Below, piece by piece: positions 1-64,000 of a stretch of DNA of 64,000 nt (within the stretch, counting starts at the first letter, position 1; the number at the start of each line of letters is the position of its first letter). A program made the translations under genes and the position numbers. The stretch comes from Turritopsis dohrnii. Lineage: Eukaryota; Cnidaria; Hydrozoa; Anthoathecata; Oceaniidae. The stretch spans positions 930,001 to 994,000 of the forward strand of contig BQMF02000053.1 of NCBI GenBank assembly GCA_027922465.2, written 5' to 3'. The notes under the pieces were generated by a model that saw nothing but the letters and a program-made list of their open reading frames with translations, was not told where the DNA came from and ran no database searches.

Positions 1-1185
1 ATTCAATTCTGTTCTATTCTGTTTCATTTAGTTCTAACATAAAATCAACATTCCCAATTTTGAAGTTAAAGTAGCTTTACTTTAAAATTATGCATTAACC
101 TAATGGTAGTATTGAACTTATCAGAGACAATCGAAGAAATAAAGCGATCATATAACCTTACATAAATAGTTGTATAACTTTCTATATGACGTCTTCTATA
201 TCCTTGCCAAAAGAGTTTCATTAAACCCTTTACGCTTGCTGTTTTTTTGCTTACGCAACCATGAAAGGAGATTCATATCGCTATAGAATCATAACAAAGT
301 AAAATTACATTGGATAATGCAGTCAAAAATCGAAAAGCGGAAATTAATGTAAGCGAACAAGGAAGGTTTACAATTGATTCTATCTGTTTTTTCCCTAGAA
401 GAATACTTGTGAGTCTGAAGAGAAAAATCTCAATTCCAAACATTTAAACATGAACACAACGTTGTGTCAAAGTTGTGTTACATTCTCTACCGTTGAATTA
501 GAAAATGCTAAATGCAATCTTGTTGCTTTGACGATAATATCGATGACAAAAATCTAACGACTTTCGATAAATCTAAAACAATTTAGTTAAAAAAATTTTT
601 CTAGAGATTCGTCTCAATTATGTTAAACTTTCTGATAAAAGTGGAAAGAAGAAATCATAGCAATCTATTAAGATTGACTTTTAGAAATTCCATCCTTTCA
701 AGTTCAAATTATTTACAGTGGTCGTTTCTTTGTTTCTTGTGTGGGGAGAAGGGAATACTATGTACGACCAAAAAGATGCTACAAAAATATTAAATTTATT
801 TCTTGTGATCCAGCACAATGAAATATTAAATTTATTCATTTCTAACACAATAAATACATCATGACTCAACACTTTTATAAAGTTCCCTGACTCACCTATC
901 TCTATGGACATTTCGGATTATTGTTGGAACACCGAGTTTGATACATACACTGTTCCACAAGATTTCGTAAGTCAATTAAAATAATATTCAAAGACAATAG
1001 CTACTTGTAATAGATAAAGAATAATAAGATACTTTTGTTTTCAGCACCAAATTCAAATGTTCAAAGCGAAAGAAAAATTGATATTCAGACACACTAACAT
1101 TTAGGAACTGTCCAATCTATTTTTTCAAGGAATTTCAAATGTGATGACAGGGCGAATGGTCATAGTTAGCTTTTGTTTCATTTCA
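1..1185. other. No gene recognised
   Basis: AT-rich sequence downstream of the secreted-protein gene on the minus strand. The short open frames lack homology I recognise. A splice-acceptor-like site near 950 (minus) leads into a short Cys-rich frame that stops after about 16 codons; I do not support it as an exon. Confidence 0.4.
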
Positions 1186-2310
1186 TTAAACTGAAGTAGC
1201 TAACCACATTTTAAAATAGGCATATACAAGTTTGATATCCTTTATTGTTCTTGCAACAACTTCCAAATTGCTGTTATTGCATTTATCTGCTTTTCCTTTG
1301 GGATATGTACTTGGAAATTGAATGTTTTTGTTCCAGATATCGTTTTTTCGTCCTTCGCATGGACGTATAAACAGACTCTAAAACGGTAAAGAGGATATTT
1401 TGAGGATATTTTTTGAACTTCCTTTTGTGAAAGGTTTCAGGGACGCTTAAACAAAAAAAACAAACGTTTCGAACCTCGGTGTAATTTTTAAGGGCTTGAG
1501 AATCTTTGAGCATATTTTCGGACAATTTGTAGACAGGAACTAATAAACTCGGTCTGTTTTGTCCCCAATTTGTTGTCATTCTCTTCAAGGTAACTGCATA
1601 TTGTTCCACCACTTCATTCATGAATGTCATCATCTTAACCAGCTTTGTGAAACAATAAAGCGAATTTATATTGCAATACTGATATAATATGATAATAACA
1701 TCTCTATTGTTCTGAGTCACAAAACATTTAAGATTTTACTTACCGGAATGTTTTGACCTAGCTTATCCAATTCTTTGAAAACACGGACCGCACGTGCACA
1801 TTGACCAGTTACTTTCAGTGTGATACCATTCTGACAAAAAAGACGAGAAAGTATTTTCAATTATGGAAAAACTATGAATCCTTGATATCTAACAACTAAA
1901 AAGTATTACTATGTGTTGGTTTGCAGCAACAATATATCTTGATGTTTGAAACAGTTTCCTTTGACATTTCAATTTCAATTCGGCAATGTCACAGAAATTG
2001 TTAAACGTGTTCCTCTTATTAGGTATTAACTCCATCGACTCTGCAATTGTGACTGCCATCAAACAAACTAAAAACGGACATTTGTGCTTTTGAATCTTTA
2101 TACTTAAAGAGTATGTTCATCAGACAAATTGTTACCATTACGTTAATATTGTGAAAGCAGTTATAAAAGTAGTTGAGCAAATGACCCCCACTGAACTAAA
2201 CCAAACACATTTCACAAGGTTTACACAATAAAGTCTGATGGTAGCGATTTGTCAGACGAATAAAAGGTATCTCATGACTTACATCCAAAAGAAGTTATTG
2301 CAAATGACAT
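1186..2310 (-). CDS. Secreted helical (cytokine-like) protein, five exons
   Basis: Family not recognised by name. Exons on the minus strand: 2310-2283 (28 nt, begins ATG, donor GGAT|GTAAGT), 2067-1910, 1830-1744, 1678-1475, and a last exon ending in TAA at 1186. Exons 1-4 join cleanly in phases 1, 0, 0 and give 159 codons. The N-terminus is a typical signal peptide (starts MSFAITSFGF, hydrophobic to about residue 19). The mature part is Cys-containing and mostly amphipathic helix. The last exon carries DKCNNSNLEVV and then an aromatic-rich helix. Its junction is unresolved: the GAG|GT donor at 1475 is phase 0, whereas the AGs at about 1287-1310 open the helical frame in phase 1 or 2. A small indel or an unrecognised acceptor is therefore possible. 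The paralogue at 53063-55675 has the same 28-nt first exon and the same layout. A four-helix cytokine-like fold is inferred, not shown. Confidence 0.65.
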
Positions 2311-5298
2311 TTTTGATTTTTTTAACATCTCAGGTGCCATTTGGACTTGTGTCCACTAATGTTAATATATATACGATACTATTGCATAACGCCTTTGTTT
2401 GAAATTCATTTGCAGGTGCTTTCCCTATGCTTATATTTTACTAGAGAATTGCATCAGAGAATTTCATGTTACCTGGGATGGCCCCACAATCTTTTGGTGT
2501 TGTTCGGCAACCCTTTCTGTTTCAGTATTCGTTTCAGCGGAAGAAAATAGAAACATCATGAAAAGACATTCCATGATAAAATGAATTTTGATAGCCGTCA
2601 TAATTTTTATTCAGCATATGTTCATGGGGCAAGGAACTCATGCGATGTTTTATCATTGATGGCACCAGGTCCTTAACAAATGAAGAGAAGAGGAATAAAA
2701 ATGGGCAAACGTACTAAAAAACAACAAGCAATAACGTAAATTGATATATTTTCTTATTTTATGATTGTCTCAGATTCTTTCAGAAAATGCAACAGGGAAA
2801 AACAACATGAAAGTATTGATAAAACTAAACAGCGATCATGCATGATAATATACGTAATTCTTAACGTGCAACAATAGAGAAGACTCTTTAGTGGCTCCAG
2901 TAAAGGGAATTTTCTTAAGGACATGATACTTTTGATAATATAAATAACATTATGACTAAAGTAACATAAAGTAATTATATAGCAAGTATCACGTGATATC
3001 TTTAATCAGCCTATTGATAAATTCACTGCCTCAAAACCTTTCAATTTACAATATCTCATAGAATTGAATAAACAGCAATTCAGGCACTAATGTCATTAAT
3101 GCTTCATACTTACGAAGGTTGTAGACATTATATCCTCTTTTGTAAAGGTTTTGTATAGGTTCATCAAAAAATGCATGATATGCATCTATTGAAAAAGATA
3201 ATTCGTGAACAAAAGTGACCAATCGTAATGAATACAAAAAGACAGAGTGCTTAATTTGTTTGGACATCCATCATCTTTTTCGCAGCACTTTAGATAAAGT
3301 TTAACTGAAAACGTCTTAAAACAAACGAGAGATCAACAAAAGAGATCTTTCCTGTAAAATATTTTCCAAAATCAGATTCTTTGCATTAGTTTTAGAAAAT
3401 GACTCAGGACGTTCTTTGTTTTTGTTTTTGTTGTTATTATTTTTTTCAGAGTATATCATTCAAAAAAAATGTCAAGTATGTTTAAAATCCAACCAAATTC
3501 GTAACAGTACTGTAGTGTTTCATCGAAATAACGATGAAAATCCAAGATAAGATTTAAACGAATAGGGAATTTTCCAATGAATATAGCGAAACTATTCTCT
3601 GCTTTTTCAGCAAATCAACCCAGAAAAGAACAGGAAAAAAACCGTTAATAAACTCCAAATAAACCGAATGACTGAGCAATGATTTATTAACGGATGAATT
3701 ATAGTAAGTTCAACACATGTTATCGTTTGCTATATGCTTTTTTTTTCGTATGGGAAGTAAAAGAACCACAAATGAAAAATGTTGAGCTTGTTAGTTCATT
3801 GATATCGTTTCGTAACTTTTGTTTGTTTCATACTACGCAGCTTCTGATAGAAGATTGTTTCTTGATTGTTTCTTGATAAATTGTATTGCATAAATTCACA
3901 ATAAACCTACGTTCTACTTATGAAAGAGGAAGCGACAATATCAAACTATGATTACAAAAGTCCAACGTGACAAAAACATTTACTTAGATCAACCAAGAAG
4001 ACGCTACATGGACACTTCTCTAAAGGAAGGTATGAAAGATAAAGCAAACAAAACTCCAGAGATACAAAGATTGGATCATTGCATTTGATAAAAGCTTGTT
4101 AGCGGCGAAAGTATGATGGAATGGCTGTCAAGCCAATGCTCCAATCAGGACATTTAATAAAAAGACTGTAAAGTTTAACAAACAACAGTCAACCTGCTAA
4201 AATTGACGGCTTGTATGTGCGAATCCTGTTTGCATAAAAAACAAACTTTAGCTATCTCAGGAAGTAGATAACATTCACTTTTCCAAGAGTCATCAGTTCT
4301 TCGTACTTTAAGCTTTTCCAGACAACAGATGGAAACCCTATGGTTCAAAGTTCATTTTCTTTTGAGAGAATAACGATTTTCAGCTAAAATTTAAGATCCT
4401 AAAAGTAAAGTGTTAATTCTTTTGCTTCTGTCGCGATAATGATCCAAATGTTAGAAAGGCATAATATTGTTCACTTTCTCCGGAGTATAATTTCAAATTT
4501 GAGGGTCGATGCTATGTGCCTTATGCTTTTACAATACAATATTTTTCTAATGAAAACTTTCGTGACAACTTTAAATCCGAACGAAACATGACATTGATTT
4601 TGATGACGTCATAGCCGCAGTACAATTTAGACCCAAATTTTGCGTTACCCCATCACCTGTATCGCGGACCCTAAAAAACGTCAGTTATCCCTATTGGTTC
4701 CCGAGATATGCAGTGGTTCCCCCGTGATATGAAAACATGAACACAGACTCTTCTCCTACATCCAACTCTGTCGAAAGATATTCTGTAATGTTCCCTGAGG
4801 ACACATTTGCTAACTTGAGTCTGGATACGGTAGGCATTGCGGGAAATTCAAATGCTGTACAAAGCAGAACTAGGGATAACGCTTTAACCATATTATATAT
4901 ATGGTATTATACCTCCATGCTTTAACATGGAGAGATAGGGCAGAACTGACCGATTTTGGGCAAGTGTAGTACTAGAAGACTTAATAATAAAGCAAAACGG
5001 TCGAATCGAGTAAAAAGCACAATTGATACGTTATAAATATTGAAAACTTGTGTTCTGGGAAGGTTTTCTGCAAGAAAGTTATTTTGGGTTTGATTTTGAG
5101 CATTGTGGTCAAAATTTGGTCCATTCAAAACAATGACGTCAGTTATTGTTTATTTGTTGATAACTTCTAAGACACATAAAAATACAAACATTGACAAAAA
5201 TATTATTTCAATTAGAGCAAAAAGTTTCTTCAAGCATTTTTGCCAAAACAGCAGACCTAATTTTTGTTGACACTATTCAAAGCAATATTTCCCCAATA
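2311..5298. other. Mostly featureless; possible exon fragment at 3046-3267 (-)
   Basis: At 3267-3110 (minus) there is a helical, exon-like reading frame (MSKQIKHSVFLYSLRLV...) with a GTAAGT donor inside it near 3114. After a possible acceptor near 3026 it is followed by a short frame reading EFINRLIKDIT. This may be a decayed relative of the secreted helical gene next door. The phases do not join, so it is not called as a gene. I see nothing else supportable. Confidence 0.25.
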
Positions 5299-5508
5299 GA
5301 CATTTCCCGAGTTTATTTTTTATCAAGCTCCGCCTCGTTTTCGCAATGGTTAATATGGTAACGAAATGTCACGGGACTCATTTCAGTAATGTGCAATAAG
5401 TGTAATAATTGTGATAATGTTAATGATTGAGCACAAGAGATTCGATTGTCATAGTAACGCAATTGAAAACGAGGCGGAGTGTGATAAAAAATAAACTCGG
5501 GAAAGGTC
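5299..5508. mobile_element. MITE with about 60-bp TIRs, TA target duplication
   Basis: The ends GACATTTCCCGAGTTTATTT and, on the other strand, GACCTTTCCCGAGTTTATTT form inverted repeats of about 60 bp around a short centre. TA flanks both sides (5297-5298 and 5509-5510), as for Tc1/mariner-type elements. It carries no coding sequence. The terminal GAC(C/A)TTTCCCGA is shared with the MITEs at 53539 and 62339. Confidence 0.75.
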
Positions 5509-6600
5509 TATTACAAATTATTAAAAACAACAAACTAGTGGGCTATAGGTTGTCTCCTAAAGTCTGCACAATAAGCCAAACCTCCACTACCCTAGAACAA
5601 GGGAAAACTTGCACTGAAATTCATGCAAAGCGAAATTAACACACGACCTCACCCACGAACGTCATTCGCAAATAATCTCCAGACTAAAACTGCTAACATT
5701 TAAATCCTATTTGAACTTTATATATTCAGTAAAGACAGCCTTGGAGTATATTTTTAATTTCTATGAGGTATTTTCAATCATTTCTTTTGGGACACAGAAC
5801 CAGATTTTTTGTCCTTGATATTCCAGAAATAAATTACCACTAGCTACATGCAAAATAAATTTTTCTGGATTTCAAAAATCTTTTCTCTCTTTTTCCCTGG
5901 GAATTTCATAGCTCTTGTTCAAAGTCCATAGAATAAGTAACTGCTACGAAACTTCATTTCAAATCAGAAGACAAAACAGAATACAATTTCGTTGAAATCG
6001 AAAGTAATCCCAGCCAGAGGAACTTTTATCCTTAGGAAAAAAAAACGCTCTTTTTTTCGGGTTTTTTTTTTGCAAAGGGATTTCATTTGGCGAACGGGAC
6101 ATTATGTTAAATTTGGCGGGGATTTAATTTGGCGAATAGCGATTTTTCAAAATATTGGCAGATATTTAATTTGGCGAATTTGGTCCAAATCCTCCCCAAA
6201 TTTTATACACTTAAGCCATTTGATTTTTCAAATACGCGCAAGTATTTGATTAAACAATAGATTAACGGAGCCGTGTGCGCTGAAACGTTTTGTATAAAAA
6301 GAGCAATTTTAAATTGTGATATATTAAATTGTGAGTTTCGGTTGTAGTTTAACAATGAAACCGAAAAGACAGTTAACACGTTCAAAGTTACTTTATTAGC
6401 CTATACTGCTGCACCGCTTATGACGAAGCTGTAGGTTTAAGGGCTTTACTAACAAATGACCGAGACATTATACCTATGGGAAAGGCGGCAAGCGTTATAT
6501 ATGGCATTGAAAGCCAATCAGTGTCCTCCTAAAAGAAATTGCAAAGTTAAGCAAAATCAGAGTTTTATGCAGTTCGTTCCGAGTCCCTTTTAATAAAGTC
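5509..6600. repeat. Unassigned region with TTTGGCGAA direct repeats at 6075-6190
   Basis: Between 6075 and 6190 the motif ATTTAATTTGGCGAA and close variants occur four times in the same direction at irregular spacing of about 25-45 bp. This is probably part of a decayed repeat element. I see no gene in the rest. Confidence 0.35.
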
Positions 6601-7255
6601 CAGTCTTTCGAAAAGAGATTGAAAAGTTCAAACTCCATTCCAACTTAATGTCTTTTCTTTCCAAACTGTGTTACAACGGGTTACAAAGTGTTACAAGATC
6701 GAACTATTTATAATATTTAACTATTTTATATATTTATATATTTTATATGTTTATATCATTTATATTATTTATTCATTATTATTTATATTTATATATATGT
6801 GAGAATTTTGAGGAAATGGTTCCGTCGATGTTGACTTTACACGTATGAAATTTGAAGAACATCTCAAACGATGAAAGTTGAACGAGGAAAGAGATGGATG
6901 CTTGAGTTAATTTTCATTATGGACTTAGAATATACAAAGCAGACATTACACAAATTGATCGCAGTTGCTTCCATATTTCAAATAAAGTTAATTGTCTTTG
7001 CTCCTACCATCATATCATCAGTGCACTTGAGTTTCTCGACGGATGAAAGCTGACCAATGGAACACAGTTTCACAACAAAAGAATTTAAATTCGAATGGAG
7101 TTAGGCCTTGTAACACCTTGTAACGCCTTGTAACCCGTTGTAACTCGTTGTAACACAGTTTGGAAAGAAAAGATTTTAAATTCGAACTTAAATTCGAATG
7201 GAGTTCGACCTTGTAACACCTTGCAACGCATTGTAACCCGTTGTAAGGAATTCGT
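6600..7255. repeat. GTTACAAGG-rich repeat with inverted halves
   Basis: At 6640-6705 a block reads CTCCATTCCAACTTAA, then CTTTCCAAACTGTGTTACAA, GGGTTACAAAGTGTTACAAG. The same block occurs in inverse orientation, twice, at 7085-7250, as runs of TTGTAACACCTTGTAACGCC. The middle is very AT-rich (TATATTTATAT). The layout fits a non-autonomous foldback element; I see no coding sequence. Confidence 0.5.
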
Positions 7256-7819
7256 ATGACAAACTTTGCATATCTTTTGGAATGTCTGGACTCTATTGGA
7301 AGGGACTGAGAACGAATTGTATAGAACTACAGCCTTGCTAAACTATGCAATCCCTTTTTAGAAACGCTGAGTCTATCATAAGGAGCTGGGAACTAACTGT
7401 ATGAAACTGCGATATTGATTAACGTTTTCGTTTTCTGAAATCATGTAGTCCATTCTAAAAGAAATCATGCAGTCCATTCTGATAGAGTCCAGTATAAATA
7501 TGATAGCCATCTTGTTTTGATGAGGGAGTAATTGACGTTTGATCAAAAGTTAAAAATCGCGAAGATTCTCAATTTAAAGTCATCTTTCAACAAAATTATA
7601 TGTGTTTCATACAACCGAATTACTTTTAAAATATTCTTCTGCGTTACGCTTATATGCCTGAGTTTCCGAGCGCATTCCCAATGTGTCCTTGTTGCGACAC
7701 TGATGAAACAAGTATTCAGGATCTTTTAGTATAAGTGTCCAAAATCCTTTGCCATATTTTGCAATGCCTTTACACAAACAAACGTCTTCTTCCCTTGCGA
7801 ATTTTACCCCCGTTTTGGT
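7256..7819. other. No gene recognised
   Basis: AT-rich sequence between the GTTACAAGG repeat and the Crypton-like relic. Reading frames here are short and match nothing I know. Confidence 0.3.
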
Positions 7820-9411
7820 TTATTTATTTACAAGTTCTTTCTTCAAATTCACGTCAGAACTTGTAAGTGGTACAAGCGCTCGATCTACATGCAAGTCGGT
7901 AGTGGCAGAGCTCTCCAAGTTAGCTGGAACGGTATTCGTTATTGTTACATCGTCGTCGTCTTCAGCTTCGACAACAGCTCGTTCAGATGAACTACTTCAG
8001 AGCTGTGACATGATCGTTTCTGCTTGATCGAGTACTTACTGATCGAATGTACGCGCCGTGTTGTTGATTGACCTTAAAACATCCATCATTCCTGCACTCA
8101 CTTCCTTTCGTTTATCGCCAATCAGTTTCTCCATGCGCTGGCTGCGTGAAGCAACGTCTCTTGACAAACTCTTTTGATAAGCCACTTTGGCCACGTGAAA
8201 ACTGTGCTTTTGGTCACGGGAAACAATTATCTTTCCGATTGGCTGAGTCTCTCCGCACTTTCCGTCTCCACAATTTGTAGGTAGCGAGTCGGATGTATGT
8301 ATTTGCCAATAGCTTCGTGAACGAGGACGCTCATGGCTCATGGTTACGAGCAAATAGTTGCAGTCGGGATTTAGTTTCGGTCGCACTAACTGGATATAAA
8401 AATCAAAAATCACCATAGTTTCAGAATCGAGAATCACAGTGTCAAATAAATATCTATCGGCAGTTTTGAATTCCCTCTGATCGATATAACCTCCATTTGT
8501 CTTTGCTTTATTAATCATTTCTATAGTTAAGTATTGGTAGGTCATTGGTCCGGAGCACTTAACCCGAGCAAATAAATACGTAGCAATGAATGTCGTTGCA
8601 AACGCCAGTTGAGATGCCGACACGTTTCGTTGGCCTCTGCATTCTTGTAGGATGTCCTTAAAACGGTTGATGTGATATGGGATGACGTTTTCTATTTCCG
8701 CCCACCTTTTTCGAGCTATGAGCGTTTCCAAATCCAGGTTGCGAGAATACTCGAGTCTCTTTCTCTTTCCGAGATTTTCTTTACCACATCGTATGTAAAC
8801 TTCGGTGACGGCAAAACAACGTAAAGTGCTGTCGGATACACCATTCGCTTGTCGAAAGTCCAGTACGTCTGATCAACGATGCCGAACAACTTAGTTTCCA
8901 ATCTTCTTCAAGAGTTTTAAGAAAGTCCATAATGATGGAGGGTGTACCTAAGCAACGATCGACGAATTCTTCGGTTAAACACGATTCGAATTCCAGGTCG
9001 TCAACACTAGCCATTAAAAACTTCATACATCGTTGTGCACATTACTTCGCTTCTTTTTCAGACTTCCCTCCTCCACATGGTGTATGCAGCCAGTTTAAAA
9101 ACGTCTTTCCAATACCGTCGTTAATAGAAAAAGAAGGTTTGTGCGCCGTACATACTTTCTTTCTGGTTGGTTGCTGTGATTCGACTTCTTCCCTTTTAAT
9201 GTCCGGTGCTTCGTCAAAATAGTAATACCAATAATGTCTGACATCGTTATGCTTCACTTACGTAGACCTCGACTACTTTTAAAATCGATGTGTAGGCAGT
9301 TCCTGGACAGATGTAAATATTTCTGTCGTTTGGACGTAACACCAGCTTTCTCTTGTGTTTAGCGGCGCCATTGATTCCAACCCAGTTCACAGTTGATGTT
9401 CTCTTCGACAT
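7820..9411 (-). pseudogene. Decayed Crypton-like (tyrosine-recombinase type) element gene
   Basis: Minus-strand fragments follow the order of a protein family I know from cnidarian and mollusc genomes. The frame starts at ATG 9411 (MSKRTSTVNWVGINGAA). It then continues through a segment with TFLNWLHTPCGGGKSEKEAK, CMKFLMASVDDLEFE and CLGTPSIIMDFLKTLEEDWK, and LDFRQANG. The last long frame (8036 to about 8880) contains KCSGPMTYQYLTIEMINKAK and ends with VSRDQKHSFHVAKVAYQKS. That HS...Y block resembles the C-terminal catalytic end of tyrosine recombinases (inference). Breaks: a frame change near 9258, an in-frame TAA near 9039-9041, and a frame change near 8885. An acidic tail frame (7820-7992) could be joined by a 45-nt intron with a GTAAGT donor at 8038; this is uncertain. 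The open frames on the opposite strand are shadows. Confidence 0.6.
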
Positions 9412-10128
9412 TTTAAAACTTTTTTATTTTTTTAAAAACATTTTTTACAACTTTAAGCTTATAACTTAACGATTTACACAAATAAGAAAAACGAATACTT
9501 GGTTCTTTAAAATTGGATGACATATTTATACCATAATGTGCTTCATTCCTTTTCATTCATTCAGTCATTCCTTTTGACAAAGGAACAGCGTATTTCTTTT
9601 TAATGGTGTAGCTACACGAACTATTCCATTACAAAGGCAATAGTTCGTGCCTTACTTAGTGAACAATTAAGACTTAATAAAAAAGAAACAATTTGGAGTG
9701 CGCATGCGCAATGAAAGAAAACAATCCTGGACACTCCATTTTGATCTCCCCAGTAGTGAACGAACTTTTCAGTCACAAAGGAACAAGAGTGCACGATTTC
9801 TACAACAATCAAACATGGAGAACATTGCAGGTTGATTAAGCGTGTCAAACCTCTGTTCATTGTCAAACTATTCCCAAGGGCCTTTCAACCAAAGTTTGAA
9901 TGTGGAAAGCGACGCGAGTCAAAATTGTAAAGCTACAATAAGGTAAATATTTAACAGCTGAAGACTTCTGTTGACGCAATCCTTCGCGCAGTTTTCTAAT
10001 TAAGGAAAAGTTTCTTATGAAAATGTGATCAGTAGTAGCATGTGAAAATCCAATGATGATATTAGAAATTTTAAAATTATTTATTTGGAAAACTTATTGT
10101 TATTGTTGCTGTAATAAATTTCTTTCAA
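9412..10128. other. No gene recognised
   Basis: A spacer between the Crypton-like relic and the minisatellite. A short imperfect inverted repeat around 9608-9652 (ACGAACTATT...AATAGTTCGT) is the only structure I see. Confidence 0.3.
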
Positions 10129-10810
10129 GTTTTGACATAATATGAATATCGGAAGAGAGGTTTTGACATAATATGAATATCGGAAGAGGAGTTTTGACAT
10201 AATATGAATATCGGAAGAGGAGTTTTGACATAATATGAATATCGGAAGAGGAGTTTTGACATAATATGAATATCGGAAGAGGAGTTTTGACATAACATGA
10301 ATATCGGAAGAGGAGTTTTGACATAACATGAATATCGGAAGAGGAGTTTTGACATAACATGAATATCGGAAGAGGAGTTTTGACATAATATGAATATCGG
10401 AAGAGGAGTTTTGACATAATATGAATATCGGAAGAGGAGTTTTGACATAACATGAATATCGGAAGAGGAGTTTTGACATAACATGAATATCGGAAGAGGA
10501 GTTTTGACATAATATGAATATCGGAAGAGGAGTTTTGACATAACATGAATATCGGAAGAGGAGTTTTGACATAATATGAATATCGGAAGAGGAGTTTTGA
10601 CATAATATGAATATCGGAAGAGGAGTTTTGACATAACATGAATATCGGAAGAGGAGTTTTGACATAACATGAATATCGGAAGAGGAGTTTTGACATAACA
10701 TGAATATCGGAAGAGGAGTTTTGACATAACATGAATATCGGAAGAGGAGTTTTGACATAATATGAATATCGGAAGAGGAGTTTTGACATAATATGAATAT
10801 CGGAAGAGGG
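10129..10810. repeat. Minisatellite, 22 copies of a 31-bp unit
   Basis: The unit begins GTTTTGACATAATATGAATA and ends TCGGAAGAGGA. It repeats exactly 22 times (682 bp) with no length variation. Units differ almost only at one position, AATATG (T) or AACATG (C). From left to right the order is TTTTTCCCTTCCTCTTCCCCTT. The first unit ends GAGAG and the last ends GAGGG. Because 31 is not a multiple of 3 and the minus strand lacks stops, all three minus frames stay open through the array and spell the same 31-residue repeat. That is a by-product of the unit, not evidence of a protein. Confidence 0.97.
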
Positions 10811-11950
10811 TCAACTCAGGAGAGGGGATAAGTTGCCACAGGGGAGGGGGAGTCAGAAAATCTTTGAAAAAACGGTTGATATATTTGTGAACAACTCTTT
10901 ACTGTCTGCGCTAATATATATCATTGGTAAATCTATTTGACAATTTTCAGATGAAAGCAATTCAGGAATCACGGCTATAGTAATCTGATAGCAGAGTTCT
11001 GAACAATTAGATTTGCACAAACACAGTAGGCAAAATTATCAAAAGGTCATTGCGGTGGAGAGCATTTCTATTGAAATAGTGGGTGTATTTCTATAGAAAA
11101 ACACTCCTTCTCAGTGTTTTTTCAGCAAATTTGCCCACTGGGAAGTGTGTTAATTTGCCAATTTGAAACCACTGAACTTTTTTGGTGAAAAGTCTTATAA
11201 AGTGCTTGAAAAAATGTGACGGAAATGTGCGAAGCGCGTATTTTTAGTTCTGCAAATCCCAAAGCAAAAAATGATTGAAAACTTTTTCACAAGAAATTTG
11301 ATTTCTTTTTTAATTTGGTGCACACAGTATATGAATTTATGCAAAAACTTATAAAGTATTAGCGAAACCACAATATAAACGAAACATTGCGGAAAGCGGA
11401 TGTGGTAACCCCTGCATAGAATGAGAAATGGATCTGGAAACAAGTAGCTGACCAATCAAAACAGCAGACAAATGAGGTTAAAGAAATTAATGGAATTTTC
11501 GTAAAGATTCGTTGCAGAAAACCTGGCTGACCTTTCTCACAACCTTTATTACGGTTCATTATCTTTAAGACATGCAAGTTTTATAACCTGTTATAACTTG
11601 ATTTTCAAGCTTCAAGGGAAACCTTTATAAAATTTGATCATAAAATCTACTTCCATGGTCTTCAAAAGCTTGTTATATGAACGTATTAATAAATTAAACC
11701 TCTTGAAATTCACGATACAATTTATCCAGAGATTTATCCAGAGATTTTGCGTTTTTATTGTCTATGACAATATTATACAGAATTTGATTCAATAATGTTG
11801 ATAGAATAAAAGAGAGGAGTCTTATCCTAAAAAATGCACAATCATCGATGTCGATGAGACTCTTACGAAGCGAAGAAAAAATGGCTGATTTCACGAATAT
11901 AAAATGTTAAAAAAATAATATACAAAAAAAACAACATATAATTGTTTGTC
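10811..11950. repeat. Mostly featureless; partial CCCAG-type MITE at about 11075-11142
   Basis: The stretch ending GCAAATTTGCCCACTGGG (11142) matches the right end of the 121-bp elements at 14542 and 15006. A left end is not clear. I see no other gene or repeat. Confidence 0.4.
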
Positions 11951-11954
11951 ATAG

Positions 11955-13275
11955 AGTACGTTTACATGAGAGCCGTAGTGAACTCAAACCTGTTGGAAAT
12001 TTTAAGTTGTTTGAAATCGATATTCTGTTTACACGATAAACTTCGATACGGTCTTGGCGAGTTTTGGCGAGTAAAAATTGAAACCGGTTTGGGATTTCTC
12101 AGTACGGGTAGAAATATTTTCTGTACATGACAGAATAAATTTAGCACCTTCTAAGATGCGCCTCCTGGTTAACACATTCAATGAAATGTGAAACTTTCAC
12201 ACCTTTCCAAGCTGTATCGAAATTTCAAACCTACTTGATAAGGTTTGAAATCATCACCTGTAAAATTTCAGTACGGCCGTTATTATGTAAACATCGTTGA
12301 AAGTTTGACCAAGAACCTACTGAAAAAAAGACCCGTATCGAAACCCGTAACGGGAGGATTGAAAACTCAAACCGGTTTGAAGTTTTAAGCTGTTTGAAAT
12401 CGGCATTTTGTTTACATGAGAAATTTCGATACGCTCTTGGCGACTTTAGTCGAGTAAAAATTGAAACAATCGATTTACTAGTTTCTAGCTCTCTATACGA
12501 GTGCGTTTTTACATGAGAGCCATACTGAACTCACGCCGTTTTGAGATTTCAATACGGGTAGAAGTATTTTCTATACACGTTGGAATAAATTTAGCACATT
12601 CTACATTATTATTTCATGTCTCAGCAAAATTTAATTAATATGCGCATGCTTGTGAACCCGTTTTATGATAAAACAATGAAATGTGAAAACTTTCACACCT
12701 TTCCAAGCCGTATCGAAATTTCATCACGAAATCATCATGGGTTAAATTTCAGTACGGCCGTTACTCTAAATCAAGAAACTTTCGCGAGTTTGCCGAAAAA
12801 TCGCGAAAGTTAATTCCCGCGAAAAATGTTATTTCTTTTTCACACTAAAAAAACATAGCATGCTTTAATTAAGGGTTTCGTCCCGTTTGAAATAAATAGG
12901 TAAACTTTTTAAAAACTTTTTTAAAAACTGTATTTCTTGTTTGTATTTTGACTAACTTGTTTGTACTTTGACTTGTTTTCTTTTTGAATCATGGAAAAAA
13001 CTTTTTGAACTGCCTTATTCGCGAAAGTTAATTCTCGCGAAACATAGTTAATAAGTCATTCGCGAAAGTTAGTTCTCGCGAAATATAGTCAAATGGGTCA
13101 TTCGCGAAAGTAAATTCCCAAAATTTCGTGATTTTTTCACCTCGTGAAAGTTTCTTGAGGGAAAGTATCATGTAAAAATCGCGGAAGGTTTGACCAGGAA
13201 CCGTATCGAAACTCGTAACCCGTTGAAATTTCAAACCGCTTTGAGTTCAGTGCGGCTCTCATGTAAACGCACTCT
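11955..13275. mobile_element. MITE cluster (GAGAGCCGTA family) with nested copies
   Basis: The motif TTTACATGAGAGCCGTAGTG with AACTCAAACC starts copies near 11965 and, more diverged, near 12508. The inverse form TTGAGTTCAGTGCGGCTCTC closes the cluster near 13262, with GTAAACGCACTC at the edge. Internal blocks (CCTTTCCAAGC...TATCGAAATT, TTTCAGTACGGCCGTTA) repeat in the same order as in the 18147-18680 cluster. A second, unrelated MITE (12771-13158) sits inside. No coding sequence. Confidence 0.7.
12771..13158. mobile_element. MITE with TCAAGAAACTTTCGCGAG ends, nested
   Basis: Inverted ends TCAAGAAACTTTCGCGAG and CTCGTGAAAGTTTCTTGA are followed by several GCGAAAGTTAATTC(C/T)CGCGAA blocks. It interrupts the GAGAGCCGTA-family MITE between TTTCAGTACGGCCGTTACTC and ATGTAAAAATCG, which are close together in the uninterrupted copy at about 18540. 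A partial copy in reverse orientation lies at 47935-48265. Confidence 0.75.
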
Positions 13276-13497
13276 AACTACGGCAAAAAATATCGAACAG
13301 CATTTGCATGATGCTCTTAAACAACAATGCCATTATTAAATACCTATTCCATTCTTGTTTTAACCATGAAAAACAGAAAAAAGTTTGAAAAACGATTTCA
13401 AATAATACGAATTTAAAAATTTCTAATTGGGAGTAAAAATTAAAAAAAGTTCCTAACGAACCACATAAAATGAATTTATAATTTCAACAGTAGAGAA

Positions 13498-14466
13498 TCA
13501 TTGAGTTGCATTGATTTCGTGATCGTGGTCTTTATGTTCAACTTCTAAGTGATACTTCAGCTTCTTCTTACAAAACAGACGATGTGAATTTGAAAAACAG
13601 AAAAGATATTTACCAGCCTCTTTGCAATTTATGGAGCCGCTTTCCATAATAATATGTGAAGGTATTTTTTCTTCCTTCAATATTATCGAATTCTCTCCAT
13701 CAGGGACCTCCAGCAATACAGAGAAATCAATATCGTAATATGACGTAAGAAACTGATACTTGATTACGCTATTGGCGTTATCCACTATCTGACTAACAAT
13801 GAATTTACCACCAGCTTTTATTTCTTCAGAGTGAAAATTGTCTGTTTTTAAGTTAGCATTTACATAATAAGACAACGGAATATCACCTCCATAACAAATA
13901 TATTGTTCACACTTAGGGCTGCCGTTATCATCCTTACAAGAACCCCCATAATGTTCTGGCAGATTATCGGCATTAATAAATTTTAGCAAATCGGATTTCC
14001 ACTCTCCACCAAATGCCTTAATCTTCTTTTTGCTTTCACTGCCAAGAAGAGGTTTGATAATTTGAAACATTTTATGGAAAACGAACGGAGAATTAACAAT
14101 CAAGACTTGTTGACAGCCATTAGGATATTCAGTTTCTAGTAGATTAATTATATCTTGATAGATTTTCAGTCCTGGTAACCAGATCTGTTTCTTACTAACA
14201 CCTTCCATATCAATAATGACGGTTGAATGCTTCTCGAACGTTTTGCCAAGCAATTCCTCTTGACGTTTGCAATCTTCGTATGCATATTGACTTTGAACTC
14301 TTTTGTACGACAGTAAATCTTTAGCATGGGCAGAATGGAGCAAACCTTTTATGTCTAATCGACCAAATGGTTGAATGAATACGGGTCTTCCGTCTTTATC
14401 ATGACCAAAAAAACCACCAGGGTAATATTTTCGAATAACTTCAGGAATTTCCTGAGCATCTGCCAT
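13498..14466 (-). CDS. SEC14-like protein, CRAL-TRIO plus GOLD domains
   Basis: 322 aa in one open exon. Residues about 5-180 are a CRAL-TRIO lipid-binding domain, with PEVIRKYYPGGFFGHDKDGR, then IIDMEGVS in the core, then KKIKAFGGEWKSDLL and NLPEHYGG. Residues about 195-315 are a GOLD domain, starting after CYGGDIPLSYYVN. This order is that of animal SEC14L2-type (tocopherol-associated or supernatant protein factor) proteins, cytosolic lipid-transfer proteins about 400 aa long. The N-terminal CRAL-TRIO-N helices (about 60-70 residues) are missing. They may lie on upstream exons above 14466, because an in-frame stop sits 15 nt before the ATG and AGs occur between them; otherwise this is a truncated or retro copy. 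The frame is intact to its stop. Confidence 0.85.
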   Translation of the reverse strand: MADAQEIPEVIRKYYPGGFFGHDKDGRPVFIQPFGRLDIKGLLHSAHAKDLLSYKRVQSQYAYEDCKRQEELLGKTFEKHSTVIIDMEGVSKKQIWLPGLKIYQDIINLLETEYPNGCQQVLIVNSPFVFHKMFQIIKPLLGSESKKKIKAFGGEWKSDLLKFINADNLPEHYGGSCKDDNGSPKCEQYICYGGDIPLSYYVNANLKTDNFHSEEIKAGGKFIVSQIVDNANSVIKYQFLTSYYDIDFSVLLEVPDGENSIILKEEKIPSHIIMESGSINCKEAGKYLFCFSNSHRLFCKKKLKYHLEVEHKDHDHEINATQ

Positions 14467-14541
14467 TCTTCCTCCGGATTACCAAATTAAACCTTAAACC
14501 AAGACTATAATGTTATGTTTGATGATTTGTTATAACAACAC

Positions 14542-14662
14542 CCCAGCCGGCACATTTGTTAAAAAATCATTACGAAGGAGTGCATTTCTATAGAAATCTA
14601 CACACAATTTCAATGAAAATGTTCTTTGCCGTAGTGAGTTTTTGACGATTTTGCTCACTGGG
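14542..14662. mobile_element. 121-bp CCCAG...CTGGG MITE, copy 1
   Basis: Starts CCCAGCCGGCACATTTGTTA and ends TTTTGCTCACTGGG. The flank is ACAC on both sides, a possible 4-bp target duplication. The copy at 15006-15126 has the same length and layout. Confidence 0.7.
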
Positions 14663-15005
14663 ACACAGCTGCGATTAAAAACGTTATGAAATCAAACACG
14701 AAATAAAAAAATACATCCGAGATACACTGGTTCGCCATATCCTCTTCCCCACGATGTTTACAAGTTGTCTCGACCATTCTATTTTTTTTAAACATCAAAT
14801 CACATGGAAGATTTGAATAACAAAGCGTGACTCAAATCCTATTGTCTTAAGCCGGCCAATGCCTCTTTAACAACTCAGCATCCATCATAATCGCTTATAC
14901 ATGAACATGAGAATCACAAGATAATCACAAGATATATTCCTCAAGGTAATTTGAACTTAACCATAAATGGTGATATAAATTGCGTGAATCTATAGCTAAA
15001 AACAT

Positions 15006-15126
15006 CCCAGCCAGCACATTTGTTAAACAATCTCTGCGAGGGAGTGCGTTTCTATATAAATATGTACACAATTTCAATAAAAATTCTCTCCGTCACAGTG
15101 ACTTTTTGGCGATTTTGCCGACTGGG
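15006..15126. mobile_element. 121-bp CCCAG...CTGGG MITE, copy 2
   Basis: Starts CCCAGCCAGCACATTTGTTA and ends GATTTTGCCGACTGGG. It is collinear with the 14542 copy and in the same orientation. No clear target duplication. Confidence 0.7.
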
Positions 15127-15330
15127 ATAGAAATACGAAAACCAAACATACTGAGAAGATAAACAATAGTTTGAGTGTTAGTAAAACTTTTGCACATCAC
15201 TCTAGTTTGCGGCAAGATTGAAATTCCTATGTGGTCCTAGTCGATAAAACTGAACTTACTTACGTAGGTACAGGCGGTCAACAAATACAAACAAATAAAT
15301 TTCGTGATTTTAACGAAATAATAATAAACA

Positions 15331-16830
15331 AGATGCCCTGAAAGCCCTGCAAAATCAGCTGAAGCATGAAATTAGAAAGACTTATAACATTCTTGAAGTT
15401 TGAACGTTGAACAACTTCTACAAAAATTACATCTTTGATCACGCACCCCCTAGGAATTCATGAAAGCATATCACTGATACTATCATATCAACTATTCTTT
15501 TTTTATTTTTTAATCTTTTAATTTAATTTAATTCCATACATTTGATACATTTTATGCATTTATTCTTTTGGTACGAAATAATACAAGAGACATATGGCAG
15601 AAAACAGTCTAAACGTAACTTAGCTCTAAACTTATTCGTCTGAAATTTTGTTAACCTTTGTTCATGTCCTGGGTCGATGGCAATTTACCTTTAAAAAAAG
15701 TGTAAACAGGACTTACCGCATCTCCTCTAATAAACGCCGCCCTCTGATAAACGCCGCGCTTATAGCCGAACAACTGTAGTAAACGCCGCCCTCTAATTAA
15801 CGCCGCTTCCTAATAAACGCCGCATCTTGAAAAGCAGCGTTTATTAGAAAACAGGCTAAGCAAGAATTGGTTTAATAGCTAATAGTTTTATTTGTTTTCT
15901 ATCAGCAAATTCTTTCACTTTTGCATGAATATTTGATGTGTAATTGATTGCTATAAAAGTTTTCATCCCATAGAAGAGAAAGGCGACAGTGATATTGCTC
16001 TTCTTTGACATTTTTGTGAACATATCCTTTGTGTAAAACATTTTCACACAATCTTTTGTTACCTTTTTAAGGATAAGGAAACATTATTGTTTAAGTTTGC
16101 TTCTGTCCATTTTTCATTTTGTAATGAACACCGCCCCTATTAAACACCGCATACAAAAACTGGAATTTGTAATAAACGCCGCAGCGTTTATTAGAGGAAA
16201 TACGGTAACTAAAAAGTGTAAACAGGACTTAACTAAAAAACACCAGAAAGTATTAGATATAGACAAAAAGAAAAATGCATAATGCGTGAATCGTAACCAT
16301 GGATACGCATTTTATATCACAGTTGCGAAAAGAACGAAAAGAGAAAAAAAACTTCTTCGAAAAAAATATAAAAAACAAAAACCGGAACATTCATCAGAAA
16401 TACTGTTTACTGCGTTTTAAACTAATTTTGACACAAATCAAAAAAGGAGACAAAATACTCACATACCAAGCATTTAAAAACATATATAAAAATCTTTTAC
16501 AAAGTTTAAGTATGAATGACTTCAATGAATTTTATTAACTGCAAAAGAGCTTCAAAACAGAAGGCGTTACCAAACTTTCAATATTAAAATTAGATTTCAG
16601 TTCTCCATTGTGTTTTTAGTGGGATGTCTATATTTTCGTGAATAAGTGGCAAAATACTAAAATACCTATGAATGTAGTTTTGAAGTAAAGTAAAGCCACG
16701 CACAAAATTTCAAAAAACCGCTAGTTTGGACAGTAAGAAAAGGAAGGAGACGAAGAAGAAGGGGAAAAAAACAAAGCCGGTTTTAATGTATTTCTTGCTT
16801 TTGCAGAAATCCAAAAATCGTAATTATCTC
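15331..16830. repeat. Diverged 1.5-kb repeat unit, interrupted by a MITE
   Basis: It begins ACAAGATGCCCTGAAAGCCC with AAAATCAGCTGAAG and ends with GTTTGGACAGTAAG, a purine-rich tract, and TATTTCTTGC...CAGAAATCCAA. The same start and end frame the two tandem units at 40338-43330. The pogo-type MITE at 15716-16205 is inserted in it. No gene; the AT-rich frames at 16299-16538 look non-coding. Confidence 0.55.
15716..16205. mobile_element. Pogo-type MITE, TA target duplication
   Basis: The left end CCGCATCTCCTCTAATAAAC and right end GTTTATTAGAGGAAATACGG are inverted repeats matching the ends of the pogo-type element at 34046-36528 (CCGTATTTCCTCTATT). TA flanks both sides. AATAAACGCCGC-type blocks recur several times near both ends. 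The flanks show that it landed in one unit of a 24-bp tandem repeat (AAAAAGTGTAAACAGGACTT plus AACT), so that repeat now sits on both sides. A minus-strand coding-like frame (16047-15856, ending KQIKLLAIKPILA) is unidentified. Confidence 0.8.
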
Positions 16831-18140
16831 ATAACCAAGTTTTGGCATGTATACCAAAAGTAAGAAGGGCAATCATATTTCCAAACAGGAGATAGGGTGT
16901 ACTGCTTGGTTTTTCTTTACCCCCTAGTTTACTTTTAACTTTCCACAACGCTTTGATTGATTTCATTTGCAGGTGTGTCTAGTTGTTTAGAAAATCAAAC
17001 TGAACCCAGACTGGCCTTTATCACTGAAAGAGTAGGTTGAAAATAGTACATTATTCATTCATCATTAACACTATAGTGTTTATATATTCGAGTAAGGTTA
17101 ACACTATTATACCTATTTAAAGCAATGATTTACTAACTTGGACCTGGAAAGCTACAAATATATATTTATTACACATTTCATTGATAAGCTTGAGTGACAC
17201 AATTCATAAGAATGCAAAGATATTAAAAAAATAATAAATAAACTCTTTCAGCACAATGTTACTCTTTCCCTAAATCTTTTAACAAACTGAAAAAACAAGA
17301 AGAATATTCAAGAAACAGATAATCTAAATGTTCCTGAAGTCATTTTGTAACTTTTCAAGGATCCTCTTTCATTCCAGGTCCTTACCTGTAGCAGCCTTGT
17401 CAAAGTGTGAATGAAGCTTCAGAGTTACTGTTGTTTTTTTTTACGCAACCACTTAAAAAGTAAAGGACCTTTACCATCTTGTAAAATACAGGATGACTCT
17501 GTAAAATTTTTGGCAAATTAAATATCAGGAAACTCCTTGCAGAGAAGCTCTAGAAGTTGTCACAGCCTTGTAATTCTTATCTCAATTACCTCTTATCTCT
17601 AATTCTTAACCAGGCAATTATAACGTATTTACAATCTTCCTTCTGACATCATTTTTCTTGGGCAGTTATTTCTATTTAAATACATCAATTATTTAAAGAG
17701 GAATTATTTATAAAAATCAGGCAGAATTTCAAAATTGTGACAGTGATGATCACAACAAAGGTTGGTTTTTCATTAATATGAATCATATTTGGTCAAAAAT
17801 GACCAATCAGAAATATTTTGAAAATTTAATGATTTTTTCCCAAGTTACAGGCACACAAAAGTTTGGCATTTCAGCCTGCTTTTCTGATGTTTTAGAGCCT
17901 TATTCTGTGACTGCTCAATATTATACACTATCTCTTATCATTTTTCTAGTAGAACACTTGCTGAACTGAAGATAGGTAGTTGAATGGAATGGTTCACAGC
18001 TGTTTTGGTTTCCATGACAACTTGGTTCATGTGTGTAGATAAGCGTTTGCCTGCTCAGTTGTCACTTGTCTCTCGAGCAGATGTGTTGACTTTAGTTTCA
18101 TACTTCAAATTCATGTATTTACACATACAATACAATGTAC
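16830..18140. other. No gene recognised
   Basis: AT-rich sequence. Open frames at 17778-17969 and 17984-18190 have no recognisable homology and no splice context. Confidence 0.3.
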
Positions 18141-18146
18141 CTCTTG

Positions 18147-18680
18147 GAGGGTGTTTACATGAGAGCCGTAGTGAACTCAAACCGGTTTGAAATTTTAAGC
18201 TGTTTGAAATCGCCATTCTGTTTACGTGAGAAATTTCGATACGGTCTTGGCGAGTTTTGTCGAGTAAAAATCGAAACAATAGATTTACTAGTTTCTAGCT
18301 CTCTATACGAGTGCATTTTTACATGAGAGCTACACTGAACTCACACCGGTTTGAGATTTCAATACGGGATTCTATATTTTTATTTCATGTGTGAGCAAAA
18401 TTTAATTAACATGTGCATGCTTGTTAACACATTTTATGATAAAACAATTAAATGTGAAAACTTTCACACCTTTCCAAGCCGTATCGAAATTTCAAATCTA
18501 CTTCTAAAGTAGGTTTGAAATCATCACGGATAAAATTTCAGTACGGCCCTTATGTAAACATCGCTGAAGGTTTGACCAGGAACCGTAGTGAAATAATTAC
18601 CCGTATCAAAACTCGTAACGGGAGGATTGAAATTTCAAACCGGTTCCAGTTCACTACGGCTGCAATGTAAACGCACTCTT
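18147..18680. mobile_element. MITE cluster (GAGAGCCGTA family), nested pair
   Basis: It begins TTTACATGAGAGCCGTAGTG at 18151. A second start, ACATGAGAGCTACACTGAAC, lies near 18320 inside it. It closes with CAGTTCACTACGGCTGCAAT, then GTAAACGCACTC at about 18675. It is collinear with 11955-13275 but lacks the GCGAAAG MITE found there, so it shows the uninterrupted arrangement. Confidence 0.7.
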
Positions 18681-18901
18681 GGTCAATTTCAGTTATCAAT
18701 ATTTGGCAGCCATCTTGTTTTGTGTAGGTGTGGCCTTCCTTTCTCTTTTGTTTTATACACACATACATACATATATAGACACTTAGGTTAGGCTCTAGTT
18801 TTTACTCAATCATATAATCAATATTAAAAATTTCACATACTCAAAACTTTCAAATATTGAATAATATATATCTAGACTGCACATTGGTTTCAGTTACCTG
18901 A

Positions 18902-18924
18902 CTGAAGATGGACTATGTCCGAAA
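18902..18924 (+). ncRNA. Hammerhead-ribozyme-core-like motif, incomplete
   Basis: CTGAAGA fits the conserved CUGANGA box. It is followed by TGGAC-TAT-GTCCG, which can pair as a 5-bp stem II, and the final G begins the GAAA box. I could not find a convincing third stem with a UH cleavage site downstream, so self-cleavage is not supported. The motif lies inside the SINE-like element. Confidence 0.25.
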
Positions 18925-19120
18925 CCGGGGCTCTGTTGGGCGTGTTGACGCCTCTCCCCAATGTAATACACCTTCCTAGTTGCATCAAAGTTAACGAGTT
19001 GGTTGGAACTCGAATCGCCTCTGAGCATCTATCCAATGAGATTTCACTGATTCGTAGACATTCAGGTCCAATTGAGCTCAAACGCTCCCCTCGTCTGCTA
19101 CGAACTAGTGTGATCGCAAG

Positions 19121-19193
19121 GGGTCGGTAGCTTAGTGGTTAGAGCAATCGCCCGGCAAGCGAGAGGTCGTGGGTTCGAGTCCCACTCGATCCG
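19121..19193 (+). tRNA. tRNA-like sequence, probably SINE-derived
   Basis: 73 nt fold as a cloverleaf: acceptor GGGTCGG/TCGATCC with wobble pairs, D arm GCTT/GAGC, T arm GTGGG/CCCAC. The A box TAGCTTAGTGG and B box GGTTCGAGTCC match the pol III consensus exactly. The anticodon loop CCGGCAA would give GGC (Ala), but position 33 is C rather than the near-universal T, one anticodon-stem pair is mismatched, and no T-run terminator follows. A SINE module is more likely than a working tRNA gene. Confidence 0.5.
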
Positions 19194-19252
19194 ATAACTT
19201 TGCGCTGCAATTGGAGAGGTACATTGTGTGCGGATATCATTGAATAATATAT

Positions 19253-20505
19253 CAAAACTTACTTACTTCACATCTAGTCAATATCATATATGTCTAGTAA
19301 CCTGGTTAAAATTTTTTACCGAGTTTAACTTAAAAAAGGTTGTGTCAAATTCGCTTTTCCGTGTGTGAACCCCATGAGTTTGGGAATTGGAAACGGGAAA
19401 TGTTCCCATGTTGTAGAGCTCGAAAAACTGTTCAAAAAAGTGCATGGGATGGTTTTGCTATGATCAACCGTTAGAGAGTGGTATGCACACTCGCTATTAT
19501 ATATAAGATATTCATTTGTCAAATGTAGATCCCATTCCTAATCCAGTCCTAATTTGTATATGTAGTTTGACAGTATTCATGTAGTTTTATGGTATTCAAA
19601 GATATCAACCGTTCAACCTGTGCAATGAGGTAGCCCACATCTTATATGTACATCATAAATTTGCAAAAGAAATATCTCAAAAACAAGATGGAATTGGGAA
19701 ACATATAAATATAACAAAAATAAATTTCTTAAAAATCTTTGTCATATTTGTAAATATCATTTTGGATAGGAATCTCTTCAAACATTTGCATTAGCTTGTA
19801 TATAATTAACATCATCTTAAAACAGTATGTCTTGGTTTTAACTGTACCAGTAAACAACTCTTAAAAACTAAAAACTAAAAATAATAATGCCACTTATTGT
19901 TATACCAATACTTTTGTCATATTAACAAATAATTCTGCTTGTAAAAGTGTAACACGTCAATCCAAAATGTTATGCTTATGCTCTAATAGACCAAATAGAC
20001 CAAGTCAAAAGAGTCTATAATATATATACTTAAACTTTCAAAGTCTTTATTTTCACAAATTTCAGTATGATATGTACTGCAATTCGTAATTTTCATGAGG
20101 ACTCAATTTTGCAAATTTGGCCCAAATTCAAGAAAACTGCAAATTTTAATCCACATGTGAAGGTCCTAACTATGGACAGCTGTCCTTACTTCGAACACAA
20201 ATAAAACATTTCCGCAGAATACAAACCACATCAATAATAATTATAGCACATAAGCTAAATCCAAAACTTATAATAACACAAATTTAGTGATAACTATGAG
20301 ACACAGATGATTTCTGAGCTCTACAGTGTCATTTAAAGCTCTAAACAACAGATGGAATTCACACAGACGCTGTTGCATGTATTTATAGTGTCTTTTAGGC
20401 ATTTGTTCCCACAATTTGTCTTTCTCTAACCTACCCATTTCATTCCTTGACCAATTTTTAAAACATAAATTTTTGACGACACCAGTCAGCCATACAAGGA
20501 TATAT
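19253..20505. other. No gene recognised
   Basis: AT-rich sequence without recognisable coding regions or clear inverted repeats. Confidence 0.3.
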
Positions 20506-20507
20506 AT

Positions 20508-20655
20508 ATAACAAATATTTCAGGTGAACAAATTAAAACTTCTTTTCTTTTTACAACCAATTTCTGATATTTTGATATGTAAAATATCGAAAATTCGTTG
20601 TAAAAAAAAAAAAGAAAAGAAAAAAAAAGAGTTTTAATTCGTTCACCTGTTATAA
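20508..20655. repeat. Foldback element, imperfect arms of about 60 bp
   Basis: CAGGTGAACAAATTAAAACT at 20521 is answered by AGTTTTAATTCGTTCACCTG ending at 20649. The arms continue through TTTTACAA/TTGTAAAA and GATATTTT/AAAATATC, with only about 6 bp between them. Confidence 0.7.
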
Positions 20656-21320
20656 TTCAAACACACACACTGGACATTTGTTTATTTAACAAATATTTCA
20701 TGTATATACGGAGGAGGTGGCCATTTATTTTTTATCTGTAGTTTTGGCTATCATCGTACACAGACATGACAAAGTTCCACATGGCTATCAAGAGAGCAGA
20801 CAATTTAAAGGGATTCCTGCATCCAAAATGATATTCACAAATATGATAGAGCTCAAAAAGTTGTTTAACAAGTCTCTTTTCATAATTATTTATATAGTTT
20901 TTGAAATATTATACTCAATTTATGCAATTATGTTGTAATAAGATATATATATATAGCTAGCACTTCTCATTGAATAACTTTTGATATGAGTAATATTGCA
21001 TCTTTGTAAAGTTATATACTATGGAGTAAGGGCTTCCACTCTGAGTTGATTGATGGAAGAATGAAGTCATAGTATTTACTAATTCAGAAGTTACACACAC
21101 TTAACAAAAAACTATATATATACATCATAATTATGCATTGCATAATTTGACGATTTTTAAATCGAAATATCTGCCCAAGGATTTCCAAAAACTGTAAAAA
21201 AAGTTCTTAAACAAGTTTGCGAGTCCTATCATACCTTGAAATATTATGTTGGATGGCAGGAATCTCTTTAAAAGAAAAACTAACCTTTATATTATTAGAA
21301 AAATAAATTTTAACTGCATT
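20656..21320. other. No gene recognised
   Basis: AT-rich. ACAAATATTTCATGTATATA near 20692 echoes the left flank of the preceding foldback. Nothing else. Confidence 0.3.
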
Positions 21321-21765
21321 TGGTAAGGCTGCTCGTAAGATAATGTCTGGTTCCCGTTCTCCGACCGACCCTAAAATATGTCTTACTTTGAGAGTTGGAG
21401 AGTTCGGACACCCATTTTTCTTTTGTGCAGTGAGCACGTAAAAGTAAAGTGGATTCTGGATTATTTCCCAAATTTATGACCCGATTTTCTTTCAAATCGT
21501 GCATTTTCAAAATGGCGGATAAGCGTGCATGAAAGAAATCTTCGCTAAACTTCACTATTCATCTCATTTGCTTATATTGTGTGCAGTTTCTGTTCCCGAA
21601 ATCCCCGAACGAGCGTTTTTTAGAACGATGGCTGCCAAATAGACATAACTTTTTTATGGAAAAATACAGAAACAAAATTTTTCCCGACCGACCGACCGAC
21701 CGACTCAATTTTTCAAGGTAACGATAACGGGAACCAAACTATTTTCTACAAGCGGCCTAATTGGT
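21321..21765. repeat. Candidate MITE with GACCGACC subterminal repeats
   Basis: The left GCTGCTCGTAAGATAATGTC, TGGTTCCCGTT, CCGACCGACC is answered on the other strand by GCTTGTAGAAAATAGTTTGG, TTCCCGTTATCG and four GTCG(G) repeats. A (GACC)n microsatellite lies at about 21682-21702. TIRs are imperfect and no target duplication is clear. Confidence 0.45.
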
Positions 21766-21835
21766 GAATTTGATCTCTGATTTAGAAGTTTGTGTTGTAG
21801 TTTGGTTGACAGTACAGGATGTGTCAGGTTTTTAA

Positions 21836-22072
21836 GGCACTATCGCACTTTGGTATACCCTCCTAATAATATTGTTGATGATTCTGATGATGGATGCTGA
21901 TTACAAATGACATTTAGATAGAACCTCTTCTGCTCTGGTCTGGGGTCTCAAAAAATCAACACAGGTTAGGTTACCCTACTAAGGTAAGGGTTAGAGGGTT
22001 AGATATCAATAATCCACGTTTAATTCTACATCGGAATCATTAGGGGTACATACCAAAGTGCAACATAACCGT
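21836..22072. repeat. Candidate short TIR element
   Basis: CGCACTTTGGTATACCCTCC near the left end and GGGGTACATACCAAAGTGCA near the right end are inverted repeats of about 22 bp. No coding sequence. Confidence 0.35.
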
Positions 22073-22119
22073 TAACGTCAATCAACGTACAAGCTTGAAA
22101 TTTTCTAATGTTTATACAG

Positions 22120-22414
22120 GATGGTGCACACACATATAATAAAGAACAGAATCCTATACTGGATGAAAGAAAAAATCCTCCTGTGGCTGAAAAATTCGCA
22201 GAGAGAAACTATATTAAATATACAATTCCAATTCCACGCGTTTCCAAGAACTCCGATCCGAACAGCTGTCAACTTGAAGCTACTGCTATGGTACCATGTT
22301 TTAAATTTCACATGGAAGCTGAATGTGACGGCAACCGATATTTAGATTGACCCAGTTCTCTCACCGAAGAAAATATGGAATGCGTGAAAGCTGGATTTTA
22401 TTTCATACAGTCGA
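22120..22414 (+). pseudogene. Unidentified exon-like fragment with in-frame stop
   Basis: After a good acceptor (TTTATACAG, ending about 22120) a coding-like frame runs DGAHTYNKEQNPI... through SCQLEATAMVPCFKFHMEAE to CDGNRYLD. It then meets TGA (22348-22350) and continues in frame as PSSLTEENMECVKAGFYFIQ before the next stop. The Cys spacing and codon pattern look real, but I do not know the family. It is probably a decayed exon or one from a broken element gene. Confidence 0.35.
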
Positions 22415-23522
22415 TCTAATACTGAATTCTCACACCCAAACCTACTCAGACTGGAGCCCAGTCTCCCTAGTCCTCTTTTCATCTTTATCGCAAGAAGATT
22501 TTTTGTCAAGTATTTCAAAGCATTCTATCCGCATTTATCTATTGAAAGAACATTTATTTCCAACTTTATTAAGGGGGAATTATGGTTTAAGAGTCATTTT
22601 TGGCAAATAATGTCAAAATGATAATACCATTTGGATATTTTGATAGGGTATCAAAAGTTATGAAGAAAAAATAAAAAAATTTTTGAAAAGGTTGCCATAG
22701 CAACCAAAGGTTGGACCAAAACCAGTTAAATTCATGTTGTACAAAAACAGTTATATTACAAGTTATAGTCATCAAAAAGAGTTGGAAATTGGTTTACATG
22801 ATCTGCATACATGGGTCTGTGTTCCTATGATTCAACATTTTGAAATGATAATTTTTTCTGACTCAGCAGAAGTTTAAATCCGGCGTATTCCAAATAGGGT
22901 TTTTTCTGACATTTTGACCTTCAATAACTTTCCAGCTATAAGTTAATTTTAAAAAATGAATCATAGGAACACAGATACTAATGAGATGAACACACTGTCA
23001 AAATTTGAAGCAAATCCAATGATTAGATAATGAGATATTGTTGTCGGCGTACTTGCAAATTTAAAGCGGAGAAAACTCAATTCAAAGTTTAAGAATTGGT
23101 AAAAAGTGTTTGTCTACTATGAAAAATATGCTAGTATTTCAAGAAAATCACAACAGATGATAAAAACTAAGCTAAAAACCACCAGGAGCATAAGTTTTCC
23201 CTTCCTTATGCCCATCATTGTCAATTTTTTTCATTTTCTTGGCCCGCAAAATCTGGCGACTTTCACTGTTTTATTATTTTTGATGGAGGAATTTCGCAAC
23301 CTCTTTCGATTTAAAGCTTACCTCCCACACAAAATAAACATTAAATATATCAAACATATATAAGCCCTAGTTTCGGAATTTGATATTCTTTTTGCTAACT
23401 AAGAATATCTCAACTAAATAAAAAGCAAAACAAAGTTCAAAACTTCAGCTTTTATCGTAATGGCTGCCATATTTTTTTTAAGTTTTGAAAAATACAGTGA
23501 AACGAGTTTTCTCGGAAAAAAA

Positions 23523-23548
23523 ATGATGACGTCAGAGCGGTAACAAAT
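23523..23548. promoter_or_regulatory. Inner inverted repeat, left copy, with CRE palindrome
   Basis: 26 bp containing ATGATGACGTCAGAGCGG, the exact inverse of 25639-25664. It holds TGACGTCA, the full cAMP-response-element palindrome, about 170 bp upstream of the P2X7-like start codon. Weaker similarity extends outward (GCCAT...TTGAAAA(C/T)ACA). It may be a terminal repeat that doubles as a promoter for genes reading inward (inference). Confidence 0.6.
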
Positions 23549-23703
23549 CATTGACCGGCGTTCGCAATACAGTTGGAAATCACTTATTTATACCAATACC
23601 CCCGGGATGGATGTTAACTCAAAATCCCTTGTGTATAAAAAGAATTATGCTTTATCGAAAAAAGCTATTTTTACAATACAAACGATTTTTTGTTGTTGCG
23701 AAA

Positions 23704-24482
23704 ATGGAGCGAAGAGAAAACACAGTAGTTGGTTTTCAATTTGAACCACTTAAGAAAAAGAACTCTGGTGAAGATTCAGATTCTAGCTGGTCAACAATTG
23801 AAGACCTCTCATCAGACGAAGAACGGGAAGGTCGTTGCAATAAAGCTGTAGAGACGTGGTGCAAGTGTGGAGGCAATTGCATCGCAATGAAAACTGAGGA
23901 GGAGTGCATTTGCTGTCATGAACTTGATTCATGTTTAGCTGTTTTTGGTTTACATGGTACGTTAAGTAACAACCAATATTCATTAACATAAAACACTATG
24001 GTAACGTAAATAATAATAACAAAAATAATAAATTACGTAATTACATAATAAATTCTTATCCAACTGTGCTTCTAGGAAAAGATTGCGTCACAGCACACCA
24101 ACATTTTTATAGCATTGTGCTTTTGAAACCAAATCTTTATACAGCCCTTGTTGGTCTTCGAGATCGAGAAAGTTGTCAGTTGCCCAAACGTGATAGTGTA
24201 CCAAACAGGTGAAACGATATGTTTCAAATTTTCGATCGACTAAAATGTTATTTGGACTAACTAATGCCTTTTTTCAACCCTAGAACGTACCGATATGCCG
24301 CCTATAGGCAGTTTACATGGTGGGCCCACAATCGCCTAGGTCGAAATATACGACGAGTAATTCCAGCCTGCGTGGTCAATCGCATCCGATCTGAATTTCC
24401 GGAAACTGGCGGTCGTTATACTGGGTTTAAGTCGGGTAGCGAAGTTGATGAAATGGAACTGACATGGGTTTACGAAAATTAA
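23704..24482 (+). CDS. P2X7-type C-terminal domain protein, three exons
   Basis: Exons 23704-23956, 24076-24208 and 24284-24482 join through canonical GT/AG sites (CATG|GTACGT, TTCTAG|G, ACAG|GTGAAA, CCCTAG|A) into 194 aa with no stop. An acidic serine-rich start (DSDSSWSTIEDLSSDEE) leads into the Cys-rich module of the P2X7 receptor tail. Visible landmarks are TWCKCGGNC, ECICCHEL, the conserved AYRQFTWWAHNRLG, and near the end IPACVVNRIRSEFP with GGRYTGFKSG. In P2X7 this domain binds zinc and GDP below the channel. Here there are no channel helices, so the domain stands alone, as in many invertebrate element-associated proteins. The role in the element is unknown. ATG 23704 is chosen because the frame upstream has only non-ATG starts. 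Confidence 0.8.
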
Positions 24483-24561
24483 ATTTGTTTTTTCCGCCCA
24501 CCGACACCCGCACACTTTCGATTTCGTGGCGCAAATCCTTGTTCATATTTACATATTACAA

Positions 24562-25553
24562 TTATAATGTTTTATTTAAACGAGTATACTTTATACTGTT
24601 TTCAACAATTATTTCTCTTTCAGGACGATCTGCTGGTTGAACAGTTTCCATTCGTCGTTTCAGTTGTCGGTTTCGTTGTGACGATTTTTTCCTATCCACT
24701 GCCCTGAAGTATGCATTCTCAGCAATATCCTTCATAAACTTGTAGCTTTTAGCCTTTTTCACTTTCGTCGCCGTAAATTTTTTCGTTCGTTTGTCCCAAG
24801 CTATTTTGAAGCGCGGAACTATTTTTCCCTCTTTCAACGTTGTTGCCTGACAAGAAAGTAATAGAAAATTTAATAAATCACGACAAGCTATGCAAATATA
24901 GGAGGAATTAATAGAAGGATAATATCAGATTTTAGATGTGTCTTACTTGTTCACGATTGACGTTTAAGTTATGATCTAAAATTGCAATTTTAGTCGAAGC
25001 TATCATCTTCTCTTTCTCGTAAAACGAACTTTTGGGAAGGTACCGAATTTTTAGGGCGTGAAATATTTCTAATGCTGATGTAGATGCATTTTGACTCATC
25101 TTGCTCATGTCTTTGACAGCGATTGAAGCAAAACTTGCTTCATAGCGTTATGAGCAGGGCTTCCCATGTTCATCCAATTTCTTGAAGCCTCTTCTTCAGT
25201 TGTGTACTCGTCATGGGCACACTTCAGGTAAAATCTTTAAATAAAAAATTATCAGAATTTAGAACACCCAGTAAAAGATATAATAATAAAAAATAATAAT
25301 AATAAAAAACGATGGAGAAAGTCATATACTTATTTCCTGTTCCTGTAAGGTCATGCCTGTTACAAACATGGTGAATGCACGACAACACCCTTTCTACCAA
25401 ATCATTGCCGCCAGTACACGTGCAAAGGGACCAGTACAAATGATTTATGATAGCTGGTATCCATTCACACAAGATAGAACATTCCTTTTTTTTTGAGGCC
25501 GAAGTGAATGTGTGTATTGATCTTTCAACAGAAAGTGAGTTGAGAATTTTCAA
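24562..25553 (-). pseudogene. Kolobok-like transposase, C-terminal half
   Basis: Three minus-strand exons are visible. 25553-25331: CEWIPAIINHLYWSLCTC then GGNDLVERVLSCIHHVCNRH, then a GTATATG donor. 25234 to about 24950: FYLKCAHDEY, NWMNMGSPAHNAMKQ, then LEIFHALKIRYLPKSSF and KIAILDHNLNVNREQ, ending at a GTAAGAC donor. 24848-24562: ATTLKEGKIVPRFKIAWDKR to the stop. The order (NHLYW, HHV.NRH, GSPAH, EVFH...YLPK, LDHN, ATTKEGK) is that of Kolobok-superfamily transposases as I remember them. A frame change lies in exon 2 near 25129, so the copy is broken. The first exon has no ATG in frame nearby; the start and middle are missing or lie in the 25793-26417 fragment. Confidence 0.65.
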
Positions 25554-25638
25554 GAGATTAGTGAGCTTTTTGTTTAGAAGAGTAAAAGTTTATAGGGGGT
25601 TTGCATCTTTTCCTATAATTTCAAAAATCAGTCCGCAA

Positions 25639-25664
25639 ATTTGTTACCGCTCTGACGTCATCAT
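25639..25664. promoter_or_regulatory. Inner inverted repeat, right copy, with CRE palindrome
   Basis: Exact inverse of 23523-23548, with TGACGTCA at 25653-25660. It lies 85 bp upstream of the first visible exon of the transposase tail on the minus strand, mirroring the left copy's position before the P2X7-like gene. Confidence 0.6.
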
Positions 25665-25792
25665 TTCCCGCGAAGCTTCGATCAGTGTTTTCAAGATGGC
25701 GACGTTGCTCACAATGTTGTTGTTGTGATTAAAAAATTATCTGTTTTGTTTGGTCATTTAGGCATAACTACTAGTGTTTTTATTAATGAATT

Positions 25793-26417
25793 CTAAGATA
25801 GTAGTTTATTTAGAATGTTTTGAGAGTAATTTATGTTTTTGTAGGAGGTAAGCTTTAATTTAACACAACCATTATTCATGTATTTGCCTGGAATCATTCC
25901 AAGTTTCTCAAATATCAAAGTGCTAGCTTTCCTCCCAATGTTAAAATTTGCTACAGCATCCATTACACCAGAGACGAGACGTAGAGAAATCATGTGAAAA
26001 ATCACAAGACGTGCATTTCAATGACAAACTGGACGAAAAACCAGATTTTTTTGAAACATTTTCTGATAGCACAAGTGTGGGGTTGAAGCACTCCTGACAG
26101 AGGGTGTTTTGAGTAAATATATCTGCCAATAATTCCATATCCATGATACGATAGCCTGTAATTCTGTTGAATTTACTTGGTGTCAATGGTTCAATTGTTT
26201 TTACTTTTCTTTGAGATACTGTAGTTTGTGGTGGTGGTGTGCTCGGTGGAACTGTCCCTTCTTCAACATTTATATACATATTTACATCGTGATCTTCATT
26301 ATTTACATTTTCTTCATTTGTATTTACATTATGTACAAGTTTTGCCCAAGATGGAACACCTTTAAAACATTTCTTTTTACTTTTTCGAGCAGATCTTGCT
26401 TTCTGTTTTCCAGACAT
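25793..26417 (-). pseudogene. Zinc-ribbon N-terminal part of an element transposase
   Basis: From ATG 26417 the frame reads a basic start (MSGKQKARSARKSKKK), a low-complexity Asn/Val stretch, then ITGYRIMDMELLADIF followed by a CxxC...CxxC zinc ribbon (LCQEC and LKCTSC). The GYRIMDMELLADIF/CxxC pattern is that of the N-terminus of Mutator-like transposase-domain proteins in invertebrates. A one-base frame change near 26000 shifts it to a second frame with ISLRLVSGVMDAVANFNIGR to KPGKYM-like text, ending at 25793. It stops short of any catalytic region. It could be the N-terminus of the same gene as 24562-25553 with the middle deleted, or a separate element gene. Confidence 0.5.
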
Positions 26418-26746
26418 TTTGACTTTTTGAGAAGCTTTGTCTTGATTTCCCTAATTCAAGGTCAAAGTGGATATATTAGGTGTAATGAGCGGAGAAATTT
26501 TGAATGCTAGATTTGCCCAAAAGGCACTACCATTTGAAGATTATAACCCGTTGCTAAGGGCGTAACCAAGGTAAACAATTACCAAATCTTGTCACCTAGT
26601 GATTTAGAAGTTAAAATTGACGACTTTCCAGTTGGAAATCGAAATTTTTGATACACCCACGTGAATCTGCGATCATTAAATGGTCTTAAATGAGGTAATT
26701 TGAAAAAATCTTTTTTTGGCCAATTTTGACCATAATTCCCCCTTAA

Positions 26747-26929
26747 ATGTCTCAGGAACAGGATCATAACATTCTTCCTATATCCCCTAACAGGTCCAGA
26801 GAAGATCACGGGGAAGAAAACGTAGAGACTACAGGCAGTGCAGGGAATATATCACCCATTCGCCAGTCACCTTCATCTTCTCGAAGAGGTTTCCTATTCC
26901 ATACTTTAAAACAGGAATGTTCGGATTGA
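26747..26929 (+). other. Unidentified polar open frame next to the TTAA site
   Basis: An ATG frame begins directly after the right TTAA and encodes 60 polar residues (Ser/Arg/Pro rich). No homology recognised. It may be chance, or the start of a host-element gene split by the Kolobok insertion. Confidence 0.2.
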
Positions 26930-27835
26930 CAAATGTGAGATTAGATATTTTTGAATCAAGCTCCACATATTAACATTACCCCCATCACAATTCTCCTCAT
27001 TTGTTAACACTTCATGAATTTTGGAGGCAGTAATAACCACCCTTATTCGGTATTCAAACCAACGCTCATTTGTGCTTTGACCACTTGTTATTTTCTCAAT
27101 CGTTTTCAAATTTTCGTCTGAAACGTTCATGAATAACTTTTGCAGAAACTGTTCAACAGATGAAGACATTAAGACTATATCATCAACATTTAGAATAATC
27201 TTTGTCTGTGCTTCTGGTATGTCAACAACTCCCCTAGCAAAATCAAATTCAGGCTTTGGAATACTGTTTCCGGAGTTAATGCCTTTCAAAACATCGTCAA
27301 GTGTTTCAACCGTTTTCATCAAACTCAAAGGTTTTAAACTACTTCCCATTTAAGGGTTATAGTTTTTCTTTGGTGTACTCATCCAACTTTTTGGATTTTT
27401 TCCACATTTTGAAAAATTGTCTCTATTCAAATTCATGTCCTTCACTTCACAAGGTGCAGTTTTTTTCCTGTTCGGCAACCATTCACATGATGTGCATGCA
27501 GGATTTATGAGGCCTATACGCATAGCTACTTCAATACCAAAATGAGCAACAGCAACATGGTTACAGGTTGACCCCATTCTTTCGATACATGTACAATGTG
27601 TTTGCAAGATATTTCCTTCAGACTTTGAAATTAGCAGACAAAAATTATGTTTGGTATCAGATAATCTTTGAGAAGGTCTGCAGTCAGTTTTCATGAAGCA
27701 ATAGGGGTTATTTCCCAACGAATGGTATGAAATCAATCCAAGCCAACCTTGCTGAAAATAGTATAAGCTTTGAGAACTTTGTAGTCATTTAAGTCCTCTA
27801 CTTGGCTATTTTCATCAAAAAGTTTTATGAAATTT
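26925..27835 (-). pseudogene. SWIM zinc finger / YqaJ nuclease element protein, fragment
   Basis: Minus-strand frame reading, in order: KLFDENSQVEDLNDYKVLKAY, a frame change near 27745, GWLGLISYHSLGNNP, the SWIM finger (CTCIERMGSTCNHVAVAHFG at 27600-27530), and CTSCEWLPNRKKTAPCEVKD. An in-frame TAA follows at 27350-27352, then a linker, then the start of a YqaJ-type nuclease domain (EYRIRVVITASKIHEVLT...MWSLIQK). The frame is lost there at about 26925. Similar SWIM-YqaJ proteins are carried by mobile elements in many invertebrates. The active-site part of YqaJ is missing. It lies just outside the TTAA-flanked element, so it belongs to a different, truncated element or to the host site. Confidence 0.65.
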
Positions 27836-27845
27836 AATTTATATG

Positions 27846-28060
27846 AACAAGGAATAATAACAAAACAAAACGACAAGTTTCTTCGACACATCCAAGTTTA
27901 TTATCTTAGTACGACGTTTCGAGCGTTCACAAAAGAGCTATACATTGTATAAAAATCTGTACTTGATAATGGGCGTTGAACGCTCGAAACGTCGTACTAA
28001 GATAATAAACTTAGATGTGTCGAAGAAACTTGTCGTTTTGTTTTGTTTTTATTCCTTGTT
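27846..28060. mobile_element. Foldback element with about 83-bp arms
   Basis: The left arm 27846-27928 (AACAAGGAATAA to TTTCGAGCGTTC) and right arm 27978-28060 are inverted repeats, near-perfect through GACAAGTTTCTTCGACACAT and TTATCTTAGTACGACGTTTC, around a 49-bp loop. No coding sequence, no clear target duplication. Confidence 0.85.
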
Positions 28061-29942
28061 TTAATTCAACCTGGTTGGTTCACATTATTATATGGACAAA
28101 AATTATAAATTGAAACTTGTTTTTAACGATGATTTCATGAAACCAAAACAAAACAGCTGGTTTTTGTATAGATAGCTAACAAACGATAAAAATTAGGGTT
28201 AAAGCTGATATTATTATTATTACGAATGTTTACCCAGGATAGTCTCTTCAGTTCCTTAAGGTACTGTTATCAATGAGGCTCATGCTACAGCATTTAAAGC
28301 CCTCGTTTGCGCATGAAAGCTGTAATGAGTGATTCTTACTGTTGTAGACGCTTGCACGACTAGGTCGGGATTGAACCCGCGAACTCTCGAACAGAAAGCG
28401 AGCACTCAATCACAAGTCTACCAGTTGGTTAATATCTAATTTCAAACGTACACGTACTTTCAGTAAGTAAAAGCTTCATTTATATGTAGCTCGATTTAGC
28501 CTTCATTCCTTCACAAATCGAGTGATAATGTACAAAAAATAATGTAAAACCTTTAAAACGTCTTTCCTTTCATAAAACGGTGTAGTGTTACGGTTAGATG
28601 TCCACAGACTTAGAAGCGTAGACCAAAAACTGTCATTTTGGCTAGAGTAGTAGAACTGTGCAAGTAAAAGTCCAAGGGTTTTCCCTTCAAATCAGTTTAA
28701 AAGCTATTGTACCAAAAGTTGTGTCCGCATTCTAGTGGTTTTTTTTATGCAATTCATAACATGGTATTGCGTTAGATTATAAACTTTGAGGGCATTCAAG
28801 TCATTCCTTTATAACATTTTGTAAACAATTCGCATAATCGTCATTTCATCTGTACATTACCTCTTCAATGTTGCTATTCTTTTTACATTTTATTTTTGTT
28901 TTGTTTTTATTACCAATTCTAACCTCGTTGTTTTTATGTAAGAGTGACCTTTTTACCAATTTAAAAATGACATTCATAGTAATTTTTCCAAAATATCATC
29001 CATTTTCAATTTCATTGCACGATAAAAGTTGCGAGACGATATTAAATGAAGAACATTTTTAAAAAAGATGTTTCAATATTGTTTTCAATATCAAAGCAAA
29101 TAGAGGGCAATATTAACTCTCATACACATAGTTAGCGCATAAGATGGTCAACAATTGAAGGTAGTTGCCCGAAGTAAAGAGTCTACTATTGACATTATAA
29201 GCAGAATGTGGAATTTTAGGAAGAAAATAACTCAAGTTGGTACTGGAAGCTAACAAAGGTGACCGACTTCCGAGCGAATAGTTAGTAGAACATAACTAAA
29301 ATAGCAGAAAACCGTTAAGGAAATATGTAAATGTATGATATGACACAAACAGTCATTGGATATGAAAAGTAAAAAGTATAAGTATAAGTATAAAAGTATA
29401 CAAAATAAATACGAAAAATGTAAAAGTTTGTTATTATGAACTATATGAGAACTTGAAATCTCAGCACATTACAGATAAGTTACTATCAAGTGATGCTTCA
29501 AACTGGAATATAAGTCTTCCCTTAAATATGTTCGAGTTTGATTTTTCGTGAGTAAGTGGTGAAGGATGAAAAAAAAACTAATATAAGTAATGTTTTCGCA
29601 GTTTTTTAAAATTCATTGCAAAATTCATCTCTTCATTCTTTCGTTGCAATTTAAGGATCTTCTCAGATCTTCCCATAAATCGTAGACCAAACCGTCAGTC
29701 TAGTAGGAGCCACTGCCACTGTTCTTGTCATAAGAAACTCACGAAAAATACATTTACACGCTCAAAGCTCCTGTAAACCTTCTTTTCTGAAAGTGCAGTG
29801 GTTTGAATGCCATCGTAAAAAAAGATAACAGAAAAAATGATCATGTGCTTCCAAGCCTCTTATCATAGTAAAAGAATTTAGAATCAGTTAAGTGTTAATA
29901 CTACGGCCTCTCAACTAAAAGCTACAGTTAATCATCAGCTTA
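28061..29942. repeat. Little content; degenerate tRNA-like SINE at 28356-28432 (-)
   Basis: On the minus strand ATTAACCAACTGGTAGACTT leads to a tRNA-like region with a T-arm-like GCGGGTTCAATCCCGAC (B-box-like). The A box is poor, and no terminator follows. It is probably a decayed tRNA-derived SINE. Elsewhere there is only AT-rich sequence and a short TATAAG tandem run near 29375-29400. Confidence 0.4.
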
Positions 29943-30686
29943 TTATATTTTAATGTTGAAATATCTAAGAACCAACTTCATAAGATCGTCATTATTCTCC
30001 TTCTCAAAGGATTTCAATGCAATTGTTTCTTCATCAGCTGTTATGATGTTGTTTTTCTTCAGAAGCGGTATCTTCACGTTGATCATTTTATTTACTGTTA
30101 CTTCAGGATGGCCTTGCATCGATAATATTTTGTCACTGTATGACAATATTTCAAAGTCACATCCTTTTGGAGCTTTCCCAAGACACATCGCATTTGATGG
30201 CTTTTCTATAACTTGCTCATAATGTGATTGCATGATTTGAAACGAAGCTGTATCACCAAAAGTATCCCGATAATATTTCTTAGCAAGAAGCTCAGTTGAT
30301 ACTTTAACTTCTCCACATCCCCAAATGTACTTATCACACGGATTGCGGTGAACTATTCCTCCTAACGACTTTGCAATTAACTGATGTCCAAAACAGATAC
30401 CAAATATCTTCGGACCATCTAAATTGTAATATACATTTCGGACAAATTCTTCTAGTTTGCGTATCCAGGGAAGTTCGTCATTCACACTGTAGCGAGATCC
30501 ACATATAATTACCCCAGCAAATTGATTAACGCTTGGTGGAAGTTTTTGGTCTATTGCGCAGAAAGGAACAAGTTCACATACATCTTGAGATACGAAGCTG
30601 TAGAACCTATTTGTTATACATTTCGCAATGCCTTCCATTCCTCCATAGTTAGGATCATCATCAGTAACAAGAAGAGCCAACTTCAT
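29943..30686 (-). CDS. Class I glutamine amidotransferase-like protein, copy 1
   Basis: 247 aa, single exon, ATG at 30686 (the extension to 30701 uses TTG and is not needed; the paralogue has the same start). It has the class I GATase fold: GICFGHQ holds the nucleophile Cys98, and QGHPEV holds His193 and Glu195 of the triad. No synthetase domain follows, so it belongs with stand-alone family members such as gamma-glutamyl-peptidase-like proteins, which are cytosolic and hydrolyse gamma-glutamyl bonds. The actual substrate is unknown. No signal peptide. A closely related copy lies 15.7 kb away in the same orientation (45629-46372). The frame is intact; lack of introns could reflect retrocopy origin or the family's normal state. 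Confidence 0.88.
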   Translation of the reverse strand: MKLALLVTDDDPNYGGMEGIAKCITNRFYSFVSQDVCELVPFCAIDQKLPPSVNQFAGVIICGSRYSVNDELPWIRKLEEFVRNVYYNLDGPKIFGICFGHQLIAKSLGGIVHRNPCDKYIWGCGEVKVSTELLAKKYYRDTFGDTASFQIMQSHYEQVIEKPSNAMCLGKAPKGCDFEILSYSDKILSMQGHPEVTVNKMINVKIPLLKKNNIITADEETIALKSFEKENNDDLMKLVLRYFNIKI

Positions 30687-33137
30687 TTTTCTGATGTGCA
30701 ATGAACTTTAACTAAAACAAAAATCAGTTTTAAATCAAAGAAGAACAGAAAGTTACATCATGATCATGTCATGCAAAATCTTTTTATAGTTGTCAACTTC
30801 TTGTAATCTTATCATAACAAATATAGACAAATATAGATTCTAGAGCATTTGAAAGTTAATTGATTAAGTTTTCTCTTCATTGTCTAATTTGTAAAAATTA
30901 TAGCATTGAGCTTTCGTCGTTTTTAATGATATATTAGATTTGAAAAATTGTACATTGACGTCATGTCATGTATTTTCGTATTATTGATAGACAAATGCTT
31001 GGAAATTATACTTGGAAAACACTCAAGTTGGATAATGAAGTTGTTATGGAAAATAAACTTTAGTTAATCATCATATGCCAGTTTATATTTATATTTCAAC
31101 ACAATTAAGAATGATAAAATTTTTAAAAAACTAAGTAAAAGCTTTTCGATTATTTCATCTTCATCTTACATTAAAATTATAAAAGTATTGAAGATGAAAT
31201 AGTCGAAAAGTTTTTGCTTAGTTTTTTAAAAAATTCGTCGTTCTTAATCGCGTTGAAGAATAATATTTAGTTAATAAATCATAATAAAACCTTTCCTTTT
31301 GAACTTAAAAAGTTGAACACTATCATTCAATATTGTATGGATTAGAACATATGCGAAAAAATAAACTTCTTTCACAAATGGTTTTTTCATTTGAAAATAT
31401 TTATTAGCTACCAAGTATATTCGACAAGAAGGAATTCTTACTTTTGTCAGATTTTACCAATTCTTCTTCCATTACGCACAGGTCGTTGAAAACTAAGGCT
31501 GACTATTACTTCTCATTATACAACGCTGTAAGATGTCGAATGGCATAAATAGCAATTAATTTGTGATTTCCCCATAAACCGAATTTCCCTCTATTGTTTG
31601 TACATTTGTTAGCAAAAAAGTTGGGTTGCTTTAGAAATGAATTTAAACTTAACATTCTGAAGAACAAAAGGTAAAAATTATGATCATCAATCCTTCTCGA
31701 ATTTCGAATAGTTATTTACAATTTTGAAGAAAAGTAACCTGTGTACGATGATAAGCATATTTTTATCTGTATTTTTGAAATAATGAAGTAACTTAAGCAA
31801 TCATAAAGAAATTGCTTAAATTTTATTCCCTTTTTGTGGGAAAAAATTTAAAGCTATCCCTCGTTAAAATACTAATCGTCAGCATTTTCACGTCAATAGT
31901 ACGGGGTTTTTTTAAATCTAAGTATCTTCAGGAAATTCACGTTCTCACTTAGTTTTTAGATTCCTGGGATCCTGCCAGAAGAATCTGGAAGCAGCTGAAT
32001 CGAGACTTCTATGCATTAAACGAAGAATTTTTTCTAAATTCTATAACTCAATCACATGATTTGTTGTCAAACTAATGTAAAATTTATAACTTATAATTTA
32101 TTGTAGTCGATGACTACAATCTTGGACAATATAATTCCAGTTCCAACTTAAAGTTTTGCCACATATTTTTGTGCAGGATTGTAGTTCTAAAATTGTAATA
32201 TGAAGCTCTAATTTCCTGCCAGCAAACTATCGAATCAAACTTGCAAAAACAATGACATTTCCTTGTTAAATTTCCATTATGAGATAATTTGGCTTTAAAA
32301 CGTTATATACGTTTGTAAATAAAAAACATGACCTCTCAACATAGAAGATCTAGCAACGGAAATTAGTATAACAGACATAACACTTCAATACACATGAAAT
32401 TGAGTTCCCAAATTGAGATGGGTGTATACACTTTTAACATGCTATTTCCTTTTGTTATGTAACTGATAGCATACAGAATTTTCACCATATTACGTATGAG
32501 CAGACTTGTACCAAGCCTCGTCATTTTCTTTTTGCACCTTTATATATATATAAAAAAGACAACTTGCTCTGGGTGAGGAGGTTGTAGGAACGCGAACGTC
32601 TATTCACTCTTTTAAATAGAACAAGAGATTTAGGAGGAAGCCGATGCAATTTGTCCATAAAGAAAACAACAATTTATTAAGAACAGTTTTATCTAGGCCA
32701 ATCACAAATCTAAATACGAAAAATTCTGTTAGCATTGTGTTAGTCCGCATCTCCATCCTGGTGGTGCACGCCATGCCGTTAATTAACCTTTCAGAATGGT
32801 AAGTCATTTTGTCAAGGTTTACTTTGGAAAATCGGGAAATCGTGTTTAAAATGAATTCAGCAGATTTGTAGTTTGTGTTATGAAAAAGATGACTATAGAA
32901 TAAAGATATTTCATATAGATATAAAGTTAATCTTCAAACCATTACGTCTGTTTATTCCCTTTTAATGGGAAAATTGAAATGTTCTTGTGAAATACATTGC
33001 TGTTACATAAGAATATGTCGGAAGGTTTTCCCCCTACGAAAAGAAAAATTGAAGATTCTTTTCTTTAATCCAGTGCAAACCAAATGTAGATTGAATCATC
33101 GGAGATTTAATCCATGTTATACTCCGTTACACTGTAA
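30687..33137. repeat. No gene; foldback at 31095-31257
   Basis: 31095-31163 and 31189-31257 are 69-bp inverted arms (TTCAACACAATTAAGAATGA versus its diverged complement; TTTTCGATTATTTCATCTTC versus GAAGATGAAATAGTCGAAAA) around a 25-bp loop. The rest is AT-rich. The open frame at 32604-32807 (minus) matches nothing I know. Confidence 0.6.
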
Positions 33138-33578
33138 AATTTCCCTCATGCTCCCTCAAGTCCGTTTAAACACCGTGTTAATGCCTTGCTATCAAAGTTC
33201 CTCTTCTTTCTATGTATTATATTGTTTTATCAAGTTTTTTGTTTTGTTTTGTTTTTATTTCTCTAAAATCACCCGTCGTAAGCAAATTTGTTGATATCAG
33301 TCGAAATTCTACTTGTTTTAAGGCTTAAGACGGGTTGATTCTTTTTATTCACACTAGCGCAAGCTGTAAAACTGTCGCAAGGCTTACCATCGTCGTAACG
33401 AAACGTAACGACGCTGGTGAGAACCAGCCTTAATTACATCTTATTACTTAGTAATCTTCATTTATTATTTTCATTCCGCATTACTGTAATTAATAACTAT
33501 TAAAACCTTTAAAATGGGACCATTCTTGTTGGCTATATCATAATATGGCGTTTAACTAAAAGTTCGGAAAAGCTCAAT
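33138..33578. mobile_element. Diverged MITE of the GACCTTTCCCGA family
   Basis: GTCCGTTTAAACACCGTGTT, AATGCCTTGCTATCAAAGTT at the left and TTGGCTATATCATAATATGG, CGTTTAACTAAAAGTTCGG at the right correspond to the two ends of the intact element at 53539. The open frame at 32965-33294 runs into it and is not supported as a gene. Confidence 0.55.
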
Positions 33579-34420
33579 ATACTATTTTTACAACATTTAG
33601 AAAGTCCCCGCAGACATTGACTCTGGTTTTACCATTAACATTAATGACAAAACCACTGTTTTAACAACAGCAAAAAAGTGGAGATAAAAAGCAGCTGCTC
33701 TCGTTCCTTTTATCCAGTAAAAACGTAGACACATTGTTGAGGAGTTGATTGATAAATGTAAAAATTGTAAAACCATTACGCTGTATCCCTTGTTATTAAT
33801 AGAACAAGTAAAACAAACTCAAAAAGTTACAGTGAATGAAGACGTTTTCGAGTAATCAACCACTTGAATATTTCCGAAAGCTGATAATAGCAAACTTGTT
33901 TCGAGTGCCATCACCCACACTTGCTACCACACCGTTGTAACAGACCTTTCCCGAATTTTTGTTTAAATACTGTGGCAATGGGTAGTTATCAAGGTATATG
34001 TAATAGTTGATAGGTATTTATCAAGTTTTGTCTCGTTTCTAAGTACCGTATTTCCTCTATTTAGCACCCCCTCCCCCTATATTCAAAAATAATTTAATAA
34101 GCACTCCCCTCTAATAAGCGCCCGGGGCGGTTAATAGAGATATATTTTTTTACAAAACTTAGAATAAGCGCCCGGGCGGTTATTACAAAATAAGAAATTT
34201 TCCTTTTGGCTAGGTATCCTAGTCGCTCTAATCTCCGATACGCAATATCGGGAAATCGGGATTCCCTGCATTTTAAAATCGGAGGGAGAGAATAATGGCC
34301 TAGTCCAATTTTCCTGAGAAAAACAAATGTTTTTGCGTTTTTCTTTTTTTCTGTGTGAATAATTTACAATGATAAGCACATTCAGATGAATGAGTGCTGA
34401 CATAGTCAATTTAATGAATA

Positions 34421-34708
34421 TCAAAAAATTGTCCCATTACGAATCTCGGAGATTTTGATATTCATGTGTACAGACTTCTCTTTCTGGAGCTTTTCCATTT
34501 CTTGCAAGAAAGTTTCCACATGTTTTTTCTTACCACAGACACGGTAAGTAGCGGGTACGACGAGCCCACCACTAACTGTTGCAAATATTTCGTTTTTACA
34601 TTTTTCAACAAATTTACAGAATAAAAAAGATAGTTCAGTAGGGACATGACCAATTAATTGATTTTGATCTTTGTAAATTCCGACAAGTGATAAGTGATAA
34701 TTACGGTC
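34421..34708 (-). CDS. HIRAN-like domain fragment inside the pogo-type element
   Basis: About 95 codons on the minus strand, from just after an upstream TGA to TGA at 34421-34423: DRNYHLSLVGIYKDQNQLIG, then HVPTELSFLFCKFVEK..., SGGLVVPATYRVCGKKKH and a lysine-rich helix. The GHVPxELS core followed by an aliphatic helix and a Thr/Val strand resembles HIRAN domains (single-stranded DNA 3'-end binding in HLTF), as seen in invertebrate element proteins. There is no ATG near the start, so it is either the last exon of a longer gene or a remnant. It overlaps a longer but meaningless open frame at 34462-34653. Role in transposition unknown. Confidence 0.5.
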   Translation of the reverse strand, partial: DRNYHLSLVGIYKDQNQLIGHVPTELSFLFCKFVEKCKNEIFATVSGGLVVPATYRVCGKKKHVETFLQEMEKLQKEKSVHMNIKISEIRNGTIF

Positions 34709-34856
34709 TCACTTTGTAATTCAATTGTTATTTATTATAACTTCATGTTATAAAAATAGAAATAATGAAAAAAAAGTGCTCACTGGCTGGCGTTTGTCAG
34801 GTAACAAAACGTTGAATTCAAATTAAAAAAGTAGAGGAAACACTTGTCTATCAGTC

Positions 34857-36285
34857 ATGGCTGAAAACGAAGTAGTAAAGTCCACATCTCATAAAAATGA
34901 GAAGATAAAATCGTATACTTTATCTTATAAAATACTTGTGATCGAAAATGCTAAAAAGTCATCAATTGGAGCAGCTGAAAGAAAGTTTGGAATTGACAGG
35001 AAAAGAATAAGAGAATGGGTGAAGAATGAAAAAGAAATACGCAATAAAGTCAGGTCTAAAACAGGAGGTAATTCTTCGAAAAGACTCGATGGTGGTGGAA
35101 GAAAAGTCGGTGATATGGATTTAGAGCAAATGTTTCTTGATTGGATAACAACACAACGATCAAGAAATTTACGAGTGTCAAGAAAAACAATCATGAGAAA
35201 AGCAAAGAACTATGCAGAGGAAAAAGCTGCAAGTAAGGGTCGAAACAACGAATTCATTGCAAGCAAAGGATGGCTAGAAAACTTTATGTCACGAAATGGG
35301 TTATCACTTCGTCGTCGTACAACTGAAGCGCAAAAAACGCCAGAACAAATCATCAATAAAGTGATATCATATATTCTTTATGTTCGCCAATTGAAAGAAA
35401 GGAACAATTATGATTTGGATTGTATAATTGCGATGGATGAAACAGCCGTGTGGAACGATATGTTGTCGAATACTACAGTTACCGGAAAAGGTGCAAAGTC
35501 TGTTGTATTGAAAACTACAGGTCACGAAAAAAACAGAGTTACCGTCACTTTGGCTGCCAAAGCAAATGGTGATAAACTTAAGCCATATATCGTCTTTCCG
35601 GGAAAAAAACGAGAGGTCCAAAGCTTGAAGAAAGATCCCGAGGTAAAAAATCGTTGCTACATAGAATCAACTACTAGCTAACGGTTGGATGAATGAGATC
35701 ACAACCGTAGATTTGATCGAAAATGTTTTAAAAACTTTTACTTTTGGTAAAAGAAGATTATTTGCATGGGACAGTTTTAGAGCTCACCTTACACAAAGTG
35801 TGAAGGAGTTGCTTCATAAAGGTAAAATTGATGCCGTTGTTATTCCTGGCGGTGCCACGGGACATATCCAGGCGCCTGATGTTTCTTGGAATAAGCCGTT
35901 GAAAGATCAACTGCGAGAAATGTATGATAAATGGATGGATGAAGGGCCCCACACCGAAACAAAAGCAGGAAATATGCGTGGACCTCCACTAAAATTGATT
36001 GTTCAATGGATTCTTCAAGCGTGGGCAGATCTCGATCGTGATATAATCAAGAAATCATTCCGTTGCTGTGCTTTATCAATTGCAAATGATGGAAGTGAGG
36101 ATAGTGAGATTACATGCTTCAAACCGGGAAAACCACTAAGCTCTGGATTAGAAAAGTTGACAGCTGCAAGGAAAGATGCTGATCAGGCCCTTGTTGACCC
36201 TTTCGACGAGTCAGATATCGAAGACGATCCAAATCTCCTCATCGATTCGGATCGGGAAGAAGACGAAGACGTAGAAATAGACTAA
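34857..36285 (+). pseudogene. Pogo/Tigger-type DDE transposase, frameshifted
   Basis: From ATG 34857: a Psq-type helix-turn-helix (residues about 20-62, YKILVIENAKKSSIGAAERK), a CENP-B-type DNA-binding part (about 85-155, FLDWITTQRSRNLRVSRKTI and SKGWLENFMSRNGLSLRR), then the DDE catalytic domain. First Asp in IIAMDETAVWND, second in LFAWDSFRAHLT, third in HIQAPDVSWNKPLK. The tail is acidic (SDIEDDPNLLIDSDREEDED). The first frame stops at 35679-35681 and the second frame takes over at 35680. One extra base around 35679 accounts for both, and otherwise the gene is open. This is a recent inactivation, a sequencing error, or an allele. Cut-and-paste transposition at TA is the family's function. 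Confidence 0.88.
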
Positions 36286-36681
36286 CTGAGTATTTAAATT
36301 ATTATATTTGAGATTTCTTCTGTTATATGTAAATAGTTTCTTTAAGTTAATATCATAAGATAAATGTATAGAAGTTTTATGTTTGCACTTTTTATAATTT
36401 TCTTGTATGGATTTTCAAAATTATTTTATAACCGCCCACCTCTATTTAGCGCTCCCCTCTAATAAGCGCCCCCCCTAAATTTCGAAAAAATTTAATAAGC
36501 GCCCGGGCGGTTAATAGAGGAAATACGGTATACTATTGTTATAATAATGATTTATGTTTATTAATTAGTACTATACATTCCGCAGTGGGATATAAAAGCC
36601 TTTAAAATCTTCAAAACGAGGTTATATGCATGTTGGCAAAGTCATAATACTGTATAGAAACAGATACTTGGGAAAAATCCA

Positions 36682-37115
36682 TGAAAAGACAGAAAAACAT
36701 TGCAAATGCCTGCATACGATTTCACGAACAAAAAAGGTATTCTTACAGCTATTGAGAACCCTCCTAAGGAAGTCGAAAGCGAGTATGTAAATAACGTAAG
36801 TAAGTGAACAGGCAAATAGTTCTCATTATTATGAATGCCTCTGCAATAGACTGACAACGCTGAACAATTTTTGCAATATAACGAATAGTTCAATAAGTAT
36901 TGTGACCATGTGGCACAAAACAGTGAGTGGGGGGTTCAAAATGAACTTGCAATATACAAACCATGGACGTATAAAAAGAGAAGGACTTACAACTTTTATA
37001 AATCTATTCAAACAAACCTCGCCTTGGTTTATTGAAATTTTCACAAAAGCAGTTTTGAAACTCCCTCAAGTGCTGTTAAAAATATATGTTTCCATTGGCT
37101 TCCATGATCGTAATA
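36682..37115. other. No gene recognised
   Basis: AT-rich sequence between two elements, with only short frames. Confidence 0.3.
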
Positions 37116-37544
37116 GGACAGCTTTATACAGCCGCATAATCGCCGTGTCGAATTAAATTACTTTAATTCGGGTAAAATTCGACAAAAATGCGACAGTCAC
37201 TTTATACAGGTTTTGTTGCCGCATATAAAATTCGACATGACTTTAGACAGCCGCATAAATGTCGAATAAATTTATCATCGTGTGTTTCTTACACGCTGTC
37301 CACTACTTTCATGCACTTTTTTCACAAAGTTCACTCAAGCTGTTATTAAATTCGACGATTATGCGGCTGTATCAAGTGATGCCGAATTTATGTCGAAGAT
37401 TGCCATTTTATTCGACAAACTCTGCTGAACTTAATTCATTATGTCGCACTTAATTAAATTTTCACTTTATACAGTCGAATTTACGTCGCATTTAATAAAG
37501 AGTTTAATTCGACGCGGCGATTATGCGGCTGTATAAAGCCGTCC
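37116..37544. mobile_element. MITE with about 42-bp TIRs (GCCGCATAATCGCCG family)
   Basis: The left GGACAGCTTTATACAGCCGC, ATAATCGCCGTGTCGAATTA and right AATTCGACGCGGCGATTATG, CGGCTGTATAAAGCCGTCC are inverted repeats. The AATTCGAC and GCCGCATA words recur inside in both directions. ATA on both flanks may be the target duplication. A diverged copy lies at 50436-50867. Confidence 0.8.
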
Positions 37545-38118
37545 ATAAACAACCAGAAATGAATTTAAAGATTTTATGATTATTTTGAAGCCAGGTTTTG
37601 AACTCTGATTCCTCATGACTTCTTACAGTCTCAAACATGAAATTTTCAGAATTGAATGAAAAAGCACTCTTGTTTCTGTATATTCTCAGGCATCGCCCAG
37701 GCGTCTTTCAAAGTACCGAATCTTTGGATATAAGTATATACACAAAATACTTCCTAACTCCGACAAATTTATCTTAATTCCAATCCGACATTTTTGAAAA
37801 AGGTTGAGTAGAAGTTCTGTGATACTCAAGAATATTGCTGATGAATCTGCAAATCGTATTTTCTCTCAATTCCTTGGTTTTCCACATCGGATTAAACCTA
37901 AAACGTCGTATAAACCCGACCATGTGAACCGAAATCCAGTGAAATGCGAGGCGAGGATTACATCAAAGAAATGCCGACAGAATAGATTTTAATAATAGAA
38001 ATGAAAGGCTTTAGAATTAGTTGTGAGTCCTTCTCTTTTTATACGTCCATGTACAAACCGAAAAACTAAAATATCTGCATAAAACTTTGTCAATTGTTAT
38101 CACTTAGGTTTAAGTTAT
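37545..38118. other. No gene recognised
   Basis: The open frame 37804-37992 has no recognisable homology. Confidence 0.3.
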
Positions 38119-38724
38119 CTTATCGGACAAAACTTAGTCGGACAAAAGTGACTAAATTTTTTGAAAGTGACTAAAATTTTGTCCGACTAATAATTTTGTC
38201 CGACTAAATATTTGGTCCAAATCATTTTTTTTCAGAATTCTTCTTATCAGTTTAATTACAAAATTTTAAATATTTATAATTTCTTTATGATTTTTCTTTT
38301 TGCTCACCAACGAATACAATATTTTTACATGACTTAGTCATAACGTTAGGTGAGAATTATTTTGTACTATCTCCAATTTCTTTAAACTGAGAAAATTAAG
38401 TTTTAAATTTCGTAACCACACAAAATCTTTAATAAACCTTTCTATGGAAAGATACTTGGTACATTTTGAATACATCGTATTTGGAGTCCCTGACCAAAAA
38501 TTATTTCAAATTTGCTAGTACTCACTTCATGCTCTTGCAAATTCACCTTTAACTGACAAAAAATGTTTTATACAGTACGAAAAACATCAATTTTCCTTAT
38601 GTTGCTTCTGTGTATATCACTTGGAGTTGCTTGGGCACTCCAAAATCTGAATTTGGAATTTAAAAAGACTACAAATTTTCCTTAAAAGTTATTGGCATGA
38701 GCTGACAGTAAAATACAACAGACA

Positions 38725-39585
38725 CGTTACATCTAAAAAACGCTGGTGAACTTAAAGATGAAAAGGCAGCTGTTGTTTGTATTGGCTTAGAAAATGTTAT
38801 AAGCTTGCCAAAATCTAAGGTAGGAAACATTTAATACAAAAGAAAGCTATCACCATACATATATATATTGTTCATACAATAGAGGGTATTGTGTGCTTTG
38901 GAGCTTTATTGGAAGAGGGAGGGAATGACATTGCCAGTACTACAATGTCAATGTTGGAAAGAATTCCTAAGGATGATTCTGCCATTAAAAAGTTGTACTT
39001 TGGTTTGACTCGTGAGTCACAAAAAATCGAAACAGTTATAAATCTGCTCTGCCCTTCAAGAGTTTGTTTTTCTGCAAAGATAGTTATAATCGAACAGAGG
39101 TTTTGTGAACCTAGTCGTTCCAGCATTCAAGAAGTTGATAATATTCATAGTCAAATTGACAGGGCCTTCTCTCCAGTCGAGATATTTTCTCCACCTGGGT
39201 TGGTGCAAATGCTACCAAATGTGAATCAAAAACATCCGTTCATGGTAATACAAGTGCAATCAGACAGCATTAAGAACTTCATTCAAGTTGCTGCATTGCT
39301 TAATTATAAATCTGTTCCGTATTTTTCAATCAAAACAGTTGTTCATCGCGAAAACACCCCAAATCATGTCTTTTATAAAGACAGATTTACCGACCCTTTT
39401 AAACAGGCTAAACTGACCAAGAGTCAACAAACCAGAAAGTCTACCCAAAAATCTCCATAAATCCCGTTTGCAAAAGTTTTGAAAGCTAACAGATTGATTT
39501 CAAAGGCCAAAAAGGATGATCTTGAGAGTATGTTTGCCTATATGCCTCCTATTAATGTTGCTTTTTGTAAGATTACATTAAAGTG
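38725..39585 (+). pseudogene. Decayed element gene with RNase-H-like (DDE-type) remnants
   Basis: A first exon fragment (NAGELKDEKAAVVCIGLENV, ending before a GTAGG donor near 38820) is followed by the 38891-39460 frame: FGALLEEGGNDIASTTMSML, an Asp/Asn region that drops out of frame (a TGA at the Cys of a DSCxxNRNS-like motif near 39010), SIQEVDNIHSQIDRAF, then HPFMVIQVQSDSIKNFIQVA. TAA at 39458-39460 is followed in frame by IPFAKVLKANRLISKAKKDD...MPPIN. This order is that of a large invertebrate element family (vCIxLqnVLxLPk, GxxGxNEIaS, SDSCxxQNRN, HS.iDxVH..IER, KKkDLxxLLxfIPP). I know it from memory and cannot name its superfamily. Confidence 0.55.
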
Positions 39586-39798
39586 AAAAAAGATTTACCG
39601 ACCCTTTTAAACAGACTAAACTGAGCAAGAGTCAACAAACCAGAAAGTCTACCCAAAAATCTCCATAAATCCCGTTTGCAAAAGTTTTGAAAGCTAACAG
39701 ATTGATTTCAAAGGCCAAAAAGGATGATCTTGAGAGTATGTTTGCCTATATGCCTCCTATTAATGTTGCTTTTTGTAAGATTACATTAAAGTGAACAA
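39383..39798. repeat. 208-bp tandem duplication
   Basis: 39383-39590 and 39591-39798 are nearly identical, both beginning AGATTTACCGACCCTTTTAA and ending ATTACATTAAAGTGAA. The duplicated segment is the 3' end of the decayed element gene, including its KKDDLESM tail and stop. The few differences indicate a recent event. Confidence 0.95.
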
Positions 39799-40337
39799 AG
39801 ATAATTTGGTACCAATCTATGCAATTTATATTTTAAAACGGCATATTTAAAGATTGCGTTAAATTTTCTAGGGAGAAGGTTGTCAATTGATTAATCTCCT
39901 TTGTATTTTCTCATGTGACTTTTTATATTTGCATGACATTAGTTTTTGTGATTATATTCATTACAGAAAATGACTTCTTTTAAAGCTTTATCGACATGTT
40001 ATGATTGATAAATCGCTTCCACGTTCGCCATTTTGAAAATACAATAAAAGCAAATAATCTCCACTATTTACAAGATTATCTAACAGCGGTTTCAGGACAA
40101 ATCAATAACCTCGTATCAACCCGTACATAGAATAAGCCGTATTTGCTTGGCTTTTGGAGATAGAACATAATAATTTTAAGGCGTTATAACGAATAAGGAG
40201 ATAAAACAATATCAGACTTTCGTTTGAAGGAGATTTTGCACTTGTTTTTGGAAAAAGCTCACGGAGAAAGAATGAAATAATCCTGAAAAGCTTGAAAACA
40301 ATCGGAGCTCATTTTTTCCAAAAATGGAGATAGAACA
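39799..40337. other. No gene recognised
   Basis: AT-rich interior of the 6-kb element. Confidence 0.3.
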
Positions 40338-43330
40338 AAACAAGATGCCCTTGCAGGCATAAGGATTTCTGCAAAATCAGCTGAAGTATGAAAAAAGAAA
40401 GACTACGACATTCTTGAAATTTAAGAAAAGTTTAATCCGCAATATATATTTATTAAATTTCTGATCATGTACTCCTCAAAAATCTGGAAAAACATAATTG
40501 CCACTATGCAAAACTTTATACCAATAAACATCAATAAACTTGATTATATCTGAATGACATATGTTCTTTATTTTGATGGTACGAAAAGATATTAAGAATT
40601 CAGTGATCAATTCAGATAAGACAATGAGTATGCATGTAAGTCAATGTAAATGTTATGAATTTAGTATGTATTGTCAATCTTCCTAACAGAATTCCTAAGG
40701 ACAAAAAGGAACGCATAGATTTTAATGATACGAAATACATCCATATACATACAAAATCAACATACATAACTGAAACTTAAACTTAAAAACTTAGAAACTT
40801 AAAAAAACATTAAATTTTTAATTACGCATACACCCCAGGAAATTATTAAAGCATAGCTGACACAATATGAAACTTACACACGTTAACTGCCAATAAACTT
40901 AATGAACAAAAGAACAATAAATTTAAATAGATGCTGTAAGATATCACAGTGATTACGTAAGTCTTTTAATATATACGGTCAATCTTCCTAATAACGAAAA
41001 GACTTCCCAAACAAAAAAAAGTAAACAAAGATTTGCATTATGTAAATATGTGATTCAAATTAGCAAACATAACTGAAAGCAGTTAAAATTTACAGACAGT
41101 CGAGATAAGTTTCCTATTTGCTATCGTAAATAGGAAGTCCTATTCCTAATTAAGGGCATTAATAATAATACAGCCAAGAACTATACAATTAAATATGCTA
41201 ACATAGCTAGAGAAATACCTATCAAACATAAAATGATGCAGGCAGAGGTTAGACAGATATTCTTGTTGTTGGAGCTGAAGAGGAAACTGAGCTGAGCTGT
41301 ACGTATCCAGAACTTAAAAGGCATTACAACCCACAGTTGAAACAAACGAGCTTTTGTATTTAGAAAAGCTTAAAAGAATACCAGACATTTTCAAAAAAAA
41401 CAAAAACCTTTCCTTTTTGACACACTGTTTTTATAAAACATTGAGAACTTGTTTTTAAAAAAGAATGAACACAGTAGAATCTTTGTAAGATAATCATAAA
41501 TTTCTACCCTCTACTCTCGGTCTTGGAACTGTAAATCTATTCAACGTTGATCAATCAACTTTTGGAAGTTTCTTCGGTCACGCTGTAGTGTACCATTATG
41601 CGAACGGCGTGCAAATGTAAGTCGAAAAATACCCGGATGATCACATGGCGGAAATTCAAGCCAATAAACTAGCGCTATTAAAGTTAATTAGCACTTTTTC
41701 GTAATAGTGGCGCTTCATGCACCAATGAACTTTTGAGACGGCGGCTGTATGAACCAATGAACTTCGAAATAAAAAAAATCGCTACGTTTGGACAGTAAGA
41801 TGAAAAAAAAAACAAGATGCCCTTGCAGGCATAAGGATTTCTGCAAAATCAGCTGAAGTATGAAAAAAGAAAGACTATGACATTCTTGAAATTTAAGAAA
41901 AGTTTAATCCGCAATTAAATTTCTGATCACGTACTCCCCAAAAATCTGGAAAAAACATAATTGTCACTATGCAAAACTTTATCTGAATGACATGTTCTTT
42001 ATTTTGTTGGTACGAAATGATATTAAGGATTCAGTGATCAATTTAGATAAGACAATGAGTATGCACGTAAGTCATTGTATATAGATTTTAATGATACGAA
42101 ATACATCTATATACATACAAAATCAACATACATAACTGAAAACAGAAATTTGTGCTTTAATTTGAGTAACAATATGTCATTGCCATCTTTTTAATTTAAA
42201 AGCATGCATTACCAGAACTAAATTTCATGAAAAGATTATAAAAATTTATTCAGAAACTTAAAAAACAATAAATTTTTAATTACGTATACACGCCAGGGCA
42301 TCATGAAAGCATAACTGACACAATACGAACCTTACATTAACTTCTAATAAACTTAATGAACAAAATAACATCAAATTCATATGCTTTCAGATATCACAGT
42401 GATTACGTATGTACGGTCAATCTTCCTAATTACGAAAAGACTTCCCAAACACAAAAAGTAAACAAAGATTAGGATTACGAAAAATATGACCTAAACTTAG
42501 CTACCAAAATTAGCAAACATATATAACTGAAAACAGAAATTTGCGTTAAAATATGTCCAATATTTAGAATTTACAGACAATCAAGGTAAGTTTCAATTTG
42601 CTATCGTAAATAGTAAGCCTCCATTCCTAATTCAGGACATTGATAATACAGCCAAGAACTATACAAGTATATAATAGGCTAAAAAGTAGCTAGAGAAACA
42701 TCAAACATAAAATATGAGATACGCAGCGACAGACGAGGGTAACAAGACATTCCTTGTATGTTGTTGGAGCTGAAGAGGAAACTGAGCTGAGCTGCATGTA
42801 TCCAGAGCTTAAAAAGCACTAAGCCCACACATGAAACAAACAGTATTTTGCATCTAGAAAGGCTTATAAAAGAATCGCAGCAGACATTTTGCAAAACATA
42901 AAAGCTGCACACACTGTTTTCACAAAACATTGAGAACTTGTTTTTAGAAAAGAATGAACGTAGTAGAATCATTGCAAGATAATTATAAATTTCTACCCTT
43001 TACTTTCGGTTTTGGAAGTGCAAATCTTCTTACTTTTGGAAATTTAAGGTTTCTTCGGTCACGCTGTGGTATACCACCATTATGCGAACGGCGTGCAAAT
43101 GTAAGTCGAAAAATACCCGGATGATCACATGGTGGAAATTCAAGCCAATAAACTAGCGCTATTAAAGTTAATTAGCACCCTTTCGTAATAGTGGCGCTTC
43201 ATGCACCAATGAACTTTTGAGACGGCGGCTGTATGAACCAATGAACTTCGAAATAAAAAAAATCGCTACGTTTGGACAGTAAGATGAAAAAAAAAAAAAA
43301 AAAAAAAAAAAAACTAAGAAAAACAACGAC
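40338..43330. repeat. Two tandem 1.5-kb units of a non-coding repeat
   Basis: Unit 1 (40338-41811) and unit 2 (41812 to about 43290) both start CAAGATGCCCTTGCAGGCAT. Both contain the block TATGCGAACGGCGTGCAAAT and end AAATCGCTACGTTTGGACAG, TAAGATGAAAA. Unit 2 runs into about 27 A and then TATTTCTTGCTACGCAGAAA, the tail also seen at 16780-16815. Many small indels separate the units. No long open frame. It looks like an interspersed repeat (also at 15331) that inserted into the 6-kb element and was tandemly duplicated. Confidence 0.8.
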
Positions 43331-43499
43331 GATCGTAAAGTATTTCTTGCTACGCAGAAATCCAATAATTCTCACCTAACGATAAATAAACAATTTCTAA
43401 AGTGGTAAAGTGTTTTGATGAATAATATTAACGCTTGTTTCCATGATGTTTATTGTTTAATCTTTACGCTCTAAAGGGATTCTCGACCCTTTTGTAAAC

Positions 43500-43709
43500 A
43501 GATTGGACGTTTTTAATAGCCCCACTAATTCCAGGAAGGAATCCACAGGAAAAACGAGAAAAGCACTGGTAATAACAGAAACTTCCGATGAAAGTGATAG
43601 CGAGGTAGTTCAAAAGAAAATGAAGAAGACAGACATAATAGAAGAAACGCCTGGAGCCATTGCAGGAACCAAAATAGACTTTTATACTGATCAGGAATAT
43701 GACATATGA
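43500..43709 (+). CDS. Terminal-exon-like acidic frame in the 6-kb element
   Basis: After an acceptor (CTTTTGTAAACAG, ending about 43501) the frame reads LDVFNSPTNSRKESTGKTRK, ALVITETSDESDSEVVQKKM and ends with a TGA at 43707-43709. There is no ATG start, so it would be a last exon. The composition (Ser/Asp/Glu plus Lys) is like a linker or nuclear tail. Family unknown; upstream exons were not found. Confidence 0.3.
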   Translation, partial: RLDVFNSPTNSRKESTGKTRKALVITETSDESDSEVVQKKMKKTDIIEETPGAIAGTKIDFYTDQEYDI

Positions 43710-44090
43710 AATATGAAATTGAAAAATAAAATTATACTACAACCTATTAGGGTTTTTTTCCGACGGCAAAATTGTGCCGTCGTGGTATGATGATTTTGTT
43801 GGACATATGTTTTTCACGTTGGCAAAACTGTTTTTATTAAATATGCCTTTCCCCTCGATTTCCTATACATATCTAGAACTTACAGTAATTGGCGCACTTC
43901 CGCACGCTTTTAGAGAATCCTTATCGAAAATTAAGTAAGTTCTGAAATTTTAGAAAAGGACCAAAATTTTAGTCGGACAATATTATTAGTCGGACAAAAG
44001 TGACTAAAATATTTGGAGGTGACTAAAATTTTGTCCGACTAATATTTTCGTCTGACTAAAATTTTGTCCGACTAAGGTTTGTCCGATAAG

Positions 44091-45628
44091 GTACACTACG
44101 GCTTTCACTAGAAATAATAACATTAGTTGTATCCATTGGCTAACGAGATGATAACATGCTGGTAATGGCACGAATTGGTTATTTTACAAAATTCACTTAT
44201 CCCCTTAAAACATACTACAACTACGATAACCTAACGAGGAAAAATCATTAAAACTGGCTCGATAAGATAAGAGAGTTTCACAAACAAAACAGATATTCTT
44301 ATAACTATTTGGAAAATTGCTTGAAATAATCCGAAATCAAGTAATTATGGCATGTGTAGTATTGTAGTATTGCTCCACGACGCTTGGTTTTACGCATAAT
44401 GGTGTTTTCGTTTCCTCTAATATAATTTATTGTATTAATCACATGGTTGGTTGAAATTTAATTTTTGGAAAATTAATCCCAAATTTCCTTAAAAGCTAAT
44501 ATTACTAATACAAATCGGCGTTTTAGTTCCCTCATGCAGTTGACTTATTTATCTCGACTACTCTCTATCTCGAACAAAAAGCTTGATTCCTTGATCATTT
44601 GTGCACTTATTAAGCTATTTCCACCTCTTAATTTTGAACTTTCCCTATCTTCAACAAATGTCCTGGTCCCTTGCGAATTCGAGATAGAGAGAGAGAGAGT
44701 ACTGTATTTCAATTTCAAAGGTTTTAAAATTTCGGACAGACATATCAATTTGTTATATATGGCTTTACATTCTAGTGTATTAAGTTATATTACTAAAATA
44801 CATGACATTCCTTTTGTTGTGTCGCTATTGTTCAAATTGTAAATTCTAACGGTCTAGAACTTAAGTTGCTGAAATTGCTTTTAAAGTTTTCTTTTATATT
44901 TCGGACGGACAAAATCTTTTATACCAATTTAGGAGAAAACCGTTCAAGAACATTGCTCAGATTTTACCACAAGATGAGTGATATCATTTGGCACTACTTC
45001 ACGTTGGTCTTGTTATGATTCTTGACATTGAAATTTATGTTGCAGAATGTCCGTCCGACATAGTTAAACGATCGCACTACCGTCAAAATTCTCCAAAGGA
45101 AATCCTTGAACAAATTTTGTCTTTGAAATTGATGATGTTAATGTTTGTTTTCGTTGTAAACAAAAAGTTAGAAATCATAGTTCCGCTTTGAAATGCTGAT
45201 CAAAAAATCAATAATTCCTAAATTTCTGTCGCATCCGTCAAATCAATTTTGTGAATAAAAAATTTCCAGCTAACGCATTTCGAAAAAAATAACTCATTTT
45301 TTCCAGCAGGAAAAGAGACAAAATCTCTTAAATAAATTACATAAACATTGGGGAGTATGTAGTCGTTTTTTATAACGCATCGAAATAGTATCGAAGTATG
45401 AAGTATCGAAATGTCCGTCCGACATATAAATAGGTTTTGTAACAGACCCTACTAAACTTTTTAAACTATTTCTGGTTCAGCGTGCTTTCTAATAAACGGT
45501 GCTTTTCAAGAAGTGGTGGTCAATTATTTGCACCTTATATCCAGTCCTGTAATAAATTGGCCTTTACAACAACTTTACAACAAAAAAGTAAAGTACGCGA
45601 AACAGTACTTCTCTCTTAACATTTATTA
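44091..45628. repeat. No gene; GTCCGTCCGACAT repeats
   Basis: CGGACGGACAAAATC at about 44903 and GTCCGTCCGACATA at about 45049 and 45412 suggest parts of a decayed TIR element, but I cannot fix its ends. A short GA microsatellite lies at 44686-44698. The open frame 44534-44842 has no recognisable homology. Confidence 0.3.
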
Positions 45629-46372
45629 TTATAATTCAATGTTGAAATATCTGAGAAGTAACTTCATAAGTTCGTCATTGTTCTCTTTCTCAAAGGATTT
45701 CAATGCAATTCTTTCTTCATCAGATGTTATAATATTGTTTTTCTTCAGAAGCGGCATCTTTATATTGATCATTTTATCAACGGTTACTTCAGGATGGCCT
45801 TGCATCGATAATATTTTGTCACTGTATGACAATATTTCAAAGTCACATCCTTTTGGAGCTTTCCCAAGACACATCGCATTTGATGGCTTTTCTATAACTT
45901 GCTCATAATGTGATTGCATGATTTGAAACGAAGCTGTATCACCAAAAGTATCCCGGTAATATTTCTTAGCAAGAAGCTCAGTTGATACTTTAACTTCTCC
46001 ACATCCCCAAATGAACTTACCACACGGATTGAAATGCACCCTTCCTCCAAACGACTTCGCAATTAACTGATGGCCAAAACAGATACCAAATATTTTTGGC
46101 CCATCCAAATCGTTATATACATTTTGAATAAATTCTTCTAGTTTGCGTATCCAGGGAAGTTCATCATTCACACTGTAGCGAGATCCACATACGATTATCC
46201 CAACAAATTGATTAACGCTTGGTGGAAGATTTTGGTTTATTGCGTAGAAAGGGACAAGTTCACATACATCATTAGATACGAAGCTGTAGAACCTATTCGT
46301 TATACATTTCGCAATTCCTTCCATTCCTCCATAGTTAGGATCATCGTCAGTAACAAGAAGAGCCAACTTCAT
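45629..46372 (-). CDS. Class I glutamine amidotransferase-like protein, copy 2
   Basis: 247 aa, single exon, ATG 46372, with an in-frame stop 12 nt upstream that fixes the start. The catalytic Cys98 (GICFGHQ), His193 and Glu195 (QGHPEV) are all present. The 29943-30686 paralogue has the same length and residues. The proteins differ mainly in the first 125 and last 50 residues. In between, 227 bp (45787-46013 versus 30101-30327) differ at one base, which is silent. Both copies look functional. Homology fades just upstream of the ATG, so the promoters are likely different. Confidence 0.88.
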   Translation of the reverse strand: MKLALLVTDDDPNYGGMEGIAKCITNRFYSFVSNDVCELVPFYAINQNLPPSVNQFVGIIVCGSRYSVNDELPWIRKLEEFIQNVYNDLDGPKIFGICFGHQLIAKSFGGRVHFNPCGKFIWGCGEVKVSTELLAKKYYRDTFGDTASFQIMQSHYEQVIEKPSNAMCLGKAPKGCDFEILSYSDKILSMQGHPEVTVDKMINIKMPLLKKNNIITSDEERIALKSFEKENNDELMKLLLRYFNIEL

Positions 46373-46674
46373 TTTTCTGATTTCATACTTGCAAACAACA
46401 GTCTTAATAATTTGACGTCAGTTCATTTCTAGCGAAAATAATGTAAGAAACGAAAATGAATTCTCACATACATTTTACGTCATAATCATGTGTTGTGAAG
46501 TAAGTTATGAATTAATTGTAAACTTATCACTTAATAAGAAATTTAATATGAAATAAATCTCTTAAAGCTTATACGTATTTTATGTAAGCGTCAGTCAAAT
46601 CAGTTAAGCCTTAACATATGGAGAAAATTCTCTTGAATTTGTGACCAGTTATTGGTTGATTTTAATTGAAGATT
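46373..46674. other. Upstream region of amidotransferase copy 2, no motif recognised
   Basis: AT-rich. I cannot point to a supported promoter element. Confidence 0.3.
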
Positions 46675-47008
46675 CATTTATTTATTTATTTGGTATTGTT
46701 TTACGTGGCTAGCCTCACTCAGTTGCTACTGCATCTGCTTTCCAGGAGTGGCCACGGCTTAAGTTGGAGGCTCCGAAGTATTTGACACTCTCATGAGTGA
46801 CACAAACCCAATCAAGGGCCTGTGCTCTTCTGGATGACTTCCTGCAACACCCGATGTATCATCTACCCAATTTCCCTAACATGGCATATGGGTCGACCCG
46901 GCGCTATGGTACATTCACTCGCGCATGATGAATCGTCGCCATGTGGAATTGAACCCCGAGTTCCCGCATGAAATACGAGAGTGATAACCACTATACTACG
47001 GCACCACT
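46675..47008 (-). mobile_element. tRNA-derived SINE, near full length
   Basis: Read on the minus strand: a tRNA-like head with A box TAGTATAGTGG (46998-46988) and B box GGTTCAATTCC (46955-46945), a unique body containing GATGATACATCGGGTGTTGC, and an (AAAT)n tail at 46675-46692. A second, shorter copy with the same head and body lies at 62092-62245. The head most resembles Asp/Glu-type tRNAs. Target duplications are not clear. Confidence 0.8.
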
Positions 47009-47934
47009 TGAACTCTTCTTTGTCTAAAGAGTGTAAAGAATGGTCCTGCGAAAGTTTAGCATTACCTGATATGAGAGTATGGAATCGGTTGCGTAGTTAC
47101 AACCAAATGTTTTTATTTGAAAACTAGCTAATCCAAACGAAACAAATAACAGAACTGATGCGGACATTGAGATATTCTATCATCATTAGGAAAGCGGAGA
47201 CGAAACTCAAATTGAAAGTGGACCGTATTTGATTCTAATTTTCGGGCTAACGAAAATCTGAATAAACCATTAATCATTTTCCCAACATACATGCCTTGAT
47301 GAATTTCTATATTGTCCTAAGCAAAAGAACTTATAACAACACACATTTCCAAAAAGGCTATCAAGTTTCCCGTGAAGTACTCTGTGGACTTTCATAAATC
47401 ATAACCCGACCACACCATACTTTCTTAAAATTTTAAAAGTAGTTTTCATCTGAGCTTTTGCAAACAAAACACGAATTAAACGGACCGCCAGGAACAGAAT
47501 GAACTAGCTGGCCTTTCTGTACGATGGGTTTAGGAATTATGAACTAATTATCCCATTCCAGAGCGTCAGTGTTACATCGAAATCAAAAGTCCTTTCAACT
47601 TCCAACTCAGTCTTGTGACGACAATAGATATCCCCTGAATTTCAGTTTAATCATTGTAATTCATCCAAAACAACATTGCTTGTCTTGTTTCTAATACCCA
47701 AGTTGTTGTTTTATCATTAGTAAGTTGGTGAAACCACATAATAGAGTCTGACAATGTTGATTAGGTCATAAGACAAGATTTACATAAAACTAGAAGATCG
47801 TCTATTTGACAATCACACGAATCAGTTATGCTAAGATCCTGAGTATTCTTAACAGGAAGTTTGTTTCTACACACTGTTTTGTAAACAGCATTCTAAAAGC
47901 AACACTCTTAAGCCGGTTTTCAACTACTTTAAAG
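47009..47934. other. No gene recognised
   Basis: AT-rich sequence without supported features. Confidence 0.3.
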
Positions 47935-48265
47935 GAAGAAACTTTCACGATGCGAAAAAATCGCGAAATTTTGGGAATTTATTCTCGCAAATGACCCATG
48001 TGACTATGTTTCGCGAGAATTAATTTATGCGAATAAGGCACTTCAAAATTTGTTTTTCCATGATTCAAAAAGAAGACAAGTCAAAGTACAAACAAGTTAG
48101 TCAAAATACAAACAAGAAATACAGTTTTTAAAAAGTTTGCCTGTTTATTTCAAACGATACTCAGAGGAAAACCCTTAATTAAAGCATGCTATATTTTTGT
48201 AGTGTGACAATTTGTTTTGAAAATTTCGGTAAAAATAATAACATTTTTCGCGGGAATTAAAATAG
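47935..48265. mobile_element. Truncated GCGAAAG MITE, reverse orientation
   Basis: GAAGAAACTTTCACGATGCG to AACATTTTTCGCGGGAATTA is the reverse of 12771-13158, including TTAATTAAAGCATGCTAT and AAGTACAAACAAGTTAGTC. The far terminal repeat is missing. Confidence 0.7.
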
Positions 48266-49431
48266 AAAAATAGAAAAAATGAACTTTACTACGAAAGAGA
48301 ATGTAAGCACTATGAAGCATTGCAATAATAGTAAAGAACGATATAATACTTTCAGAACACTTTGTGCAAATAAAGGAATCTTCAGAACATTTTAACACCT
48401 TAACAGTCACATCTTCAGTAGTGGAACAAAGCAATTTATAGCAAGCAAAGCTTAAGATACAAAAGTTTAGCAGGGTTCAGATTGAATCAAAATAAAAGAA
48501 AGAAATGGAAGAAAGAATTGCAAGGAGAACAAAAAAAAAACAACAACAAAATACTGCCCTTCTTGCGTCTTTGTTTTCAATAAATTCCATTTTGTATGGA
48601 ACGTACCAATATGTAAATGCGGTAATGTAACAAACTTTTACTACAGATACTTTCATACTGACCTATTACATGACTTGGTAACATTTTTGCCAATCGTTCA
48701 TAATTGTCAACCTGCTTGTATGATTTCAAATGTATAGAGAGTAACAAGTTAGCGACCATTTACATTTTTAGGTAACTAATGATACAATATGAGGCACCGT
48801 TTCTTTGTAATTAAAACTCAGAAAATGAATGTTTTTGTTTGTTTAAGTCGTCGTTTAAGTTGTCGTTGTGGATTCGTATGTTCCCTTGTACTGGAAAAAC
48901 CTTCTTCTTTGTTGTGTTCTCATGCTAATGGTTCGACTGCCTCAAAGATATCTGAGGTGAACTCCCCACAGTTCACCTTGTCTTAAAACGAACAAAAATT
49001 ATTCAGTTACATTATTGCTTATAGCAATAAGAAATATATGGAATAGGATGTCTTATTATAAATTTTGTCAGATATTACTATATCTTGTTGAGAATCTAAT
49101 TAGTTACTTTCCTTTTAATTTCCGAGTTCAAAAATTACAGAAACAGACAGCCATTAGTTTTTCATTTTAAGCAATGTTATTGTTTTTTCTTCTACTGTTT
49201 GAATGACAACTTTGAGTTGAATGCATTACAGAAAATTTGTATCACGTCATAGAGATATCAAATTTGAAGGCAAATGTGATGCGATAAGCATGTGGTAGAT
49301 CTAACAGCAAGTAAGAACGTCAAGAATTGTCAAAATGATGGCACTCACATTTCCTCAAAAATTTGAATCCATGGGATCTTAGATAATAGTGAGGAAGCTA
49401 AAATACGGTGTTTAAACAAAAGAAAAGATGC
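48266..49431. other. No confirmed gene; exon-like helical frames on the minus strand
   Basis: 48759-48602 (MVANLLLSIHLKSYKQVDNY...) and 48984-48930 (DKVNCGEFTSDIFEAVEPLA then stop, after a GTTTTAAG acceptor) look like helical exons. The second resembles the last exons of the secreted helical genes. I could not assemble a gene. Confidence 0.2.
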
Positions 49432-49533
49432 AACCTCGTACCCAGGGTTCCTTGCCTTTTCATTATACGGACGGACGATAAACGGGACCGCCGTCCGTAT
49501 ATCCAAAAGGCAAGAAACCCTAGGTACGAGGTT
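49432..49533. repeat. Hairpin element with about 43-bp arms
   Basis: The left AACCTCGTACCCAGGGTTCC, TTGCCTTTT, ATACGGACGG is answered on the other strand by AACCTCGTACCTAGGGTTTC, TTGCCTTTT, ATACGGACGG. The loop is about 16 bp. Confidence 0.8.
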
Positions 49534-51362
49534 GGAAAAAATGAATTAAAATAATTTGAAACAACATAAAATTAAATAAAGTCAAACGGTTATTTTCCTC
49601 AGAGACTTGTTACATATATTTCTTAGGCATACAATAAACAGATGAAATTTTGATGTTGTCGAATTCAATCTAAACACCTTGTTCATATGAATTTTTAAAA
49701 ATCCAAGAGTGACGATACTATAAACTTTGAAGAGCCATTTAATTAAACAACCCAAAAAATGGACTTTTATTCATCTTGTTTTCGGTTCTGGGTTGACAGC
49801 TTTTAACCTTTCCTGTCTGTCATACTGAGGCGACCCCTTCATGACAATGCCTATGTCATCGGCTAAGTTTGTATGGGTGGTGTGGCTATGGTATAGTACC
49901 TTCTAGTACCTTTTTGTGCACTCCTTGCTACACGTGTTCGAGTCATGTACTTTCTCGATAGTCCACTCTGGTGTACTGTAAAAGCAGTGAAGGATGAATT
50001 TGAATGATTGGTTGCTTTCTCAAAATATTATGATCAATAACATTACTTTGTTTTGCATTTAAGAAATCGCTCTGATGAGTTGATAAGTTACCTATATGGA
50101 AACAATGTTACAAGGGCTAATCACTTATTTTGATGATAATATCACATATTTGGTAATTATATCTTTTGCTTATCAGCTTAAAGGGGAAGTATAAAGTACG
50201 TATAAAGCCGTACGAAGCGTTTTGAAGTAGTTGGTGACGAACCAATAACAGGTAAGAAATTTGTCTCTTCATAAGGTTTTTCTCGTGATTTTGCTATCAC
50301 TATCTGGTTTGGTTAATTGAGAAGTAAACAAAAAATAAATCACTAGTTTTTGTCTTGTACTATTTGAAGCAGCTTCAAAAATGATGAAAATATATATTCG
50401 AATTTTAGTAAACGCTGCGAAAATCAATCGCTTTAAAGCTAAGACCATACGGCCGCATAATCGCTGTGTTGAATTAAACTTATTATTAAATGCAGCGAAA
50501 ATTTGAGAAGACGATGTATCTGTAGCGGTGTGATTATTTTACTCAACAATATTGTGATTTAACTTGATGTATTTACAGCATACATGTTCACTTTTTGAAT
50601 GATTTTGATCAGTTATGTCAGTTTTTGTCAGTGGAGATAGAGACTTTATCACTAACAATCTTGGTTGAATTGCTTGAAAATGTTTAAACAAATAAATACA
50701 CACTTTAATTAAATAAATGTGAGCACGGCAATATACGTCTAAAGTCATGCCGAACTTGATATTCGGCAACAAAACATGTAACTTGTAACTGTCGCTTTTT
50801 GCTGAATTTTACCTGAATAGAAGTAAATTATTTTGACTCGGTGAAAATACGGCCGTGTAAAGTTGTCCTTGGCAATTAGTCTGCGATTTAGAATCTGCGA
50901 TTCCCCCACTAAAAACTCAATGTAAATTCCAATGAACGAACGCAGACTTTTGAATTTTCGAAGGCTTCACATCACATACATTTAAAATACTTTTTCTTTG
51001 ATATTTTATCACTTAATTGATGAAGGAATTGATATTAATCAAAAACGTCTACATAAAACTGGGACTTTTAGTAACTTATAGTACTGAATGTACTTTGGTA
51101 CTTGAAAATAGATATGTTTTTCGTGTCAGTAAAGACCTTCTTATTACCTTCTACGTTTGTTAGCTATCTACACTGTCGAAGGCTTTCAAAAATCCAGTTC
51201 AAAAAGACATTTATTTGTTAGAATTCATTTTTGGTTTCAAGAAATTATAACTAAAAACATACATTTTTTCTCTCGAAGAAACGCGTTTTTTTTCTACATA
51301 AGCTCTTATAAAAAACGTACGTTATAAACAGCTCATCCATGTATAATTCTTTTGTCTTCTAA
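49534..51362. mobile_element. No gene; diverged GCCGCATAATCGC MITE at about 50436-50867
   Basis: ACGGCCGCATAATCGCTGTG, TTGAATTAAA at the left and GAAAATACGGCCGTGTAAAG at the right match the ends of 37116-37544 with many changes. Other sequence here has no supported feature. Confidence 0.45.
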
Positions 51363-51756
51363 GGGGCTGGTTATATGGAATAAATTGTCCCGCTTAAACG
51401 GGATATTTAACGAGATCTCGTTATTGCATTCATTTCTTTTGTTTTATCAGATTTGGGTTATATGATAAAAAATCATCCCGCTTAAACGGGATCTCGCTTG
51501 TAGAGAAGCGGGATCTCGCCTAGCCGGAACGTTTTTCGCTCATATAACACCGAGACGGGACGATTTTAGATTTTATCTGACATCATCCGCATGCGTATGA
51601 TAAATATAAATTTCAAAGCAAGCTTTAAAGGTGGCGAATATAATTCTGCCCCGCTTTGCCGGGATGGTTTTTCTTCATGTAACCTCGGGACAAAGAACAC
51701 CCATAAAGAATTTTTGTTCCGGCTAAGCGGGACAATTCTTTCATATAACCAGCCCC
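51363..51756. mobile_element. MITE with GGGGCTGGTTATATG ends, TAA target duplication
   Basis: GGGGCTGGTTATATGGAATA and, on the other strand, GGGGCTGGTTATATGAAAGA start inverted repeats of about 40 bp, both continuing TTGTCCCGCTTA. TAA flanks both sides (51360-51362, 51757-51759), the pattern of PIF/Harbinger elements. GCGGGAT words recur inside. Confidence 0.85.
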
Positions 51757-53062
51757 TAATAAATTAATTTGCTGGTGTGTTACGATTAGATCCTATTTAC
51801 ACCAACTAGTAATTTTAAACATTATCGTTTTTTCACCAGTAAAACTTATGTACTTATAATGTACTTATGCTGCTACCGTTTTGCGCCATCTGGCTCTTGT
51901 TATCTTTACTTTTATTATTAATTTCCTGTTGTGTTTCAAAATGTTCAAAGCATTCGCTTACAACATGGTTCATTCGAGAAATCTATATGAACTTTACGTT
52001 ATATTTTCATGGCTCGCTATTTGGTTCGTTTCTGCCAGTCAACCTTTATTGACTAAAAGAAATTTCGGAAATTATGTCACAGTGACCAACGCTTATATGT
52101 CTCTAAGTATTGAAGAATGATAATGCCTGGTTCAGACCTGGCAATTGTGACGATTACGACGGTTTAAAAAAAATCGTTGCAGCCGCCAATCGCCAGCAGA
52201 TGTGAACACTTTCAAGTACTTCATGAGTAATCAGTAATCAATCAGTAGTTTTTGATAATTCATTGTCGTTATCACCAGGCGTTTACGACAATTATGACGT
52301 TTACACTGAATTTTAATTGTCGTAATAAAAACTTTGTGAAACATTTTCGCCTGAGGTATGGTTTCTTTTTGTAAACAATGTAAATGTCATTATTGTATCG
52401 CCAGAAAGCGAGCCCGTGATGAAATTTACAAAAGGGTCTACTTCATGATTTTGCTTGCTTCTTGCACATATATAAAACAAGGACCAGAACCGTCTCCCAC
52501 GTTAGCAGCACTATACTCAGTCTGAACAGGTGAACTCATTTTTAAAAGTGATCAGAGCCTGTATAAATATGGGAAAAATTCAAACAATTGACAGCAGAGT
52601 CAAGATTATTCTTTAAAAAACCATACATCACTTAAGTTATAATTATATAATTATATAATATAATAATTTCATTATGATAACTGCTAATAAATAGGAAACC
52701 ATTATAATTTGTCGGCCCCGAGATAATAGTAAACCTTACGTGCAAGAAATATGTATTAGAATTAAAAACGAAGGGAAGCGATCCCGCGTATAAAAAAATA
52801 AATATTAAAACCAATTCTTTCAAAAAATATTTTTGTATAAATTAATAGTATATATTACAATGCATGATATGCAAGTGCTGTACATAGGGACTTTACTGTT
52901 ATTTAATAGTTAAAAGTCCAATAGAACTCCTTTAAGAATAAAGCAAAAACATTCAAGAAAAACCTGTCTGTGATGGTAAAGTTTTATCAAATAAGTTTAA
53001 TTCACAAAAAAATATATCATACTTGTCGAAATGGCAGGTAACATTTATAACGTTTAAATAAC
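51757..53062. other. No gene recognised; downstream of the secreted-protein gene
   Basis: The open frames at 51867-52120 are hydrophobic and AT-driven, with no homology I recognise. Confidence 0.3.
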
Positions 53063-55675
53063 TTAGTATATTTGTAAATATAAATTTTTAGATTTAAGTT
53101 TTGTGGTGAATATCCAATCTTTGGTGGCCCTGTAAATCAATGCAAGATCATCAAGTATGAATCTAATAAACTCATTTTCGTTTTTGTAGCATGTGTCATT
53201 CAATTTTGACGGTGCTTGATAGCTTGGCGGATATTGCTGTGAAGTGAAATAGTTGTCGTGATGGCATAAACATGGAGGTTTAAAAAGTTTCTAAACAAAA
53301 AAGTATTAACAAAATTAGCATGACTTATGTGTGTACAGCATAGTTAAAGTTTGAAAAGCCTACAGACAAACCAACAAATAAATAAACAAAAAACAAACAA
53401 GCAAGTGAAAAATGGAATTTTTGTTGCATAAATTCATTGTACCTTTCAATCTTAGACGAATTTGGCGATCCATAAAATCTCAATTTAAAGATATTTCAAT
53501 ATTATTTTTACTGAACCCTTGTGTTACGATTCTCAATAGACCTTTCCCGAATTTCTGTTTAAACACCGTGTTATGGCCTAGCTTCTAAGTTTCGCCTCTT
53601 TTTCAAACTCTTAATTACTTCTAATTATTCCACTGGGGAACTGAAAAAACGAGTAACTATTACTTACTGAGAACATTATGCAATTAGAAAAACAATAAAG
53701 AACATAGAAACGAGGCGAAACTTAGAAGCTAGGCCATAACACGGTGTTTAAACAGAAATTCGGGAAAGGTGTATTTAATGGAGTGACTTTCGATCGTGGA
53801 TCCAGATCTTAAATAGATTTCTGAACAAACTTTGTTTTGTTGATATATAAGAAGTGAGTTGGTTGTCAATATTTGTAATACAAACAACAGTAGCAAACCT
53901 CTCTTTCCATCATGAACATTCTAACACTTTTTGAAAGAACACCGATCAACGGTTCAAGTTGATGTTCGTTTTTTGTCAACTTTAATTTCCTCAAGGTGGC
54001 AAGATACTGATTCAGAACAACATGGGTGAAATGAAGTCTTTTTGTCAACTAAAAGAAAAATATCATCTCATACATGGCTATCAAAAGTTTATCGTAACTT
54101 TGAACAAGTATACAAATGCCAAGCATTCCGCTTTTTATACTAACTGCATCAATTGCTTTTTCTTATACGAATACATAAATAGCTCTACGAAAGTATTGGG
54201 CACTATTTTTGACCAGAAGAAATAAAACAAATCAATAACTTCATTAATAAACAGATCGCGAGTCTTAGTTGAAACGCTGTATTAAACAAGCTAGGTCATG
54301 ATACAATATTTTAACTTGTACTGAAGATTTGTTTATTTATAAGTTTCTAAAAAAAACGTTAGGTGTATACTCACGCTAAAGTTGTATGCAGATTTGTTTG
54401 TTTCCAAAAATTTTCTCGCCTTTTGACAAGTTATTTGAAGGCTTGGCTACAAAATAAAATCAAGTTTTTTCAATTTTAAGGCTACTGGACACGCGACAGA
54501 TACTAAAGAATTGATATGTTAACAATTATCAACTCACATAAGATTTTTGCATGTGTACAATGCTTCCATACGTTGGAATCAGTTTCAAGAATATTGTTTG
54601 CGTTATTCCAGAAATATCACAATAACCACCACACTGAGATGATAATGGTGTGGTATTTCCATTTTTGAGTGGAAAACAATTCATAACCACAACGCACATT
54701 GCTGAAAAATACAATAACCATTATTCCAAACAACTTTACCAAAAAAAACAATCACACTTGATGAAAATAAATCTGTACTCGGATATCATCAAAAGGCTAC
54801 TTGTCATGATTAATCTTCATTAAAAATGCTATGCAAATATTAAGTAATCCCCAATTCACATTATCTGTTAAAATTTTGTTCAGTTGTGTTATAGCTTCAT
54901 GATTCAGTGAAATACAAATTTGGTTGCTTTAAATTTAGCTTGCTTGTTTTCCCACACAATCACAAAATAAAATTCGAATAACACTCTGATACCATAACAC
55001 GAAGAAACAACTTTGTAGAAAACAATTTTTTTTTATCCAACATCACGTCGTAAATTTCAGGAAGCGTTAGAACAAACACAAACCGAGTGTAATTTAACGA
55101 GGGTTAAAGTAGCTATTGTCACAGATAATTAGATAATTATTGTTCTTCAGAAAATAACAAGACAAGTTTTACTTCCGTTCTGTTTTCCATTGCATGGCGA
55201 AAGAGCTGTATGTTCTGGTAAGTTGCAGATGTTAGCAGAATTTTTCAATTATGTATTTCACAATATAAGGTATTTTTAAATGTTTTAAGGAATCTTTGAA
55301 AATAACTGCTGCCAGCAAGTGCTGTCTTACGCAAATAATTTGTTACAATTATATATCCATAACTAACTTACCACGTGGAGAAAGCAAACATTTTGTTTGT
55401 GTAAGGAGAAATTGGAAAAAAATTATATGATTTAATATAACTGTTTATCATATTAACTTCACTGTTTTCCTGTTCCTAGAAAATATGTTCACAGTAATTT
55501 ATATAATGTATATACTACCAATATATCAAAATTAATCTTAACCTTTCTTCTTGAACTTTCTGCCTCAATTAAATATTTCGTTCCTAGAATTGTGTCTAGT
55601 TTGTAAATTCTACTTCAGAAGTTATCAGATAGGTTAAAACAGCTTACCTATAAATGCCACCTTTAAGAAAGACAT
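53063..55675 (-). CDS. Secreted helical (cytokine-like) protein, five exons, intact
   Basis: Minus-strand exons: 55675-55648 (28 nt), 54701-54538, 54446-54375, 54048-53899, 53236-53063 (TAA). All junctions are GT/AG (ATAG|GTAAGC, TTTTCAG|CA, TTAT|GTGAGT, TTTGTAG|CC, TAGC|GTGAGT, CTTTTAG|TT, GAGAG|GTTTGC, TTCACAG|CA). Phases are 1-0-0-0, giving 195 aa. Residues 1-18 are a signal peptide (MSFLKVAFIAMCVVVMNCFP). The rest has few Cys and four predicted amphipathic helices: about 40-62, 66-105, 112-136 and 160-185. The paralogue at 1186-2310 shares the 28-nt first exon, the MSF start, and a Cys-Ala-Arg/Cys-Gln-Lys-Ala-Arg patch in exon 3, plus a Cys before the last helix. Vertebrate long-chain class I cytokines (IL-6, G-CSF) also have five exons with phases 1-0-0-0. 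Family assignment is inference; no sequence-level match was seen. The MITE at 53539-53771 lies in intron 4. Confidence 0.8.
53539..53771. mobile_element. MITE with about 57-bp TIRs, TA target duplication, in intron 4
   Basis: The ends GACCTTTCCCGAATTTCTGT (left) and, on the other strand, CACCTTTCCCGAATTTCTGT lead through TTAAACACCGTGTTATGGCC to TAAGTTTCGCCTC. TA flanks both sides. It is the best-preserved copy of the family also at 33138, 33943 and 62339. Confidence 0.9.
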
Positions 55676-58600
55676 GTTGCTTACGAGAACTGATGGATGT
55701 AAATGCTGAGCTCTGCTTTTATTGCGTTTAGAAAGGGGATAACCCGGGAAATGAGCGCACCTTACATAAGCCTATGTTCACAATACGTCACAATATTGTT
55801 CACAGAAATTCAGGGGATACGCAATGTCACTAAATATAGGACGCGCCAACTTTTTTGATTGACGTTTTGCATTCATGAGTTCATTGGGTAATTCCAGTTT
55901 AGGTTTCGTCCTACATTTTCCAATTAATAGCGGGGACAATTAAAATCATGTGTTGAAATCCTGTATTTTTCTGCCTACAGCAATAAATAAATCTCATAAC
56001 GTGAAATCGTTTTCGTGACACTGTTTTGGGTTTATTGGAATAATAAGGAAAACGTTAATTTTCTTTAACAAGGAAGTGTAAACTGAAATTTTCTTTAAAA
56101 GTTGCAACCACTATGAGACCAATATTTGATGAACCTAATAGCCTTAATGATGATTGAGTTATTAAAATCAGATAAATAAAAACAGATATTGAAATAACAA
56201 AGGGTTTATGTATATAATTAAATTGCAAATAAATGCCTAAAACGATTTGTAAGCTGACCTTACAAAGAGTAACTGATAAAATTCTAGAATTATTAGATGC
56301 CAATTAAAAACTGTATGAATTGAATATTCCATGTGTTTCTAAAAGGCAAGGAATGTCTTGGTTGAATTTTTGTGCCATTTATGAGTGTTTTCTAGACAAT
56401 TTTCGCTTTTATGATTGATAGGCTAATCAAAGGTTGGTCTACGTATGGTTAGGAAAGCATACTTTGTTTTTCTTCTTTCTTTCAATTTTTATGTTGATAA
56501 GCAATGACCTCATATGAATTTCAGCCGAAGGAAGCGAAACTTGAAACAAAACTTGAAACAATAAGTCTAAATTCGACACTTGATTGTATTCAGACATGAT
56601 TCCCTGATTGTGTTTTATCTAAGTGTGTGATCGTGTTTTGTCTGGCTGAACCCTTTGATTGATGAATAATTGAATACTGAATAATCAAGTGCATATAGAT
56701 ATCTTAAGGTGAAATCATTCTTAAATTGTCTGAAATTAGGATGAAAATATGTATATTTTTTAAATAGAAATTTTAATAGTGATGAAGAACTCTTCGAAAT
56801 GTCATCGTAATTGACTTTTACTTTTGAGTTTAGTAATTCTTCATCTTTTGGAACGTTTTCTTCATTTTTTTGGTTTTGAATTGGCTAAGCAGACAATATT
56901 GAAACACCAATATCAGAAACACAACAAACCCACGTACAATTAGCGAAGGAATTTCTAACAGATAAATAATATGATCCAATGCTGCATAGGGACAGTACCT
57001 CCCGAAACATTTAGTGATTTTAATTTTGATGACATTTTCACTTTTCTAGCATCACGTGATAGAACCAGCTTTGTATGAAAGAAGGATGATACTTCAATAT
57101 TTTAACATTTTGATAATTTGATAATTTTGATAAAGCTTTTTTGGTCTTCTATTATTTTTTTTTTAAGAAACATACTGTCTTTTCGCTGCTGACTATTCAG
57201 TGTAGTATCTCAATTTTTGTTACCTTTAAGATGACAAACAATAATGAAAATTATGGAGAATCTCATAATTGTTCTCGATCTGTATAATAAATGTATTTGC
57301 ATACTTTCCATTAATAATTTAAAGACTTTAATTTTCCATTAAATTCGGCATATCTCCTGATCCATTACTGAAAGGTGCAAATTAAGGCTACGTATGAGTA
57401 AATTATCATACACGTACGCTCCTAGATTCCCTTCAGTTCCTCTGCCATCGCTATTGCAGTTTCGTCCCTAAATTAGATTCCAGATACAAATTAGTACCGA
57501 AAGCACCCTATCACTAGGTCCGGAAGCATGAGAAATTTTCACATTGTTTTGAAAGCCAACCAAGTGCTAAGAGTCCATAGTTTTTTTCCAAGAAATGACC
57601 TACGATTTGGTCACGGAAACCTACGAGGCGGAAAACGGATTTGCCGATTTTGGCATAAACGTTTTCGGAATATCACCGGAAATGTCTCTTAGAAAGTCGA
57701 ACTGGCTTAATGTGATGATTAAAGGATTAGCGTAAACCTTATCGTTATCAAGATTTTTTTGACGAGAAAGGTTCTGATTTTATATTTATTCATCTTTTTC
57801 ATGAAAAAGAAGCATTTCATAGCTACACGCAAAACTAAATCTACACAAGTAATAGAAAATTATTTTACCATAGTGTGATACGTTGATAACAATTTTTTTA
57901 AAGGTTTTTAAAAACTTCATGTTTTGGTGTTTGAATGTCAATTCACATTAAATCAATTAAATTCGTGGCTTAAGTTTTCACGGTCCCATAGAATGTCTTG
58001 GAAATATATGATGGCGAAATTGTGACTTATGAACAACAGCATATCTATCTTTGCTAGGAATAGGCATCCTACGACTGATGTTGAAAACGCACTAATGATG
58101 TAAGATTATCAAGTGGGTACACTTGACAGAAATAAAAGCTATGCTATACTATAACCACCTATAATAAATGTTCTTTGAAATTAAATAAATATATGCAGCA
58201 TCCTTTAAACTAATTGCCCTTTAAAATATATTTTTTAAAAATGCAGAAAAGGCTCATAAAACTCAGAGAAGTCACTTGAGGATACTTGTGAAGGTATCAT
58301 TTTTTAACCTATGGTCACGGAAGGCTGCAAAGTCATTCATTTTCATTCCACTGAAATTGATAACATACAAAGCTATATATTGCCATCATCAAGTATTACT
58401 TAAAGTAAAGCGAAAACGTGGAGTGAACATCTTTGACTTTAGATCCAAAAGGAGGACTATAATAGAAAATAATGCCGACCATGGTTTCAATAATGTCTTT
58501 TTTATTCTTCATTCTTCGGCTTAATTATTATTATTAATAATAATTTCTAAATCAATGTTACTTTCTACATACATTGAAACCACTATGCGACATTATTTTC

Positions 58601-59305
58601 AATAACAGAACACTAATGTTTCAACTCTGAATTTTTCTGTCATTGGGGAATCCTATTTTGTTTTTTCAGCTACTAGTAGATAATTCTGAAGGCGGGCGAA
58701 ACTAGAATTATTAGAAATGATGAAATCTTTCTAAGATCGAAAAGGTTATTTGACGTAATTATATCTTATCGTGACTTTTTAACCTGGTCGTAAAAATACT
58801 CGCCTCCATGTAATTACCTCTTTTAATTATCGAAATTAATTGTCGAAATTAATTGTCGTGTCGGAAATGCAGATAAAGTGATGTTTGGAAATTTGTTATT
58901 GGCAAAAGGGAAAACTTTGATGGTCTTCATTTAACAGTTTATCAATGCCATTTATAATTTTATAGATAATTGTTTCATCATTCATCAGGAGTTGATTCAC
59001 GTTAGGTGACTTTGGGCTATAATTCACGCCAATTGAAACTAACCACATGTTGGTTATGTTGTGGTGAGATTTTAATGGTCAATTGTGATTACTGAGTCTA
59101 AAACTGTCCATATAAATCCTCCAACTTATTTAGCTACTGATACTGGCCCTAAATAAATCTTTCAAGGATTAGATATGGACCCAAATTTCCATGTAAAATA
59201 GGGACGGGTTTTTTTTATATTTATTTATAAATGTTATATATTCAATTATACACAGTTGAAAGAAACTTTTAAATTACCATAACACAAAAATGATATCATG
59301 GGTTT
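55676..59305. other. No gene recognised
   Basis: The upstream region of the secreted-protein gene and beyond. CTAAATATAGGACGCG near 55833 is AT-rich but I do not claim a TATA box. The open frames (56055-56303, 58276-58524) have no recognisable homology. Confidence 0.35.
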
Positions 59306-59408
59306 TTATGCAAACATCCTGTTGCAAATGTTCATGAAATGATTGAAAATGTTTTGTTTGCCAAAAACTTTGAACATTTGTTTGTCTTTTTGCTGACACT
59401 GGGGAAAT
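59306..59408 (-). other. Possible orphan last exon
   Basis: An acceptor (CACATATTTGCAG) opens 34 codons, FPQCQQKDKQMFKVFGKQ...NRMFA, ending at TAA 59306. A Cys followed by one helix is the layout of the last exons of the secreted helical genes. No partner exons were found. Confidence 0.25.
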
Positions 59409-59521
59409 CTGCAAATATGTGACATTGAAGAAATACAATCAAAAATATAGTCATCAGTTTTTATCCTAATTGTGTTTAAATTTGTAAACTTTGTACGACG
59501 ATGGAAAACCTCTAATGTCAT

Positions 59522-59685
59522 CAGTGGCGGATCTAGAGGTATGTCGAAATTTGTGTAGGAGAGCATTAACATAATTTGTGAATTCAATTTATATTACCAA
59601 TGGGATTATTTGACGCTTTTCTTTTATGGTTAGATTGCCAACACTCTCCTACACAAATTTCGACATATGTCTAGATCCGCCACTG
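59522..59685. mobile_element. CAGTGGCGGATCTAG-ended MITE
   Basis: CAGTGGCGGATCTAGAGGTA and, on the other strand, CAGTGGCGGATCTAGACATA begin inverted repeats of about 40 bp that include GTCGAAATTTGTGTAGGAGA. GTCAT flanks both sides (possible 5-bp target duplication). CAGTGGCGGATC is a terminus typical of hAT-like elements (from memory). Confidence 0.8.
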
Positions 59686-60593
59686 GTCATTTACCAACAG
59701 CCTGTTTCGACATGTAACTGCGAAACGAATCTGTTCTTTGTTGGTGTTGTTTTTATGTGATCTATCATTCATGTTATGTACTTATGTATTTTCATCACAT
59801 TTGTTCACATGTACCTAACCTTGATGCGTTACATTGTTCTATGGTAATTGTTGAACGACGTTGCTTAAGTGAAAAATTGTTGCAATTTCAAGTAATTGCC
59901 AACATATAAATCATTATAACTCTGCCTGAATGTGGCGTACATGACTTTGTGAATAGGCCATTCATGTGGTGTTTGTAATGCAGTTGTTTTTTATATTACG
60001 TCACCAGTAAATACCTTAAAACCTCTGTGTTCTTATCACCAAAATGGTAAGTGGAATAGCCAATTAGTATAGATGCATGCCGAAGGGCTAAAGGACTAAA
60101 GTTCCTTAATAACTCACTTATAGAGATGACGATGATGTACAGTCGACTTTCGACAACTTGAACTGACAAAAAAGTTATCGGAGGATTTCGGGGAAATGAG
60201 TGTTTCGAGAGTCACTGTGTTATGATGAGATTTAAGATTTCAAAAGCAGAAAGTGCATATGCTCTTAATAAACTAAATGGTAGTTGTAGCCAATATCTTT
60301 AAGGAACACTTTACCATGGCTGATTTGGACACTTCTTTTGCACTTTATCAAAAGACACTTTATCAAAAAATGTGAAAGTACGACTGCACATTCAAATGAA
60401 GTTTTTGAAAGTGTGTGTAGGTTTCATAAAGGTTTAATAAGGTAGTATCGTGTACTGAAAAGGGTGCAGTTAGCTTTAAACTCTCAGTTGCGACAAGATG
60501 TGATAGAACGTCTCAGGATAACGCCTGCTATTGCAGCATACTGCTCAAAGTAATAGATGGATTTTCTTTGCTTTACTCTCTTAAGCCTGGAAT
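59686..60593. other. No gene recognised
   Basis: AT-rich, short frames only. Confidence 0.3.
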
Positions 60594-60681
60594 ACATTAT
60601 CCATTTGAATGGATCAGGTTAAATGGATCAGATTTTATCCATTTAAACTGATCCATTTAAATTGATAATGTATTCCAGGCT
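60594..60681. mobile_element. 88-bp hairpin element, TTA target duplication
   Basis: AGCCTGGAATACATTATCCA at the left is answered by the inverse ending at 60681. TTA lies on both sides (60591-60593, 60682-60684). The words ATGGATCAG and CTGATCCAT make the interior symmetrical too. Confidence 0.8.
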
Positions 60682-62091
60682 TTAGACAACCGACAGTTCT
60701 CGTCAGTTAAGCCATTATCAGTTAAGTGTCGAGGTTAATTGGCGTTAAATAGTTCATAACTATAGCAGAAAAAATCGACTACTGCTTTCACTATTTCCAA
60801 AACGCATGTGAAAGCACACGACTGTCTTATTTTGCGATATAAAACAAGCGGTAAACGCGTGGACCGTGCTTTCACATGTGTTGAATGCAGCAAAACCAAA
60901 ATGTTCAAATCGGCCATGACAGCAAATAGTTGTCCGTTATTCCTCCTACTAAAAAACTTAACCCTAACAGTTCTTTGGGGTTTTTTTTAAACATATCGAA
61001 TCGCTACTAAAAATGTTTTTATTATTTTTATCGCATTACCTCAGGTAAGGAGACCACTACGTTAAACGTGTTTGCAATATTTCATCATAAGGCCAAAAAG
61101 TTCAAAACTAAATGCTGACTTCCTGTAATTAACAATTTTGTTGCTACATCAAGGCAGCTATGCTACTTCATTAATATTTTTTGATGAATCAGCTTTAAAT
61201 TTTCAACCGAAGAATGGCGTCGAAGATAGGTTTGACGTCAAAAATGTTTTACTTGTTTTAATTGATTTGGCTAAAAGATTGTTTGATATAGAAGTATGAT
61301 TCATAAGAAAAGACTGGAAATAAAAATGATCATATGTTTCGCGTCGTCTCACAACTCGCGTCTGGGGAAGGCGTGGAAACACATGCAATTGAAAACGCCA
61401 TTTTTGTTATTATGCGCAATTAAAACACAACATGATCAAATTCTTATAACATATTTTTATACCCGACATATCCTGACAAGTATATCTTTTAGATCGCCAC
61501 AAAAAACAACCTGAGATTACTTTAACACGTGGTATTAACAGACTCTGAGAACGACGTGTCAAGTGCAAAATACATATATTACTTCCTTCCTGATCCTGGC
61601 ATAATTATTTATTTAAATGTCGATCAGAACATCATGTCAACAAAATGATGTTTCAGCAATTTCTTAATGACCTATTTTGACTATCTATCTCAATGCACTG
61701 TTCTTTATCTGTTGGAGAAAATGTCTTTTTAGGGAATTTCAGCTTTTACATTTTAGAGAAAAACATTAAAATTAATGCTAAAATACATAAACCTGTGCCA
61801 CAGTGAGTAGCCTCTCGAAGGATGACTTATATGTTCTGGAATTCCAACGAAATGAAACTAAAGTTCTCTGAATTTCACCATACAGTAGAATCTCTACACA
61901 CCATAAAGCCCATATCTTCGTAAGGTGGGCAGTATGTCTAGGAACGGAGTCGGTCAAACCCTGTTAAAACGGTTTCTGACATATTCAATAAACTTTGCAA
62001 CATAGGTTTAAGTCTGTTGTTTATTGTGTCAGCAAGGGAGGATGGGTTACAAGGCTGAAGATTTCCTTTTTTACATTTCGTATTAACTAGT
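60682..62091. repeat. No gene; short inverted repeat at 60802-60880
   Basis: GCATGTGAAAGCAC at about 60804 and GTGCTTTCACATGTG at about 60866 form a stem of about 14 bp around a 48-bp loop. The open frames over it on both strands are consequences of this symmetry. Confidence 0.35.
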
Positions 62092-62245
62092 GTGTGTAGT
62101 GGTTATCACTCTTGGAATTCATACGAGAGAGTTCGGGCTTCAAATCCCCTTCTTGGTGGTGAGTGAATGTATCATATCTAATTGTCGGAAAATTGGATAG
62201 ATGATACATCGGGTGTTGCAGGACGTCATGCAGGAGAAATTTGGT
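62092..62245 (+). mobile_element. tRNA-derived SINE, partial second copy
   Basis: TGTGTAGTGGTTATCACTCT (degenerate A box), GGGCTTCAAATCCCC (degenerate B box) and GATGATACATCGGGTGTTGC match the head and body of 46675-47008. The 3' body and tail are missing. Confidence 0.75.
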
Positions 62246-62338
62246 CCATAAGACAGTGAGTTGAATGTTATGCCAAAAGCAATGTTAACCATTATCAGTA
62301 TGGCGGGGTTGTATCAGCTGTCATCATAAAATTACATA

Positions 62339-62556
62339 GATCTTTCTCGAGTTTTTGTTTAAACACTGTGCTAATGCCTTGCTATCAAGTTTAGCATCGT
62401 TTCTAAAAATTCTATTGTTTCACTAATTACATTTCCTTAGTACTTAGTAATATTTACTTATTGTTTTGATTTCGTAGTGGGATAATTAAAATCTTTAAAA
62501 CAAGGCGATACTTGTTGGCTTAGCCATAACACAACGTTTAAACTGAGTTTAAAGTC
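62339..62556. mobile_element. GACCTTTCCCGA-family MITE, TA target duplication
   Basis: GATCTTTCTCGAGTTTTTGT, TTAAACACTGTGCTAATGCC at the left and TTGGCTTAGCCATAACACAA, CGTTTAAACT at the right. TA flanks both ends. Confidence 0.75.
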
Positions 62557-62670
62557 TATTGACTTTATAAACTTGGATGGTAAAAAGAATGATTAGTTCT
62601 TATATGTCTTCTAAGAAATGATTCATCAAGTCTGAGAAATCTTAATCTATGTGTTTCGTTTGTATTGAAG

Positions 62671-62994
62671 TGGATTGGTATTTCATTATACTATTTCAAA
62701 AGTTTTTCAAGGCTATTTCATAACATTTTGGAAGACCGTGAGATGGATAAAAGTCTTCAACGATTTGAAAAGAGACTAAAAATGTTGATATCCACTGGTG
62801 AGTGCAGATGTTCTTTATTCCTTCACTTCTCTGTTTTTTTACTTGTTGCATCGCTACTGGACTTCCGCGAAGAAATCAAGCAAAAGACTCCATTATGGAG
62901 TCATGTAAGAACACACAGGAAATGGAAACTTATCACTATCAAAGCGTAGAGGAAGCAGTGCTTCAAAATAATAAAAATAAAATCTATGTGTGAA
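62671..62994 (+). other. Possible two-exon fragment of a third helical secreted gene
   Basis: 62671-62797, after the acceptor TTGTATTGAAG and before ACTG|GTGAGT, encodes WIGISLYYFKSFSRLFHNIL...EKRLKMLIST, an amphipathic helical exon. A phase-compatible AG at 62880 opens AKDSIMESCKNTQEMETYHY to TGA at about 62994. A Cys-Lys-Asn before the last helix recalls the exon 5 of both secreted helical genes. No first exons were found, so it could be a fragment or chance. Confidence 0.25.
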
Positions 62995-63487
62995 AACAAA
63001 CCAAAAACAGCGAACGGCAAAAAATGAAATAAAGAGCTAATTTCCACAATATTCCTACAGGTGTTCGAAAGAACATATTTTTGCACTTAACCTCTTAGTC
63101 TTTTCGCCACAAGTATTTGATAATATCTTAGAACTTCATTTAGTTCTTCTAACAAACATAAATGCTTTATAGCTGCAAAGAAAACAACCTAAAACTGAAA
63201 GAAAAATTATTAACCACAGAAATTTACTCACTCGGCGAGTTGATTTCTATCGGAGCTTTAAAATTTATCACCTTATTCTCGATACCTTGTAGCGAGCAAA
63301 TGCAAATATTGACGAGTTACGGTGAAAAAGTATGAACCAATGTCTGAATCAGCGATTTCTTAATCGAATTCCATCAACACTCTATGGTGTTCGCACTTAA
63401 TCGTTTAATGAAGACCATGTTTTTCAGAATAATCTATTTAATAAAACGAAGACTTACAAAAGTATTTGGATACGAAAACATGAAACG
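62995..63487. other. No gene recognised
   Basis: AT-rich, no supported feature. Confidence 0.3.
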
Positions 63488-63560
63488 AAACTTTTTGGCA
63501 AAAAAACTTCAAATTTGAAGTTTTATTCTTCAAATTTGAAGTTTTTTTGCCAAAAAGTTT
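63488..63560. repeat. Perfect inverted repeat, 33-bp arms, 7-nt loop
   Basis: The arms 63488-63520 and 63528-63560 are exact complements (AAACTTTTTGGCAAAAAAAC, then TTCAAATTTGAAG). The inner CTTCAAATTTGAAG is itself a palindrome. No T-run or gene end is attached to it. Confidence 0.95.
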
Positions 63561-64000
63561 ATTTATACCTATTAGGGAGATTCGTAAACTCGGCGAGCCT
63601 GTTACACGAAAACAATCAATTACTTGTGAGAAAACTGTTCTAAACTGTTTTAAAACTGTTCTACTAAAACGGTACTTCATAGATTTAGTTGTATCAAAAG
63701 AAACCTCATTACTTTGCACGCTTATTTCAAGTGCTAATGTGAAGTTTCTAATGACTTTGTAGGGAAAAATTCACGAACAACTCTACTAAGTTGCATATAA
63801 TTCCCTACAAATCTATAGAAAAATAGTTTCGTGTAAACGAAACATAATTTTTCCCGAATCCCACAAATAAAGGTGCATATAACTTTGAGTGTATAACTTT
63901 TTTGACAGTCTATTTTGTCAATGAACGATTCACAGTCTAAGGCTTCACTACCAGCGTAAAAAAGAAAAAAAATGTTTAATTTCTTATATTCAAAACAGAT
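63561..64000. other. No gene recognised
   Basis: End of window, AT-rich. Confidence 0.3.

What the first reader, a model, noticed from the sequence alone, without database searches (positions are those of the whole stretch)
53063..55675. Intact five-exon secreted helical gene with cytokine-like architecture
Five exons join with clean GT/AG sites into 195 aa without a stop. There is a signal peptide split by a phase 1 intron after 28 nt, then only phase 0 introns, with roughly one helix per exon. IL-6/G-CSF-type cytokine genes have this exon number, phase pattern and size (established knowledge). Such genes are not well described outside vertebrates and some arthropods, so a cnidarian-like example would be new if the fold holds.
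Basis: partly seen in the sequence, partly recalled or inferred. Interest (0 to 1): 0.9.

Follow-up and report, generated by a model that had tools for sequence, protein, structure and literature searches.

The report
Probable cnidarian helical cytokine gene pair
Two strongly diverged five-exon genes with open reading frames, about 51 kb apart, encode small, likely secreted proteins that are predicted, from gene layout and cysteine spacing alone, to be helical cytokines in what is probably a cnidarian, where such a signalling protein would be new.

Summary
Exons are 28/164/72/150/228 nt, phases 1,0,0,0.

Five exons, a short phase-1 first exon, phase 0 thereafter, and LIF/OSM-like cysteine spacing fit an IL-6/LIF-type cytokine. 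A STAT gene is present; JAK is unresolved. I rate a cytokine-like secreted ligand at 0.6.

The parts
55648..55675 (-). Gene A exon 1, 28 nt, MSFLKVAFI + 1 nt (start of signal peptide), phase-1 donor GTAAGC
54538..54701 (-). Gene A exon 2, 164 nt: rest of signal peptide, CDI motif, putative helix A; phase 0 out
54375..54446 (-). Gene A exon 3, 72 nt: putative A-B loop with conserved Cys71; phase 0 out
53899..54048 (-). Gene A exon 4, 150 nt: two putative helices (B and C); phase 0 out, donor GTTTGC
53063..53290 (-).
   Evidence: start supported by paralog B
55691..55723 (-). Gene A core promoter candidate: TATA-like AATAAAAG 32 nt before an initiator-like TCAGT, 16 nt from the initiator A to the ATG
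   Evidence: pattern found 8 times in 184 kb, both strands
55736..55745 (-). GGGTTATCCC, NF-kB/Dorsal-like site just upstream of the TATA-like element (motif name recalled; suggestive only)
   Evidence: 6 strand matches at 4 places in 184 kb
53535..53775 (.). MITE-like inverted repeat inside intron 4 of gene A (82-nt arms, 90% complementary)
2283..2310 (-). Gene B exon 1, 28 nt, MSFAITSFG, phase-1 donor GTAAGT (one of 4 of 80 candidates with the top donor score; chosen partly by likeness to A)
1910..2067 (-). Gene B exon 2, 158 nt
1744..1830 (-). Gene B exon 3, 87 nt
1475..1642 (-). Gene B exon 4, 168 nt, donor GTTCGA
1186..1377 (-). Gene B exon 5, 192 nt with stop

Best explanation
Gene A (55675-53063, minus strand) and its diverged paralog B (2310-1186) encode proteins that are likely secreted and are predicted to fold as IL-6/LIF-type four-helix cytokines, which would act by bringing together chains of a cell-surface receptor that likely signals to STAT. 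Shown here: both genes have five coding exons with the same phases (1,0,0,0) and three coincident intron positions; both proteins start with a hydrophobic stretch; three cysteines (A: 37, 145, 172) align in both and a fourth (A71/B73) aligns exon by exon; the genome holds a STAT gene and a third, decaying copy of the family. Inferred: secretion, the helical-bundle fold, the disulphide pairing (N-terminus to CD loop, AB loop to start of helix D, as recalled for OSM and LIF), release as a signal, and any receptor. A TATA/initiator-type promoter with a kB-like site in front of gene A would fit an inducible gene but is weak evidence.
Against: No sequence link to any cytokine: Pfam 0 families for A and B; PDB 0 for A and one unrelated short match for B at E 0.077; NCBIfam two sub-cut-off bacterial matches for A, none for B; none of 88 and none of 623 candidates in the protein set. 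hhalign of A+B with LIF, OSM, IL-6, G-CSF and CNTF was no better than with five shuffles of LIF. The proposed helices were drawn by eye, and only 3 of 10 segments reach p below 0.05 for helical periodicity. Mature A has 6 cysteines and B 5, so some are not shared. JAK not identified (8 of 137 kinase matches read); receptor search unanswered. A 2025 review places assembly of the complete cytokine pathway within Bilateria (PMC12026705, passages).
Confidence: 0.6

Rival explanations
1. A lineage-specific family of secreted, cysteine-containing helical proteins with no signalling role (for example a mucus, nematocyst, eggshell or defence protein) whose gene layout resembles cytokine genes by convergence.
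For: No sequence or profile link to any cytokine; strong divergence and a decaying copy also fit defence-type gene families.
Against: The combination of short phase-1 first exon, phase 0 thereafter, two putative helices in exon 4 and four conserved cysteines with LIF/OSM-like spacing is more specific than 'secreted helical'; only two intact copies were found, though that search can miss diverged ones.
Confidence: 0.28
2. A four-helix ligand of a receptor tyrosine kinase (CSF-1/SCF/FLT3L/IL-34 type) rather than of a class I cytokine receptor.
For: Those ligands also have cysteines near the start of helix A, near helix B, after helix C and near helix D (recalled); kinase matches are abundant in this genome (137 to a JAK2 kinase query, not all tyrosine kinases).
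Against: Distance between the second and third conserved cysteines is 74 in A and 81 in B, close to LIF and OSM (71, 78) and longer than recalled for SCF/CSF-1.
Confidence: 0.08
3. A chance chain of splice-like sites, or a pseudogene, with no real product.
Confidence: 0.03

Closest known systems
IL-6 / G-CSF (CSF3) genes of vertebrates
   Same: Five exons and four introns (human IL-6: PMC5165036; G-CSF: PMC6389648); protein of about 210 aa; recalled: tiny first coding exon in phase 1, then phase 0, exon 4 of about 147 nt holding helices B and C.
   Different: No detectable sequence similarity; recalled IL-6 and G-CSF disulphides lie within the AB loop, unlike the spread-out cysteines here; a 2026 survey finds IL-6 family cytokines only in vertebrates (PMC13203501, passages and part 1 of the Discussion).
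LIF / oncostatin M
   Same: Cysteines before helix A, before helix B, after helix C and before helix D with similar spacing (positions computed; pairing recalled).
   Different: No sequence match; LIF and OSM genes have three exons (recalled), not five.
Drosophila Upd ligands (Domeless/Hop/STAT92E)
   Same: Invertebrate ligands of a gp130-like receptor feeding STAT (PMC13203501; PMC3296744).
   Different: Reported for insects in what I read; not compared by sequence here.
IL-10 / interferon-lambda (class II) genes
   Same: Five exons dividing the helices (PMC2654155, passages).
   Different: Those introns split no codon (same passages), whereas A and B have a phase-1 first intron; interferon-lambda 2/3 do add a short 5' exon that splits a codon, making six.

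Membership tests
Class I helical cytokine (IL-6/LIF-like, long chain) | Four-helix up-up-down-down bundle | not testable with these tools
Class I helical cytokine (IL-6/LIF-like, long chain) | Secreted, N-terminal signal peptide | tested here: inconclusive
   Hydrophobic N-terminus split by intron 1 in A and B; no signal-peptide predictor available
Class I helical cytokine (IL-6/LIF-like, long chain) | Short signal exon ending in phase 1, remaining introns phase 0, five coding exons (IL-6/G-CSF layout; phases recalled) | tested here: met
   A and B; coincident columns of introns 2-4
Class I helical cytokine (IL-6/LIF-like, long chain) | Binds a class I receptor with a WSXWS motif | not tested
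   PF09240 search of the genome did not complete
Class I helical cytokine (IL-6/LIF-like, long chain) | Signals through JAK and STAT | tested here: inconclusive
   STAT gene present; JAK not recognised in the 8 kinase loci read of 137 matches; no functional test
Vertebrate IL-6 / LIF-OSM / CNTF sequence families (Pfam) | Match to the Pfam family model | tested here: not met
   0 Pfam families at E up to 10 for A and B
LIF/OSM | Two shared disulphides, N-terminus to CD loop and AB loop to helix D | tested here: inconclusive
   Cysteine positions fit (three align in A2, the fourth exon-wise); pairing unknown

The most novel reading that the evidence does not exclude
A pre-bilaterian, IL-6/LIF-type helical cytokine family, with conserved gene architecture, in a cnidarian: evidence that the ligand side of cytokine-STAT signalling predates Bilateria, and a concrete candidate ligand for an ancient class I receptor such as the orphan CRLF3.
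Probability: 0.3. Interest if true: 0.92.

Novelty: new variant of a known kind. Interest (0 to 1): 0.74.

Why it matters
A 2026 survey reports IL-6 family cytokines only in vertebrates, although JAK and STAT already co-occur in sponges and cnidarians (PMC13203501), and a 2025 review puts the complete pathway in Bilateria (PMC12026705). CRLF3, a class I receptor-like protein found from cnidarians to mammals, has no identified native ligand (PMC6797617; PMC12026705). If A and B are helical cytokines, the ligand would be as old as the receptor, and ligand-receptor pairing becomes testable in one animal. The paralog also gives a practical handle: the two-gene profile, the intron positions and the four cysteines can be used to look for relatives in other cnidarians, where the plain sequence searches made here failed.

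Tried and rejected
Rejected: an exon 1 for B at 4891 (MVKALSLVLL, donor GTACAG), used provisionally and replaced; the B sequence in alignment A1 and therefore carries a provisional N-terminus, and the aligned part is unaffected. One search started exon 5 three bases too late (53287); corrected. A phospholipase-like 'CLCHHD' in A is not conserved in B and was dropped. C335 (E 4.95) is a chance-level match. C65 (E 0.35; exon-2 profile E 0.016 in L025) is left unresolved. Profile comparison with known cytokines gave nothing. A 184-kb scan with exon profiles found no further copy near the window (best others E 0.066, 0.074, 0.42 and 0.49 for exons 4, 5, 3 and 2). Promoter motifs are post hoc. The GFP-family search meant to help identify the host (PF01353) did not complete. 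Papers: PMC3296744, PMC4690019 and PMC1963337 were seen as passages only; PMC8063046 as the start of its abstract in listings. Among the rows shown by searches I saw no paper on a cnidarian helical cytokine; these lists were capped (20 of 85, 20 of 15,978, 25 of 612, 25 of 225, 20 of 113, 14 of 15) and the library lacks most subscription journals. Searches were for gene structure.

Full report
What was checked. The window lies in a 436-Mb genome of 891 contigs (C53:930001-994000). Exons 55675-55648, 54701-54538, 54446-54375, 54048-53899 and 53290-53063 (28, 164, 72, 150 and 228 nt) join without a stop into 213 aa; intron phases are 1, 0, 0, 0.

A second gene. tblastn of the 213-aa protein against the window gave, besides itself, a match at 1374-1192 on the same strand (E 0.010). 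Reading that region revealed a second gene, B: exons 2310-2283, 2067-1910, 1830-1744, 1642-1475 and 1377-1186 (28, 158, 87, 168, 192 nt), phases 1, 0, 0, 0, 210 aa.

Other copies. In the whole genome A finds only itself plus a chance-level match on C335 (5 matches). B finds itself, C807:85678-85851 at E 1.3e-10 with 47% identity, a weaker exon-4 match beside it (E 0.337) and a stretch on C65 (E 0.35) (7 matches). Neither gene found the other in these searches, so more diverged copies may have been missed. The C807 copy, C, has a 28-nt first exon and an intact exon 2, a stop codon in exon 3, a diverged exon 4 and no recognisable exon 5 in the roughly 1.4 kb fetched beyond: it looks like a decaying gene. 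B against C gives dN/dS near 0.20 over 30 codons of exon 2 and 0.17 over 32 codons of exon 4, the best-aligned parts, with dS near saturation. Exon profiles found no further copy in 184 kb around the window.

What it looks like. Both proteins have a hydrophobic N-terminus, then a CDI motif, a putative helix A, an AB-loop segment with a cysteine, an exon 4 with two putative helices, a proline- and cysteine-containing loop, and a last putative helix ending in K-x-W. Three cysteines (A 37, 145, 172) are invariant in the alignment and a fourth (A71/B73) aligns exon-wise. Spacings are 34-74-27 in A and 38-81-26 in B, against 43-78-40 in OSM and 42-71-32 in LIF counted from cysteine 18. Mature A has two further cysteines (33, 147) and B one (44) that are not shared. 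In OSM and LIF the four positions form N-terminus to CD-loop and AB-loop to helix-D bridges (recalled). IL-6 and G-CSF genes have five exons (PMC5165036; PMC6389648); that their first coding intron is phase 1 and the others phase 0, and that exon 4 carries helices B and C, is recalled. IL-10 family genes have five exons with no codon split (PMC2654155), so the class I layout fits better.

What is missing. Pfam, PDB, NCBIfam and the large protein set gave no cytokine relative. Profile comparison with five human cytokines was indistinguishable from five shuffled controls. Amphipathic periodicity at 100 degrees is significant in only 3 of 10 segments drawn by eye, although the best angle lies at 100-110 degrees in 7 of 10. 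Therefore it cannot be filed as a member of a named vertebrate cytokine family; the claim is that it is built like one and would work like one.

Pathway and host. One STAT locus carries STAT_alpha and STAT_bind over their cut-offs (in one search, 2 of the 4 segments of that locus that were scanned). A JAK2 kinase query returned 137 matches; the 8 loci read look by eye like Src-type, Shark-type, receptor-type and serine/threonine kinases, and no JAK was recognised, which does not show absence. The receptor-family and GFP-family searches never returned. A neighbouring CRAL-TRIO/GOLD gene has 8 database relatives: five, among them the best four, carry no name, two are Nematostella vectensis and one is Bradybaena similaris, a snail. 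A cnidarian is likely but not shown.

Verdict. The interpretation as a helical cytokine is the best single explanation (0.6) and would be notable: a 2026 survey found IL-6 family cytokines only in vertebrates (PMC13203501), a review places the full pathway in Bilateria (PMC12026705), and CRLF3, present from cnidarians to mammals, lacks a known ligand (PMC6797617). All papers were seen as passages, with part 1 of the Discussion for PMC13203501.

Noticed in passing
window 4906-4694, minus strand: An open frame beginning MVKALSLVLLCTAFEFPAMP... with a hydrophobic N-terminus just upstream of gene B; possibly a separate small secreted product.
   Followed up: partly
window 29943-30707 and 45629-46417, minus strand: Two very similar single-frame glutamine amidotransferase-like genes (Pfam GATase for the first, the only one scanned), apparently a duplication lying between genes A and B.
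   Followed up: no
window 34827-36285, plus strand: A DDE_1 transposase-like gene in two overlapping frames (second part over the Pfam cut-off; the first not scanned).
   Followed up: no
window 10081-10898, minus strand: A long tandem repeat open in three frames, each reading variants of DIHIMSKLLFRYSCYVKTPLPIFMLCQNSSS.
   Followed up: no
window -10931..-10494 (+), 87867-88301 (+), 100082-100606 (-), in flanks L006, L010, L011: Three small secreted-looking frames that resemble DAN/gremlin-type cystine-knot BMP antagonists around the window (by eye).
   Followed up: no
window -57793..-56885, minus strand (flank L002): A FoxN-like forkhead domain frame (by eye).
   Followed up: no
L032 (C37) and L033 (C45): Nearly identical kinase genes on different contigs, suggesting uncollapsed haplotypes or recent duplications in this assembly; one search lists other matches of equal score on different contigs.
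   Followed up: no
window 19121-19193, plus strand: A tRNA gene, the only Rfam match over its gathering score in the window.
   Followed up: no
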